DNA of 64,000 bases from Letharia columbiana (taxonomy: Eukaryota > Ascomycota > Lecanoromycetes > Lecanorales > Parmeliaceae). The DNA lies in NCBI RefSeq assembly GCF_014066305.1, contig NW_023501087.1:186001-250000 (forward strand), in the 5' to 3' direction. The notes beneath the pieces were generated by a model, which was not told where the DNA came from, did no database searches, and saw only the letters and a list, made by a program, of their open reading frames with translations. Numbering within the stretch: the stretch's first letter is position 1; each line of letters opens with the position of its first letter. This document shows, one piece after another, positions 1 to 64,000 of this stretch. The position numbers and the translations under genes are program-made.

Positions 1-305
1 GTTGTGACAGGACCTGAATTTTAATGCAGTCTTTTGTGATGACAAGTGAATTTCAGACTTGGTGGGCTGCATGTGAGCTACTCGACTCAACTGGACTCAG
101 TGCCCCTTGGCGCAACCCAACAGGTGCAGGGGGTACAGAAGCCTGACGCAAAAACAGAAATACATCAAGCACATCTAAACATGACCCGTAGTGATTGCTA
201 TTGACCATTACCATGATGAATGCCTAAGAGAATCGCCTCTTATCTGCCCAATGCGAGCACCTGCTACGCTACTGTCCCTGAGCAACACGCCCACACTGGC
301 AAAAC

Positions 306-1031
306 CTAAGCATCCTTCTTCGCCTTCATTCTCGTCAACGTCATGATACTATCCATCACATCCTTGAACGTCTGCTTGTTCTCCTCCGTCGGGTTAGTAG
401 GAGCCTCGGCGCCCTCGACTTCCTCCCCGTTGTCCCACTGGACCTCGAACGTCGACAGGATGATGCGGGTGTCGAAGCCGTAGACGTCCACGTCGGGGTT
501 TGTGGGCAAGCCTTCCAAGGGGCGGACTACGGCGAGGAGCTCGTTGACGTCGTCGCTGGCTCCGTGTTAGCGACTGTACGATTGCATATGTATTTTCGTC
601 CTGCATCTGAACGGTTTTCGAGCTGACTTGCTTGGGGTGCCCCTTCCGGGCTCTTTACCCGGACACCAGGTAGGCACTCCCGGGGAAACGCATTGGGTGC
701 TCGTCCATTTTTCCAAATCAAAAAAGGATTAGAGCAGAGACGGCGCGGGGTCTCCGTTGAATGCTTGGCTTGACAGTACGTACTGTGGGATATCGCCCGT
801 CTTCACATGGATATTCTGGTTGTTCTTCCCAGTGTGGTCTGTGACCTTGATGTTTGCTGAACGGTTGGGTTCTCCAATGATTTCGATTTTCTTGGTTGGT
901 GTCTGGCCTGTACGGTCATGTCAGTATTGCGAATAGAATACATATGGTTGGTTGAGGCAAGGCGGACTGAAACTCTGTGTCAAGCGAATTGAGAACTCGC
1001 CCGATGGCGGTGGTGCCATTGCTCGAGGCAT
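306..1031 (-). CDS. Conserved hypothetical protein, 3 exons, 143 aa
   Basis: I read three minus-strand exons: 974-1031, 784-907 and 306-555. The introns are 908-973 (GTTTCA..CAG) and 556-783 (GTACGT..CAG, with a CTAAC branch site ten bases before the AG). Exon lengths 58, 124 and 250 join in frame to 144 codons including the stop. The product starts MPRAMAPPPSGEFSIRLTQ, has a middle part rich in Lys, Ile and Asn, then an acidic stretch, and ends KAKKDA. I see no signal peptide, membrane segment or catalytic motif, so it is probably a small soluble protein. I do not recognise the family. The model is supported by splice signals and phase, not by homology. Confidence 0.6.
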
Positions 1032-1371
1032 TTTAGTCTCAGCTGATGTGTTTGAATGAAGGAAGGATGCGTTGGTAGTTTTTGTGCAATTTAATCAATG
1101 GTGTGATTGATGGTCGTTAAGTTGCTGTTCTGAATATATAGAGTGGATGGGTTTGTGGGAATTCCATTTGTGACATCATCGGGTGAATGAGGTAACCAAA
1201 ATTTGTCTCAGGGTCAATTTAGCCTCAATTTACTACGAAGGCTCAACAGGAGACGGTTCCTCCAACACCACTTCAGCGCTATCAACGGTACAGGACAACA
1301 TCTTCTGTCGAACAGAATCCGTCCAACAACCTTCTAAAACATGGCTTCCCATTAGAGACATGACTCGTCCG
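1032..1371. other. Intergenic region without a gene
   Basis: This stretch lies between the hypothetical gene, which reads away to the left, and the 3' end of the amidase. It holds the hypothetical gene's promoter and the amidase terminator region. I see no RNA gene or repeat in it. Confidence 0.5.
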
Positions 1372-3137
1372 TTACACGAAATTAGCAAATGGAAGACCAG
1401 TATTCTCCTTGATAAATTCCATAGCCTCAATTACCTGGAGGCATTAGCAACCTGCTACCTGTACCTTGAAGGGGCTCCTTATCATACCTTCTCATCCTCG
1501 TATCTTCGTCCGACTAGTTGCAATGATACTGGGGCACCTTTGTACTTCTCAGGCCCAGACTTCCACAGCTGGTGGTTGTACTCGTCCTTCTCGTTCATTG
1601 GCCTGTAGTCCTGATCTACCACGTCCATTGTTGGGTCTACCTTTGTCACTGGAAAGATTAGCGCTGGATAGTCGAGCAAGTTCCATTGGGCCGTATAGCC
1701 CCAATATCTTGCACAGTCCAGTGGAGGAGCCACCCCTGGGCCTACGGGGCAGAGGATCACATCAACGACGCCTTCGAGCTCACCAGTCTCGCTGGTTCCA
1801 GTCGCGGTGTCGTTCCAAACTTTCGCGTATTCTGTCTTGTAAGTTTCTCTCTTCGTAGTCCAGTGCCAAATCTCCTCAACGGTGAGCCTCTTCACCCATG
1901 GGTTGTCCTTCAGGATGAACTTGGATAACGGTCGCCACGGCTCGCCCGACGCTTCGATGGCAGCAGTCTCTTGTTGACCTCCATCACAGAAATACAGACT
2001 GGAAATGATGCTCCAAGCTTCGTCATGCTTATATGGCTTCCATTCAACAATCTCGACCGATGGCACATTTTTGAGCTTGTCCACCACTTCTTGCAATGCC
2101 CGTAGGACAGGTGGATGCGGCTTGACAACGCCATCGTGCCATATGACTCCAACCTTGAGTTTCTTCCCAGAAGGTTTATCAAGGTAGCTTTCTTGGTCTC
2201 TCCAAGGGAGTGGGACCAATGATGGCTCGTTCAGCCAGGGTTTTCCACTGATTACTGTCTTCATGAACAGCTTCACTCCTTCAAGTGAAGTACTCAGGGG
2301 TCCAAGGACCGCAATAATCTGCTCCTGGCCAAGCATTGTGGCGGACCATCCGCTTACCGGTATCCTGTAGCTTGATGGTCGCAATCCGTATACTCCACAA
2401 TTTGCCGAAGGACTTCTGATGCTGCCTCCGATGTCTGTCCCGAGACCTAGACAACTCCCTCGCAATGCAAGCAGGGCTCCTTCGCCCCCTGAACTACCAC
2501 CAGGAGTCAGCTGACTATTAAAAGGGTTCACAGTCACTCCATAGAGGTTGCTAGACGTCTCGAGGTGCATCAAGGTCTGAGGCTGGGTCGTGCGAGCGTA
2601 GAACACACAGCCGGCGTTGTTTAAGATCTTCAAGACAAGCGCATCATCCTCCCCTTTTCGATCCCACCAGCTAACGAATCCTGCGTTCAATCCCAAATCT
2701 TTCATTCCAATATGCTCTTTGACGCTGATTGGCAGACCATGTAAAGGGCCGATTGGCTTTCCATGCTTAGAGAGGTATTCGTCAAGAAACTTGGCTCGGG
2801 CCATCGCTTGCTCTGGGAGGAGCTCGGTGATACAATTAGCTAGAGCTTGCGCAAGGCCAGCCCGTCGCAGGAATGCATTTGTCACGGTAGTGCTCGTGTA
2901 TTTCCCTGAAGCAAGAGAGGCGACAAGATCCTCAGGTGCTGTCTGAGTAATGACAGTTTCTTCAGTTGAAAGCAAGTACTTTGGGACATCTGTACGATCA
3001 AGAGGTAACTGATCAGGGTCTGGAACCTCAGGGATTGGCGGCTCGACGCGTCGAATGCTATCATCTCGGTGGTTTTGTGCTACCTTTGCAACCTCTTGCC
3101 AGGTTGGCTTGCTCATGGTGGCTGTCGAGTCTTCCAT
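1372..3137 (-). CDS. Amidase (amidase signature family, acetamidase-like), 570 aa
   Basis: The protein hydrolyses carboxylic amides to acid plus ammonia, a nitrogen-scavenging role typical of fungal acetamidase/amidase enzymes. The Ser-cisSer-Lys triad can be read: Lys in the SVKEHIG segment (about residue 139), the cis-Ser in TPGGSSGGEGA (about 214) and the nucleophilic Ser in GTDIGGSIRSP (about 238). The continuous frame stops in an intron at YEDEKV. A GTATGA donor at 1487, a GCTAAT branch site and a CAG acceptor at 1435 define a 53-nt intron. It leads in phase to a 20-residue last exon, 1372-1434, ending PFANFV. The completed length suits the family. There is no signal peptide, so it is probably cytosolic. 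The substrate cannot be told from sequence. Confidence 0.88.
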
Positions 3138-4013
3138 TCTGTCGATTCTGTCGAGGAGCGAAGCCGACTGACAGTGTCAGTTGAAGGCCAGAATCCCATC
3201 GTGAGAGCGATAATCACGGGCGAATTCTTGCTCAAGCTGCAGCTACTTTATCCGTCCAAGCCTCTGATAAGAGCCTTGCGACCTAACAGAAATTTAGCGT
3301 ATGCATAACTCCTTTCGATTCTTGGCATTGAAGATCTGACGCCCCCCTCTCCAAATCCAGGTATCAGCTTTACAATTGAAAATCGGATTACAAAGAGCAT
3401 CCATCAAAACTGTCTTCGTTTCACTGGGATTTTAACGCTGTTAGAACTCAATGTTTTCATAAGAGAAAGGCGAAATTATTAGAGGTATATCTACTCGTGG
3501 CACGCACGCGAGAGATGAGCTAAACTAATGGCGGGACAACGCTTCAACGCCCTACGGAAACTGGAAACCGAGAACTCTGGTTGCATTTTGCTGCATAATC
3601 AGCTTCTTTGATACACGTATCATATTGTCAATTGAAGCCTTCGACCCATCTGTCTCAGATTCTCGCCTTTTGCATCGGGAGTTCGCTATCGTTCGCGTAT
3701 GGAATCCCATTCTTCTGGTCTCACATTCGTGCCGTTTCTTACCCCGCCACCACGGTGACGTCTTTCCCCTAGATAAAGTAAATACAACATCCAGAAGGTC
3801 TTCTTCATTGGTGTATCTTGTATCATTTCGCTGTCAATCACAAAACCCCTATCGTGCAGACTTCCTCTTGTTTCCTTTTTCCAGTTACTTCAAACGTCTG
3901 CTGGCTTCTTACGGTCAATCGTCCTTGACAGCAGCGATTTGTCTTCTGCAAACCCTTTGGAAATCGCCTGATGCAGCATCAACTGGAGAGCCTCAACATC
4001 ATCTGTCCTGAGT
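3138..4013. promoter_or_regulatory. Divergent promoter region between amidase and SDR genes
   Basis: About 0.9 kb separates two divergently read start codons, so both promoters must lie here. Pyrimidine-rich tracts occur before the SDR start. Short reading frames in the interval look like chance frames; I see no gene or repeat. Confidence 0.4.
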
Positions 4014-5173
4014 ATGACTGCTGTTGCACGCCGATTACCTTGTGCGTTAAGGCTTGTCAAAGTACACGTTCCTCCAATCTCACGACCTTTGTCGACAAGC
4101 CACGCATTTGGAAAAACTTCCACATTAGAAGATCCACCACGCGGCAATGAGCCCAAGACACCCGGCCGTGAGCCTCCAGCTCCTCCACCACAAGAAGGAG
4201 AGAATCTGCAAAAGAATACGGCCTCAGCAAGCTTCCTAGGCACGACCAAACGACTACCCGAGTTTAATCTTACAGATAAAGTCGTTCTCGTGTCAGGGGC
4301 TGCACGTGGCCTTGGTCTCACCCAAGCAGAGGCATTGCTCGAAGCTGGTGCTACAGTCTACGCGCTTGATCGGCTTCCAGAACCTTCCCCGGACTTCTAC
4401 CGCGTGCAGAAAAGAGCAGCAGAGGAATTGGGAACAACTTTCTATTACCGGCAAATTGATGTCCGAGATGTCGACGGCTTGAACAAAATCGTTGCGAGCA
4501 TAGGCGACAAGCATGGACGGATGGATGGGCTGATTGCGGCAGCAGGGATTCAGCAAGAGACAACAGCTTTGGAGTATACAGCCAAGGACGCAAATATGAT
4601 GTTTGAGATCAATATCACCGGCGTATTTATGACAGCGCAAGCTGTAGCGAAACAGATGATAAGATTTGGCAACGGAGGTAGTATCGCCATGATTGCATCT
4701 ATGAGTGCGCACGTTGCCAATCGAGTATGTCGTTCTTCCCGGAGCCATCGCTCTGATGCGCCAGGCTGAATTATCCAGGGTCTCATCTGTCCAGCCTATA
4801 ACGCATCAAAAGCCGGTAAAAGAGTTCTCTGCTCCTAAGACATGTCTCGCGAGTTAAATTCCTCCGGAAAGAGTAAAGCTGACTCCGAAACCATCAAGGT
4901 GTGCTCCAGCTAGCCAAGAACTTGGCTTCAGAGTGGGGCCAGTATGGCATTCGAGTCAACACCATCTCTCCTGGTTACATCGTCACCGCGATGGTCGAAG
5001 AGCTTTTCCGCCTCTACCCCGAGCGGCGAACTGAGTGGCCAGCGCAGAATATGCTCGGCAAGCTGAGCAAACCAGAAGACTTCAGAGGCGCCGCTGTGTT
5101 TCTCCTCAGCCCGGCAAGCTCATATATGACAGGCGCCGACATGAGGATAGATGGCGGGCACGCAAGCTGGTAA
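4014..5173 (+). CDS. Short-chain dehydrogenase/reductase, probable mitochondrial targeting, 340 aa
   Basis: This is a classical SDR acting on sugars, alcohols or related carbonyls with NAD(P). The N-terminus (MTAVARRLPCALRLVKVH...) is basic and lacks acids for over 30 residues, like a mitochondrial presequence, followed by a Pro-rich linker. The Rossmann fold shows the cofactor motif VSGAARGLGLTQ (about residues 93-104), NIT near 196 for the family's NAG-region Asn, a Ser in ASMSAH, and the catalytic YNASK spanning the second exon. The C-terminal motif MTGADMRIDGGHASW resembles mannitol or sorbose reductase-like SDRs. Exons are 4014-4724, 4779-4815 and 4899-5173, and frame is kept throughout. 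The tiny 37-nt middle exon carries the catalytic Tyr-Lys. Intron 2 belongs to the repeated intron family described separately. Confidence 0.85.
4816..4898 (+). repeat. Introner-like intron in the SDR gene
   Basis: This 83-nt intron (GTAAAA..AAG) carries an internal AAGACATGTCTCGCGAG segment and the tail GCTGACTCCGAAACC before its acceptor. Near-identical tails occur in introns of the threonine synthase and Arg/Ser-rich genes, so it looks like a member of a repeated intron family. Confidence 0.6.
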
Positions 5174-5230
5174 CCCTCGGAGCTCGTTGGTGGAGCAGAC
5201 CACCGCATAAAGGGCGAATGCTAAAACGCC

Positions 5231-5936
5231 TCATCCATATATTCCAGCGTCATCTTTGTCAACTTTCCCGATTCTCACGTCTCCAACGACACCCCTCGGT
5301 CCCAGTCTCCCCACCACACCATTTGCCAGCCCCAACCTCTTCTCAATCTCTTCTCCACCCATCCCCCTTTCATCTCTTAGTACAAGTAGCTGCCGTATCG
5401 TAGAAACATCCAGGAAGCTTTTCCCTCCATGGCCCCTCCCCGTCTTCGCAAATTCGACCTCCGCCTGCTGCTGTAGACGCTCTCGCGCGGTCAATACCAT
5501 CAGGGCAGGATTCTTGCTAGGGTCGGGGAAGATTTGTGGATGTGACTGGTTTGGGGAGCTTCTAGGGCCTTGAGATGGGGGAGATGGTGAGGGACTGAAG
5601 GTTGATGAGTTCGAGAGAGTTGAGCTGGGCTGGACTGGGCCGAGAGAACGGAGGGATCGTGCAAAGTCTGGGTCAGAGGCATCGAGGTTGATGGCTAATG
5701 GGCGGTGTCAGTTTCGCTTCAAGTAGAGAATTGAGAAAGGAGAGCCTACATTCATCACGTGTGTTGCTGGCCTGTGATCGAGGATGTACAGTTGGACCTG
5801 GAGCTGTAGGTTGGCCTGCTGGAGGAGGGGGTGCGGAGGGGGCGTTGGACGTTGGCGGAGGTGAGACGCGCTGGGGATATTGACGTCTAGCGGCGCCGGC
5901 AGCTGTTTTGGCTGCTTTTGAAGTAGACGATCCCAT
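5231..5936 (-). CDS. Fungal conserved protein with possible N-myristoylation site and HTH-like C-terminus, 216 aa
   Basis: Exons 5750-5936 and 5231-5694 are joined across a GTAGGC..TAG intron with a CTGAC branch site, in frame. I chose the Met at 5936 over the one at 5948 because it yields MGSSTSKAAK, a good N-myristoylation consensus (Gly2, Ser6, Lys7). After a Pro/Ala/Ser-rich middle, the last ~90 residues form a predicted helical domain (ARERLQQQAEVEFAKTGR, then STIRQLLVLRDERG, then EEIEKRLGL). This looks like a winged or helix-turn-helix fold conserved in fungi. A myristoylated N-terminus would put it on a membrane rather than on DNA. I do not know its function. Confidence 0.7.
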
Positions 5937-6621
5937 TGAAGATGGCACTGATGATCAAAGGCAGTTGAAATGAGAAGGATTTATAGCTTGGAGGGAAACT
6001 TTAGACTGGTCGAGTTGCGGCATGAGGTCAGCAACTCCGCAGGCGGCTTGGCGCGGGTTCCTTCAACTCCTTCCAGGCTTTGAGCGACCTTCTTCGATCC
6101 ATCTGCATCAGGTATTTGCATGCGCAATTCGCTCTCGAAGGCTTTCTTGTCAAATCGTCTGAGAGCCCACTACTGTTACAGTGGGCGTCTAGAACTACAA
6201 GCATTTGACTACTTCGCTGCGCAAAGACTACCAAATCGAGCCAGGCAGTACACGTCCAGGAGGATCAATTCACCCGTTTCAAACCTCTCATCTTTGTCTT
6301 AGTTGTGGGGAGGAGCTAAAGGATCGTGTTGGATGAATCCTACCCGTTCAACAAGAGCGCTTTTATTCTCATACACGTAGTAGTGTTTTACCGCTATATT
6401 CCTGATATGAAACGTAAAGCGGTACAGACCTGAGGCAGCTCAGCCTCGTCCCGGATGCTCTTTTACCTATATTCCCTCTCATTCTCGGCGTTCTGGTCAG
6501 AACCCTTTTGCGTGGCGACTTCTCATTTGGTTTTGATCTGCTTATGTTGACTGGATTGAATTGATTTCTCCCTCACGTTCACTATTCACCTGCCGAGTTT
6601 CTCTCTTCTCGACCGATCAGA
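5937..6621. promoter_or_regulatory. Divergent promoter region
   Basis: The region lies between the start codons of the possibly myristoylated protein (minus) and the Arg/Ser-rich protein (plus). It includes a CT-rich tract just before the plus-strand ATG. I see no gene or repeat. Confidence 0.35.
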
Positions 6622-7788
6622 ATGCCAGACCGGAATGATGGTGAGCTGAACGGCCTAATCGATGGGTCCTGACCTAACCGATCGCAAAGCATACGTCCAG
6701 ACAAGGCACAACAAGGATGAGGGTGAGCTCTACCGCCTATTCGATGAGTCCTGACCTAACAGATCGCAAAGGATACGTCCAGACATGGCACGATAGGCCT
6801 TTCGCTCGTCAGCAGTATCTCAACCCGAAGGATACGCCAGCAGAGATAATCGTTGATCGGGAACGTATCTCCCGTGGTCCTGGCTTCTCACGCGAGCACC
6901 GAATTGTAGAGATCGACGATTTACCGAGACGGCGTCGAGATTCGTCTCCGAGACAGCCCCGTAGCCCAAGCAGATCTGCCAACCCGCAACGTCGTGAAGT
7001 GGTGGTCGCCAACAAAGGTATTCTTGGATCCACCGTAGCTATCCGTGCCCTCCTAACTCCTCCAGGTCGCCATAGGCGCAATTCTTCTGATTCCGACTCT
7101 GAAGTCGACTCCGACACCGATGGCTCAAGCCCGCATCGAATCCGCAGCCGCAGACATTACAACAAAGACCTCCCAGTAGTCCGCGCTGGCCCAGTCCTCG
7201 TCAACCCTCCAGACCGCTCTCGCTCCATGGGACCCCTACGATCACGCTCTCACGGCCCTCACGGCCCTCGCAGACGCTACGACAGCGACAGCGACAGCGA
7301 CTCCTCTTCGGACGACGGCGGCGGAAAGAAAGCGCAGCCAAAGCCGCCCCCAAAACAACTCCTTTACACAGGTCTCGCCTGCGTCGCCACCATTGCCGCT
7401 GCAAACAACATCTATCAATCGGCAAAAGCGCACCACACACGCCAGAAGGAGCTCGAGGAGGGGGAAATAAGCGGTGCAGAAGCGCAGAAACAGAAGATGC
7501 AAGCTAGGAAGATGGATTTGATTAGTTTGGGGGTCGCGGCTGTGGGGGCGTATAATGTTAGGAATGGGTGGAAGAGAGCAGAGGGACATGTAAGCACCCC
7601 TTTTAAGTTATTTCTTCACCTTTCACATCCTTTTTCGAGCACCAAGACATGTCTGAGGAGCAAGAAACGTGCCCCTGCTCCCCAAAGATGTCTTCAAATT
7701 CATGAATCTGTCTTAAAAGAGAGATGCTTACTCTGAAATGGTGTAGTGGAAGGCACATAAGGAAATGCAGGCTGAGGGGAGGAGGTAA
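6622..7788 (+). CDS. Arg/Ser/Asp-rich hypothetical protein (DUF3824-like), 303 aa, with duplicated exon
   Basis: I place the start at 6622, not 6717, because four exons (6622-6640, 6690-6722, 6772-7589, 7747-7788) join in frame and use all the repeated splice signals. The N-terminal part is charged (motif YVQTxH twice, RRRR clusters, SDSDSEVDSDTDG), with many Arg-Ser pairs, and is probably disordered. The C-terminal 90 residues hold two weakly hydrophobic helices (LLYTGLACVATIAAANNIY and LISLGVAAVGAYNVRNGW) and end HKEMQAEGRR. This layout resembles fungal DUF3824-type proteins, which are uncharacterised. Exon 2 with its flanking intron is a tandem copy of the exon/intron before it. Intron 3 (157 nt) is introner-like. 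Confidence 0.7.
6641..6771 (+). repeat. Tandem duplication of an intron plus 33-nt exon
   Basis: Two introns of exactly 49 nt (6641-6689 and 6723-6771) share GTGAGC donors, the segment GTCCTGACCTAAC and AGATCGCAAAG or CGATCGCAAAG ends. Each is followed by ATACGTCCAGACA. The unit is about 82 nt. Because the exon is 33 nt, the duplication keeps the frame. Confidence 0.8.
7590..7746 (+). repeat. Introner-like intron, 157 nt
   Basis: The intron is GTAAGC..TAG. It contains a long imperfect stem: AAGACAT pairs with ATGTCTT and GGAGCA pairs with TGCTCC. Its 3' tail GATGCTTACTCTGAAATGG matches the tails of the threonine synthase introns. Confidence 0.6.
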
Positions 7789-8194
7789 GGTTGGTGCGAG
7801 AGTGCTGAGGGCATAGGTATCAAGGCCTTGCGGATAGGAGCTTTTTTTCATGTGCCATGAGCAAGTCCATTTGGTTGCATTAGAGCGATGCTATCACGGC
7901 TGAATCGAAAAAAAATGTTCTCTAACGTCGCGCCTGCAGGCAAGCCGCCGTGATAACTTTTGGGGAGCTATCATACTAGCATAGAGGATGCCTGCACAGT
8001 ACATCCATCAACCCGAAATCTCCTTTGCAGGCTTGACACTTTTATGTTGTCGGTGATGATACAATTGTCACGATCAGGTAGCAAACCCCCAATGAACCGG
8101 ATGGAGTTCCCTTCCGTAGACCTGATATATGGTAGTGTACAAATCGAGCCAGCAGCTTCCCGGACTCTTTTTGGCTGGTCTGGCCAGTTCTATC
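7789..8194. other. Convergent 3' intergenic region
   Basis: The 3' ends of the Arg/Ser-rich gene and of SWP1 face each other here. An A-rich tract occurs near 7907. I see no gene; the short frames present are not convincing. Confidence 0.4.
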
Positions 8195-9224
8195 TCACCG
8201 CAGCCCGGCAATTCTCCGTCCTTGTACCTCGCGCAATGCCCTGCTTCCGCTGAGGAAGGTTACCAATCCTATGCCAAGAGCTGGTGGTAGTGTCTGGAAC
8301 AGGTTCCAAGACGTGTAGTACATGAAGAACACGCCCTCCATAGCCAAGATCGAGCTGAAGAACAGCGCGTGTGGGATTGGGGAGCTGCTAAAAGCTTTAG
8401 AGAAATGGTTGAGATTTGCGCCGAGTGATATCCACTACACAAAAGTTCATTAGCAGAAAATATGGGCCTAGCAATGTTTGTACTTACAGCGCCTAGCAAG
8501 ATGGGCAGAGCCGCTATTACAGCTGCTGCGAATACCAGTGTAATGATTTTTGGGGGGCTTTTCGGGTCTGACTTGAATATATGGTGGATCTCCGGAAGCT
8601 TTCCATAGCGCAAAGGCTTCTCAGAGGCGGGTAAGGGAGAGCCAGAGTCGAGCTCGATGGTAAGATCGAAGGCTTTGCCGTTGTATGGCTTTGATGAGCC
8701 GAACGATGCAATGATCAGTGACGCATCGAGAGGTCCTGTTGAGGATAGTAGTTGAGTTGGGAGGTCCTTCTGGGTCTGTAATTCAGGGTCAACCGAGAAA
8801 GCTTTGCTGTGTTGGGGGCCATACGAGCTCAATCTTGCCCTTCCCATTCTCTTTGACCTGAAATGCGAAGGATGTGTCTAATTTGCTCTGGGGATCTTGG
8901 ACCAGAAGGAATGCTTGATGCGGCCTTTTGGCTTTGTTGTCCTCTTTGGTTGTCAGGAGGATCTTGAGGGTCTCTGATGCTCCTAGAGTGACAGGCTTCG
9001 ACAAAGCTTTGTTTTGTCCGATCCTGGATGTTATGATCAGTCTGAGTGTCCGATAAAGCTTGCGAAAAAGACAATCCGTACTTTTCTTTGAAGCCTCCCC
9101 CTACCCCAGCTCCTCTCTTATTCACGGAGACTGTGGCATCTTCAAACCCCCATGTGGCTGCGACACCGAGAGATGCAGCGCATAAGACCAGAAGAGAAGA
9201 CAGTAGCTGATTCGGTAGTCGCAT
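8195..9224 (-). CDS. SWP1: Oligosaccharyltransferase subunit Swp1/ribophorin II, 289 aa
   Basis: This is the ribophorin II-type subunit of the ER complex that moves lipid-linked glycans to Asn residues of nascent proteins. Exons 9082-9224, 8825-9023, 8488-8775 and 8195-8434 join in frame (870 nt). A cleavable signal peptide is visible (MRLPNQLLSSLLVLCAASLGVAA). It is followed by a luminal β-rich domain and then three hydrophobic segments near the C-terminus: IITLVFAAAVIAALPILLGA, HALFFSSILAMEGVFFMYY, and the stretch around LGIGLVTFLSG. The tail is short and basic (RALREVQGRRIAGLR). Length and layout match fungal Swp1. All introns are 49-58 nt with branch sites. Confidence 0.85.
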
Positions 9225-9881
9225 GTTGTTCTGTGCAGTTGTGTATGTAAAAGACAGAGCTGGAAGGACACACCTGCGAGACCTGTCAATTCCGATCGCA
9301 AATGTGCCAAGACGGAGCCAGTGGGTAAACTTCGGGCTCTCGGTGTCTACCTTTTCTGTCCAAGAGAGTGTTTATTTCCTCAGAAAGTGCTTGATATAGC
9401 AAAATAACCAAAGCAGTTTCTTTGCTGCTGATGCAGTAAGATCTCCACTCGCATGATTCAAGTTGCTAAGCCAAAGTAGAGCTACCAATAGTCTAGTAAA
9501 ACGTAGAAATGTTTGGGGAGGACAAGCGGAGCTAAAATTCCTAAGCGAGGCCTTTTCTTCTGTTAACGGCACTCCGTCGTCTTGACGTCTCTTTCACCCC
9601 CATCAACCTACCTTCACAATGCCTCTTTGAACGCCCTAGTCCTTCGGGTCTAAGTTCTGCCTGTGAGCGACACTCCAGGAGCTCTCCTGGACTTGCATCA
9701 ACTGTCGAAGCAGATCAGTCTCATGTTGCAGAAGCCCTAAGTCTCGGTAAGTGTGAACTTCAACTCATTCCACTAATAGTCCGCTCACTCCCAACACAAC
9801 TTTAATGACACACGTCTAAGAGATGCCTACCTTTACCTAGGGAGGACATGCGACCCATCACAAGCTGAAGACATCAAAGCC
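9225..9881. promoter_or_regulatory. Divergent promoter region
   Basis: The promoters of SWP1 (minus) and the disordered protein gene (plus) lie here. The interval around 9590-9860 is rich in CT and includes possible non-coding leader splice sites (GTAAGT at 9749). I see no gene. Confidence 0.35.
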
Positions 9882-12800
9882 ATGGCGCCCCGACCCAAGA
9901 CGTATGGGACTCGGAGGTCCCATGCAAAGCCAGCTGGTGACTTGGTGAACGAGACCACAGCGGACGAGCCCAAGCCTAAGCTGAGAAGGATAGATGTGAT
10001 ATCTGCTAGTATGAGGACTGATGAAGAGAAGGATCTTGGAAAAGCACAAAAAGAAGAAAAGAAGGACGTACCATCGCAAGGTCTGGGAAAGGAAGACAAG
10101 TCGGCTTCTGGCATAGCACTGGGACAGCGTGCCGCTCCATCACGTACACCAGATATCGAAGACAAGTCCACAACTGCATCGCCGGCATCAGGGTCTCTCA
10201 AAAATAGGAGGATGTCGGCTCAAGACATGTTGGTCCCAGACACATCAGTAAAGGAGCGTGGTTCGCGTTGCAAAAGCATTAGAAAATTGGTCAATGGATC
10301 AGCAACATTGGAGAACGAGAACCTCATCACCAACACGGGCTTCGAATCCGTTCCAACAGATCATACCTCCCCTTCGCATGCAAAAGCGATTTTTCGTCCG
10401 AACGGCTTTACCGATGACAATCAACAGTCCTATGCTGGCCATGACCTTGACTTAACAGATAAACCAAGTGATATAGGTGATCTAGCCATCTGGGTCGCGC
10501 AATTAATCCGCAAAATCTCAGACAAGAGTCTTACAACAGCAGTATCCGAGTCAGGGCAGAAAGATTCTAACCCACAACCTGAACATGATATAGAAATGGT
10601 TGATGCGCGAGACAATGTAGAGGATGTTCGCATGACGAGAGGCAAAGAAAAAAAGAGATTGCAACAATTGAAGGCGAAAGAGCCTGCAAATGGTATAAGC
10701 TTGTCTCTCTCTTGTATTCCTGTATTGCTCCTGTGCTGGCAGCCAACAGTACCCAATCTTAAGTGGATATAGCAGCTAATATGTTATTACCGACTGTAGA
10801 CTTGAGCGGCAAATTTGTTGCTGGAGTAGGAAATTTATTGAGGCCGAGAGATGCAGCACCTATAGAGATGCAGTTGAAAGATGACTTGAACGACGAGCTC
10901 AAACAAAGACTGTTTGGACCTTCAGTCTCGACAGACATGTCAACTGGTGTTATTGAGCGGAATGCTTGCGGGAAGCTTCTGTTTAATACCCTTGTTGATA
11001 TTGGCGATTCGGCTAACCGTAACTCTGCTGCGGTCCTGAAGTCGGCTCTTGAGGAAAGAAAAGATGATGCTCCATTTCTTTCCGCTGTGAAACTGCTTGC
11101 ATCATCATCAGAAATCATGGCTTTCATCAACTTTCTCTTCAGCAAAGATGATCCCCTTCAATGGGAAGCCTCAAATGCTGATGAGTCTCGTCCATCCACT
11201 GGGTTGGAAACCTCTGGGGCGACGACCGTTACCGAAACGTCTGATCTCACAAGTCGTGCAGGCACCTCTATAACTGACGCAGAGAATTCGTTTAAGGCCA
11301 CAACCAAAAACAAAGCAATGGACAGCGAGAAACATGGTATGTCGCTTGTGCTACTGCTGCCTTGCTCCACAGACTAATCTGTCTCATCCAGAGAAACAAA
11401 AACGATCACAAGAAGCCATCCAAGCGCTCGATGCGGCAACAACGATTCTAGTCCAGATCCAACAAGGTGAGGCTGGCATGGACGTTGTTACACCCTATGC
11501 CAGCGGCAGCATGATTTCAAATCCTGTTGGCCAGCGCCATATGAATACCTATGGAACTGCAAATGGTCCTCCATATTCTGACCATCCCACCTATGGAATG
11601 GCGCACGGCCTTCCTGTGGGTGCGAATCTTAACAACTATGCTTCGCCTTATGCCATTCCTTTGGCTACCCATCCGGATAGCTATGCCTCCCCCTACTCCA
11701 ATCCTGTGAACCAGCCTCCTGCAAATTATGCCTCACCATATGCCAATTCTATGGTCCCCAATCAAGCCAGTGGATCTGGATCTGTCGGTAGCGGTGACAA
11801 TCGAGCCAACACGCATGATGGTCATGAGACACCACATGACAACAAGGAAGCTCATACAGCACTCCAGGATATCATCGGAGCTACGACCGAAGCCAAAAAA
11901 GAGAACGATAAAGCTGCTGGCCAAGACATCAGCAATGAAGAGGAGGATGCAAGCAACGCAAGTAAGGAAAATGATGGCCAAGGCGTCAGCAATGAAAAAG
12001 AGGAGACAAGCAAAGCATGCAACGAAGCTCCTGGCCAAGGCGTCAGTAATAAAAAAGAAGAGGCGAGTAATGTTGTTGACTTGGACGAAACCGACGTCGA
12101 TGATGCCGACAAGCAGGGCAACAGCAGAGGAGAGGATGAGACACGCAGCGATGACGATCTGACAGACGATGACTTGACAGACGATGACTTCATGCCAGCA
12201 AAGACTGACAACCAAAATATCGTCCCCCCAGCTGAGAACCATAAACTCTTTACCGGTGAACGCCTTGGAGATTTTACCTCTAGGGAGAACATTGATTGGT
12301 TACTCGCCGTGGGCAATGGTGGCAAGATTCCAACACCAAACAAGAACACAAGAATGAGTTCTCCTTCCAGAAGCTCATCGTCTCAAACAGACGCTCAGGT
12401 CCAGACGGAGGTCAGCAGGATCATTGACCAAATCATGCTCTACAAAGATTGGCGCGGTCACCCTGGTGGGACTACGAAGCAGCTCTTCTACGCATCAGCA
12501 GAGGGGCAGCGACTGGCAGCAGAATTGAGGCGTCTAATGGCTATTGCGAAGCCTGTGCTCAACACGATCATACCATTGGCAGAGAGCCAAGCTAGACTGA
12601 GGTTCTACCAACAGCTTGAGAGCCATGCAATCAAGGAAAAGCGAGACCGTGAGATTCAGGAAGGCATCAACCGGTTTTACGGGGCTCCTGTTCAGATGCG
12701 ACCATGGGGCCCTCCTCCTGCTGGGATCCCTGTCGTTGGGTTCCCCATCCCTCCAACATTGCCTTCTAATGGGCCCGTGCAGGTACCGTTCGTCCGACGT

Positions 12801-12944
12801 GGCAACGTCATAACAGCACCACCGGGCGGAAGAAATCCTGAAGAGGAGAAAAAAGCCGAGACCTATGGCTATCCACCTATGCCAGGGTCGCGACCAGGGG
12901 ACTCTCATCGAGGACAAAAGAGGAAGACGGCGGCACGACACTAA
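9882..12944 (+). CDS. Large, mostly disordered hypothetical protein, 975 aa
   Basis: Exons 9882-10692, about 10773-11336 and 11392-12944 join in frame; the first acceptor could also be at 10775. The protein is highly charged. The N-terminal third is Lys/Glu-rich. The middle has a Tyr repeat (YASPYAIP, YASPYSNP, YASPYANS at about 11638-11760). It is followed by an acidic imperfect repeat (GQDISNEEEDASN, GQGVSNEKEETSK, GQGVSNKKEEASN) and DDLTDDDLTDDDF. A more ordered helical part (about 12400-12680, AAELRRLMAIAKPVLNTII) precedes a Pro-rich end closing in KRKTAARH, a possible nuclear signal. I do not recognise a family. A chromatin or RNA-associated role is only a guess from composition. Confidence 0.65.
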
Positions 12945-13352
12945 TCTTTTCGGCGTTTGCAAGGGAAATGTGACGAAGCATAGCGAGGTGTATCTGGCGC
13001 ACTTATATGCATGGAAAAGGTTTTGCGCGGCAAGATACCCAAAGCATGAACAGAATTCAACAACTACGGCGTTCCATACTACCGCATAGCGAGGGAGGCG
13101 TTTTCACTTCTTGGTGCCCATTCCAGGGTGCTGTGTTCATTCTACTGGAGCGGTGTTAGGGGCTAGAGTTCGAGCCACCACAGCGGCAAGGAGAGCTCCT
13201 TCCCCTACTGTACAAACTCTTCAGGGACTAAGGTTCCAATCAATACGCATGCCCACTTGTATCATAGATAGGTATCGCGTACTTCAGACGCGTTTCAGAC
13301 CCATCATCACCCAACTGAGGGCAAAATCAAATGAGTCCAGGTACTTTGAATA
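12945..13352. other. Intergenic region without a clear gene
   Basis: This is the 3' flank of the disordered-protein gene. Short frames are present, but codon use and context do not support a gene. Confidence 0.4.
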
Positions 13353-13887
13353 TTACAATCCTCCACCAACCCTCACACTCCACGCCAGCCTCAATGTCAC
13401 ATCGAGCACCCACCCATTTTCGTGCCTGAGTGTCACACTCCCCAGCCCAGTGTATCCTCTCCTTGCCATGGCCTGCATATAAGCCGCAAACCAGTACACA
13501 ATGCTCCATTCCAGACCATGCGAATTAGCCCCATCTACCACCAGGAAGTCAAGCACCAAGGGCCCGTCAGCTATGTCGACGCCAACGGCTAGTGGGGCGG
13601 CATTTGCGAGTATCCGAGCCGCTGCGTAGAGCCATGACTTGCCCGTAGAATGAATCTAGGATGTCCGCCGAGCTCGATCGGCATGAGGATTGGGCCTGGC
13701 GTGACGGTGAAGGTCCAGCCGGCAGGCCATGTGTAGTCTGAGGGTGGTGATGTGCGAGGGCAAAGGGGAACGGAGAGGGGCCTGGAGGCGTTGAGATGGT
13801 AGTACTGGAGGTAGAGGATTCCGTGTGTTGCAGTTTCTTTCAGTCTGAAACTGCTCTCGGGCTGTCAATTGAGGATTGGAGCCATCA
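13353..13887 (-). pseudogene. Relic of an unidentified protein-coding gene
   Basis: Minus-strand frames read like one protein in two pieces. The first (about 13700-13860) contains THGILYLQYYHLNASRP and YTWPAGWTFTVTPGP. The second (13353-13640) contains SWLYAAARILANAAPLAVGV and continues to WSIVYWFAAYMQ, ending VRVGGGL. The pieces are in different frames, with no GT..AG intron that joins them and a TAG between. The candidate start MAPILN is followed at once by TGA. I take it as a decayed gene. A missed intron or non-coding chance frames remain possible. Confidence 0.3.
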
Positions 13888-14480
13888 AAGTCATCTGAAT
13901 CCTTGAGAGCCTCGAATGAGTGTTTTCTGCCATCTTAGCAATCATGAATTCTCGCATTCGAAGACTTCATATGACCAATGCAGCGGTGGCAGGGTCCGTT
14001 GCGCTTGGAGGCAGAATCATTGGCGGCTCAAAGTTCCAATTCCCTGGTGCGAAAAGGATTGTCATGACAATTGGAAAGAGCCCTGCATCAGGTCATGGTA
14101 CAGTTTCCATGCGCTGTCAGAAGCGCATGCTTGAGTATTGGGCGTTAGAAACCTTGAAAACCCAATTTCTAGCGCGTAAGATCGACTCTCCAGTCATCAA
14201 CATCAACATATAGCGAGTGATTGGCGAAGCAGAGATTGGCAAGCGTGTCGTGAGGGTGCGGTGCTCATAAGATTGCAAATCCTGGCTAACATGAATCAAT
14301 GCTTTCAACTTTGTAATCCATACACTCCGCTTGGATTCTAGTTTTATATTCAAAATAATGTTCACTATCGTGCAAGAACTGTACGGAGACCAAAGATGAA
14401 GACAGCGATATCAGCTGACATCCTGTAGCTGGATCGCTCAAGCTGTTGACCAGTGCAATCGACCATTGGCTATGATAGCA
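13888..14480. other. Intergenic region with short unsupported frames
   Basis: Short plus-strand frames at 13916-14213 have no recognisable motif, start context or splice signals. I see no RNA gene. Confidence 0.35.
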
Positions 14481-15003
14481 TCAACAGCAACTTGCCATCG
14501 TGTAGACAGCGGGTGCTCTTTTGCTACGCCGCAGGTAGTCACTCGAGCTGGGAGCACTCTGACCAGCCTGCTTGACTAGGGCATCGAGTAAGTCGAACTC
14601 TTCTTGGTCAACGTCACGATCATAAGATAGGCCCGGGATAGTTCTTGCCATTCCAAACCAGCCATTGCGAGCGGGATAAGCCCGGCAGTCTATATATTGC
14701 AAGCGAGTCGGCAGACGTGCCAAGGAGTCCAACCTTACCCTCGTGGAGGTGGGCCAAGCAAACGGTCAATCCGATTGCAATGGAATGCAGCCGGCTCAAC
14801 TGATAAGCCGTCAAGTGACCAACAAATGCGTCTAAGCCCTCAGGACGGTTAAAGCGAAATGTACGCATCGACAGGAAGACATCTTCAAATTCAGCACTGA
14901 CCGATGATGATACCAATCGAAGTCCATTGGGACTTTTCTGATGAAAGCGCCGTCTGCCAAAGCCGAAGCAGTAAGTGGATAAGTTAAGGGAGCGCCATGA
15001 CAT
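14481..15003 (-). pseudogene. Frameshifted gene resembling fungal F-box-like orphan proteins
   Basis: The frame from 15003 (MSWRSLNLSTYCFGFG...) contains LRLVSSSVSAEFEDVFLSMR, then TFRFNRPEGLDAFVGHLT and LSRLHSIAIGL. This is the layout of the abundant fungal family in which an F-box-like N-terminus is followed by a 'prior T-F-R-F ... HL ... R-I-R-S-I-G' core. Coding sense then moves to another frame (LDSLARLPTRLQYIDCRAY, ending YTMASCC at 14481) near 14740. A GTAAGG is present, but no close acceptor restores the frame. The F-box itself is missing. It is probably a truncated, frameshifted copy. Confidence 0.4.
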
Positions 15004-15447
15004 TGGTCGTATTCCCAGAGCCCATCAGAAAGAGAATGTAGCAAAGATCACATAGAGTCAATCCCAGAGTTTGTAAAGTCAAGAGGTGCGCTGCCGCGAC
15101 AATTGTAACGGAACATACCTTAAACACTATCAATTTAAGTGAAGGGAAGCTGTATTTCCTGCTCCGGATATCCTTTGTTCAGGGAGGTTCGAGAAGAACA
15201 CTCAACTCATTCTGGTTGATAGCCACAAAAGTGTGCAAAAATGGAATGACCTGAGAGATGAGACGAGGGAGAGATGTTAGTAAGGTAGACTGACCGCAAT
15301 GTTCGAGAACTAATTCAGCCCTATAAGGCGACCAATAGGCATGGACATACAACGTAAAAATTCGACATTCTAGTTCTCAGCGTCGTTGAGATCTGGAGTC
15401 TGAGCATACCTTGCATATGGCTTTATAAGAAGCATATACGAAGGTCC
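15004..15447. promoter_or_regulatory. Upstream region of threonine synthase
   Basis: About 450 bases precede the THR4 start. A TTTATAAG sequence occurs about 30 bases before the ATG. No gene is apparent. Confidence 0.35.
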
Positions 15448-15454
15448 TGACTCA
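15448..15454 (+). promoter_or_regulatory. TGACTCA (Gcn4/CpcA-type) site abutting the THR4 start
   Basis: The canonical cross-pathway-control heptamer TGACTCA ends directly before the ATG at 15455. Threonine synthase is a known kind of target of Gcn4/CpcA in fungi. Its position at the start codon is unusual, so it may instead be chance. Confidence 0.35.
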
Positions 15455-17890
15455 ATGGCGACAAGATATCTCTCATCCAGAGGGGGTACCCATGATCAAA
15501 ATGCACGTCTTACCCAAACGTCCGACTCACACGCTTTGCTCATACGTCTCACAGCGTTCTTTCGAAGAGGTTGTCATCACTGGCCTTGCTTCAGATGGTT
15601 GGTCCTCTCCTTTCATATGGCTCTTGTTTCCAGCTTAGCTAACCGGGATGTTGAGGCGGCCTATTTCTACCCCAAGAGGTTCCGCCAATGCCCGCCATTT
15701 GGGAAGGGCTTTGGACAGATTGGCACGTTCCTACATTTCAATCGCTGATAAAATCCACTAACGCTGACCTTCTGGTAGGAATTTTGAAGAACTAGCTTTC
15801 GAGATCTTCGCTCTCTACATCGACCCCAATGAAATTCCATCGAGAGATCTTAAGGAAATTGTCAACAAGTCGTATTCGACTTTCCGTGCCCCTGATGTCA
15901 CTCCCTTGGTGACTTTGGATGAAGAGAAGCAGTTGTATTTGCTTGAGCTCTTCCACGGTCCTACGTTCGCTTTCAAGGATGTTGCTCTACAATTACTTGG
16001 CAATCTTTTTGAGTACTTCCTTGTTCGTAAAAATGGGGACAAACCCGAATCAACAAGGGAACACTTAACTGTAGTCGGAGCAACGAGCGGTGACACTGGA
16101 TCTGCGGCCATTTATGGTCTTCGATCTAAGAAGGATGTAAGTCCATGTTTCGGGGCCTTCCTTCCACCAATGCCGTAAATCTAAGCCGCCGGTTGCGTTT
16201 CGCATGCAGAGGGCTTATCCTGCTCCCCATGCCTATCTTGTCACCCAGTCTTGTAGCTTATATGATTCATGCTGACTCTGAAATACGCAGGTCGATATTA
16301 TGATAATGTTTCCCGAAGGAAAGGTCTCACCAGTACAGGAAGCGCAGATGACATCGGTGTAAGTGCTCAAAGAATGTTCTTTTTCAAGCCAAAAGAAGAT
16401 AGGGGTCGAGGCAATTTCTCGGCACAAGATCGTTCTTTTTGCTTCTTGAGCCTGTCTCCTTCTTCCGTTAATACATTGACGAAGAAACGCTGACTCCGAA
16501 ACCTCTAATAGCTTGGACCAAAACGTGCACAATGTGGCCGTTGATGGCAGCTTTGACGATTGTCAAGACTTCGTCAAAGAGTTGTTCGGAGACGCTGAGA
16601 TCAAGAGGACTCATCAGCTCGCTGCCGTCAATTCGATTAATTGGGCTCGTATATTGGCACAGATGTACGTACAGTTTGGCATTTATTTTCAGCATTCCTG
16701 CCGGATTCCATGTTATTGGACTGGGGGGTTTTCCATTTTCTCTCGCTCATTTCAGCATCAACCCAACAAGGCGTTGTCACCTGGCAAAGCGAGATGCTGA
16801 ATCCGCGTTCATACAGATCCTACTACGCATTTTCGCTAGGACGACTCCTTCGAGACGGGAGGATCAACGCAAGCTCCAAGGTTCGCTTCGTAGTTCCCAC
16901 AGGCAACTTTGGGTTCGTACATTTCGGAGCTGTTTCTTCCTAATCGGTAGTAAGATCGAGTCACATGGCATGTCTCGGGAGCAAAAGGACCCTTCTACTC
17001 CCGAGACCTGTCTTGCAACTCCAGTCTCTGCCTCGAATGGCCTTTGCTGACACCGAAATCTGCGTAGAGACGTCCTCGCGGGGTACTTTGCAAAACGCAT
17101 GGGCTTCCCCATAGAGAAACTCGTGGTGGCGACCAATGAGAACGACATCCTCGATAGATTTTGGAAAACCGGCTATTACGAGAAGAAACCTATTCATGGC
17201 CGTCAAGTGAATGGAGGCTTCGCCGAAGATGGCGTCAAAGCCCACGAGGACGGCGTACGAGAGACGTTCAGCCCCGCCATGGATATCCTTGTAAGCAGCA
17301 ACTTCGAGCGCTTACTATGGTTCCTAGCTTTTCAAGTCTACGGTGAAGGCCTGAAAACCGTTGAAGAAAAGAGGGCAGAAGCAGGACGGAGGGTTAAAGG
17401 CTGGCTGGACGAGCTCAAATCAAAAGGGGGTTTCGGCGTCGAGCCCAAGCTCCTTGAAGCCGCAAAGCTGGACTTTGAAAGTGAGCGTGTCTCCAACAAG
17501 CAGACGATTGCAATGATCAGGCAGCAATACTCCGCACAGACACCAGCTGCCAAAGAAGACGCCTCGAGTGGTACCGCAGGCGCTACGAACCATGGCAAAT
17601 ACATCCTGGATCCTCATTCCGCCATCGGTGTCGAAGCAGCCCTAAGATCTGTTCAGCGCGCTCCACCGCCGGGAACTACCCACATCGCGTTGGCTACGGC
17701 TCATCCAGCAAAATTTTCCAAGGCGGTTTCGCAAGCGTTGGAGAATGAGAAGAATTTCCAATTCCGCGATCTGCTGCCGGAGCAATTCGTTGGACTGGAG
17801 GAGTTGGAGAAGAGGAAGTATCATTTCAGAAAAAGCGAGGGGATTGAAGGGTTGCGAAACTTCATCCGCAAGCGAGTACCATCGCGTTGA
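15455..17890 (+). CDS. THR4: Threonine synthase, 8 exons, 551 aa
   Basis: This PLP enzyme converts O-phosphohomoserine to threonine, the last step of threonine synthesis. Exons are 15455-15502, 15555-15597, 15656-15722, 15779-16136, 16291-16358, 16512-16664, 16817-16912 and 17068-17890 (1656 nt, frame kept). Family motifs in order: N-terminal YLSSRGGTHD, SFEEVVITGLASDGGLFLP, SYSTFRAPDVTPLV, the PLP-lysine segment HGPTFAFKD, SGDTGSAAIYGL, VPTGNFGDVLAGYFAKRMG and the VASTNENDIL-like VATNENDILDRF. Length suits fungal enzymes. Introns 1 and 3 appear to begin GCACGT rather than GT. Introns 4-7 are 152-155 nt and belong to the repeated intron family. Exon 1 could be defined otherwise, but the other joins are firm. 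Confidence 0.9.
16137..16290 (+). repeat. Introner-like intron 4 of THR4, 154 nt
   Basis: GTAAGT..CAG intron whose 3' tail is CATGCTGACTCTGAAATACG, sharing the GCTGACTCYGAAA tail with other introns in this window. It is two to three times longer than the ordinary introns here. Confidence 0.6.
16359..16511 (+). repeat. Introner-like intron 5 of THR4, 153 nt
   Basis: GTAAGT..TAG intron with the tail AACGCTGACTCCGAAACC. Thirteen tail bases are identical to the SDR intron 2 tail about 11.6 kb away. Confidence 0.6.
16665..16816 (+). repeat. Introner-like intron 6 of THR4, 152 nt
   Basis: GTACGT..CAG intron with the weaker tail GATGCTGAATCCGCG. The length matches its neighbours. It is the most diverged member of the set. 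Confidence 0.45.
16913..17067 (+). repeat. Introner-like intron 7 of THR4 with perfect hairpin, 155 nt
   Basis: GTTCGT..TAG intron. GTCTCGGGAG at 16972-16981 is the exact reverse complement of CTCCCGAGAC at 16998-17007, giving a ten-pair stem with a 16-base loop. The tail is TTTGCTGACACCGAAATC. Confidence 0.65.
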
Positions 17891-18174
17891 GACAACTTGC
17901 TCAAAAGAGAATACAAGGAGGACTCTTATCTCATCAGACTTGCTGCATAACACAGCCACGTCAAAATAGAGAACGTCGAATTTTCAATCGCGTACATCAA
18001 GCTGACAGGCCCTCAGAGTGAAAGGGCAGCACCTATTTACCCGTGATCAATTAAATTTAACATTGTAGACTGCTCTATAGACATGCTGTTGTTACAGACT
18101 CGCCCTGCCAAGTGGAAGGTATTGGCTCTGATATTCCCGACACCCAGCAGCGGTTGAGTCATTGTGTAAGCCAG

Positions 18175-18435
18175 GTTCTTGGTGTAGCGGTTTGGTGTGG
18201 CGGCTTGGGGTAGCGGTTTGGTGTGGTGGGGTAGCGGTTTGGCAAGTAGGTTTCTGGTATAGCGATTTGGTGCAGCGGTTCGGTGTAGCGGTTAAATGTA
18301 GCGGTTTAGTATGGCGAAATCTTGGTGTAGCGGTTAGGTGCAGCGGCTTGAAGTAAACTTTTGGTGTAGCGATCTGGTGTAGCGATTTGGTAACGGTCCG
18401 GTGTAGCGGCTTGGTGTAGCGGCTTGATGAGGCGA
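18175..18435 (+). repeat. Degenerate minisatellite, GGTGTAGCGGTTT-type unit
   Basis: About twenty imperfect copies of a 12-13 base unit, GGTGTAGCGGYTT, run in tandem. There is no open frame of note on either strand. The repeats begin shortly after the THR4 3' flank and mark the left edge of the accessory block. Confidence 0.75.
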
Positions 18436-19349
18436 TTGAACACGTCGACAGGGTACGCCGATGGGGTGAGGGAGAGATCCAGCTTCGAATTCTCGTAAAA
18501 TGCCTTTTTGAATCATCAAGCACGGTTTAGATCCGTGCATATGCTGCTTCCGTAAGTACAGTCGAACCCCTACTGCGATGCTGGAGACCCACACTACGGC
18601 TTCTTTCTCATTCTCCAACACCTACGTCCTCGTCCAGGCCTCTCGCCATTCATCTTAGATGCTCGCTAAGGAATCAAAAACTTGACTTTAATTTCGTTAT
18701 TCGAGCGACTATCAGTCCACGTACAAGTTGCCATTTAGACTTTAGAGGTCTTTGTTTATTTACATCGCTAGCCATCGCGATAATTAAAAAGTATATCTCG
18801 AGGCGTAGGAGTATTGATTTCAACATCATAGGCCGATCAAGCGAAGAACAAAGTAGATTTGGATGCTGACCTTGGTCTGCTTAGCCGGTTTGATAATCAG
18901 TCTGAGAAGCTTCGACTTAGTAGCGACTTTGGGACGTTCCGATTTGGTGAGGAAGGCCGGCTTAGTAACGGTTTGATGAACTTCAATCCGGTGGAGTGGA
19001 CCAGCTTGGTGTACTCCGGCTTTGTACCGGTATGTAGCTCTTCGGCTTGAGAGTTATTCGCTAGTACGATGTAATACGTTAAAGTAACGAATGAGAGACG
19101 AAGAAATGAGATTGGCGTCAATTGCTTGCAGCTCGTACGAAAACATTGTTTTTGCTATCTGATGCGCTGGGAACAGCTCCTGCATGTACTAGAATTGACA
19201 ATCATCTTATCTAATACATCGTATCTGTGGGCTTTCTCCCTTCATCCTCTGCAGCCTTTCGAGGCAACAACAACACTCGCTCCGGGCTGTGAACCACCAT
19301 ACACAGACGGTCCCTCCTCTCACACAAGGCACAGGCATTATCGGAACCA
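18436..19349. other. AT-richer intergenic stretch without a gene
   Basis: Sequence from about 18660 to 19130 is richer in AT than its surroundings and holds no supported reading frame. It may be old repeat sequence, but I cannot match it to a known element. Confidence 0.35.
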
Positions 19350-22300
19350 TCATCCCATAGACTTCTTTTTCTCTAAACGTCCCTCTATGCAACTTGGTCT
19401 TTGACCCGTTCCAACTGCCTGCATGTTGATCCAGCCTAGTCCCAACTTTGAGTTCCACTCCCCAAACCTCCTTCGAAGTGCCTGAAGAACCTCGTTTGGG
19501 AGGACGTCCGATGAGAAGTTCCCGAGCTTGGCATCGTTGACCGAGAAGGTAAAGGCAACGCTATCCGAAGGCGCGATCGTGATACTTGGGCCTGCCGCAC
19601 CTGAGGTGCCTTGCCCCCTCGATCCATGTCTCGCTGGGCTGACCGAGTCGTCCAGTTGATTTCCAGGACCGGATAGACCGGTAGCCCTCTCAGTGACGCC
19701 GGCCGTTGACTCAGGTGCTTTCCCCAACCTTCGGGCCATGCGTTTGGATTGACCTGCAGACGAAGCTTTCTCTCCTTCGGAAATCATTTGATCATGGCCG
19801 CGCTTGCGGGAGGCCTCCACATAGGGTTCGAGCTCGGTGTTGGTTTCGTCGGCAGTGGTGAGGAGATTGTCACTATCCCTCACCGTGTCAGCATCCTCTT
19901 CCGGTAGACGATCTTGTTCTTCGCTCAGGCGACGGATCGCTGAATGCTCAATTATGCACTTGTCGACAAGCGCTTTCAGTTCGACGTTCCGACATTGAAC
20001 TATGTATCTTTCATCCTTGAGCGACTCGATGGTACCTTGGTTTAAATCGCCCTGCGCATTCCAGCAACACCTTGCAGCAATGTCTTGTCCTGCTCGACTT
20101 GACTTAGCTGAGTATCCTGCTCTCGATTCTTGTCTTCTAGCCTCAGCACATGCGTATTGAGCCTCTTCTGAGATGCACTAGCCTCCTGCCTCTGCTTAGC
20201 AAACTTCAGACTTTAGACTGTTGATGGTTATCTCATTTTCTGGGAGAACGACCACGCGAAAGTTCTGCACCTCGGCCTTGAGATGATCGCGCTCTTTCTG
20301 ACCATCACCAACCGGTTTTGTCGACCTCTGATGGGATTCTGTAGCAGTCCGCAGAGAATCAGTCACTTGAGCAGATCGTTGCTTCAGTAGTTCATTCTGC
20401 CCGTTCACTTCTCCGAGGACCTTGGATAATCTTTCGTTCTCCGCGGTGAGGTTCTGGGAGGTGGCCTCTGCGTTTGCAACCGCTGTGTTCTTGGCACTTA
20501 GTTGGTCATCCAGACCGTTGACACCCACTATTTGTTGCTCGAGGCGGTGGTTCGCTCGCTGCCCTCCGATCAGCCAAGGAACTACATCAGCGATCATCGA
20601 CACTCACCTGCTCCGTCTTCAGCTTCTCCTGAAGTCCGTCGACATTGGTGTTCAATTTTTCGTTGTCGGCCTCAAGAGACCGTCAACGTTCAACCGAATC
20701 TTGGATCTGGGAATCCTTCTGCTTAACGTCAGACTCGAGATTGGCAATCCAAGGATTCGCAGCTGCATCTTCCAGGCGGGTGACGGTGGCGTCCTTTTCA
20801 CTGAATTGAGATTCCAAGGTAGTAATCTTCATCTCGGTTTGCTCAGCGACCGACGTGAGGTCTTGGATCCTCTGGCGTTTAGCATTGCGACCTTCATTTA
20901 GGGCCTGGATCTGGGAATCCTTCTGCTCAACGTCAGACTCGAGGTCGACAATCCTTTGTCTAGCATTCGAAGCTGCATCTTCCAGGCGGGTGATGGTGGC
21001 GTCCTTTTCACTGGATTAAGATTCCAAAGTATTGATCTTGGTCTCGGTCTCCTCGGCGACCAACACGAGGTCTTGGATCCTCGTATTGCGCTCAGTGAGA
21101 AGACGTTGGGTGTTAGAGATTTGTAATCTCAGCTCGGTCTTCTCCCCCTTCAGGGCGCTGTTGTCATTTGCCGCGGCCTGCCACTCTTCGTTACTGTCAC
21201 TGAGGCTTATGTTGAGTGAATGTTTGACGGCCTGGACCTTTTCCAATGCCTGCAACGAGCGTTGATGTGCTTCGCTAGAGACATTAGCCTCGGTAGCCTT
21301 TGTGTTCAGTATAATGTCGAACGACTTCCTCATAACGTTGTCGTGGTCATCCGCTGTAGACAATTGAGTTCGGAGGTCTTGTATCGTGGCCTCCAGTTGC
21401 TGGTTTTCGACTTTGACTGCTCCGACCTCCACGTCGCTGGCAAAACGGCCAGCTGTAAGTTCCTTCTTTTCTTCTGTGAGTTCCCTTACTTGAGATCGGA
21501 GGTCCCTTTCGGTGGCCTCTAGCTGCGGTATGCGGTGGGATCGCAGTCCAGATATCTGCGCTTGGTCCGCCAGATGCTCTTCTTTAGCTGTCTCGAGTTG
21601 CCCGGAATAGCTTTGGTGATACGCCTCTAGGGTTGCATATCTGGCTAGAAGTCCATCGTGCCTTGCGGTCTTGTCAGCGAACTTTCTTCGCATCTCCGCA
21701 AGTGCTTCCACCGCTGCCCCTTTTCTGAACTTTGTCTGCTTTAGGGAGTTGAATTTCTCCATCTCTCTTCCGTGTCTCGTCCTCAGGTCTCCTAATTCCA
21801 GACTCGTCGATTCCAATTTGGCTTCGACCTTCCGAAGGTGCTCTTGCTGGTCAGTGAGACTCTGGTCTTTCTCGGAACAGGTCTCCCGCAGTGTCTCACA
21901 TCGCGTCTTGATAGACGTTACTAGATTTTGGACGTTATCGAGTCTGTGGTCGGCATCGTATCCACTACCCGTTGCGTTAGCAAGGCTCTGTAGAAAGGAA
22001 AGCGCACTTGAAAGCGCACCTCGAAAACTTTGGCTTTCTATGTCATTCCTGCTCTTCGCCTGTTGCAGCTTCGCTTCTGCATTCGCAACAGCGTTCTCTC
22101 TACCATAGAACTCACCAAAGCGAGTGTCCAAATCTTCCCTCTGTTCCGCGAGGTTGGTCTCTGTCGATATCCGAGTAGATTCAAAGTCCCTCTCCCGGCT
22201 TTCCAGCTTTTTGTCTCCTGCCATGCTCTTCTGCATCAAAGGCGGTGACTCTTGACGTATGTCTTGCTTCCCGATTGCCTAGCTCCCTCTCCTGTCCGGC

Positions 22301-22620
22301 TAAGGCCTCTTTCTGCTTGTACAGCCGAGACTTGAGCTCTTCGAGTCGGTTTTGCTCGGTCACGCGAGTCTCTTTGATCCGGAGCTCATTCGCTTGGGTC
22401 TCTTCCAGTGCCTTCTGATTGTTTGACCTCGTCCTTCAGTTTCTGCAACCGAGCGTCAAGCTTTCCTAGCGTACCGTCTCGAGACACGATGGCAGCACTC
22501 CATGCTGCTTGGTGTTGCTCGAGTTGGTTCACAGCAGCCAGTTGACGTTCCTCAAGCTTGTGGAGTGTACCCATCAGCTTGTCGAAGAACCACAGCGTCG
22601 TGATCGTTGCCCTTTGAGTC
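19350..22620 (-). pseudogene. Broken coiled-coil protein gene
   Basis: Long minus-strand frames (21016-22239, 20196-20603, 19350 to about 20040) all read as heptad-rich coiled coil: LEATERDLRSQVRELTEEKK, and LENxxLxxxL-type runs dense in Glu, Gln, Lys and Leu. The C-terminal piece is different: Ser/Gly-rich, then VAFTFSVNDAKLGNF and LQALRRRFGEWNSKLGLG, ending KKKSMG. The pieces lie in different frames, separated by stops (for example near 20040, 20610 and 21015) without convincing introns. I read it as one large structural or trafficking-type coiled-coil gene that has decayed. Multiple unrecognised introns are the alternative. Confidence 0.45.
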
Positions 22621-22706
22621 AAACAAGAGCCGTTTGATCCCTGGCATATTCTTTTTCAGTTCTCGAATGACTTCTGACAACTGCTGCCTCCAGTCGGCGT
22701 CCGCTG

Positions 22707-23135
22707 CCAGTAGGTTTGGCTGTTCAGCCACATGCCTTGTCAATGATGACATGGTGAAGTTGTATAGACCGACCGAGTATTCTGCGGCGGTAAAAGAGGT
22801 TGTCCTTGCGGACTTCCTTGATTGGAGGGAGTTCCCTACCAGTAGGTTTGGCTGTTTAGTCATATGCCTTGTCAATGATGACATGGCGAAGTTGGATAGA
22901 CCGACCGAGTATTCTGCGGCGGTAAAAGAGGTTGTCCTTGCGGACTTCCTTAAATAGGAGGGAGTTCCCTGCCAGTAGGTTTGGCTGTTTAGCCACATGC
23001 CTTGTCAATGATGATAAAGCGAAGTTGAATAGACCGACCGAGTATTCTACGGCGGTAAAAGAGGTTGTCCTCGCGGACTTCCTCAAATTGGAGGGAGAAC
23101 CTCCCTCATGACAGAGGGAGAACCTCCCTCATGAC
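22707..23135. repeat. Three tandem ~132-bp repeats plus 23-bp doublet
   Basis: Units start with CCAGTAGGTTTGGCTGTT at 22707, 22838 and 22972 and are over 90 percent alike by eye. Each contains GACCGACCGAGTATTCT and GCGGCGGTAAAAGAGG. The third ends in two copies of GAGGGAGAACCTCCCTCATG, itself a near-perfect inverted repeat (GGGAG..CTCCC). The array follows the 5' side of the coiled-coil pseudogene. Confidence 0.75.
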
Positions 23136-24234
23136 AAGAGTGGAAACTCGCTTGCCCAAAGCCTGAGAGCCAGCATTATTGCGAATGCAATGGTGTTTGT
23201 ATTTAGTGAGATGATGTGGTGACTTCAATTTTTTTTCGAGAAGATGCGAGTGAATGTGGGTGCCAAGCCACTAGAACCTCCGCCAAGATCTAAACGAGTG
23301 CTGTACAGACCACTGCCCGCCTGTACGTGGTGCCAGCTACGAATGCTGTCTGTTCTACGGGTTCAGTAGAGTCAAGAGACATCCACTTACTCTGACAGGA
23401 CGAACCCAGTACACCGATTGGAGAGCTGGGCTCTCTTCGAGTACGAACGCGACCTCTTCAAAACGCCTTCGATCCCGACTTCAGCGAACGACTCAACGAA
23501 CAAATACGACGACCGTCCTACTGATATCGGGTCTGCCGAAGCCCCTTCGTACACCTCCGCTCTTTCCAAGAAGCAGCCAACACTACAACACTTTGGATAT
23601 CTCTCTACGTTTCCGATCGGAAGGGCGAAAAGAAGAGGGGGACATGCGGAGTTGGGGACATGTGGCTCATCACCGTATGATGGCTGAAAAGAGGATGGGA
23701 AGGGACGCGAGGATATACGACGAAATGGATTTAGCCCTCTTTCGCCCCTTACTGTATGCCTTGAGAACCTACTCGTGATACTCCACCCGAGGTATTCAAA
23801 TGAATGAGCGGCGAGAGAGAGCATACTGGTGTATTGTATGGGTATTCATCTTGAAAGAGGCACGTCAAGTGTATACTATCTAAGGCGGTTGCTGGACGGA
23901 TGTATGTAGCTCTGGTCCATGCTATACCTGGGCGACAGGCTCCCGCAGATGCTCACGTGAACCCATATGAACAGCAGTTTACCTGTAGATAAAGGATCAA
24001 GGGTAGCATTGCTTATTTAGGACTCGAAAGGGCGAAGGTCACGCAGGTCACTTATGTCACGCAGGTCTATGACGGAGAAACGAATTTATTGTCTGATCAT
24101 CTCTCTGACTACTACATTTGTAACAACTCTCTGGCCCAAGCGGCATGGAATCAATTTCCTGAGCAGAAGACGCGACTTCATGACTGTATGTACAGGCTTG
24201 CCCACGCGTACAAGTACCCCGAGCGAAGAACTTG
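23136..24234. other. Accessory-block spacer with one CCCH-like relic
   Basis: Frames at 23387-23824 on both strands have no recognisable motif. On the minus strand at about 24170-24236 the text FFARGTCTRGQACTYSHE looks like the end of a CCCH zinc finger (C-x5-C-x3-H) lacking its first Cys. It sits just beyond the stop of the family fragment that follows. No complete gene is visible. Confidence 0.3.
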
Positions 24235-24470
24235 CTAGTAATCATCCGTTCCATCTGCATGCTCGTAGCTAAAAGCGCACCGGATACGCCTCTTAGGGTT
24301 GACGATATTCCGGCAGTTGTAGTCATCCCCTACCTTCATGACGTCGTCTGGTTGTCCCACAAGTATCGATGAGTTGCTCTGTCGCGACCTTTTCGTTCTC
24401 TCCTGGTCCTGCCTTTCGATGTGTACTATGGGACTTCCTTGCCCGACCTGGACTTTGTAAGCCGCGTCTT
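24235..24470 (-). pseudogene. Hairpin-leader family, fragment A
   Basis: The minus-strand frame reads RQDQERTKRSRQSNSS, then VGQPDDVMKVGDDYNCRN, then IVNPKRRIRCAFSYEHADG and TAG at 24235. It aligns over its whole length with the 48-kb copy (QNQERA..SRQGN, VGQP, DEYNCRNIVNPGRRTRCAFSY). Both ends are missing, and no leader is seen upstream. Confidence 0.6.
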
Positions 24471-24734
24471 TGGTGTGACGCGGCCTGTTCCATCAAAGTG
24501 CCTTGGAAAGTGTTCGATAGTGCGTCGAGGCAGGCTTGGAGGGTGTCAACGACGGAGCAGAGGTCTTCTAAGAAAGACGCAGTATTATTGCACTCCAGGA
24601 CTCGGAGAAGTGCGGCAAGGACGGTGAGAGTGCGCGAGTAAAGTGTATTCGTAGGGCCCTTGTTGAGCTCAGCTTGAAGGGCCTTTGCTAGAAAGCCGAA
24701 GAGCGCTGTGGCGTTTTAGAGTAGCTCGCGAGAA

Positions 24735-25015
24735 CGTGTGTTCGGAGGGTATGATTCGCAGATCAACCTCAATGTCTAAACAGACTCCCGCATCGTTGGC
24801 GTTTTGGAGTAGCTCGCGAAGACGTGTGTTCGGAGGGTATGATTCGCAGATCAACCTCAACAAAGTCGTGAGTGGTTGGCTCTGCGGCATGTTCGGAGGG
24901 TATGATTCGCAGATCAACCTCAACAAAGACGTGAGGGGACTCCCGCAGCGTCGGCGTTTGGAAGGAGTTCGCGGAGACAGGTGTTCGGAGGGTAAGACTC
25001 GCAGGTCAACCTCAA
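24735..25015. repeat. Tandem repeats with GTGTTCGGAGGGTATGATTC unit
   Basis: Four copies of a core (TTCGGAGGGTATGATTCGCAG followed by ATCAACCTCAA) recur at 66-87-base spacing, with alternating spacer types. The minus strand reads LLRLICESYPPN repeatedly. The reading frame is not kept across units, so I call it a repeat and not a gene. Confidence 0.6.
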
Positions 25016-25240
25016 CAAAGTCGTGTGTGGTTGGCTCTGCGGCTTGTGTCTCGTATGGAGTTTGGGGGGGAGGGAAGGCGACAAGGACGAGGAATATATT
25101 ATTTTTATATGTAGAAGGTTGCAGGATATTCTGCGGCAGTTGCAAAAGCCAGCCGTCTGCATCGGCATGCCGCACTCGCCCACTGTGAAAGGATGGCGGT
25201 CACGGGCGCGTAGAATGTCGCGTCACGAAGCATTTTCTCT

Positions 25241-25360
25241 GCGTGGCGAACCGTGTACAAAGTCCGCTATCACGTGGATGATTCCAGTCCAGCTGGAATG
25301 ATCGAGACACGATGATCTGCGTGACGAACCGTGTACTCAGTCCGCTATCCCGTGGATAGG
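25241..25360. repeat. Direct repeat pair with a third copy at 26,252
   Basis: GCGAACCGTGT followed by AGTCCGCTATC and CGTGGAT occurs at 25241 and 25319 (78-base spacing) and again at 26252-26290. The linker TCCAGTCCAGCTGGAATGAT is also shared. The first two copies sit exactly where family copy B loses similarity to its relatives. Confidence 0.6.
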
Positions 25361-25883
25361 TCCCCTTGTTGATCCGAGCAATCAAGGATACTCTTGGCGA
25401 TCCAAATCGACCGGCCTCAACCTGTACGTGAGCTGACCAGCCCTTGTTCTCAACATCTCATAGGCTGTCGAGGGGGTCTGTGAAGTCTCCCTTTGCGTCT
25501 TCGTATCCGAAAACGCACCGGGTACGTCTGTCGAGGTTGATGATGTTCTGGCAGTTGAATTCCTTTTCTACCTCCATGCCGTCATCTGACTCTGGAGCTG
25601 CGGAGGGGATTAGCCTCGGCACCAACGTCGATGAGGTGACCTGTCGCCTCTTCTTTCTCTCGTCTTCCTGTGCCTGCTCCTCTTTCCATGCTAATCTCCG
25701 TTTCTTGTACTCTGCCAGACCTTCTTCTCTGGAAAGCACACGAGGGAGAGAACTCTCGAGACTCCCCATTGACAGACCCTCTCCTTGGGCGGGAGGACCT
25801 GGTTGAGCTGTGTCTTGCTGCTGCTCTTTCGAGCTGGAGGAGACTTCCCCCAAAACAGCATATCGATTGCTCGACGAAGACAT
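25360..25883 (-). pseudogene. Hairpin-leader family, copy B (truncated)
   Basis: The frame starts at 25883 with MSSSSNRYAVLGEVSSSSKE, close to the 48-kb MASSSNRFAALADTPSSSKE. It continues QPGPPAQGE, GSLESSLPRVLSREEGLAEY, IPSAAPE and EFNCQNIINLDRRTRCVFGY, then hits TGA at 25458. Beyond the stop the same frame goes on matching (VENKGW, EAGRFGSPRVSLIARINKG) until about 25360, where the direct repeats begin. So it is a family member stopped by a nonsense change and cut short by repeat insertion or rearrangement. A shortened protein of about 141 residues could still be made. Confidence 0.65.
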
Positions 25884-26056
25884 TGAAATTGATAAACCCC
25901 CGAGATTCCTGCGGTGGTGGATTGCTAATGAAAGCAAGAGTCTTACCTACCAAGGTAGGCAAGAGCTGAGATACGGAAAACCCCCGAGATTCCTACGGTG
26001 GTTGAAGCTGGTGCTAGTAAACTAGCCACGTGTGATTGTTACCTACAAGTGTAGGC
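25884..26056 (-). promoter_or_regulatory. Tandem hairpin leader before copy B
   Basis: Reading on the minus strand there are two successive units. Each has a CCTAC..GTAGG hairpin (26042-26055; 25946-25959), then a variable hairpin (26013-26026, GCTAGT/ACTAGC; 25922-25937, TTGCT/AGCAA), then the constant CACCGYAGGAATCTCGGGGG element (25977-26001; 25894-25918). The last constant element ends about ten bases before the ATG. Confidence 0.75.
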
Positions 26057-26964
26057 AACCAGTTGAGAGGCCGGTAGTGATCAGCGCTGAGTCTGGCCTC
26101 GTTCCAGGTCGCACGCGTCTTTTCGCCAACTGGGTTGGTATCTAGAGTAGTAAAATGTTCCAACTTGCGGTCCAGAAAGTCTTTCGCCATGGCGCCGATG
26201 GCGGCGTGGGCTCTTCATCCAGTCCAGCTGAAATGATCGAGACTGCGATCTGCGTGGCGAACCGTGTGCACAGTCCGCTATCCCGTGGATAGGGTAGCCC
26301 CTCTACCACGACCAAGTGCGCAAACATTATCTATATATATAAGTCAGCAATTCTAGTAAGAGCATGACCTACTGGTCATTTGGGGGACAAAGAGAAGATG
26401 GCGATGTATCTTTTAATATTGAAGTCAGCACATGACAGAATTCCATGGTGGGATCGGTAGCACTGAGGCCAGCTCCCGCAGCGAAGGACGCTGGGAGGAT
26501 GCGAAGCAGAGATCAAGGGCAGGGACCAGAAGGTTCAAGGGCCTTCGTAGGCTCCAGGAGCTGGTGGAGGTCAGGGAGCATGCGAACTAGCAGGATGACC
26601 GTCTCATCCGCAATGTTGCTGGCAGTCAGAGATTTGGGCATTGGTCGCACATTCTTACTCGATAGAGCTGCTTGAATGTCATTGTGGCTGCGACATTGTC
26701 ACTTTGAAGGTGACCCGTTGAGGTATACCATTTGTCTTCAACATTGTCTGATACGCTCCTGCTTTCGCCCACAGGTTTCTCAGCGCCGAATGCGCGATGT
26801 CGCGCCGAGCTAGCCAATTCTTGTCTCCGATATGGTGATCGTTATTATGCCTCGGTCCCGCCGAAGAAAGGAATCTGTGACCGTCAGTAATACCAGATTC
26901 TCGATCTTGAAGCACAAGAGAGTCAGCTCTTTGCAATAGCAGCATGCCTTGAGCAAACTGCTCA

Positions 26965-27151
26965 TTCGAACGGAAAAGCTCGCTGTGAACCACTGTTCGA
27001 AGCCGTCCTTTTGAGGCGTTGAGCTGATGTTGCAGCGTGCCGTGAGCAACCTGTTCATTAGAACGGGAATAACTTGAAGTTTTGGTTTATTAGAACGGGA
27101 AAGCTCGCTGTGAAACACTGTTCGAAGCCGTCTTTTTGCGGCGTTGAGCGG
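26965..27151. repeat. Pair of ~62-bp direct repeats
   Basis: The segments beginning GAACGGAAAAGCTCGCTGTG (about 26968) and GAACGGGAAAGCTCGCTGTG (about 27092) continue alike through CACTGTTCGAAGCCGTC and GGCGTTGAGC. The spacing is about 125 bases. There is no clear coding sense. Confidence 0.55.
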
Positions 27152-27371
27152 ATCTGATGGTACAATGACCCAGAAAGCACTCAACACCAGACTCGGTGAA
27201 GTAGAAGGCCGATAGAGGTCCTGCTGAGGCAGACAAGTCTGAACGTGCATTTTTGCGCGTTAGAAATGCCACCGCGAGGCAGCAAGACTGCGTGAGCCTT
27301 CTTTCTCGCCATCACTGACGCGATGCTTGCGCTTGGGAGCTGAATCAGCACCAAGGCACAGAAAGTACAAA

Positions 27372-27445
27372 AAAACCCCGAGATTCCTGCGGTGTTGGAA
27401 AATCTTTCACTGATGTGAGAGTTAAAATGCTTGTAAAAGCAAGTG
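27372..27445 (-). promoter_or_regulatory. Orphan hairpin leader (copy C)
   Basis: The constant element CACCGCAGGAATCTCGGGG (27372-27393) is preceded on the minus strand by hairpins TCAC-ATCA-GTGA (27407-27418) and GCTT-TTAC-AAGC (27429-27440). No ATG follows at the usual distance. The sequence after it has only a short family-like basic stretch (PKRKHRVSDGEKEG), so the attached gene seems lost. Confidence 0.6.
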
Positions 27446-27474
27446 AAATCCGGCAATCGACTGTGGTAGACAAG

Positions 27475-27600
27475 CACTGTGTTGTGGTAGAAGTGTGGAT
27501 GATGGAAGAAGGATGTGGGTGATGGATAAAGGATGTGGGTGATGGATAAAGGATGTGAGTGATGGATGAAGGGTGTGAGTGATGGAAGGGAAGTGCGTTG
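27475..27600. repeat. Minisatellite, GATGGATAAAGGATGTGGGT-type
   Basis: Five to six imperfect 20-base units with the pattern GATGGATRAAGGATGTGRGT run in tandem, with GA/GT bias on the plus strand. Confidence 0.7.
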
Positions 27601-28679
27601 TTGAAGAAGGAAGTGAGTTGAAAAAAAGAGAAGTTAAGTAGAAGAAATTCCCGGTAGCGCCGGCAACCACCGAGGCTAGCGTCGGAATCAAAAGCTTTGA
27701 GCTCCGATTCGTCAAAATCTCTGCAAGTAGCGCATTCGGTTTTTTGCTGGAATGATACGCTAACCGCATCCGGACTGCAGCTCCGCGGTGGGACGCTGGT
27801 TGCCTACTATTCCCGGGACTAATTTTTAAGGCACTCAATCCTCAGTATAGAAGCGGGACGGGTATGCTACGAAGGTGATCACTAGTAGTCCGTCACTAAA
27901 CAGTAACTTATACTAGTTGTAGGCTTGAAAGCGTACACCGCTTTCACATCTAGTATCGCTCATGATCCATCGGGTGGCCGTGGCACAGTTGCCGGACCCT
28001 ACTTAGTCGGTCCACTGTATAGGCAATGTCTACGTCTACTTGTATATGAAGAATTGAAAAGGATAACGAATAGTAGAACATCAGCATTGATCAAGATCAA
28101 ATTCATTTGGTATCCAGAAGTTGATGCTGTACCAGAACGGAACATTCGTACCCGGGCAGTTGCTAGTAGTTGTACGTAGACGCAGGGCAACAAAGATATG
28201 AAGGCATACTTTAGATAGTCCTCATCAGACACGTGGAATGGCAAAGTAAATCGGAAGAGTTTTATGACCTGAACTCGAGGCCAGATGCAAGGCGGCTACA
28301 CATGCCCAAGTAGCTGTGCAACTGAACCAACCTTGTCCCAAAGAACCAGGATCAGTCTTTGCAACGCCTGTTTGTAAGTTTCCTTATGAACTGTAAATCA
28401 ACCCTCCAGAGCAACGGGGTGGGACAAGGAACAGTGTTCGTAGCGTGTAGGAGGGATTGGTTGTCTGTGGAAGCTGCAGCAAGATATCCCCTCAGCCAAG
28501 CGCAGTGATATGTGTCTAGACCTGGTAAGAAGCACCTTCCAACTACTACCAAATAATAAAACAGAGCCCCCGCGACCTGACGCAATGCACTGAAGCCTTC
28601 AGCGAGCATCAGAGGACCCCTTTCATAGCACATCAAGCTAGCCAACCCCTCACGGCAAACCAGGCCCAGTAGTGTAGAG

Positions 28680-29260
28680 CAGAGGAACGTCTTAGTAAGC
28701 CCTTGATCTTGAAGCGTAGATGTGTAGTCGTGACACCACAGGATTGCTGAGTGAGGTGTGTGAAGTGAACCAATGGTCTCGATTCATACCGATACGAGGC
28801 TCCGCAGTGGGCTGTGATACGACTGATGGCTGTGAGAGGACTGATTGCGCTGACATGGCTGGTAGTGATACAATAGGCCGCTCTGGTACGACAGACTGCT
28901 GTGGCAGCTATGGTGTAGGCTGCTCTCGTAGCTGTGGTGGATGCTCTGGTAGGTGCTCTTGTAGCTGGGGTACTGACGGAACAGACTGTGGTACGACTGG
29001 TAGTGGTGTGAGAGGCTGCTGTATTAGGACTGGGTGTGTCAGGACTGGTGTGATAGGCTGCAGTGGCACATGGGGTACTCGTACTGGCGAAGGCTTGAAT
29101 TGCTTGGTATGGCTGGTTGCTCTGATAGCTGTGGTGACTGCTCTGGTAGCTCTGGAGTAGGCTGCTTCGGTAGCTCTGGTGGCTGTGGTATCTCTGTCTT
29201 GAAGATCTCGATATCGGACTGAAATCGAGAGTAGAATAGGCTTGTGAAGCTAGTAATAGT
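28680..29260. repeat. Low-complexity CTG/GTAG-rich region
   Basis: The plus strand is dominated by CTGTGGT, GCTCTGGTAG and ACTGGTG motifs. All six frames therefore give biased peptides (Ser/Thr/Tyr/Gln-rich on the minus strand, Cys/Gly-rich on the plus strand). The minus frame at 29039-29299 has TPELPEQSPQLSEQPA. It may be a decayed repetitive protein gene. I cannot define one. Confidence 0.45.
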
Positions 29261-29269
29261 CTGCTGAGT

Positions 29270-29460
29270 AGGTGTGCTTTCGCAAGCACCTTTTAGCAAA
29301 TGTAAAAGTAAGAGAAAAAAGAATACATGAACTTATCGAACCTCGTGGAGCAAAAACCTCAGTCTGAAAGCTTCAACTTCTGGTTACCTACGAAAGCTCC
29401 AACGAGATTTAATACCATATCCCCGAAGGGCAGGTAATCATGGCTTATTGATAGTTATAT
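29270..29460. repeat. Dispersed repeat, left copy (partner near 34,300-34,500)
   Basis: Shares with 34,300-34,500, in the same orientation and order: AGCAAATGTAAA, TCGAACC..GTG..GCAAAAA, ACCTACGAAA, and ATACCA followed by ATCCCCGAAGGGC. The two copies are clearly diverged. I see no terminal inverted repeats. It may be a relic of a non-autonomous mobile element. Confidence 0.5.
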
Positions 29461-29686
29461 TATTCTTCAACTAACGAAAAGGTCTCTTCCCTGTGACATG
29501 ATAATATCACGGAGCCGTACTATTGCAATTCTTCTGCCACGGGAACCTCGACAACCTGACCTGGAATTGGATTCAATGTATTTGCTTCCAATATCGTTGC
29601 AGTCACTTTCTAACCTTTTACACGGATTTCTCGCCTTATACATTACTTCTTTCTCAATCAGAACAACACAACAAACATGCGCTCAG

Positions 29687-32600
29687 TCATTTCCCATAGC
29701 TGACTGTTCTTCCCAGCGGACTTCTGATTCGTGAAGCCCACTGCATACTCTTCCTTCTCGCTTCCAGCAGCCTCCTTCGAACCGTCTCATCCGGCTGATC
29801 ATCAATTTCCCCGTTGACAGGAAACCCCATCTGCTTTGGCGGGCACGTGCGCTGCACCAACTCTGCGCCCTTGGATAGGTAGTATGGTGTGGTAGGCGAG
29901 CCCCATGTAGAGCCGTCTTCGAGCATATCGTCCTGCGCCGAGGCCGCGATGGGAGTTGCCGGCGCTACCGTTGGCTCCTCTTCTCGCGCTATTTGCCGTT
30001 CGATGATGAATGTGTCTCTGCGAGAAGCCGGAGTATCGAAGGTGAGGAATTCTGTCGTAGGTGATATCTCGTTTTCTGAGGAGATCTTGGCTGGTGTTTC
30101 AATGCTAGCAGTGATCAGATTGCCGTTCATGTTGGCAAGCGCTCGCGGTTCCATTGATTTGCGACGGCGAGAGCCACCACGAGGGATCATGGATGTGTCG
30201 ATGGCATAGTCTGCTTCGTTGAGCCATTTGTCCTCACGCTCGCAGCTAGTAGTGTTAACAAGAGCATGGTGCTTTTGGGTGAATCGTTTGACTTACTCTA
30301 AGACCCAGCCAACCCCGACGCACAAGACTACTCCGTTGCTGCTCCGAATCTTTTCCAAAGTCCGCTTCCCACCATCCTTGTAGACGACGTGGGTAATACC
30401 AACTTTGGTGGTGTCTGGCGAAGCTGCCTCGGGAGTGGTGCTGTTGAGAGAGCTGCCCATGCTTGCTCTTGGATTCCATGACCATTGCTTGACGCAGCGA
30501 GCACCCATTTGGGTCAGAAGGTCAACGAAGATCCCACTGGCGTCTGCGCCCTCAGATGTGTGCACATCAACAAAGACAACCGCGCCCTGAAGAACGTCTG
30601 GAATAACCCCTTTCCGCGCAGTTCGCCCAGGAGTCTCAGCATCGAGCCTCATAGCACTGCCAGGCGTTTGGGGAATGGTGGTCGCTGCCAGCACTGGCGT
30701 AGCTGGTCGATCGAGGGTCACATGCTCGTTCTCGGCATTGTCGGGTATCTCGGATTGCTTCAACCTGGCATGATGAGGCTCGCTGACCACTGACAAAGGA
30801 CCTCCAAACGATCGACTTCGTTGGCGAGTCACTATGAGAGGAGTATCTTCAGCTGAAGCGCGCAGAGGTACCTTTGAGACTGTGTGGATCTCTCGAGGTT
30901 GTTGAGAGATCTTCTTGGCAGGTGTGAACACTTTTGCTGGGGTGCAAGTCAAAGTATGATCCTGCTCTGCCCGCAGTCTTTCAGCACCCGATGGCACTGC
31001 ATTTTCATCTCCGTACTCTTCTGATGTTTGCGACTCTTGGCTAACCTGCAAGGCCGCAATATCATGTTCATTGCCCACGTCCATTTCCGCGAATGAAGTG
31101 TCTTCAACGTCTTCTTCGCCATCACGCATTACCATCTCATCTTCAAAGAACGAAGATTTTGCAGGAGATCCCGTTGGAATGTCACTGATTGTTTGCTCCG
31201 GAGCTACGATCATACTCACACCTCCAAGTGAGAACATTCCGCGGGTCTGACGAGGACGGCTTGTCGCGTTCTGTTTGTTGGGGCTAGATGCAGCCCACGA
31301 ACTCAGTTGATCCGCCAGTGGGGTAAAGGATAGTTGGTCTTCAGAGATATCCGAGTCCTGGCCATCAAGGACTGCAGGAGTGCCAAAGTCCTCTGCGGAG
31401 ACTCCATGACTGCGCAGTGGGGTGAATCCGTATCCCTTGTCTGGAGACGCAAGCTCATCTTCAGACCCAGACTCGATGGAAACTCTCCTTAAGGCGGCCG
31501 AAGCAAGCCAGAAGGCTGGACCCTTGAATACCGTAGGAGTTTCTGCGGGCTTTGAGCTCTCTGAAATGTCATCGCTGCGAGCGACGGGTTCGGATTGGTC
31601 GATCATGATGGTATCGTCAAAAGATACCGGCTCCTCAAAGGTGGCCGCTGTAGTTCGCAAGGGTGACTCGGCTTCAGCGGCAACGTCTATGATTGGGCTT
31701 TCAGAGTGAAATTCTGGGAAATCGTCCTCTTCTGCGTCCACCTCGCGTTCTTCGTCCGTGATAGTATGAACCTTGACAGTCTGCTCCGGAGACCTGGCTG
31801 CTCGGAAGGGACTGCTAACGACCTTCTCCGGTGAAAGGCTTGGAGCCTTCGAGGGACTGCTTTGTCTGGAGGTGATGGCGGCGTGCAATGCCGCTGCTTT
31901 CATACTAGACTTGACTGGCGAGCCAAGCCCTGTTGACTTCGTAGGTGAAGCTGTTGGGCGGCGCGCAGGAGATTGCAGCAACGAAGCCTTGAACGGCGAT
32001 TTGGAAGGGACAAGTATGGGCTGCGTTGTCTTTTCTTCCATTCTCACTCTCTTTGGCGATTCTTGCAGCAATGATATTTTGAACGGTGACTTGGAAGGGA
32101 GAAGTATTGGCTGTGTCATGTTGTCTCGAAGAGTTCCTCTTCTTGGCGATTCTTGCAGAAATGAGGCTTTCATGGGAGTACGCGATGACAAAAGCACGGG
32201 CTGAGCTATGGGGTCTCCAAGTTGCACTCTCTTAGGAGAACTCTTGAGCGCGTCCTTGAATGGTGACGTTGGCGGTCGCCGAGCTGGGCTTGCAAATATG
32301 CTCGACGACGTAGGCTTCAACGGTGATGATGGCGCGGTGTCTTGGGCAAAGTTCAACTTGGAGACGCTACCGAAGTCTTTGACTGGACTCATAATTCGTT
32401 TGGCGGGAGACTTGCTAAGAGCTCTGATGGGCGTTTTCTCGCCGGCAAGCTCATCCTCCGAAATTATTGGGTCACTCTTGGCAATTTGATTGACCTTCTT
32501 TGGCGACAAGGGCAGTACATCCTTTGTCTCAAGCCCCTGACTTTCTTGAGTAGTCGGCGTGACAATTTTCCTACCACGGGTAGTAGCTCGTGCTGCCGCT

Positions 32601-33331
32601 GGCTTGCGGACTGGCTTCGCTTTTAGTCCTGTTGGTTTCATGGCGGACTTCTTTGGCCCTTCAGTCTCTATCGGAACGTTTTCCTTGTCTGGTTCTTGTT
32701 GAAACTTGACCCTCTTCTTTTGCGCGGCTGCCGCTGGTCTCGTGGCTGGGGCGATTGATGGTGTCTTCGTCGCATTGGTGATTGGACGTCCGCGAGTAGT
32801 CTTCTTCACTGGCTCCGGCTTCTCTATTTCCTCTTGAACCTCTAAGACTGCAGGCGTGATTTCTAACGTCTTCTTGGGGCGGCCCCTTGTCTTTGGAGCC
32901 TCCAGCTCAGTGACTTCGGCCGCGGGCGCCTTTGTTGGACGAGCTCTCGTCCTCAGTGCGTCTGGCATTTGGTCCTCCTCTTTCTCATCCGTGTCACCAT
33001 TCTTCGCTCGTCCTACTGCTTTCGTGGGCCCGGGCTTCTTTTCTTGTCCGAGCACTGCTCCATCAATCGCTTCACCATCCTCGTCGTCGGCTCGAGTCTT
33101 GCGTTTAACTGCTTTAGCTTGCACTGCTGGCTTCTTCTTCATGGCGGCGGCTTTGGCGGAGGCTGTAGTAATCTTTGTTGCCCTGGGCTTCGAGGCTACA
33201 TCGTCGCTATTGGTAGTCTTCGCGCGAGCGCGCGTTACACGTTTGGGAGGTGAGTCTGTCATGTCCACGGTCTTCTTCCGCTTCGCAGCTTGTGTCGCAG
33301 GCATTGGGGCAGTGAGTATTTTGCTCTTCAA
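29687..33331 (-). CDS. BRCT-domain protein with repeated SPxK motifs, 1197 aa
   Basis: Exons 30297-33331 and 29687-30245 join across a 51-nt GTAAGT..TAG intron with frame kept. The N-terminus is basic with nuclear signals (KRKKTVDM) and AT-hook-like RGRPKK and RGRPITN. The middle has at least three ~33-residue repeats around P(S/L)KSPFKxSLLQESPKR, rich in Ser-Pro-x-Lys/Arg sites suited to cyclin-dependent kinases. A BRCT domain spans the intron (VVFVDVHTSEGADASGIF, LLTQMGARCVKQWSWNP, ITHVVYKDGGKRTLEK, GWVLDCEREDKWLNE). BRCT domains bind phosphopeptides in DNA damage and cell-cycle signalling. The pattern recalls microcephalin-like BRCT proteins, but I cannot name an orthologue. Confidence 0.85.
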
Positions 33332-34608
33332 AGGTGGGCGGAGTCTGGTCGGGTGTTGAAAGAAGACGAGCGTTGGAACTTGGTGGGTCTTATTATTTGG
33401 ATTTGTTGTTTGTTGATTTCTTCCCCGCGTTGGTCGGATAGCAACGACAAGCGCTAGCGTCCAACACTAGGCGATTTTGAGAAAGGGCCAAACCCCACGC
33501 TCACCTCTTCCACAATTGTGAGCTTCGGTCAACATCGTCCGATGATGGTACCAAGGAACTCTTTGCAAGATATCGGCTATGGTGCCACCAATACGAGAAG
33601 CCTTCCGACCCCTGCAATATCGATTCGAGCGTCTAGCGTACTTATGTGGAATCTCCCCTTCCAGAGTCGTCTGCAACACATCTAACACGGCAATGTTATC
33701 TATCTCCTCTCGCGGGAATGCCTCGGCAGGGAAGGCCGTTTGTGGGTTTGTCCTCATCGAAACTGGAATTATGGACTGCTGCAGGATTCGCGAGGCTATT
33801 TATACTTCTGGCTCGAGAAGAGATGTTCATGTTCGAATGAGCAGCTACTTCTAGGTTACTACTATCTCACGGTGCAATACCCAGTCCTCGAGACGCCCCC
33901 TGATCCGACACTCTCGTGGTTGGCCATGAATGAGCACGGCCTTGAGAGCCCTCGACGATATCCAATTCTGCCCTCATATCCGATCGAGCAAGCCCATGAC
34001 CTTTCAAATCTATGAGCTGTTTGTCCGAAAGTCGTGCGATACAAATATTGTTCGATTGCTGTAGGTGCGGCCGCGTACCGTGATGCCGATCTGCGGGACG
34101 TCTGTTTAATTCGAGGTTGCAAAGGAGAGGAGGGGGAACTTTCCGCTAAACCATCACGGGCCCTGAGTGGATTGCGTAATTGGCTGTGTCGGGAGACTTA
34201 ACAGGATCGCAGCAGGATTGAAATCGGGCACCAGGTTCACTGGGGAGTCTTGTTGAGATGCGAGGAGCATAGAGTCCTCATGGGGTGGGCATTTAAAGGG
34301 ACTCTCTAGCAAATGTAAATTCATTCAACAAAATCCGCAATTTGAAAGAATTAAACAAAGTAAGTGACCATCTCGAACCCTTGTGCTGGTGCAAAAAGCT
34401 CAGCCCGACCATTCCGATTGAGTATTCTGCAACGGAGCCGTGACCTACGAAAACCCCAATGAAGGGATTTTATACCACATCCCCGAAGGGCGCAAATATT
34501 TAATTAATTATCCATATATTCTTTATATTCTGTCAGATTTTAAGAAGTTGACATTGTTCAGATTACTCCCAAAGGTTTTCATTTCACTATATCCAACATC
34601 CAGACTGA
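33332..34608. other. Intergenic region holding the right copy of a dispersed repeat
   Basis: This is the promoter of the BRCT gene (33332 to about 33480) and the 3' flank of the DAHP synthase gene. Frames at 33467-34015 lack recognisable motifs. From about 34,300 to 34,500 lies the partner of the 29.3-kb repeat (AGCAAATGTAAA, CCTACGAAA, ATCCCCGAAGGGC). Confidence 0.5.
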
Positions 34609-36138
34609 TCAAGCCCTCTTCTCATCCCGATAGTGTCCTGCAACCAGAAAAGCCATCTCAAGCGCCTGTTTCTCATTGAGTCTCGGATCACAGTATGTCG
34701 TATAATTAACACTTAGATCCCCCTCCGTCAACCCCTCACTCCCACCAACACATTCCGTCACCGCATCCCCAGTCAATTCGAGGTGCACACCTCCCAAGAA
34801 ACTGCTCTGCTCTCTGTGAATCCTCAACGCACTGCTCACCTCACTCAAAATACTCGAAAATTGCCTTGTCTTCACCCCAGACGGCGTACTCTTTGTGTTC
34901 CCATGCATGGGATCGCATTGCCACACGACTACATGGCCACTTTTCTTCACGGCCTCAATATGGCCAGGTAGCAGAGAAGCGATATTGTGCTCGCCGTATC
35001 GGGTAATCAAAGTGACCTTTCCAATATCTTTTGGCGGATTGACCACATCAAGGAGGGCGATGAGTTCCGGAGATGTCATGGTAGGCCCGACTTTGATGCC
35101 GATGGGATTTTCGAGACCGCGGAAGTACTCGACGTGTGCGCCAGTGAGTTGGCGTGTGCGGTCACCGATCCAGAGAAAGTGGGCGGATGTATTGTACCAG
35201 CCTTTGCCATCGCTAGCAGACTCTTGGTGACCGTTCACCTGCTGATCTGATGATACTCGGGCTGGCAAGAAAGCTGGATGAGAGGGTGGATGTTTTAGTC
35301 TCCTTGTTAAACTCTGCTCGTATTCTAGTAGCAAACCCTCGTGACTGGTGTAGAGATCGACAGTCTCTAAGCCACTTGCACTGCTATCTGCGCCAACTGT
35401 CCTCATGAATTGTAGGCTCTCGGTGATACTATCGACAATCCTGGTGTACTGAGCTCTGATCTTTTCATCTTTCACGTGCCCCAGCTCCCAGTCTAGTGGC
35501 GAATGTAGATCAGCGATCCCTGATGCCAGCGACGCTCTGATGAAATTGAGCGTTGCGGCAGAGTGATAATAGGCAGATACTAAACGCGCTGGATCCGGGG
35601 TTCTGTCTTCTACCGCGTATCCATTTAGTATGTCTCCACGGAAGGAGGGTATCTCGTTTCCCTCGTGCATCTCTGTGGGACTTGATCTTGGCTTTGCGTA
35701 CTGGCCAGCCATCCTCGCAATACGCACGACAGGCCTGTTGGCGCCCCAGATCAGGACCAAACTCATCTGCAGCAGAAGTTTGATCTTCGATTCAATGGCA
35801 TTCTCTTCACAGTAATCGAATAATTCCGCACAGTCACCACCCTGTAGTAGGAACGCTTTGCCAAGAGCAACATCTCGCAGAGACTTCCGGAGTTTGATGA
35901 TCTCGGTAGGTGTAACGATGGGTGGTAGTTGCTCTAGTTTTGCGAGAGCTTTTTGGACTTTAGCAAGGTCATTATAGACAACCTCTTGTTTTATGGGTTT
36001 AGTGGTCCAGGATGATGGCGTCCATTCCGAGCTGCTATTCTTCTGTCGCTTTGTTGTGACCTTGATCTCTGCTGCGGCTTCTCCACTTTTGCTGAGCTTT
36101 GGAGGCTGTATTGGCTCTTCTAGAGGTCTTTTCGACAT
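34609..36138 (-). CDS. 3-deoxy-D-arabino-heptulosonate 7-phosphate (DAHP) synthase, class II, 509 aa
   Basis: The enzyme joins phosphoenolpyruvate and erythrose 4-phosphate in the first step of the shikimate pathway. The class II (plant-like) signature is plain: LLQGGDCAELFDYC with the metal-binding Cys, RIARMAGQYAKPRSSPTE, NPIGIKVGPTMTS, TLITRYGEHNI, VVWQCDPMHGNT (metal His), GGVHLELTGDAVTECVGG and YTTYCDPRLNEKQALE. It is a single exon with a continuous frame. The first ~45 residues are a charged extension absent from bacterial enzymes, of unknown role. No presequence is evident, so it is probably cytosolic. Many ascomycetes carry this class beside the class I isoenzymes. Confidence 0.92.
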   Translation of the reverse strand: MSKRPLEEPIQPPKLSKSGEAAAEIKVTTKRQKNSSSEWTPSSWTTKPIKQEVVYNDLAKVQKALAKLEQLPPIVTPTEIIKLRKSLRDVALGKAFLLQGGDCAELFDYCEENAIESKIKLLLQMSLVLIWGANRPVVRIARMAGQYAKPRSSPTEMHEGNEIPSFRGDILNGYAVEDRTPDPARLVSAYYHSAATLNFIRASLASGIADLHSPLDWELGHVKDEKIRAQYTRIVDSITESLQFMRTVGADSSASGLETVDLYTSHEGLLLEYEQSLTRRLKHPPSHPAFLPARVSSDQQVNGHQESASDGKGWYNTSAHFLWIGDRTRQLTGAHVEYFRGLENPIGIKVGPTMTSPELIALLDVVNPPKDIGKVTLITRYGEHNIASLLPGHIEAVKKSGHVVVWQCDPMHGNTKSTPSGVKTRQFSSILSEVSSALRIHREQSSFLGGVHLELTGDAVTECVGGSEGLTEGDLSVNYTTYCDPRLNEKQALEMAFLVAGHYRDEKRA

Positions 36139-36524
36139 GACTATAGATTTTTTTCAACAGAAAGAGAATAAACGGAATTTTACGAGAGACGACTCCTAGA
36201 TGAGATGCACACACAAACGGACCCTTTGAACAGGTAGATGAGGTGCAGAGACCAAAAAGCCTATGCTGACATACACCAAATACACCTGAGCTATGAAATG
36301 CGATATGCTTTAAACAATAACTGGAAATGTGGAGTGGATAGGTACGCATGAATACGTGAGGAAGGGGCTGGCGAAATCCCAATATTTCTTCACTAGACCT
36401 AATTCGGTCCTCCGCGTTTTATGAACCCCCCCCCCCCTTGTCACCACCTACGTTCTGACAACCACTCTAAATTCACCTCACAGCTACTCTTCTGCTGCTA
36501 CTCACGCGCAATTCAACCATAAAA
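36139..36524. promoter_or_regulatory. Divergent promoter region with poly-C tract
   Basis: It lies between the DAHP synthase and HYPK start codons. A run of about eleven C residues occurs at 36427-36438. A GACTC core (GAGACGACTCC) lies at about 36185-36195, and no perfect TGACTCA is seen. Confidence 0.4.
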
Positions 36525-36944
36525 ATGGCAGAGCCCCAACCCTCCAGCGTCCATGAAGGCATGGACCGCGAAGACCCCGCCCCCCTCCCCACCTCTGCCG
36601 AAGACCGCAAAGCGGCCGCCGCCATGTCCTCCCTCGAAAGACGCGGTGGCGATGACGACGATGCTGCTACGAAACCTAACAAAGAAATCGACCAAGAAGC
36701 CCTTGGAAAGGCTATAAGTAGGCTGGAGTTAGCAGACAAAGCTGGCACGGTTGCTGCAGGGGAGAAGAAAACGAAGGAGAAAGAGGAAGTTGAGAAGAGG
36801 GCGAAGATCAAGGTGGATCAGGCGGATGTGACATTGCTGGTCGAAGAATTGGATTTGACTAAGGGGAAAGCTACAGAGCTGTTGAAGGCGAATGACGGGG
36901 ATGCGGTCAAGGCTATGAGGGGGTTTGTAAGGGCTGCGGCTTGA
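36525..36944 (+). CDS. HYPK-like UBA-domain protein (NatA regulator), 139 aa
   Basis: HYPK binds the ribosome-associated N-terminal acetyltransferase NatA and modulates it. The C-terminal ~45 residues form the three-helix UBA domain: VDQADVTLLVEELDLTKGKA, then TELLKANDGDAVKAMRGFVR. A charged helix precedes it (EKKTKEKEEVEKRAKIK), the segment that in HYPK reaches the Naa15/Naa10 interface. The N-terminus is disordered and acidic. Length and layout fit fungal HYPK. It is a single exon. The main alternative is a NAC-alpha-like UBA protein, but the NAC domain is absent. Confidence 0.8.
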   Translation: MAEPQPSSVHEGMDREDPAPLPTSAEDRKAAAAMSSLERRGGDDDDAATKPNKEIDQEALGKAISRLELADKAGTVAAGEKKTKEKEEVEKRAKIKVDQADVTLLVEELDLTKGKATELLKANDGDAVKAMRGFVRAAA

Positions 36945-37388
36945 GGGATGGGGCATACAGGGCTTAAAGATCAACATTGAAAGTACAAGGACCAACCCTC
37001 TTCACTTGCCATGCAGGTTATGCTGCGTATTCATAATCTCACGTTGGACCGGATGCTGATAACAAGTAAAGAGGTCAATGGAGAGTCTGAGGAGGTCCCA
37101 CAGGCACAGACTGAAGGGCTGTGATGGACCAAGCTGGGGTTGGAAAGCGTGGATGAGAGGGCATTGAACCTATGTACAATGGCAATGTGACAATACATTA
37201 TCCTGCATCGTGAAGGATGCTGTTGGTTCCCTGCCATAGGTGGCGCAGATGCTCACGGTCTCTTGCCTTCCTTTTGACCGTATTCCAATTCAATTGACCT
37301 GCAAATTGATCAACGGCCCGACAACGAACCTCATCGAATGCCTATGCCGAGATGAAGTTCGAAGAAAGAGAAGCATCCGCGGGCGCCT
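36945..37388. other. Convergent 3' intergenic region
   Basis: The 3' ends of HYPK and the small membrane protein gene face each other here. I see no gene or repeat. Confidence 0.4.
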
Positions 37389-37789
37389 TCAGTCATGTTT
37401 CGCGACAAGAGGCCCCTCTGGTGGAGCTATTAGAGGCTTCTGTTCTTGTCCGAGGACCACTGGCTTCATTAGCAAAAGGCAGATAGATTGAGGCTATACG
37501 GCTCATACCTCGTTGGTACAGTACGTAGCTTGTGACCACCACGAAGGGAATACCAACTATAATAGCAGTCCACCTGGAAGCCATTAGTAAATGAAAGTCG
37601 AGGAATCGTGGCTTCCTACCTTCTAGCAATCGTATTGTAGCTGCCAATTGCTGCGAAGCCCGTGGGAGGAGCGGTAGGGTTCGTCTTCAACGAAGGTGCT
37701 GCTGGCTTGTACCCCAAAGGTGTTGTTTTCGTAGAGGCCTGACGTCTCAACGCGGCGAGTCTATCGAAAGGATTTCGACTGGAGAACAT
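37389..37789 (-). CDS. Small single-pass, probably mitochondrial, membrane protein, 101 aa
   Basis: Three exons, 37620-37789, 37509-37573 and 37389-37459, are joined by 46- and 49-nt introns, both with CTAAT branch sites. The second must be spliced to avoid the unrelated read-through tail. The N-terminus MFSSRNPFDRLAALRRQAST is an Arg-rich amphipathic presequence. One membrane helix follows (TAIIVGIPFVVVTSYVLYQR), then a short tail ending GPLVAKHD. The shape is that of a small inner-membrane subunit or assembly factor. I do not recognise the family. Confidence 0.7.
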
Positions 37790-38609
37790 GGTGATCAAGG
37801 GGGCCTGTTCCCTCGAAGAAGCATTAGGGGCATAGCACCTGCACCTCAATGTCTATATGCAAGCAACAATGCAGCCGATATGTGTCCAGTATCGTAAATA
37901 CCTAATCGTTTTGTCTAGACGAGACTGAGAGTTGAGTATGTAGTAGCCCCTTTTTCAAAACAGCCTCGGCCTAGCCGGAAGTTGTCTCGGTTATGTCATC
38001 GCTTTCTGCCCACTCACAAAAGAAGTGCCTCACCGCAAAATTATTCCCGCACCAACAGCTGGACACAAAACGATAACTGAACATTCCATAACCAACCAGA
38101 CTCATTTTCTTTAACTCTCCAATATTAGCTGCTCATGCACACAGTCTGACTCAGTCAAAATCGAACCAGAAATCCTACCTCTGGTGATTCAGAGGCACTG
38201 ATAAACACGGCTCCTCCGGCCTCGACACAGTTCAGTCTTCAAGATCCTGCCTCACGCCCCCATCGGGACAGTACGTATATATCGGATGCCATAACCCCTT
38301 CTTTTGAGACTCGAGAATCGCTTTTGAACTGGAAGACTGACTCTGAATTCGTCGTCCAGTCCTCAACGACCTCCCTCCCCCTGGTGCAGGACATTTCAGA
38401 GTCTGAGATCTATTTGCTAGAGTGCATTCCAAACGTCCCACTGTCTTCATCACAATCCCAGCTGCCGCATAGGACGTCCCTAGAGGTTCTTCCTCTTCCC
38501 GGGGAAGAGTCGAGGAGGAATAGCCGTATCAGTCTGGGGACTGATATCTTCAAGCCTCCCTAACGCGGCTCTCACACAATCGGAATACAATTTACTTCTT
38601 AGAGCTTGG
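37790..38609. promoter_or_regulatory. Promoter and long leader of ornithine decarboxylase, with TGACTCA and an upstream frame
   Basis: The sequence lies between divergent genes. TGACTCA (Gcn4/CpcA type) is at 38148-38154. A 79-codon upstream frame with ATG at 38324 ends at 38563, 47 bases before the ODC start and out of frame with it. If the transcript starts before 38324, this frame could limit ODC translation. CT-rich tracts lie around 38100. Confidence 0.4.
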
Positions 38610-39967
38610 ATGCGAATGGCACCTTCGGCAACAACAATTACACAACAATATGCATCAATTGACATGAATGAAAAATCATTGAGGGTCAATAGTACTGTTA
38701 GCGATAATGGAAAAGAATATGGGAAAACTCTAACGAAGGATGTGTTGAAAGGGCGGATTGCAGCCATCGATACAGATACTTGCGCTGCTGGGGATGAAGA
38801 TTCATTCTTCGTGGCTGACATGGGTGAGGTCTATCGACAACACCTACGCTGGAAGATGAATTTGAAGAGGGTCAAGCCCCACTACGGTGCGTTCTCATTC
38901 ATTGAATTTTCCAGAATACAACAGCACGTTGATTTCTATTAGCTGTCAAGTGCAACCCGGACCCAGAGGTCCTTCGTCTACTTGCGGGATTAGGCACCGG
39001 TTTTGACTGTGCATCCAAGTCAGAAATTGAACAGGTCCTCAATCTCGGTGTCGATCCATCCAGGATTATCTACGCTCAGCCATGCAAGACCAAGTCATAT
39101 GTGCGCTTTGCATTTGAGTGTGGGGTGAAGCAGATGACGTTCGACAATTCAGACGAGCTCTACAAGATTAAGAGGTTCTTTCCAGATGCAGAGCTGTTTC
39201 TCCGCATCTTGACAGACGACTCAGCAAGCTTGTGTCGACTCAGCGATAAATTTGGGGCCTCCTTAGACACAACCCTAGACCTTTTGACTTTGGCGAAGGA
39301 TCTGGAATTGAATGTCACTGGTGTCAGCTTCCACGTCGGTTCTGGAGCTTCTGACCCTCAATCTTTCGACAAAGCTGTTCGAGACGCTCGTATTGTATTT
39401 GATCAAGCCGCGGACGTTGGCTACAACCTCAAGACTCTGGATGTAGGCGGAGGCTTTTCTGGAGATCTCTTTGAGTCCATGGCCGATGTCTTGAGCAAAG
39501 CCCTCGATGAAAACTTTCCAACGAGTGTGCGCATCATTGGGGAACCTGGCCGCTACTACGTCGCCTCCGCATTCACCTTGGCCTGCAACATCATCGCTCG
39601 CCGCGATTTCCAGGATCCCGCTACAATGGAGACTAATTACATGCTCTACCTCAACGACGGTGTCTACGGCAACTTCTCAAGTCTCATATTCGACCATCAG
39701 ATCGCGTCTCCTCGCATCCTGAGCAAGCGTGATAGGTCCAATCGCAGCACTGAGTACTCGCTCTGGGGTCCATCTTGTGATGGAATTGACCGAGTTACGG
39801 AGACTTGTACCCTTCATGGGGTCCTAGACGTGGGTGATTGGCTGTACTTTGAGGAAATGGGTGCCTACACCAAGTGTAGCACTACAAAATTCAATGGGTT
39901 TACAGATAACCATGATGTTCTTTATGTCTCGAGCGAGCCCGGAGCTTCGGCTTTGCTGAACTACTGA
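38610..39967 (+). CDS. Ornithine decarboxylase, 433 aa
   Basis: PLP enzyme making putrescine from ornithine, the first step of polyamine synthesis. Exons 38610-38886 and 38943-39967 join in frame; the split codon gives YAVKCNPDP with the PLP-binding Lys. Other family features: FDCASKSEIEQVL, GVSFHVGSGASD, the glycine loop LDVGGGFSGD, GEPGRYYVASAFTLA, the catalytic WGPSCDGID and the C-terminal MGAYTKCSTTKFNGF. Length is normal for fungal ODC. The start could also be the Met at 38616 (MAPSATT). I see no unusual C-terminal degron. Confidence 0.93.
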
Positions 39968-40489
39968 ATGCACGCGTTGTGTGCAATGGAAGGAAACGCG
40001 TAGCACATCATGAGAGACGATATTGGAATGGGGAGAGTGCCCAGAAGATGGACGAGTGTGGGATTGCATCAAGGCAGCGGTATTGTGGGAGCTTGAAGAG
40101 TGCCTTTTTTCGGTTCAGACCAGAGATTTCATAGACTGCGTGGCTTTTGTCTTTTTTCATACAGAAAATGAGCTTTTCATTCCAAGCTGGTCTCAAGCCA
40201 GTCTCTCCTTCCGTCTCCTCGAGTATTCCACCTCTAGGCCGCAGCTTCCTATCATCCTCCATACATCTGACATCGGCCGAGCCGGAGAATCTACTTTGCC
40301 CTCCCGCCACTCCCTGGTCCTCGAGCTCTCACCAACCCCTTCCTCGCCCCCGTGCCCTGAGCTCTCCTTCAGCTCCTTCAGCTCCTTCATCCCGCATCGA
40401 AGAACCTCGTGATCCCCCCAGTAACCTTGACCTTATCGGAATGCGTCATTCAAGCTCATGCTAGATCGACAGCGCATCAACCCTCTTGC
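39968..40489. other. Intergenic region between ODC and the second accessory block
   Basis: This is the 3' flank of ODC, then a CT-rich stretch at 40190-40400. The short frames are not convincing. I see no gene. Confidence 0.4.
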
Positions 40490-43111
40490 TCAAGTAGAAG
40501 AAGCTTCCTCTTGAGCCTTCAGGTGATCTTCGAAGCAGACGTCATCGGCGTCGTAAAGATCTTCATGAGGTGGCCTTCGCTGCTCAAAGTATCGTGTGAA
40601 GAATGAGAGGCATTGCTTCTCGAATCTTTCCAAATTATAAGGAGCACGGAACCAAATGCGCAACTCATAGGGGTGTCGACCTGTGAATACGGCCCCAAAA
40701 AGCTTCTTGACGTCTGGTTTCCGGATTTCGGGTCGGTCCTTGGGGTTGAAGTGCCCTAGGATCTTTGGCCATGCCTCCAGGCTGATGCAGATCAAGCGAG
40801 CCTTCTCTTCATCAGTATTACACGCCGCTAGAACATTGGGGTGGCAGATCTCCCCATTGTCAGGACAGTCAGCTACGCGATGGACTTTAAAGTTGGTGAC
40901 CATCCAGTCACCTTCGATGTAGTCGCCTAGACACCATCCGGTTTGGCTGTATTCCGGCCCTTCTATTCCGTTAGAAAAGAATCTCATGTTCATGGTGGGA
41001 ATCCGCCGGCGTCCTGCATCCAACCCAAGGCTGAAAGCCCATTCTTCCGTGTCTTTGGCGAAGCTGCCTATCAGCGAGGAGTTGTCAGCTTGGATGATGC
41101 ACAAGAACGGATTCTTGGGGTTCTCGAATATCAGCCCAGCGGAATGGGCTTTGCGGGGTCAAGACGGGAGCTCCTGCGTCGACAAGTGCTGAAGCAGAAG
41201 GGTTTCCTTCCGTCGCAACGTCGGGTTCTTCAGTCTTGCTCTCCGGCACACCTGTGGATGCTGCAATGGCTGGCCCCCTAACCGGTTGACTTGGGGAAGG
41301 TGGCCCCACACGCCGACGCTTTGAAGACTCCTCCGCTTCGTCGAAAGATACTGTCCTCTTGCGAAGGCCTTGCGATAGAGCTGCAGAGGGGTTTGGCTCT
41401 CTCGTGAATGTCCTTGAGTTGCCCTGTCGCGAACTCTTCCTTCGCTTCTCCACCTCATCCAATGCCGCTCCTGGTTTCAGGAAGGTGGCTATGCTTTCTT
41501 GTGTGATTGGCACATGAGGAATACTACTCTCGAGACCGCCCGCTGGCATACTATCTGCGTTGTTGAGGCCAAAGTCCCTGGTCTCGAGCTGTTGCGCTGG
41601 CGGGTTCGATGGCCTGAGACTTTGTAGGGCCGATCGAGAGTCACGTTCAATGATTTTCGATATGGGTTGGGCCGTCGCTGGAACCGGGGGAATGACAGTT
41701 TTGGAATCAGCTTTGGTAGTATTCTGAGCTGATGGAAGACGGTAGCCAAAATTTGTGTAGGCAGCAATCTGTTTAGCAGTCAACTCCGCTGGTTCATCAG
41801 AGACCGCAGGTTTATCAAAGACCACGACTGGCATGGGGTTGGCAATCAAAAAGAGCAGCTTCGCCCCTCAGGCGGTTCGACTTTTTTTTGTTCCTCAACA
41901 AGAATCTCTTGCCCGATCTGGATTTTAGAGGTAAATGCGACTGGAGAGTCAACATGAGTGCCTTCAGATTCAAAACGAACCCTCTGTACCATGCCTGTGA
42001 CTTCCAACTCTCCGCGCTTCTCAGGATTGGCAGGCACGGCTCAACTTATGAGTTGATTCTGGTCCTGCATATCTTGGATGATCGGCAGCGGGTTGCCTCT
42101 TCCCTTGGGTGAGGGATCTTATGCATTGTACGACCAAACCCTGGTTTGGTGTCAGGCCTCCACGTTCTCCCTGGCCTCCACGCCCTCTCCTGGCCATTCC
42201 ACGCCCTTTCTGGCCACAGCTTTCGACTGCATGCCATCAGTTCCACGCCCAGGAACTCTGTCTGGTCCCTGAGACCTCTGTTGTCTATGTGCTTCAGGAG
42301 AAACTTGTTTTTCTGTTTTCCTTTTTTTGCCGAAACCTCGGTGTGCGTGATAAGTGAAACATGGCATTGTTTTATCTGGTTTGTCATGACGCCCTTCGAC
42401 GTGACGGCTCCTCCGCGTGGCTCGTTTTGCAATACCTGAGCATAGTTCGTCTGCGCAGGTACTGCTGGTTGTGAAAAGGCGAGGCCCTATACGTCTTCGA
42501 ACTTCGCCGGTGTCAACTGTGATGAGGGCGTATGAAGACGGAGCTCGACTGTCCGCCTTGGGTTATCTCTTTGGGTGGTGAGACTGGAAGAGTCTCGGTA
42601 GACTTGTTGGTATCAATACTTGACACCCCGGGCTTTAGCAGTTTTGAAGCTCATGCTCCTCGGCAGTGGCTCCGGCCATCGATACGCGGTCCATGTCCTG
42701 GAAAGCTGCATCCTCTCTTGAAATGTCGTCGTCATCTTCATCGAGCTTTGACCCGAAAAGTGTAGTCGCCTCTCTGACGTGGATTTTTACCTCACGATAT
42801 GTTCTTACCTTTTCAAGCAAGGCAGAAACTTCTTCTTCTTGCTGCGCAATCTTTGTATTCTTTGCCTCAAGCTGGGTCTCCAGCCTGTCAATCTTGTCTC
42901 GCAAGATGAAATCCGGAATGCCTGTGGGCATTGCGGGACGAAGAGCCTGGTCGTCAGCCTTTTGGGCAGACAGTCCTTTCTCCACCTCGAGTGTGTGGAC
43001 TTTCTGCTCCAGATCCTTGATCCTGGACTTTTGTCGTTCGACTTCCAGTTGAGCTTCCAGCCGTGCCATTTTTTCGGCGATGAGGCCCTGCATGTCAGTT
43101 TGAAGGGACAT
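40490..43111 (-). pseudogene. Hairpin-leader family, copy D (frameshifted)
   Basis: From the ATG at 43111 directly after a leader, the frame reads MSLQTDMQGLIAEKMARLEA and continues as a coiled coil (DRLETQLEAKNTKIAQQEEE). Coding sense then hops frames: a stop in KFEDV*GLAFSQPAV (about 42490), a hop at a T5 run near 41850, and another near 41095. The later parts are family-like: GGLESSIPHVPITQESIATF and SRQGNSRTF at about 41400-41530. Then comes the core domain (IIQADNSSLIGSF, FSLGLDAGRRRIPTMNMRFF, YELRIWFRAPYNLERFEKQC) ending EEASST at 40490. There is no helicase part. The breaks make it a pseudogene unless it is heavily spliced. Confidence 0.55.
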
Positions 43112-43200
43112 GATAGTTTGGAAAAACCCCCGAGATTCCTGCGGTGGTGGAAAACGATCTCAGCAAGTGAGACGTGAATATCCGACTCTTACACTGGGCA
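43112..43200 (-). promoter_or_regulatory. Hairpin leader before copy D
   Basis: The constant element CACCGCAGGAATCTCGGGGG lies at 43127-43146 and its trailing T/C run ends about ten bases before the ATG at 43111. A variable hairpin, TCTCA-CTTGC-TGAGA on the minus strand, is at 43158-43172. The first hairpin (GCCCAGTGTAAG region) is poorly kept. Confidence 0.65.
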
Positions 43201-43456
43201 AGAGAAGGCAAAAGTTGCAGAATGACTTGGTGCAACAGGTGATGAGATTATGAAAGATGATGGTTGTAGAAAAAGAGCATGCTGGTGGTTGTGTTGATAC
43301 AGCAGGTTTTAGGCTTGGCGCTAGTCTCGCTCTTATTTCGTTTTAAAGAAACACCACCACTCATCCAACCTTTCCACACAACTCTTTTGCCATCTCTTTT
43401 TTAAACGCTCTTCCAAAGCTCATACCTTGCCATCTCAGGCAAATATTCCTCGTCTC

Positions 43457-43548
43457 GTACCATCTTTTTGGTACCTGGCAATTAATTGTTCCTTCCTTGT
43501 GGAGGCAATCTTCAACCGCCGCAGGAATCTCGGCGGGTTATCCAAAAA
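43457..43548 (+). promoter_or_regulatory. Hairpin leader before copy E
   Basis: A six-pair hairpin, GTACCA..TGGTAC, at 43457-43474 is followed by the constant element CGCCGCAGGAATCTCGGCGGG (43517-43537). The ATG comes at 43549. Here both flanks of the constant hairpin changed together (CCGCCG with CGGCGG), which extends its stem. Confidence 0.65.
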
Positions 43549-44971
43549 ATGTCTAACCTGATAGACCCCAAAACAGGGAGCAATGGAACGCCAAGCAAAG
43601 GCCTCGAACAGAACCGCAGCACCGGGGAGGAGCTCCGTATGGACGCGAATGTAGCGAGCGACGGGAGCGAGGAGGGCGAGATCCAAGACGATCACGCCAC
43701 CAACGCTGTGGGTACAAAGCGAAAACGCTCGCCCTCGACCGAAGAGACGGGACCTTCGAAGAAAATCAAAGGCCCTGAGCCAACATTCCTCTCATTCAAA
43801 ACAATGAGGCACCCAACGGAGACGATACCTTGTGTAATCAGTATCAACGAACGAGAGCCATTCGGATCACTCTATCCGACAAATCACACACTCACAACCC
43901 GATTGTTCCTTGACCCCGGACGTTTCGGGCCTCCGTCAGTAGCACTGACTTTCACCAAAACCGGATCAGAGACCGGTAGAGGCATTGCCAAGAATGTTTG
44001 GGACATGTTGTCAAACAGTCGGGGGGAATGGGCAATGAATGACGTCCAACACGGTTATGCTACTCCAGATGGGCCCGATCTCAGAATGTCTAATCGAACC
44101 GTGCTCGCCGACTGCAGTAGACGGGACATACAAAATTTGATGTACCTGAGATTCAAGTCTTGGAGCCAAGTATCAGGGTTTCATAAAAAAGAAGAGTTCA
44201 GTCAGGAAAGTGCTGAGATAAAAAATTCGATCAAAACCATGTTTCGGCGTCAAAAAGCATACCAACTGGAGTTGTGGTTTATTGCCCCGTTCGATGCACC
44301 GGACTTTCGTCGACATTGTCTAAGGTATGTATTTCACCGCGAGCTTGGAAAGCAGACAACACCCTTTCGACCATTGGCAAGATTCCCACGGGGATCATTT
44401 CAACCAAAGGTCGGTGCTACCGCTGCCACCGATCTTGGCTGCTCCTTGGAACCAATTGCGCTTGCCTCTTGCCCCAAGACCAGGATAATTGCCGATGCCC
44501 ACAAGACCAAGCAACTTGCCGAATACAACACCTCCAGGCGACCATGCAGGGCAGTCTGCAGCCGAGCCACAGCCAACCCTCACATCTCAGCAGCATCCGG
44601 AAAGTTCGACCTCCACGGCAGCGCAGGATGGCAAGATATCAGATCGTTCGACATCAGTGCCGCCAGAGATCCACCCGACTCCAGAAATGTAGGCAATGCT
44701 GACATTTCGAGCAGGACCTCTTCCCCCATCCGCCTAAGACCAACGAACCAGTACGTCTGGCTTCTCCTTCGGTCTCGAGGCACCCACATCCATACCATCA
44801 CTCATCAGCAGTCCGAGGCCGGGGTTTGTGCCTGATTTTACATTAGGTCCTCTCGATATAGAAGACGAGGAATCCGACTCGGACTCCGAATACGACTCTG
44901 AGTCTGGAAGCCATTCAGATTGGGAAAGGAAGCACGAGGGTCAAAGAGGGGGTGACGGCAGTGCTGCATAG
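43549..44971 (+). pseudogene. Hairpin-leader family, copy E (domain-only, frameshifted)
   Basis: The frame opens MSNLIDPKTGSNGTPSKGLE. It then has a nuclear-signal-like stretch (GTKRKRSPSTEE, GPSKKIKGPEP) and the family core (CVISINEREPFGSLYP, LFLDPGRFGPPSVALTFTK, YQLELWFIAPFDAPDFRRHC). After about 44,400 the best coding sense moves to another frame, Pro-rich and broken by a TAA (about 44487). It shifts again to an acidic tail, ESDSDSEYDSESGSHSDWER, ending GDGSAA at 44971. A GTATGT at 44324 could be an intron donor. There is no helicase domain. The intact first ~290 codons could still be translated. Confidence 0.55.
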
Positions 44972-45925
44972 AGGTTGTTAAGGCCTCATAGGCTAGGATA
45001 GCATGTTCAATCCAGGTAGTACTTTACGTGGAGACGTTCTCACTGTAAAGGAATCTACCACGTCCATAGCTCCACAAGTTATGCAGTTGTCAAAATGCTG
45101 TAACAACTAGCATACCTCTAATCATTAACAAGACAGGAAAGCTGCGGCCTGAAAAGTTCGGAAGGGTCAGGTAAGCCAGAATGTCCTACTTCCGCACATG
45201 TTTTGCTCATATTCATACAGGAACGGCATGGTCTCCCAGCAACATACCCAGTATTCCCTATCAGTCACACAAGATGGAGGCAAATACTGGTAAAAAGGGT
45301 AGGCAAGCTAACATGTCCTTGAATCCAAATTCGAGCGAGAAGAGGCTGACCAGTCCAGAAGCCGTGTTCTCCGGATCCTAGCCGCGTGTATCGATGATCG
45401 ACTCTCATCAGCTCAGCATCGCCAGCCGACTAGATGACACTGTCGACTCTCTCGGGATCTGCGCAGCTCCGACTGGCAAGATTCTGACCTCGTGTCGGCT
45501 GCTGGATCCAATCGGAAGATTCGCCCCACTCCTCGTTGACACAAATCTCGCTGCCGAAAGTGCCGTCTTCGAGTCGAGACTAATGCCTGTGTTGTGGAGC
45601 ACGGAGATGGTTCTCTCTTCTGCAAAGGTGCATGCCTTCCTCCAATAGGCAGACATTCAAGGCAATATGTGCTCACGGACACAAGGAGCATTTTCTCTCT
45701 TTTGAGCCTACCTTCTCTTCAAACTCCTCCTCTAGCACTCCAGTCTTCCTTCACCTATTCAGCCGCCTCCATATTCACCCAACATCTATCATCCGAGGTA
45801 AGTACTCGAACCTCTCCCAAGAGAATGGGGATGCACGAAATGTACTGACGTTCTACCTCTACGATCCAGATCTTACGTCGTACCCAAAGCCATCCTACCT
45901 CGAGCCACCCTACGTACTCGTAACC
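44972..45925. other. Accessory-block spacer
   Basis: Short overlapping frames at 45181-45691 have no motif I recognise. I see no leader element here. Confidence 0.35.
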
Positions 45926-46532
45926 ATGAACAACCCACCGGCCCCCTCCGTAAGTATTTCACTTCCTTCAGATCTGAAACACCCTTTCTGACGGCTATGC
46001 AGACCAGGATCTTCCAGTTCAGCTGGCCGTGACAACAGTGGATTGGAGCAGCGTGTGGTCCGTGGAGCAGCTGGACAGCGAGCTCGAGAGGTTATACAGC
46101 AGGGTGGAGACCCCCTTCAGCAGGGTCGAAAATTTAAACAGCTCGGCGGAAGAGCTGCACCGCAGGGTCAACAGCACGGTCAGAATGCTGACTTTGGTCC
46201 TCCACCTCCTCCGTAAGCTCGCCAATTCTCTTCATGTGAGAATCCTCTTTTCCTGACAGCCGTCTAGACCGAGACGATACGATGTTTGGGGCATGGACTA
46301 TCGACCATATGACCAGGGTGGACCAGTTGCAGAGCAAAGTCGAGCAGCTCTACCGCAGGGTCAACAGCACGGTCAGAACACTGACTTCGGTCCTCCGCCT
46401 CCTCCGTACGCGCTCTGGTTCTCTCTAAATAAGAAAGCTGTCTTGCTGAAGCGTTCCAGACCACGACGTTACAATGTTTGGGGCATGGACTATCGTCCAT
46501 ACCTAGTGTGTGAAAAAATCGTGCATAAGTGA
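45926..46532 (+). pseudogene. Pro/Gln-rich protein gene with tandem exon cassette, one-base break
   Basis: Exon 46268-46405 (46 codons) and exon 46460-46532 begin alike: PRRYDVWGMDYRPYDQGG and PRRYNVWGMDYRPYLV. The exon before, ending at 46212, and exon 46268-46405 end alike: PQGQQHGQNADFGPPPP and PQGQQHGQNTDFGPPPP. Introns 46213-46267 and 46406-46459 are GT..AG, 55 and 54 nt, both phase 2. So exon ends plus intron were duplicated in tandem (about 192 bases). A first exon from ATG 45926 (MNNPPAP) would join in frame only if the C5 run near 45942 had one C fewer. It is either a recent break or an assembly error. Function unknown. Confidence 0.5.
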
Positions 46533-46639
46533 TGTGATGGGCAAGATTTGATGCCTTAACAGTCGACTATGTGACGGCTCTTTCTTGAAAGCCGGGAAAG
46601 CTCTTTACGACTCGGCAATAGTGAATAGCTGCCCAAAAG

Positions 46640-46996
46640 AGGTACTTGGACCGACTTGCGGGCATCATGTTTACATGCAACGCCGCCAAAGCGTCACGAA
46701 TCGAAAAAGCCTCGTTGGAAGGCCTAGATGACGACGTCAAGTATGGTTTCCAAAATCCATTCCTTGGTACCGGGACCCACACGATGGCCATCTGGTTCTT
46801 AGTCTACCCTAATGTGGACAATGCCGTCAAGGCATGGGGCAATGATCTGGAGAGTCCGGTCACTCCCAGGTTTTTAGCATTCTGGTTGTCTAGGACAGCA
46901 GACAACGAGTCCAGGCGGCCAGGGATCTGGGGGACATGGCTTTTCAGACTGGTTAGCCTCTTTTCGATGAGACCTTTCAGGCAAATATCAGTTTGA
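46640..46996 (+). pseudogene. Hairpin-leader family, fragment F
   Basis: The frame reads DRLAGIMFTCNAAKASRIEK, then LEGLDDDVKYGFQNPFLGTG and HTMAIWFLVYPNVDNAVKAW. It matches the 48-kb copy closely (DQLVGIMFSCNSAKVSHMEE, LQGLADDVKDGLKKLLLGIG, HMMTIWLLAYPNVETARKDW). Flanking family parts are absent. Confidence 0.65.
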
Positions 46997-47269
46997 GACT
47001 CTGATGAGACAGAGCTATAGTCGCTTTAGCTTACTTAGCTATTGCACCACTCTGAGCTGAATTGTAAGTTGAGGATAGAAGAGACATAGCAACTAAATCA
47101 ATTGAGGTGAGGGTTCGGAGAAGGCAGAGGTGCAAACGGGGTGAGGGTTCGAAGAAGACAGAGTTGACAACACATTGGGTGTATTCACGCATGGCATTCA
47201 TTGCCGACATTCATCCATTTGCAGGTGAATGTTCTTCCCTTCTTTAGATTCTAGGGCAATGCAGTGATG

Positions 47270-47450
47270 CGTCAGACCATTCACCGCTGCATATCATTCC
47301 TTTTCTCCATTCATTTCCTTTCTCCATTCATTTCCTTTCTCCATTCATTTCCTTTCTCCATCCATTCCTCCCTCTTTCTATTCATTCCCTTTCTTCATTC
47401 ATTCTCTCTCTCTATTCATTCCCTTTCTGCATTCATTCCGAACAGAGAAC
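47270..47450. repeat. Pyrimidine-rich short tandem repeat (TTCATTCCTTTCTCCA-type)
   Basis: About ten imperfect 15-16-base units, CCATTCATTTCCTTTCT, form a nearly pure pyrimidine strand 0.5 kb upstream of the helicase-copy start. Confidence 0.7.
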
Positions 47451-47780
47451 ATTCACCACAGGCATCGTCTACTATATAAACCCCCTTCCCTCCCAACACA
47501 ACCATCCCTCCTACATAATCCCAATACAACACATGCAAGGTATCTCCTCCTATAACCTACAAATCTTCTCCCACATTTCCATCCAACGTTATATAGATCC
47601 ATACGCTGGCTTGGCTTTTGTGTCATCTATATATACATATCAATATCATTTCAATCAGCCTCCGGAATGACCGCGGTTCAATTGAACTGGTAAATCCCTC
47701 GCGTCCTCACTCTTCTTTCACCATCAACCCCTCACAACATCTTTGCAAACTGGTCGTACTCACGGCTGCTCCACTCCTTG

Positions 47781-47961
47781 CCTACGTTTGTAGGTGAGAA
47801 CCGCGCTTGCTAGTTCACTAGCATTCTATTTCACCCCGAAGAATACTCGGTGGGTTTTTCCCTTTTTGATTCTTCGCCTACGTTTGTAGGTGAGAATCGT
47901 GCTTGCTGGTTTACCAGCATTCTAACACCCCCGCAGAATACTCGGTGGGTTTATTTTTTCA
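47781..47961 (+). promoter_or_regulatory. Tandem hairpin leader before the helicase copy
   Basis: There are two units, each of three hairpins. Unit 1: CCTACGTTTGTAGG (47781-47794), GCTAGTTCACTAGC (47809-47822), CACCCCGAAGAATACTCGG (47832-47850). Unit 2: CCTACGTTTGTAGG (47877-47890), GCTGGTTTACCAGC (47905-47918), CCCCCGCAGAATACTCGG (47928-47945). GTGGGTTT follows each, and the second ends about ten bases before ATG 47962. Two TTTTT-type runs follow the third hairpins. Confidence 0.8.
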
Positions 47962-50900
47962 ATGGCTTCGTCGAGTAATCGATTTGCTGCCCTAGCGGAC
48001 ACTCCGTCCAGCTCCAAAGAGCAGGAGACCCGAGCGCCAGTCACCGGCACCAACGATACGGGAGACCGTGTCATGCAAGACACAGCTCAACCTGGTCCTT
48101 CCACCGAGGACGCAAGTATGTCCGCATGGGCGCTCTCGAGAGTAGTCTCCCTCATGTGCCAACTCAGGAAGACAATCTAGCCGTCTACAAGAAACGACTC
48201 AACGATTGGCAGAACCAGGAGAGAGCGAAAAATCGCGACAGGGCAACACATCGACATTTGTGGGACAGCCAATCCCCTCCGCGGCTCCAAAATCGCACGA
48301 CGTCATGGTGGTAGAGGACGAGTACAACTGCCGGAATATCGTCAACCCCGGGAGGCGCACCCGGTGCGCTTTCAGCTACTTGCATACAGCAAATGAAAAA
48401 CTTCACTCCCCGATTGGTAGTCTTTGGCAGGTCGAGAACAAGGGCTGGTCAGTCTACCTATATCTCGACGCCGGTCGGTATGGATCGGCAAGTTTGTCTT
48501 TGACATTTCGAGTCAACAAAGGAGACAAAAACGCCCCGCTGTCCAAGAATCCGGACGATTACTACCAATTTGAAGTCACTTGGCGGGCCGGCGTCCTAAT
48601 CGACGGACAGCAGGTCATAGAGGACTTAACAGTGGACCCTCTGATGGCTCTTTCTGATCTCAAACAGGCTCCCTACGACTCGAGCATCGTGGACAGCTGT
48701 CCACCAGAGAAGCGCCACCAGCTGGACCAACTTGTGGGCATCATGTTCTCGTGCAACTCCGCCAAAGTATCACACATGGAGGAGACCTGGTTGCAAGGCC
48801 TGGCTGACGATGTCAAGGATGGGTTGAAAAAGCTACTCCTTGGTATCGGACCCCACATGATGACCATATGGCTCTTAGCCTACCCCAACGTGGAAACCGC
48901 CCGCAAGGACTGGATCGTGCCTTTGATGAGTTCGGTCTCGTCCGGATATCCTGCTTTCTGGCAGTATAAGGCACCAGAGAACAAGGTGGGCCTTACAATC
49001 GAAGATCTTGAGCCGATCAACACTTTCCAGAAGGCAATGTACGTCCAATACCGCGCGAACCGCAACGACAACGGCCAGGTAAGGAAGCTGGAGGACGGAC
49101 GGGTTGAAGAAGACAAGACCCAGATCAGAGGATACCACAACTTCGAGAAACAGCTCAGCTGGGACACATCTTTCGAGTTCGGGGTTTTCAACACAGTTCC
49201 GGTCATTCGAGATGTACAGTTTGAGAAGGGTCAGGTGGCTCACCTCGTCCTTGGAACACATCTCGTCCATTTCGAGGGCCTTCCCAAGGTACCAGTCACA
49301 GGTTTCAAGGGCCTTTACACCATGAAACAGCTCGAAGGGGGGGGTCAGAGGCTTCGTCCGACAGGCAACAGATGGTCCGGTGCCCACTCACGGTGCGAAA
49401 ATCCGGGCCGAATTGGACAACGCAAACCCCCAAACCGGGAAACCACACATGCCTTCCACAGACAAAAGAACCATCTGGAAGGGAACCGTCCTGAAGGACA
49501 TGCAGGTTCCATGCAAAGATACCGGTACAGATTTCTGCGTCTGGTTTCAGATGCCTCTTGTAGGCCGGACTCCTCGCATCCACAAGACCGCCAACGAAAG
49601 ACTTGAGAACCACAAGCTTGTGCGGATGCACATCGAGGTCGTCATCGACGAAACATCTGCCCAGCGAGAGATAGATGGGATGCAGAAACTCGCAGATGAG
49701 ACTTTCAATGCTGGAACGCTGGCTCCCGCCCGCATCGCCCTCATGTCGAACCCCTCGAAGATGACGCATACCACAAGCGATCTGACGGAGAGGAATCCTG
49801 AGATGTGGAGACAATGGGAGGCTTACTGCAGCCAAAAATATGCAGACAACCCAGCCCAGTTGGAAATCGTCACTTCTTTGAAGGAGGTCAAGAACAAAAT
49901 AACGGCGATCATAGGCCCTCCAGGCACAGGCAAGACTACGGTTCTTGCAGACATCACGAACGGGGCCGTGCTGTGCGGTCATACTGTCCTGGTGTGCGCG
50001 GTAAGTAACAACGCCGTCGACAAGGCCGCCAACTCTTGCTGGGAGAAATTCCCAATAGAACACCGTCACAGGTATAAATTCCTTCGGTACGAGACGGCAT
50101 CAGCCGAGCTGCAGGCATACGTAACTCGAGCGGATATCAGAAACCCTGATCGTGCAGGATCCAAATGCTCGTCCAACTTACAAGGCGTCAACTATGCTAG
50201 ATGATGACGACCTGATAGCGCAGACAATGGCCGAAGCCGCCGCATTACAGGGTGAGCATAACAAGCAACTCTTTGCCCTGATCCGGGTTTGTGACGATCT
50301 TTTCGCAAGCACTTCAGAGAGAAGCGGGAAATGGATGAGCCGGAAGAAATCCAACGTTCCGGCTCCAATGACGCTTCCCAATCGTTGCTTCGAGTTGACC
50401 ACTCGAGGACCAGTATCGGGCAGACGCGGACTACCACGCAGAGCTCGCGGCATATAGAGCCGACAAGCTTGACGCTGCCGCAATCCTACACAAGCGTCAG
50501 ACAGGTGACTACCACACCGACGCAGAGCTTGCAGCGCTGGGTGAAGACGCGCTTGATGAAGCGGAGATCACGGCACGTCTGGATGATCAGAGGATCCCAA
50601 GCATCGACCAGCGCGACAAGTCTCTCGAGTACCGGAATCCCCTTGACGCGTATGTCTTGGCCAATGGCGACGTGTCAAGAAAGGCGAAGGAGCATTTCGA
50701 AACTCTGCGAGTTCGAGTCGTCCTTCGAGTCTTTGCAGACACCCAGGCCCTCTTCACGACCTGCAACAACGCCGGTTCCGAGTTGATGGTGCTTGGATTC
50801 AACCCAACTCTCATCGAAATCGATGAATCAGGGCAGCTCACCATGGCTGCGCTCGCGAACGTCTTGACGAGCTTCCACCGATGGCTAGCAGCCATCATAT

Positions 50901-52033
50901 TTGGAGACCCTGCTCAGCTCTTGCCTTTCTTTCAGTCCGGCAGAGCAAACGAGTTTAGGGAGAACGCTACGCTCTCGGTCCTCGCTCTCCTTGAAGAGAA
51001 AAAATATCCGATCCTCCGACTGGTGTTCCAGTATCGGATGGCTCCCGCAATCTCCAAATGGGTATCGGAATTCTTTTACAAGGGATTGTTGAAGAATCAG
51101 AAGTCAGTCCTCATCAACAATTCGGGCTTCGCCAGGTCGCGCATGAGGTATAGAAAAAAATACTATAGAATCGATGGACCAAACGGGGACGGTTCCGAAT
51201 ACTGGATGATCAACGTCGCCAACGGGATCTCGCGGGTGCAGGTCAACAGCACCTCGTTGCAAAATTATGCCAACGCCGATAGGATAGGCACTCTCGTGGA
51301 TCAAACTTTGGCCATGGGGGTGCCCGCGTCTAAGATAACGGTGCTGGTGTACTACACAGGGCAGCTCTCCCTGGTAAGCCACAAGATCCAAGCGACGGCG
51401 GAGGCGAACGGAAGGAACTGGGACCTCAGCGCAGGAAATCAAATCTCCTCCGTCGATTCCTTTCAAGGCGAGGAGAACGAGTTCGTTTTCGTCGATCTCG
51501 TCGTCGCTCACCAACGGCCGGAGAAGACATCAGACGCGGTCAAGGCCGAGGAGAGCGAAGACGACGATGGCTCCGAGGGGTTCAGACGCTCCGGGAGGGT
51601 TACCGCCCACGTCAAGAGCGGCAACCGACTTTGCTGTGCACTTACGCGCGGTAGAAGCTGCGTCGTTGTTGTCTGTCAATTGGCCGCTCTTCTAAGTACG
51701 GTCAAGGCCAAACAGAAGAAGGATCAAGCCGCCGTCAGCGCCATGGCGAGAGACTTCGAGGAACGCAAATTAGTATACAACGACTATACTAGTCTAGACA
51801 CCAGCCCAATTGGCCAAGCGCAGCGTGCTACCTGGACCGAGGCCAGACTTGCCGTTGAGTTGAAGAGGCAGAAGGCGGAGAGTCTTGACTTCCTCAACAC
51901 TCAGTACAGAAAGGTCAAGAAGGCCCGGTACAACGAGGAGTTCCAAGACACAGCCCCCAGGGTGTACCGCACCGCTTCTCGGAGGACCACTCGCCCAAAC
52001 CTGTCTGGAGACGCCGCCGAAGCCGCCGTTTAA
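47962..52033 (+). pseudogene. Hairpin-leader family, copy G: UPF1-like SF1 helicase with N-terminal family domain, frameshifted
   Basis: The start MASSSNRFAALADTPSSSKE follows the leader. The N-terminal ~450 residues are the family region: GALESSLPHVPTQEDN, DEYNCRNIVNPGRRTRCAF, YLYLDAGRYGSASLSLTFRV and HMMTIWLLAYPN. The helicase part shows motif I GPPGTGKTT (about 49920), Walker B as LIEIDESGQLTMAAL (about 50810), FGDPAQLLPF, VFQYRMAPAISK, ISSVDSFQGEENEFVFVDLV and LCCALTRGRS. This is the SF1B order of UPF1/Sen1-type 5'-3' RNA/DNA helicases. Frame breaks: an 8-base insertion (48121-48128), an A run at 48228-48232, a G8 run at 49337-49344, and others near 50140 and 50400. The last 458 codons are open. 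No intron explains the first breaks. Confidence 0.7.
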
Positions 52034-52430
52034 AAATTATAAAAATAAAAAAAAATTTTTTTTTTTAAACAGCCACGACCTACAGGATCCAAAGCAACGA
52101 TCCGCCCTTGTCACCGAGGCGGGCGCGGTCCCTGTCAATGTGGCTGGTCAGACCCAGCGTACGGCGAAGGTTGGGAAGAAGGCGGCAAAGGACGCAGCTC
52201 GGAAGAAGGCTGCTGAGGAGGCTGCCGAGGAGGCTAGGTGAAAGTCCAAAGTGGAAGGGGAAGGGGGAAGGAAGTGGGTAAGGGAAGGGCAAGGGGAAGG
52301 AGGTGCGCGGTGGATAAGTCGGGAAAGGGACGGAAGGCCGGTGGATGGCAAAGGCAGAGGCAAAGGCAAAGGCAAAGGATGTGCCGGTGGAAGTCGGGAA
52401 GAGTGGAGCCTACGGCGATAAACGAGAGTT
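52034..52430 (+). other. A/T tract and purine-rich tail after the helicase frame
   Basis: TAA at 52031 is followed by about 40 bases of pure A/T with A9 and T11 runs, then AAACAG. Next comes a frame rich in Lys, Ala and Glu (KVGKKAAKDAARKKAAEEAA) and a purine-rich repeat of GGAAGG and AGGCAA units to about 52380. It may be a lost or spliced-on basic tail of the helicase gene, with the A/T tract as intron or insertion. Confidence 0.4.
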
Positions 52431-53101
52431 AGTTCTTTAGTCGAGGTCTAATTCCAACCAAAGGACACATATTCACCGTCCGCAACTTCCCCTTATGAAA
52501 AACTGATGCCACGCTAGCCTTTGATATACCCCACTCCTTGGCGACGCACTACCAAATCTTGTGTTTTAGCGAGCTTTAGCGAGCACGCACAGCGCGGAAC
52601 ATCCCTAAAGTACCTTAGAATAAGTGCATTTGGCGTATTCATGATCGTTGCGAATACCTGGCATTAGAAATTTTTCTATCTTTATCTAAAACGACTACTA
52701 TTCAAGGTCGTTCCTTTTCAATCGTTATCCTTTCCTGGCAGCGCTTCCCTGGGGACTTGGAGAAATTGCCTCTACATATGACAAAAAGCGCGGATCTGTT
52801 CTGGTCGATACCCATCAAAATGTGCGCAAATGGAGAAGAGGGAGATGTCTCCCGTCAGGTTTTAGATCTGAAATCCCCTTTGCGCATGGATTTTGCTAGA
52901 TTATCTTACAAGCGGTGCAATCCCAGGAGATCTTTCGATCCTACTAAACTATGATTGCAACCGCAAATCCGTCCCATTTGTATTCAAAGCATTGGTCATG
53001 TTTCCACCAGAAAGCAGCCCCGTTTGATCATTCTGCCCCGAGAACGGAGAAATGAACGGGTCGGGCATCTGTGTGCATTCTTGATTGACGACTGCCTCCA
53101 A
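52431..53101. other. Intergenic region, right edge of the accessory block
   Basis: I see no gene, leader element or strong repeat here. The 3' flank of the M35-like gene begins at its right end. Confidence 0.4.
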
Positions 53102-53854
53102 TCAGCACCCCGACGCCTTCTCATCTCTTCCAGACGAACACTTACAAGCAGCATAGTAAACCGAATTGAACGGATTCTTCACCGACAGGCCGCCCTCGAC
53201 CGGCGTCCAACCCAGACCGACGCAGCTGTTCCAATCCATCACCTCCTTCGGTTCCGTCTGGCCCGTCAAGCCCCCATCCTGCAGGTACAGATGCGCCAGC
53301 TGATGCACCAAATCATAATTCTGGTACTTGACCAAGGGATCTGACCGGCCCAGAAAGACATTATTCTGCACCACTGGACAATATATATCACGCGGCCCAC
53401 CAGGCGTAAAGGACGGCTGGAATCTCATGTTCGGAAAGCTCGGACAGAGGAACACGAGAACCGTATCCTCTGCCCAGAAACTCGTTACTCCAGTCTGACC
53501 ACAACGATCGAGGGGGTCGTATCCGATACCGTACTTCTGCCCCATACCCGCCTTCGCACAGATAAAAACGGGCTCTTGATCCCGTCCTGCAGCTTGAGTG
53601 ACGGGTAGGTGCAGGATGTTAGTCATGAGTTTCTGGAGAAAGGATTTGAAGACGTTAGATTTGTACATAGCGGTGTAGCCATGTTCACTGGAGATACCGC
53701 GCTGGAGGTCGAGAAGAGGACGGATCATGGTTGTTTGGGCGAGGGTGATTGCATATTCGACGGCTGGCTGGCTGTTGTCGCAACTTTCAATCTTGTAGGT
53801 GGAGGCGATGGGAAGGAAGAGAGCGAGGAGATGGCGGATTTGGAGAAGTTTCAT
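53102..53854 (-). CDS. Secreted M35-like (aspzincin-type) protein with HQxxH in place of HExxH, 250 aa
   Basis: A signal peptide is visible (MKLLQIRHLLALFLPIAST). The mature domain has paired cysteines and the C-terminal pattern of fungal M35-like putative peptidases: VHQLAHLYLQ at about residue 192, followed by DWNSCVGLGW and a Tyr-rich VYYAACKCS end. In active zincins the motif is HExxH, with Glu polarising the water. Here it reads H-Q-L-A-H, so both zinc His are kept but the catalytic acid is an amide. A distal Asp for the aspzincin third ligand could be the D of MDWNS. It is either a pseudo-protease or a member of a subfamily with different chemistry. It is a single intact exon. Confidence 0.65.
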   Translation of the reverse strand: MKLLQIRHLLALFLPIASTYKIESCDNSQPAVEYAITLAQTTMIRPLLDLQRGISSEHGYTAMYKSNVFKSFLQKLMTNILHLPVTQAAGRDQEPVFICAKAGMGQKYGIGYDPLDRCGQTGVTSFWAEDTVLVFLCPSFPNMRFQPSFTPGGPRDIYCPVVQNNVFLGRSDPLVKYQNYDLVHQLAHLYLQDGGLTGQTEPKEVMDWNSCVGLGWTPVEGGLSVKNPFNSVYYAACKCSSGRDEKASGC

Positions 53855-54377
53855 TGTCGGTATGGGTCAAGATCTATATCTGTAGAATCCGAGCATGAGA
53901 AGAAGCCAAGACCTTCAACAATAGAGACTGGAGATCAGGGTACATAACACAGCGGGAGTGCGGGCACAACCTAAGGAGATCGCTTCGAAGCGCATAAACG
54001 GTGAGAGTGGATTTGCTCGACCAAGTGCGCACGTTCGAAGGTTGATTGTACCGTCTCGTCTACCCGACGGCGCGTCCCTGTCTGCGGCCGAGTGGTGTGG
54101 GGACGATTCTTCAACCGTGGCATTGAAGAAATCGATGACACAAACGCCGTGAAACGGTTATAAGCGCTTGTACGAGTTGGGATTCAAACTCGACGAGTAG
54201 GCAAGCATCACTTTAGACAGAATGACGAAGGACCGCACGAGTGTTGAGATGCAATAATAATACGCAAGACATGTGCAAATTGTATTCATTCAATGCAAGA
54301 AAACGCTCAATGCTACTGAGATGCAAGGGGGAAAAAGCGCTATATTCAAAGCAAATGCATGCCAAAGGCTAAATTCA
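53855..54377. promoter_or_regulatory. Upstream region of the M35-like gene and 3' flank of the Cys-rich gene
   Basis: It holds the promoter of the secreted M35-like gene. A GTTTGAATCCCAACTC segment near 54177-54192 (minus strand) resembles a tRNA T-arm but lacks the rest of a tRNA. I see no gene. Confidence 0.35.
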
Positions 54378-55538
54378 TCAACCACCTAACCCTCTGCTCC
54401 TGGGATCCACCCGGCCTGGACTTCCAATGTAGGGCTTTGTAGGATCCCATCCGACTTCATCTAGCATATCAGCCAACTGTGTCCCCGGCCTTCCGAGTCC
54501 TCCTCCTGGCGGGCTGTATATCTTGATGCTCTCCATACTCGGCTCGTGTCTCATCCGCGGTGATGGTGACCGCTGATTGACCGGTGTCCGCGGTACGTTT
54601 ACTATGCTCCTGCCAATGCCATCGACGGGCGCGCTGCGAGATCTCACCGTAGATGACCTTGAGAACATGGAGCGCAAAGATTTGCGGGGTTTGGATTCTT
54701 TTCGTAGAAAATCGGCACGTACAGCGTCCATACCCTCAGACTTATAGATAGGGTCGGATATCGAAGCTCGGACATGGGAGAAATCGGGCGAGGTAGGGGA
54801 GGAGGGTTCTTTATGGCGTCGATGGCCGAAGCAACAGAGGAAGGCGACGGTCAGAAGGATGCCAATGGCTAAGCCTGAGAAGAATCCCACCAGGGTACCT
54901 GCAGGGGTAAATTGAGGGCAATGTGCCTGTGGTATTGAGCTGTGGGCGGTTGAAAGATTGGAGGCTATCGAAGTGGCGGTAGCGGACGTGGAAGTTGGTG
55001 ACGTTGTGGCCGATGCGGATGCGGATGAGCTCGAGCTGGTGGTTTTGGGGGAAGAGATTGAAGAGGAGGAAGTAGCTGTGGTCGAAGAGGTCGATGCTGT
55101 GATTGAGGATGTGGTGAGAATACACTGGTCGCTTTGGCAGCTGTAGCCGTTGGGGCAACACCTATTTCCGTTGCAAGATGCCAAAGGACCGCTCAAATCC
55201 GTGCTAAACAGCTGGCTCTCAGGATGTAGAGTTGCATTCTGTTGGGTGATATCGCAGCTGATAGCTGTTATGACGGAACAGGTCTGGCCTGTTGGACAGC
55301 AGATCGCAGACTTCTTGTTGTTGAAGGGGACGCAGGTGCTTGTTGTCGGGCAGCAGAAATTGTCAGGTAGTCCATCCTGGTTGCATGGTGCGAAGCCAGA
55401 GAGGGAACATGTACTGGCTCTTGGTAGGAGCCCCAGAACTTGTGCTGCTTGTTCCGCTGCTGAGAGTGCTGTTGCTGAGGGGACGGTGGTAGAAAGGAGG
55501 CATACTGCCGCCAGTTCGAGAAAGGTCATTCGTCCCAT
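54378..55538 (-). CDS. Cys-rich, Ser/Thr-stalked single-pass membrane protein, 386 aa
   Basis: Domain order: signal peptide (about 1-25, FLELAAVCLLSTTVPSATAL), a Cys-rich head with about 14 Cys in CC and CxxC patterns (NFCCPTTSTCVPF, SAICCPTGQTC, NRCCPNGYSC), a Ser/Thr stalk of ~70 residues likely O-mannosylated, one membrane helix (LVGFFSGLAIGILLTVAFLC) and a basic cytosolic tail rich in Ser-Pro/Arg-Ser sites ending SRGLGG. This is the plan of fungal cell-wall or surface sensors, with the head facing the wall. A role in wall sensing is inference from layout. It is a single exon, and the start at 55538 gives a good signal peptide. Confidence 0.75.
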   Translation of the reverse strand: MGRMTFLELAAVCLLSTTVPSATALSAAEQAAQVLGLLPRASTCSLSGFAPCNQDGLPDNFCCPTTSTCVPFNNKKSAICCPTGQTCSVITAISCDITQQNATLHPESQLFSTDLSGPLASCNGNRCCPNGYSCQSDQCILTTSSITASTSSTTATSSSSISSPKTTSSSSSASASATTSPTSTSATATSIASNLSTAHSSIPQAHCPQFTPAGTLVGFFSGLAIGILLTVAFLCCFGHRRHKEPSSPTSPDFSHVRASISDPIYKSEGMDAVRADFLRKESKPRKSLRSMFSRSSTVRSRSAPVDGIGRSIVNVPRTPVNQRSPSPRMRHEPSMESIKIYSPPGGGLGRPGTQLADMLDEVGWDPTKPYIGSPGRVDPRSRGLGG

Positions 55539-56181
55539 GGTGATTCTGTGTAGTGAGTAGGATATGAAGAAAGTTGAGTAGTCAGTGGCAAGTCCAGTAT
55601 GCCGGTACTATTAGGAATATAGATGGATGAAAGAGAACAGCAGCACAAAGAAGGGCGGAGGCAGATCAAAGGGCGAGATAGAGGGAGAAGAATGGAAGTC
55701 CTATTTAGCACATGCCGTACAAAGACCAAACCATAAACTTTGAACATGAAGGCGAACTAGAGAAGGAACAAGAAGGTGAACATTCGATGGGGAAACGAGG
55801 GTAGCAGCGATTGGGGCATCACTTATGTGCCAAGCAATGAGCTTTACTATGCTCGAGCGAAGCAGGAATAGACTTGAGCCCACGCGCCGAGGTACCCGGA
55901 CCAGAGCACGGGGTAAGGTAGAGCTACTGCATCAGGAGTATGAGTCAAAGCTCGTATCAAGAGGGAGTTCGACGAGTTGGCAGTGGTCACATGAAACAAC
56001 TGACAATGTGCGTCGGCGGCTCTGTGTGAAAGATGAGAGGTTTCCGACTGGGGAAACCAATTGACTGGTGGCGGTAAAACGGCGCTAGTTGGAAAAGGAT
56101 AGCGTCAAACTATTGGAATTCGAATCGTGAGAGAAGTAGAGTAAATTTAGCTCTCTCTGCAACATCACCACTCGATTCCTC
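55539..56181. promoter_or_regulatory. Divergent promoter region
   Basis: It lies between the Cys-rich membrane protein gene (minus) and the mitoribosomal gene (plus). I see no gene or notable repeat. Confidence 0.35.
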
Positions 56182-57245
56182 ATGATATTGTCACCTCTTT
56201 CGCGGCAGCAGACTGCTCTGCGAATATGCCGGCCTCTCATCCAAGTAAGCTTTCGATAACCTGTACAGCGCGACCACAATTCTGACCCAATCCCAGACCC
56301 AATGCCTCTACAACCCCAAAACGCAACGACGGCGTATCCATAATGTGCCCCTGCTTGTCCATGGCGAAGCTTTCAAAACCGATGGCGTACCTGGCATGCT
56401 ATCGAGTGATGCATTCGACTTGGCCTGGCATCAATATCAAGGCCACCTCGTCGACCGCCTTAACAGGCTAACAGCCGGTACATCCTCCCCTGCCTGGATC
56501 TGCTCTACTGGGACCTCGATCACCAACACCTGCTAACCTTATCACTCAGACACTCCATTGGAGAACACCCCCACCAAAGGATCTCGTCCTCGCCCACGCC
56601 CGCCAACCCCACGCCGCCTCCCTCTTCAACCACGCCAGCATGGCTTGGGCCAACCACCAATTTTTCTCCACCCTCTCCCCCAACCCTCCAAAAATGTCCG
56701 CCTTCCTCACATCCAAAATCAGCGACTCCTTCTCCTCCCCCGAATCGCTCCAGAATACCTTCATCGCGACCGCCAACGCCATGTTCGGACCCGGCTTCGT
56801 TTGGCTCGTCCGACACAAATACAGAAACGCTTACCTGATGGAAAACGAACTCTCAATCCTAACGACCTATCTCGCCGGTTCGCCTCTGCCAGGGGCGCAT
56901 TACAGGAGGCAGGAACAGGATCAGAATACCATGATGGCCGCTGGCTCGTTCGGAAGCGCTTCGCTCTTTCCCGGGAAGGAAAGCAAAATCGCGTACGGTG
57001 GAGCGGATATCGATGTCCTGTTGGGGGTGAATACGTGGGAGCATGTTTGGTTGATGAATTATGGTGTCGGAGGGAAGAAGCGGTTTTTGGAGGGGTGGTG
57101 GAACGCGATCGATTGGGATGTGGTGGAGTCGAATTGGCACGATACGAGCAGGGAGAAAAAGACAGAGAACAGAAGGAGTAACCCTCTTGGTCGGCTGGGG
57201 GATGTGGGTAGACGGAAGCAAAGGCCTGTCGACAGTGTATACTAG
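56182..57245 (+). CDS. Mitochondrial small-subunit ribosomal protein with SOD fold (mS42/mS43 type), apparent frameshift
   Basis: Fungal mitoribosomes carry two proteins (Rsm26/Mrp1 type) built on the Fe/Mn superoxide dismutase fold but without its metal chemistry. Exons are 56182-56244, 56297-56477 and 56550-57245, with branch sites before both acceptors. The start MILSPLSRQQTALRICRPLI is a presequence. Family-like text: DAFDLAWHQYQGHLVDRLNR, LFNHASMAWANHQFF, FGPGFVWLV and NTWEHVWLMNYGVGGKKRFL. The two halves join only if one G of AAAGG at 56576-56580 is removed (ENTPTK then DLVLAHARQ). That is either a real +1 frameshift or a base-call error; the rest of the gene looks well kept. Confidence 0.7.
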
Positions 57246-58142
57246 GGAGTGCGCCGGTCTTTGTACAAAGATTCTTTCACGCTATAAATTGCCATTCCTC
57301 ACATGTATCCCGAACACCGTCGCACTTCACTCAGTACAGTAGACGACCCTCGCCTCTGAAAGCCAAATACAATCTCTAAAAGAACACACAGACCATTCGC
57401 AGAAGAGCACCGACCACCTCACCCTCCCTTCCCCACCACTCAACCAACCCATGCAAAACCGACCTCGCAAACTCCTTCCTGTCCGCTCGCTGGGAAGGCA
57501 GCAACACATTCCGCGGCCCAAGAACCGGCACCAGTCCTCATGGTCTGAAGCGCCCGTTCCAGCTCCGTTAACATTGGCCTGCTGAAAGAAAGACCATTGC
57601 ACGCTCATTCGAAGCCACCGGACCTCCTTCGCCATCCATCGGTCTTCCTCGGCAGGGGGATCTTTGAAACGGTTCCACTGCTCACGACACCCGGCTCGTG
57701 TTCGAACATGAGACCGGTTTGAGACTTGAGCAGTGGGAGAACGCAGCATGAGCCATATGAAACGTGCGTAGACAGTTTGAGGAGTGGAATGAGAATTGCG
57801 ACTACGATTGTCGGATGGAATGGCTCTTTTGCACTTTTTCGCGGATAGGAATATGTCGAAGTGACCACGTCACCAAGGTTTGCCAGCATGGGACTCATGG
57901 GAAGACGGGTTCTTCTTGATGAATGATACTGATCTGTATACAGCCCGTACACAAATATACCATATACTCATGCCTGTCTTATCATTGACCATGCTCTCTG
58001 GCGGGGTAAGATAAGAGACGCCAGTAATCGTTACCCGTTGGGCGCCCTGCTCAAAGACCCTATAACTGGTATCAACAGAAAGAGGAACATATGCCCCCCA
58101 TGGTATTCCATTACCCCATTAACCCATGACCCATAATCCAGC
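57246..58142. other. Intergenic region with unsupported minus-strand frames
   Basis: Frames at 57327-57749 and 57605-57952 overlap in different phases and lack domains. They may be a relic (QWNRFKDPPAEEDRWM, then WSFFQQANVN), but I cannot support a gene. Confidence 0.3.
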
Positions 58143-60835
58143 TCACCACTCACTAGGTGGCTGAAAATCCGTGAACCCATGCACCATCGCCCTCCTTCTC
58201 CTGGCAGCTTCTGCAGCACTCTCAGTACTATGCTCTCCACTTCCCTCACTTTTCACTGTACTTCTAACTTCATCCATGTTATTCGCATTCATCTCACTGC
58301 CAATATCCCCCATTCCCACCTCTGGGCCACCACTAGTCGCAACCCACTCCTCAGCTCTTTTCCTCCCGAGGCTAGCATCGTGTGGTTTGGGGCCGGGAGG
58401 GTCCAGGGTAGGATCAGACTCCGAGCTTGCTCCTCGAGTTCTACCATCGCCGTATTGGCCCCATAGGATGGGTTTGTGCGCGTTGGGACGAGCTTTGGGA
58501 AGAACGGGACCCCACGTTTCGGGTATGACCCAGCAATGACTACGCTTGTGCTCGGCTTCTGCTTCGGGCGGGGAGCCTCGCTCGGCCCAGGGTACTACGC
58601 CTTTCATTTGTGGGCAGAGGTGGTATTGCGCGCCTTCTTTGAAACGGAGATTTGGACTGTCGACAGAGATGGTAGCAAGGACCTGTAGAACACCATATAT
58701 AAGGATCCAACGGCCGCGGCGTGCCTCGAACGGGTCAAGAGTCTCCACCTGATCGCTCTGCTCGAAACGTATGAAATTCGTGACGAGGTCGGTGTGCATA
58801 TATTGGTCACGGAGAGTGTAGACATTGCTAGCTTCTGCGTAGGACAGTGCTTTGCGGCGGGATTGAGCCAGTAGGTCTGCGGGCGAGATTGGCTTCTTGA
58901 CAATCCATGTGGATTTAGACTTGGATTGGGTGGGGACCGAGGTGGGCGTGATGGGATAAGGATGAGGGATATGGGGGAAGTCGTTGCGTTTGTCGAAGCC
59001 AAGAAGGATATCGGTGAAAGGAAGCTCGAAAGTATCCGCACGGAAGTTCTGGCCAGATCGGCTGGTGATAGCCCACTTCTGTCCTGGGCGATACTCTGTG
59101 CCATCGAACATCACGTCACGGTCGACCAGGTAATCGTACAAGCCCTCGAAATCATTCTTGAGACGCATGACCGTGTCGCGGGTCAGCCAAATCTGGTCAT
59201 TAGTCGGTGGCCAATGCAGGAAGGCATTCTCGTAGTATTTGCAAAGCCATTTCCTCAGTCGGTCAAAGCAGCCGCGAGTAACGGAAGCCGGAAGAGCAGT
59301 GTGAGGCCACATCTCGCCGAAGTCGAAAGACAGCAGCCACCCTTGAGCCCGGGTGATTCGCTCTTCAATCTCCATGCTCGCGTTCTGCAGGAACATCTTA
59401 GTATGAGGTGTAACGTGACGCCATTCCGGAATCGTCTGAAGGCCCATGTCCAGCATGCCTACACAGTGCACAAAGGCTTCGATGTAGCCTTCTCTCCACT
59501 GCACGCCAGGCGCCTCGCTAAAGGCCAGCAATGAGGCTGCATAGGATGGGTTGTTTCGAACATCATCAAACTTGTGACGGACAATGTAGTCTGTAATCCA
59601 GTCTACCTTGTTGATACTTTTATCCAAATAGTCTGGATACATAACGATACGTTCAGACAGCTTGGTCATTGCCTCATGTAGTGTCGTGCCGACCAAGGCG
59701 CTAGCATCGTACATGACGGCGAAGAAGTTTCGGGTGGTGATGTGCCATATTGTCGAGTGTATTCCAGTCTCTGCTCCCGGCCACGGTATGTAAATCTCAT
59801 GCTGGATGCCACTTGGCGCCCTTTGGACGTGAGGCTTCGAATCGTCAACAGGACGTATGGCATCAATGTCGCCGTCTTCACCGTGAGATCCATACGCATT
59901 GTACATGTCGGCATCTTCTGGCGACTCCTCTCTCAGAGCGTGTTCGTCATTAGGATAAAATTGAGGCCAGCCTTCAGGCTCCGTGACGTTGTACAGCCGG
60001 TCTATGAACGCCTTGGACCCGGATTGCTTGATGATTCGAGAATTGATGCGGAAGGAAGGAGGTGGCTTCGTCCGTGAAGCTTGCATATACATGTAAACGA
60101 ATGTGTCCCCTTTCTCGTCCCACAATTCAGGATTCTGATTCCTGTCAGCGTAAGGTTCACCAATGCGCTTTGGCAAATGCTTACATTCGAGAGAGACTTC
60201 CAGCCCAGCTGAGGCAGCTTTCCACCACCTTCAAATCTCCTAATCTTATGTATGACGGACTCTTGCTGCTGTCTCTGACGTGATGAGGGAGTATGGTGGC
60301 CACTTGAAGAGAGAGTCGCCTGACCCTCTGAGGGAGAAGTGCTCGATGTCAGAGACGGTACAGCATCCACAGAAGGTGTGTAATTCTCGCTCCGATTTGG
60401 GATATCCGAGTTCATGGTAGATGTAAATGGCCGCGGCTTTGGCTTCTCTGCATTGTCCTTCTTCCCTTTGATCAACCCCCCAAGCTTGCCGCGCAGACTC
60501 GAGCTCATGCCATCGAGGTGTGTTCGAAAGTCACTCTTTTCAATTGCTGAAGCAACGATTATTGGGCGAGGCTTCCGCATGTGTGAAGGCATATGAGGAA
60601 GAGGGTATCCATACGTGCTGCTTGTAGAAGATGCTGATCGGCGGCGCGAATTGGAGTGGTGCGAAGACTGGTATGAGGGAGTTGCGGAGAAGTTTGGCCT
60701 GGACGCGGACATTGGTCCGCCAGGATAGCCATAGAAGAAAGGATCATCATGTCCATATTCAGAGTATTCCTTGAATGCTCGTTTATCTGCTTGTTCGAAG
60801 TTTTGCTTGCGCACGTAGGCACTCCTTCCTGACAT
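58143..60835 (-). CDS. DUF8004-type fungal protein, 880 aa
   Basis: Exons 60185-60835 and 58143-60134 join in phase 0 across a 50-nt intron (GTAAGC..CTGAC..CAG). The N-terminal ~210 residues are disordered, Ser/Tyr-rich with HMRKPRPIIVAS and a basic helix. The core begins NPELWDEKGDTFVYMY and contains IWHITTRNFFAVMYDASALV, GYIEAFVHCVGMLDMGL, WLLSFDFGEMWPHTALP and GRWILIYGVLQVLATISVD. I recall these from the fungal DUF8004 family, whose function is unknown. The tail is acidic and ends FTDFQPPSEW. There are no membrane segments. Confidence 0.75.
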
Positions 60836-63614
60836 GGTGGGCGGCGAAAGTGGTTGAGAATGTGGGGGTTGGTGAGAGGAAGGGGGGAGGGGTATCAGTG
60901 AGGAAGAAATGGCATGAGCGAGAAGTTTTGACGGGGTGAAGTTTCAGTCAATCTACTCTCGTCTGATTATGGCGGATGATGTAAAGTAGGAGCACAGAAG
61001 GATTGGGGAGCTGAAGTCAGAATTGCAGACAGATCCCTGTACCTGGATCTCGACGCCAAAGATCCCCCAGCCGTCAAAGTTCGGTGGGAGCTCGGCTTGG
61101 TGGAGATTGGGCTGGAAACTTTGGATTGGAATTGGAAAATGAGACGCTTCAAACACGTCTAGCCTCGATTGCTGAGATCACAAGTTGAAAGTTACGAAGC
61201 CTGTGGCGCTGAGATGTCAAAGTATGACTTTATTAGAAGAGTCAGAACTCAGAAGGGAGAAATTACGGAGCGGTGTGGCGGCGATGATACTTTATTGTTG
61301 GTGATGATTGATGATTCTATGACAATCTCTGTGAATAATCTCATGGTAATTAATGTAAAGTTACGGTAGAATATATGTATGACGGCCAGAGTCGGAGCTC
61401 TATTATCCATGCAATTATGTAAGAGCGAATTATTTCGAGTCGAGATAACTTGCATCAATGCGATATGCGATCTTGTCTCCAGGGCCGGATTGATCTGATT
61501 TGTGCATGGGCCTTTGAACTTGCTTGTTCCTGAGATGAATGAACAGCATATTTCGACCCCTGGCATCATTGCGCCAATATGATTGGCTCGCTGCCCACGT
61601 TTTATTCCGTTTTACGGGCCGGGACCTTCTAAAGTAGAAATGATGGAGGGCAACGACATGATGTTTGAGAATTCTTCTTATTTTTCGGAGAAGCGCTCCA
61701 ACAAACTCCCCTTGTCTCAAAGTCTGCTTGTCATGACACCCGTCGTGCTATTTGCGACGTGGCGACGGGAGATAGTCATCGCGTTAAGGCTCAACAGCGT
61801 CGTCATAAGCTTTTCAAACAATCTTCCGACTGGCACGCATATGAAAAATCTGGGGGAAAGCGTACCTTATCATGCTGCCAACTCCGCCCCAAATCATCAA
61901 GCACCGAGCCTCCCGCTCTAACGCCCCCCCACAGATCTGCCCACAATGGAGAATTGGAGAACCACGTGCCAATAGACTTCATGCAAATGCACGGCGCCCG
62001 ATCTATGAGGATTCTTGTGAGCCTGGTTGTGTCGAGGGGATTGTCCTGCTGCATTCAACCGACGCCCAAGCCTTGGTTACCGAGAATTTGATCGAAGCCA
62101 AAAATTCTGCAAGCCAAGGCGTCAAACTTCCCACGCCGGCTAGCTTACAAGATCCAGGCGCTCAACTTTGTTTGAAACATTGAAAGATTAGGCTCGAAAT
62201 GGTAGTGTCGCCCGCGCACTGAAAGCTTCTGTGCTCAAAATTGTAGGTATTCTTTTTTCTGGCAAACGCTTAGTTGACATCTCGTCTCGATTGTCAAGGC
62301 TGCAGACGCAATCCGTACATCGACGCAGGAAACCGAATCAACGTTGTTTCATGGTACGCAGCCGGGCAGGATCGCCGTGGCTCCATGCACAATAAGCAAG
62401 CAATTTCGCTTAGGTGCCTTTTTAGCAGGGAAATGACGGATATTTGCATCACAATGGCATGGGTATCACACTAAAAGGTAACAGAGAGTGCGGATATCTG
62501 CGTATTCCTCTTTTCCTCTAATATATTCCTGGAGTACGTCCCCGTAGGCCAACCTTACCTTTTTGGTTGCCGCGTAACATCGGTCCCCTTTTACTGACAG
62601 CTCTGCAGTTTTCTGTCCCAAAAAACAGCAAGCGCCATTAATGAACGGCTCTTGCTTCCTATCCATCAAGGCAGGGATCGCCCAGGCCCCCCGCGCAAAA
62701 AGGAGCGGCACGGCAGTACGTGCATTGAACTAACCTTTATTCAACAGTGCAGGAAGAGATGAGAATAATCATTTTAACCACGAACCTCGAGATAGGATCG
62801 TATTTGCAATTAAAGGGGTTGGCAGGTCTCAGAGGTGCATATATACGGCGGTCACAACGACAATGTTCATTGAGAAGGCCAGACCTGGCGAAGATAGCGA
62901 GCAGCGCGTAGAAGACGAGAAGAGTTCATGGTCGCTTGCAAGCGATTTCAGAGGCTTATATCGCAGTTTTGGTGATCAGTATCGCTGGGAACCGGAGCAA
63001 GCGAAATGCCTGAGGCCCTTCAGATGCAACTCGGAGGGCTATGTTGAATTTTTTTTATGAAAACGTTGCATTCGTGGACAATCCCGAGTGTTCAAAGCCG
63101 CAACGCCTCAAAATGTCTTTCGAAGTAGCTGGCTCTGACGTCGAACCTCCACCACTCATTGTTCATAGAAGATTGGGAACCGAGCAGATGCGAAGTGGTT
63201 CAATCCTCACAATGTAACCCTCTGGTTGGTCAAAAACTAGTCGCCTTGTGAGGATGTAACAGATGTGTCCTCCACGGTCCAAATTTCTAAAGCGATCAAC
63301 GACCACGCGTATTTTGATGATATATAATTACCGGGCATTGTCGTTCTGAACGGTCAACAATCGCTTACGGAGCAAGTCAATGATTTCTAGGCTTGCCATT
63401 CGAACTTCTCGAAGTTCAACGACCAGTCTCTCTGGGCCGATGAAGCACTCTTGCCCTCCATAGTCCGGCATGCTGAGCGGTCAACAACCACACATCTTGT
63501 GCCAAAGTAGAGGTGCTGTTCCTCGGAACCTGTTGTTTTGAGTGGCTAGTGGGCCTGGCTTCTGCAAGATATGCAATTGACCCATATTCCAGAGTCTGCC
63601 AGACTTCAGCGTAT
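60836..63614. other. Long gene-poor interval
   Basis: About 2.8 kb between the DUF8004 gene start and the PIG-S 3' end. Many short frames occur on both strands (for example 61430-61720, 61872-62183, 62466-62711), but none shows a domain, a consistent exon structure or repeat structure I can recognise. It may hold old mobile-element sequence or a non-coding gene. Confidence 0.35.
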
Positions 63615-64000
63615 TCAGCCCTGCTGCCCTGCTTTTCTTGAGGCCCATAGTCTTCTCAACTCCTTTAAAGCGCTCATGACTAATGGCACACCTACAGGCC
63701 CCAGTAATGGCAGATAGACAGCGACCTTATGCTCGTCTGGGAAGTAGACTTGGCCAACCATACTCTTTTCGAAGAACCCCTTCTCAGCTTGAACCTCAGC
63801 GATCCGAGCATTTTTCAAGGCATCCCTGAATCTACCTTCCTTCAAAGCATCACACGTGGTCCGTAGATGCATCATCGTAGTGTCAACTGCCGATGATACC
63901 GTCTCCGGAATGGCAATTGAAGGCAAGGCCACGGTAAGATTAGCTAACGACCCCATAGTTGATGATGCAGACAGAAGAAGCGATGCGGCACGTATGCGAG
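63615..64000 (-). CDS. GPI17: GPI transamidase subunit PIG-S/Gpi17, C-terminal part (runs off the window)
   Basis: PIG-S is part of the ER complex that swaps a C-terminal signal for a GPI anchor. The visible end reads LRTTCDALKEGRFRDALKNA, AEKGFFEKSMVGQVYFPDEH, then KVAVYLPLLGPVGVPLVMSA and a basic cytosolic tail ending SRKAGQQG. This is the conserved C-terminus, with the final membrane helix in KVAVYLPLLGPVGVPLVMSALKE-type context. The same frame continues to the window edge (RAASLLLSASSTMGSLANLT), so the Met at 63956 is internal and the true start lies outside. Confidence 0.8.
   Translation of the reverse strand, partial: RIRAASLLLSASSTMGSLANLTVALPSIAIPETVSSAVDTTMMHLRTTCDALKEGRFRDALKNARIAEVQAEKGFFEKSMVGQVYFPDEHKVAVYLPLLGPVGVPLVMSALKELRRLWASRKAGQQG

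Follow-up and report, generated by a model that had tools for sequence, protein, structure and literature searches.

Cluster-specific leaders of predicted hairpins lie before the start codons of a UPF1-type helicase gene and its neighbours in Letharia columbiana

Results

Genes of the window

The stretch of Letharia columbiana DNA analysed here (the window, 64 kb; positions without a contig name refer to it) holds several genes whose start codons follow a chain of predicted hairpins. The gene at 47962–52033 on the plus strand encodes a UPF1-type SF1 helicase in a broken frame: its ATG opens 72 codons, and further ORFs lie at 48206–49606, 49380–50204, and 50657–52033. The UPF1/NAM7-type assignment is based on the AAA_11 and AAA_12 domains and on the nearest solved relatives by sequence, which are NAM7/UPF1 RNA helicases. 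A fold search with the N-terminal region returned a UPF1-like barrel at a modest Z and gave no reliable match for the first 210 modelled residues. A broken paralogue of this N-terminal part occupies 25458–25883 on the minus strand, where the ATG opens 141 codons.

Upstream of the helicase gene, 43549–44835 (plus) encodes a 428-aa protein that stands alone and is related to part of the helicase N-terminal domain (E 5e-7 to the intact helicase of a second cluster on contig C17, described below). Across 60% of its length, this protein shows 97% identity to one from Letharia lupina, and it has more relatives in Alectoria. The protein collection holds 15 other relatives, 10 of which begin with MSN or MSS, which supports the assigned start codon. 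On the opposite strand, 42635–43111 encodes a 158-aa coiled-coil-like protein with sub-threshold Pfam matches only. A decayed coiled-coil gene at 19205–22752 (minus), whose ATG opens 66 codons, is related from codon 1 to the protein encoded at C17:592033. A further leader, at 27392, is followed by an ATG that opens 43 codons only. Judged by their protein sequences, the leader-bearing genes are of several families, not one, and the dispersed gene family proposed in an earlier sequence-only reading of this DNA is not what we find. Across both clusters, the frame stays open for at least 150 codons from the leader ATG in five of nine cases and for 54 to 141 codons in the remaining ones.

Broken fragments of the helicase N-terminal region occur in both clusters (window 46550–46909, plus, and 24253–24396, minus; C17:586815–587942, plus), which suggests repeated duplication and decay. 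Ordinary genes are interspersed: a class-II DAHP synthase gene (34609–36138, minus) sits between leader-bearing genes, and an amidase gene (1482–3137, minus) lies near the left end of the window.

A repeated leader of three predicted hairpins

The leaders share a core, CCGNAGRAWWCTCGG, found in ten mismatch-free copies within the window; with one mismatch tolerated, 100 shuffles averaged 0.13 copies and never gave more than 1. The ten copies make up six gene-proximal sites, three of them tandem. Read toward the downstream gene, each leader consists of two stems that vary among window copies (H1 and H2), then a third hairpin, H3.

The helicase gene is preceded by a tandem doublet on the plus strand with cores at 47836 and 47931. 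Copy 1 spans 47777–47854 (H1 47777–47798, H2 47808–47823, H3 47833–47854), and copy 2 spans 47868–47949 (H1 47868–47898, H2 47904–47919, H3 47926–47949; z −5.87), followed by the ATG at 47962. A single leader at 43457–43539 (plus, core 43519; H1 43457–43474, H2 43492–43505, H3 43514–43539) precedes the ATG at 43549, and another at 43127–43204 (minus, core 43144; H1 43186–43204, H2 43155–43174, H3 43127–43147) precedes the ATG at 43111. These two diverging genes, each with its own leader, are separated by a 437-bp intergenic region (43112–43548). The leader at 27374–27441 (minus, core 27392; H1 27428–27441, H2 27404–27421, H3 27374–27397) is followed by an ATG 61 nt past the stem. The helicase paralogue carries a second doublet on the minus strand (cores 25998 and 25914), with copy 1 at 25978–26059 (H1 26038–26059, H2 26011–26029, H3 25978–26004) and copy 2 at 25897–25964 (H1 25941–25964, H2 25922–25937, H3 25897–25917) before the ATG at 25883. 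The decayed coiled-coil gene is headed by a tandem triplet at 22768–23130 (minus; cores 23052, 22919, and 22787, with periods of 133 and 132 nt; ATG 22752), whose repeat unit takes in the first codons of the gene.

All five sites of the sequence-only reading are present and share one design, as it described; it overlooked the triplet (cores 22773–23052, minus), and two of its sites, 25884–26056 and 47781–47961, are tandem doublets. Eight of the ten copies fold more strongly than their shuffles (z −2.15 to −5.87), and the copies at 27392 (z −0.70) and 43144 (z −1.03) fold no more strongly than theirs.

The helicase-type starts (25914/25998 and 47836/47931) have H1 in common and differ in their H3 loops. 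The H3 of the helicase paralogue is the one found at the 43-kb genes, as if H3 had been exchanged.

Several other repeats lie close by. A minisatellite of ~20-base units (ggatgtgggtgatggataaa) at 27490–27600 adjoins the 27392 leader (by eye), some three copies of the unit ctgcgtggcgaaccgtgta..agtccgctatc surround the broken helicase paralogue (25240–25360 and 26210–26300, by eye), and coding-like tandem repeats of the string gaggttgatctgcgaatcataccctccgaacac occupy 24650–25000 on the minus strand.

Some copies contain GTGAG..CTAAC..CAG-like strings, which raises the question of whether the 5′ UTR holds a small intron or an introner-like element. The 47931 copy offers a plausible 5′ site, branch site, and CAG (by eye), but the 5′ splice string is absent or altered in other copies and not conserved among the ten (by eye), and the would-be 3′ site falls within H3. 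We consider an intron very improbable.

A second cluster with its own leader family

Contig C17 carries a second cluster at 588–610 kb, with an intact helicase relative, a relative of the coiled-coil gene at 22752, and its own leader family. The C17 helicase (C17:594105–598406, 1433 aa) is 28–38% identical to the window pieces, and its other matches in the genome are confined to adjoining C17 fragments and helicase-core matches on C5, C151, and C45. Its ATG is preceded by a hairpin chain with letters unlike those of the window leaders. A pattern built from this leader and that of the neighbouring coiled-coil gene, with up to three mismatches, placed all ten of its genome matches at C17:588297–609676, one 21-kb cluster, and gave none in a reversed control.

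The C17 leaders precede a 298-aa coiled-coil gene, a 458-aa gene, the helicase gene, and a coiled-coil gene at 600883, where the leader ATG opens 54 codons and the coiled-coil frame is a different one. A tandem array of six leader copies lies at 609176–609676, with the next ATG 111 nt beyond its end. Within the helicase leader (L046, C17:598565–598413, minus), an upstream ORF of 50 codons runs across the hairpins and terminates 6 nt short of the helicase ATG; at the other three C17 leaders examined, upstream ATGs are 166–247 nt back.

The 458-aa gene matches the window gene at 22752 (tblastn) with 34% identity over 41 residues from codon 1 (E 2e-4) and, further on, with 64% over 33 residues (E 1e-6). 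Public relatives of the 458-aa protein, P0018 (E 1e-62) and P0019 (E 2e-44), match the decayed 22752 gene as far as their C-terminal ends. Since the two genes are related from codon 1, the leaders of related genes differ between the two clusters. Outside both clusters, a broken relative of the 458-aa gene (L156, C38:290219) has no structured leader (−11.7 kcal/mol). The protein collection contains 16 helicase relatives (30–92% identity) and three relatives of the 458-aa protein, and the pair is probably linked elsewhere too, as a helicase relative, P0002, and a relative of the 458-aa protein, P0017, are on contigs of equal length, 18,752.

Distribution in the genome

Searches covered the 52.2 Mb of the genome in 161 contigs. 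Of ten exact matches to CCGCAGRAWWCTCGG, seven lay in the window and one on C41, and the remaining two, on C79 and C138, had a variant core; the reversed control gave two. Under a looser pattern, nine of the 11 genome matches with at most one mismatch lay in the window; all matches to it amounted to 89, hardly more than the 82 in the reversed control. The window-type core is confined to 25 kb of the window and one C41 copy; a strong hairpin precedes this copy, no long ORF follows, and it may be a relic or chance. The leaders are confined to two gene clusters, and their sequence is cluster-specific. Copies unrelated to start codons, which the sequence-only reading had proposed to look for, are not the rule; the exceptions are the C41 copy, the 27392 site, and, at 111 nt from the next ATG, the array at 609 kb in C17.

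This distribution bears on whether the leader is the end of a mobile element or a captured cassette, in which leader and first codons move or are copied onto different ORFs. Different genes do have a leader in common, often with a Met-Ser start, the copies are in part tandem, and the C41 copy is solitary and without a long ORF. A transposon terminus should appear as dispersed copies genome-wide, but no scattered copies were found in 52 Mb, the window type being concentrated in the window and the C17 type in one cluster, and in C17 the similarity continues upstream past the leader. The gene-capturing transposon end suggested earlier is thus not supported, and a mobile cassette is in our judgement unlikely. 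The second codon is Ser in eight of nine leader-bearing genes of both clusters, compared with 3 of 40 other ORFs of at least 150 aa; this Ser may reflect shared ancestry of the first codons or be part of the element.

Spacing to the start codon

Measured from the end of the H3 stem, the distance to the following ATG comes to 15, 13, 61, 15, 9, and 12 nt at the six window sites (61 nt at 27392) and 16, 19, 15, 21, and 111 nt at five C17 sites. The ATG had earlier been placed about 6–12 bases downstream in four cases; the distances are 9–15 nt at five of the six window sites. Nine of the 11 leaders end 9–21 nt before an ATG (chance 0.165 each, p 3.6e-6, a value to be read in the light of a range picked after the data were seen). 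In all nine, the preceding 100 nt are free of ATG (chance 0.24 each).

These 100 nt have a mean MFE of −29.9 kcal/mol (range −24.3 to −36.9), against −20.9 for 40 other ORFs (p 4e-4), which were taken from six frames at a length of at least 150 aa and of which many are surely not genes. The mean MFE of 600 random stretches is −22.4 kcal/mol, and 12.7% of them fold as well as the leader median. The sense strand folds better than the antisense strand in 15 of 20 leader stretches, yet in just five of nine of the 100-nt stretches before the ATG, so the strand bias of folding does not prove an RNA.

The distance to the ATG is free for a promoter site and fixed for an element read by the initiating ribosome. 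A DNA-level explanation, in which a shared promoter or transcription-factor block is homogenised within each cluster and the hairpins are inverted-repeat binding sites, fits a CT-rich/TCAAG block seen by eye upstream of the C17 leader in four of five aligned copies, and the strand bias does not decide against it. It accounts poorly for the short ATG distance, the ATG-free 100 nt, the bulged H3 in two sequence families, and the G-T pairs in the stems, although the assignment of these stems was manual and its pairing rules permit G-T. We rate this explanation as a real but clearly lesser possibility.

Shape of H3 and covariation

Separate RNAalifold runs on the two families agreed on the form of H3, in which a single base on the 5′ side is left unpaired between the stem and two upper pairs; the loop above them has four bases in the window family and five in the C17 family. 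This bulged layout was seen in 53 of 6818 hairpins from 3000 random 100-nt folds of both loci. The C17 helicase leader has its two upper H3 pairs broken.

Four of the six C17 H2 pairs are changed on both sides, with every cell paired, and no shuffle out of 500 reached the covariation score of C17 H2 and H3 together; the count of doubly changed pairs was reached by 46 of 500, and that of pair types by 34 of 500. Compensatory changes, as expected of a structured RNA leader, are therefore present in C17 H2, though they represent few independent events because six of the ten rows come from one tandem array. Five of the seven C17 H3 pairs never vary, 58 of 500 shuffles reached the score of the window-family H3, and the window H1 and H2 gave no alignment across copies. 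Covariation thus supports C17 H2 and is weak for H3.

The pairing also bears on plain inheritance, by which gene duplication carried the 5′ UTR along and the structure is functionless. The two window helicase paralogues do have both leader and coding start in common. The proteins behind the leaders are not all alike, however, the C17 H2 stems covary, and C17 repeats the H3 layout in other letters; we hold plain inheritance to be distinctly unlikely.

Comparison with known elements

At the gathering score, Rfam 15 gave no match in the window, the C17 helicase leader, or two further stretches (L049 and L001), in line with the earlier statement that no fungal element of this form is known. With E values up to 1, two leaders matched only SNORD22 (17.5 bits of the 50 needed) and mascRNA-menRNA (20.3 of 42.5), both on the strand opposite to the gene. 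A literature search, with most subscription papers outside its scope, found no description of this leader.

The iron-responsive element is a bulged 5′-UTR hairpin that prevents initiation once its protein binds; its bulged C lies five pairs below a six-base loop. The leader, as a presumed 5′-UTR element, resembles it in that a short loop tops a hairpin with one bulged base and in being common to functionally linked genes. It differs in loop size and bulge-to-loop distance, with two pairs and a loop of four or five in its consensus folds, in having no Rfam match, in using one letter set per gene cluster, and in comprising up to three hairpins, some of them tandem; we therefore do not class it as an iron-responsive element.

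Another element of similar shape is the coat-protein operator hairpin of MS2-type RNA phages, a translational off-switch adjoining the start codon. Like H3, it has one 5′-side bulged base two pairs below a four-base loop, beside the start codon; the leader stands in a fungal genome with no known reader protein, and the likeness is one of shape only. An RNA regulon is one cis element on the mRNAs of several genes. The leader would match this description if it is, as we infer, part of the mRNAs, but its genes are clustered in the genome, with an own element per cluster. The predicted leader structure and the spacer before the ATG would be compatible, and only compatible, with an IRES.

Discussion

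Hairpin leaders of predicted H1-H2-H3 structure stand at a short, narrow distance before the ATGs of neighbouring genes in two clusters, and presumably lie within the mRNAs. We propose, with modest confidence, that this 5′-UTR leader is a common translational control element of different neighbouring genes, among them that of a UPF1-type RNA helicase. An RNA element acting on translation was one of the three options offered by the sequence-only reading, and it is the best supported, by the ATG spacing, the ATG-free 100 nt, the paired changes in C17 H2, and a second family with the same H3 layout. A shared promoter, the second option, is likely too in view of the C17 upstream block, and leaves the spacing and the pairing unexplained.

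As a translational control element, the leader would consist of two hairpins of free sequence, H1 and H2, and a fixed terminal hairpin, H3, with a predicted lower stem, one 5′-side bulged base, two base pairs, and a loop of 4–5, ending 9–21 nt before the start codon. By analogy with yeast reporters, a strong fold this close to the ATG would lower initiation and make the leader a brake. In one such study (PMC7445769), 5′-UTR hairpins 15 nt before the ATG had no measurable effect when weaker than −22 kcal/mol, whereas expression fell steeply, with transcript level unchanged, when they were stronger. We take the leader to be a brake because all nine close-spaced leaders are below −22 kcal/mol per 100 nt, on the understanding that these energies come from several short hairpins per 100 nt and those of the yeast constructs from single 27-bp stems. 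The synthetic hairpins are thus similar in predicted energy and in position, but designed and not a natural shared element.

Somewhat less securely, a protein may recognise H3 and lift or set the brake. The first candidates for such a reader would be the helicase encoded in the cluster itself or the stand-alone N-terminal-domain protein, since a UPF1-type RNA helicase is present in both clusters under the leader of its neighbours. With a reader of its own, the genes of one cluster could be controlled together.

A bolder version, which we regard as doubtful, is a private lock and key: the genes of a cluster would share one repressive leader, H3 would be recognised, and opened or closed, by that cluster's UPF1-type helicase or by the stand-alone relative of its N-terminal domain, and letters and protein would coevolve, which would keep two clusters within one nucleus from cross-talking.

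Structured 5′-UTR elements common to several different genes are, to our knowledge, rare in fungi. The kind of element, a structured 5′-UTR control element, is already known; what is new is a leader that belongs to one gene cluster alone and whose layout, though not its letters, is repeated in another. That the terminal hairpin of a cluster-private leader recurs in layout with different letters suggests that an RNA tag and its reader co-evolve, and leader and UPF1-type helicase offer a concrete candidate pair for cluster-specific translation control. If the lock and key were true, these clusters would make up a fungal gene system that is self-contained, controlled at translation, and possibly selfish.
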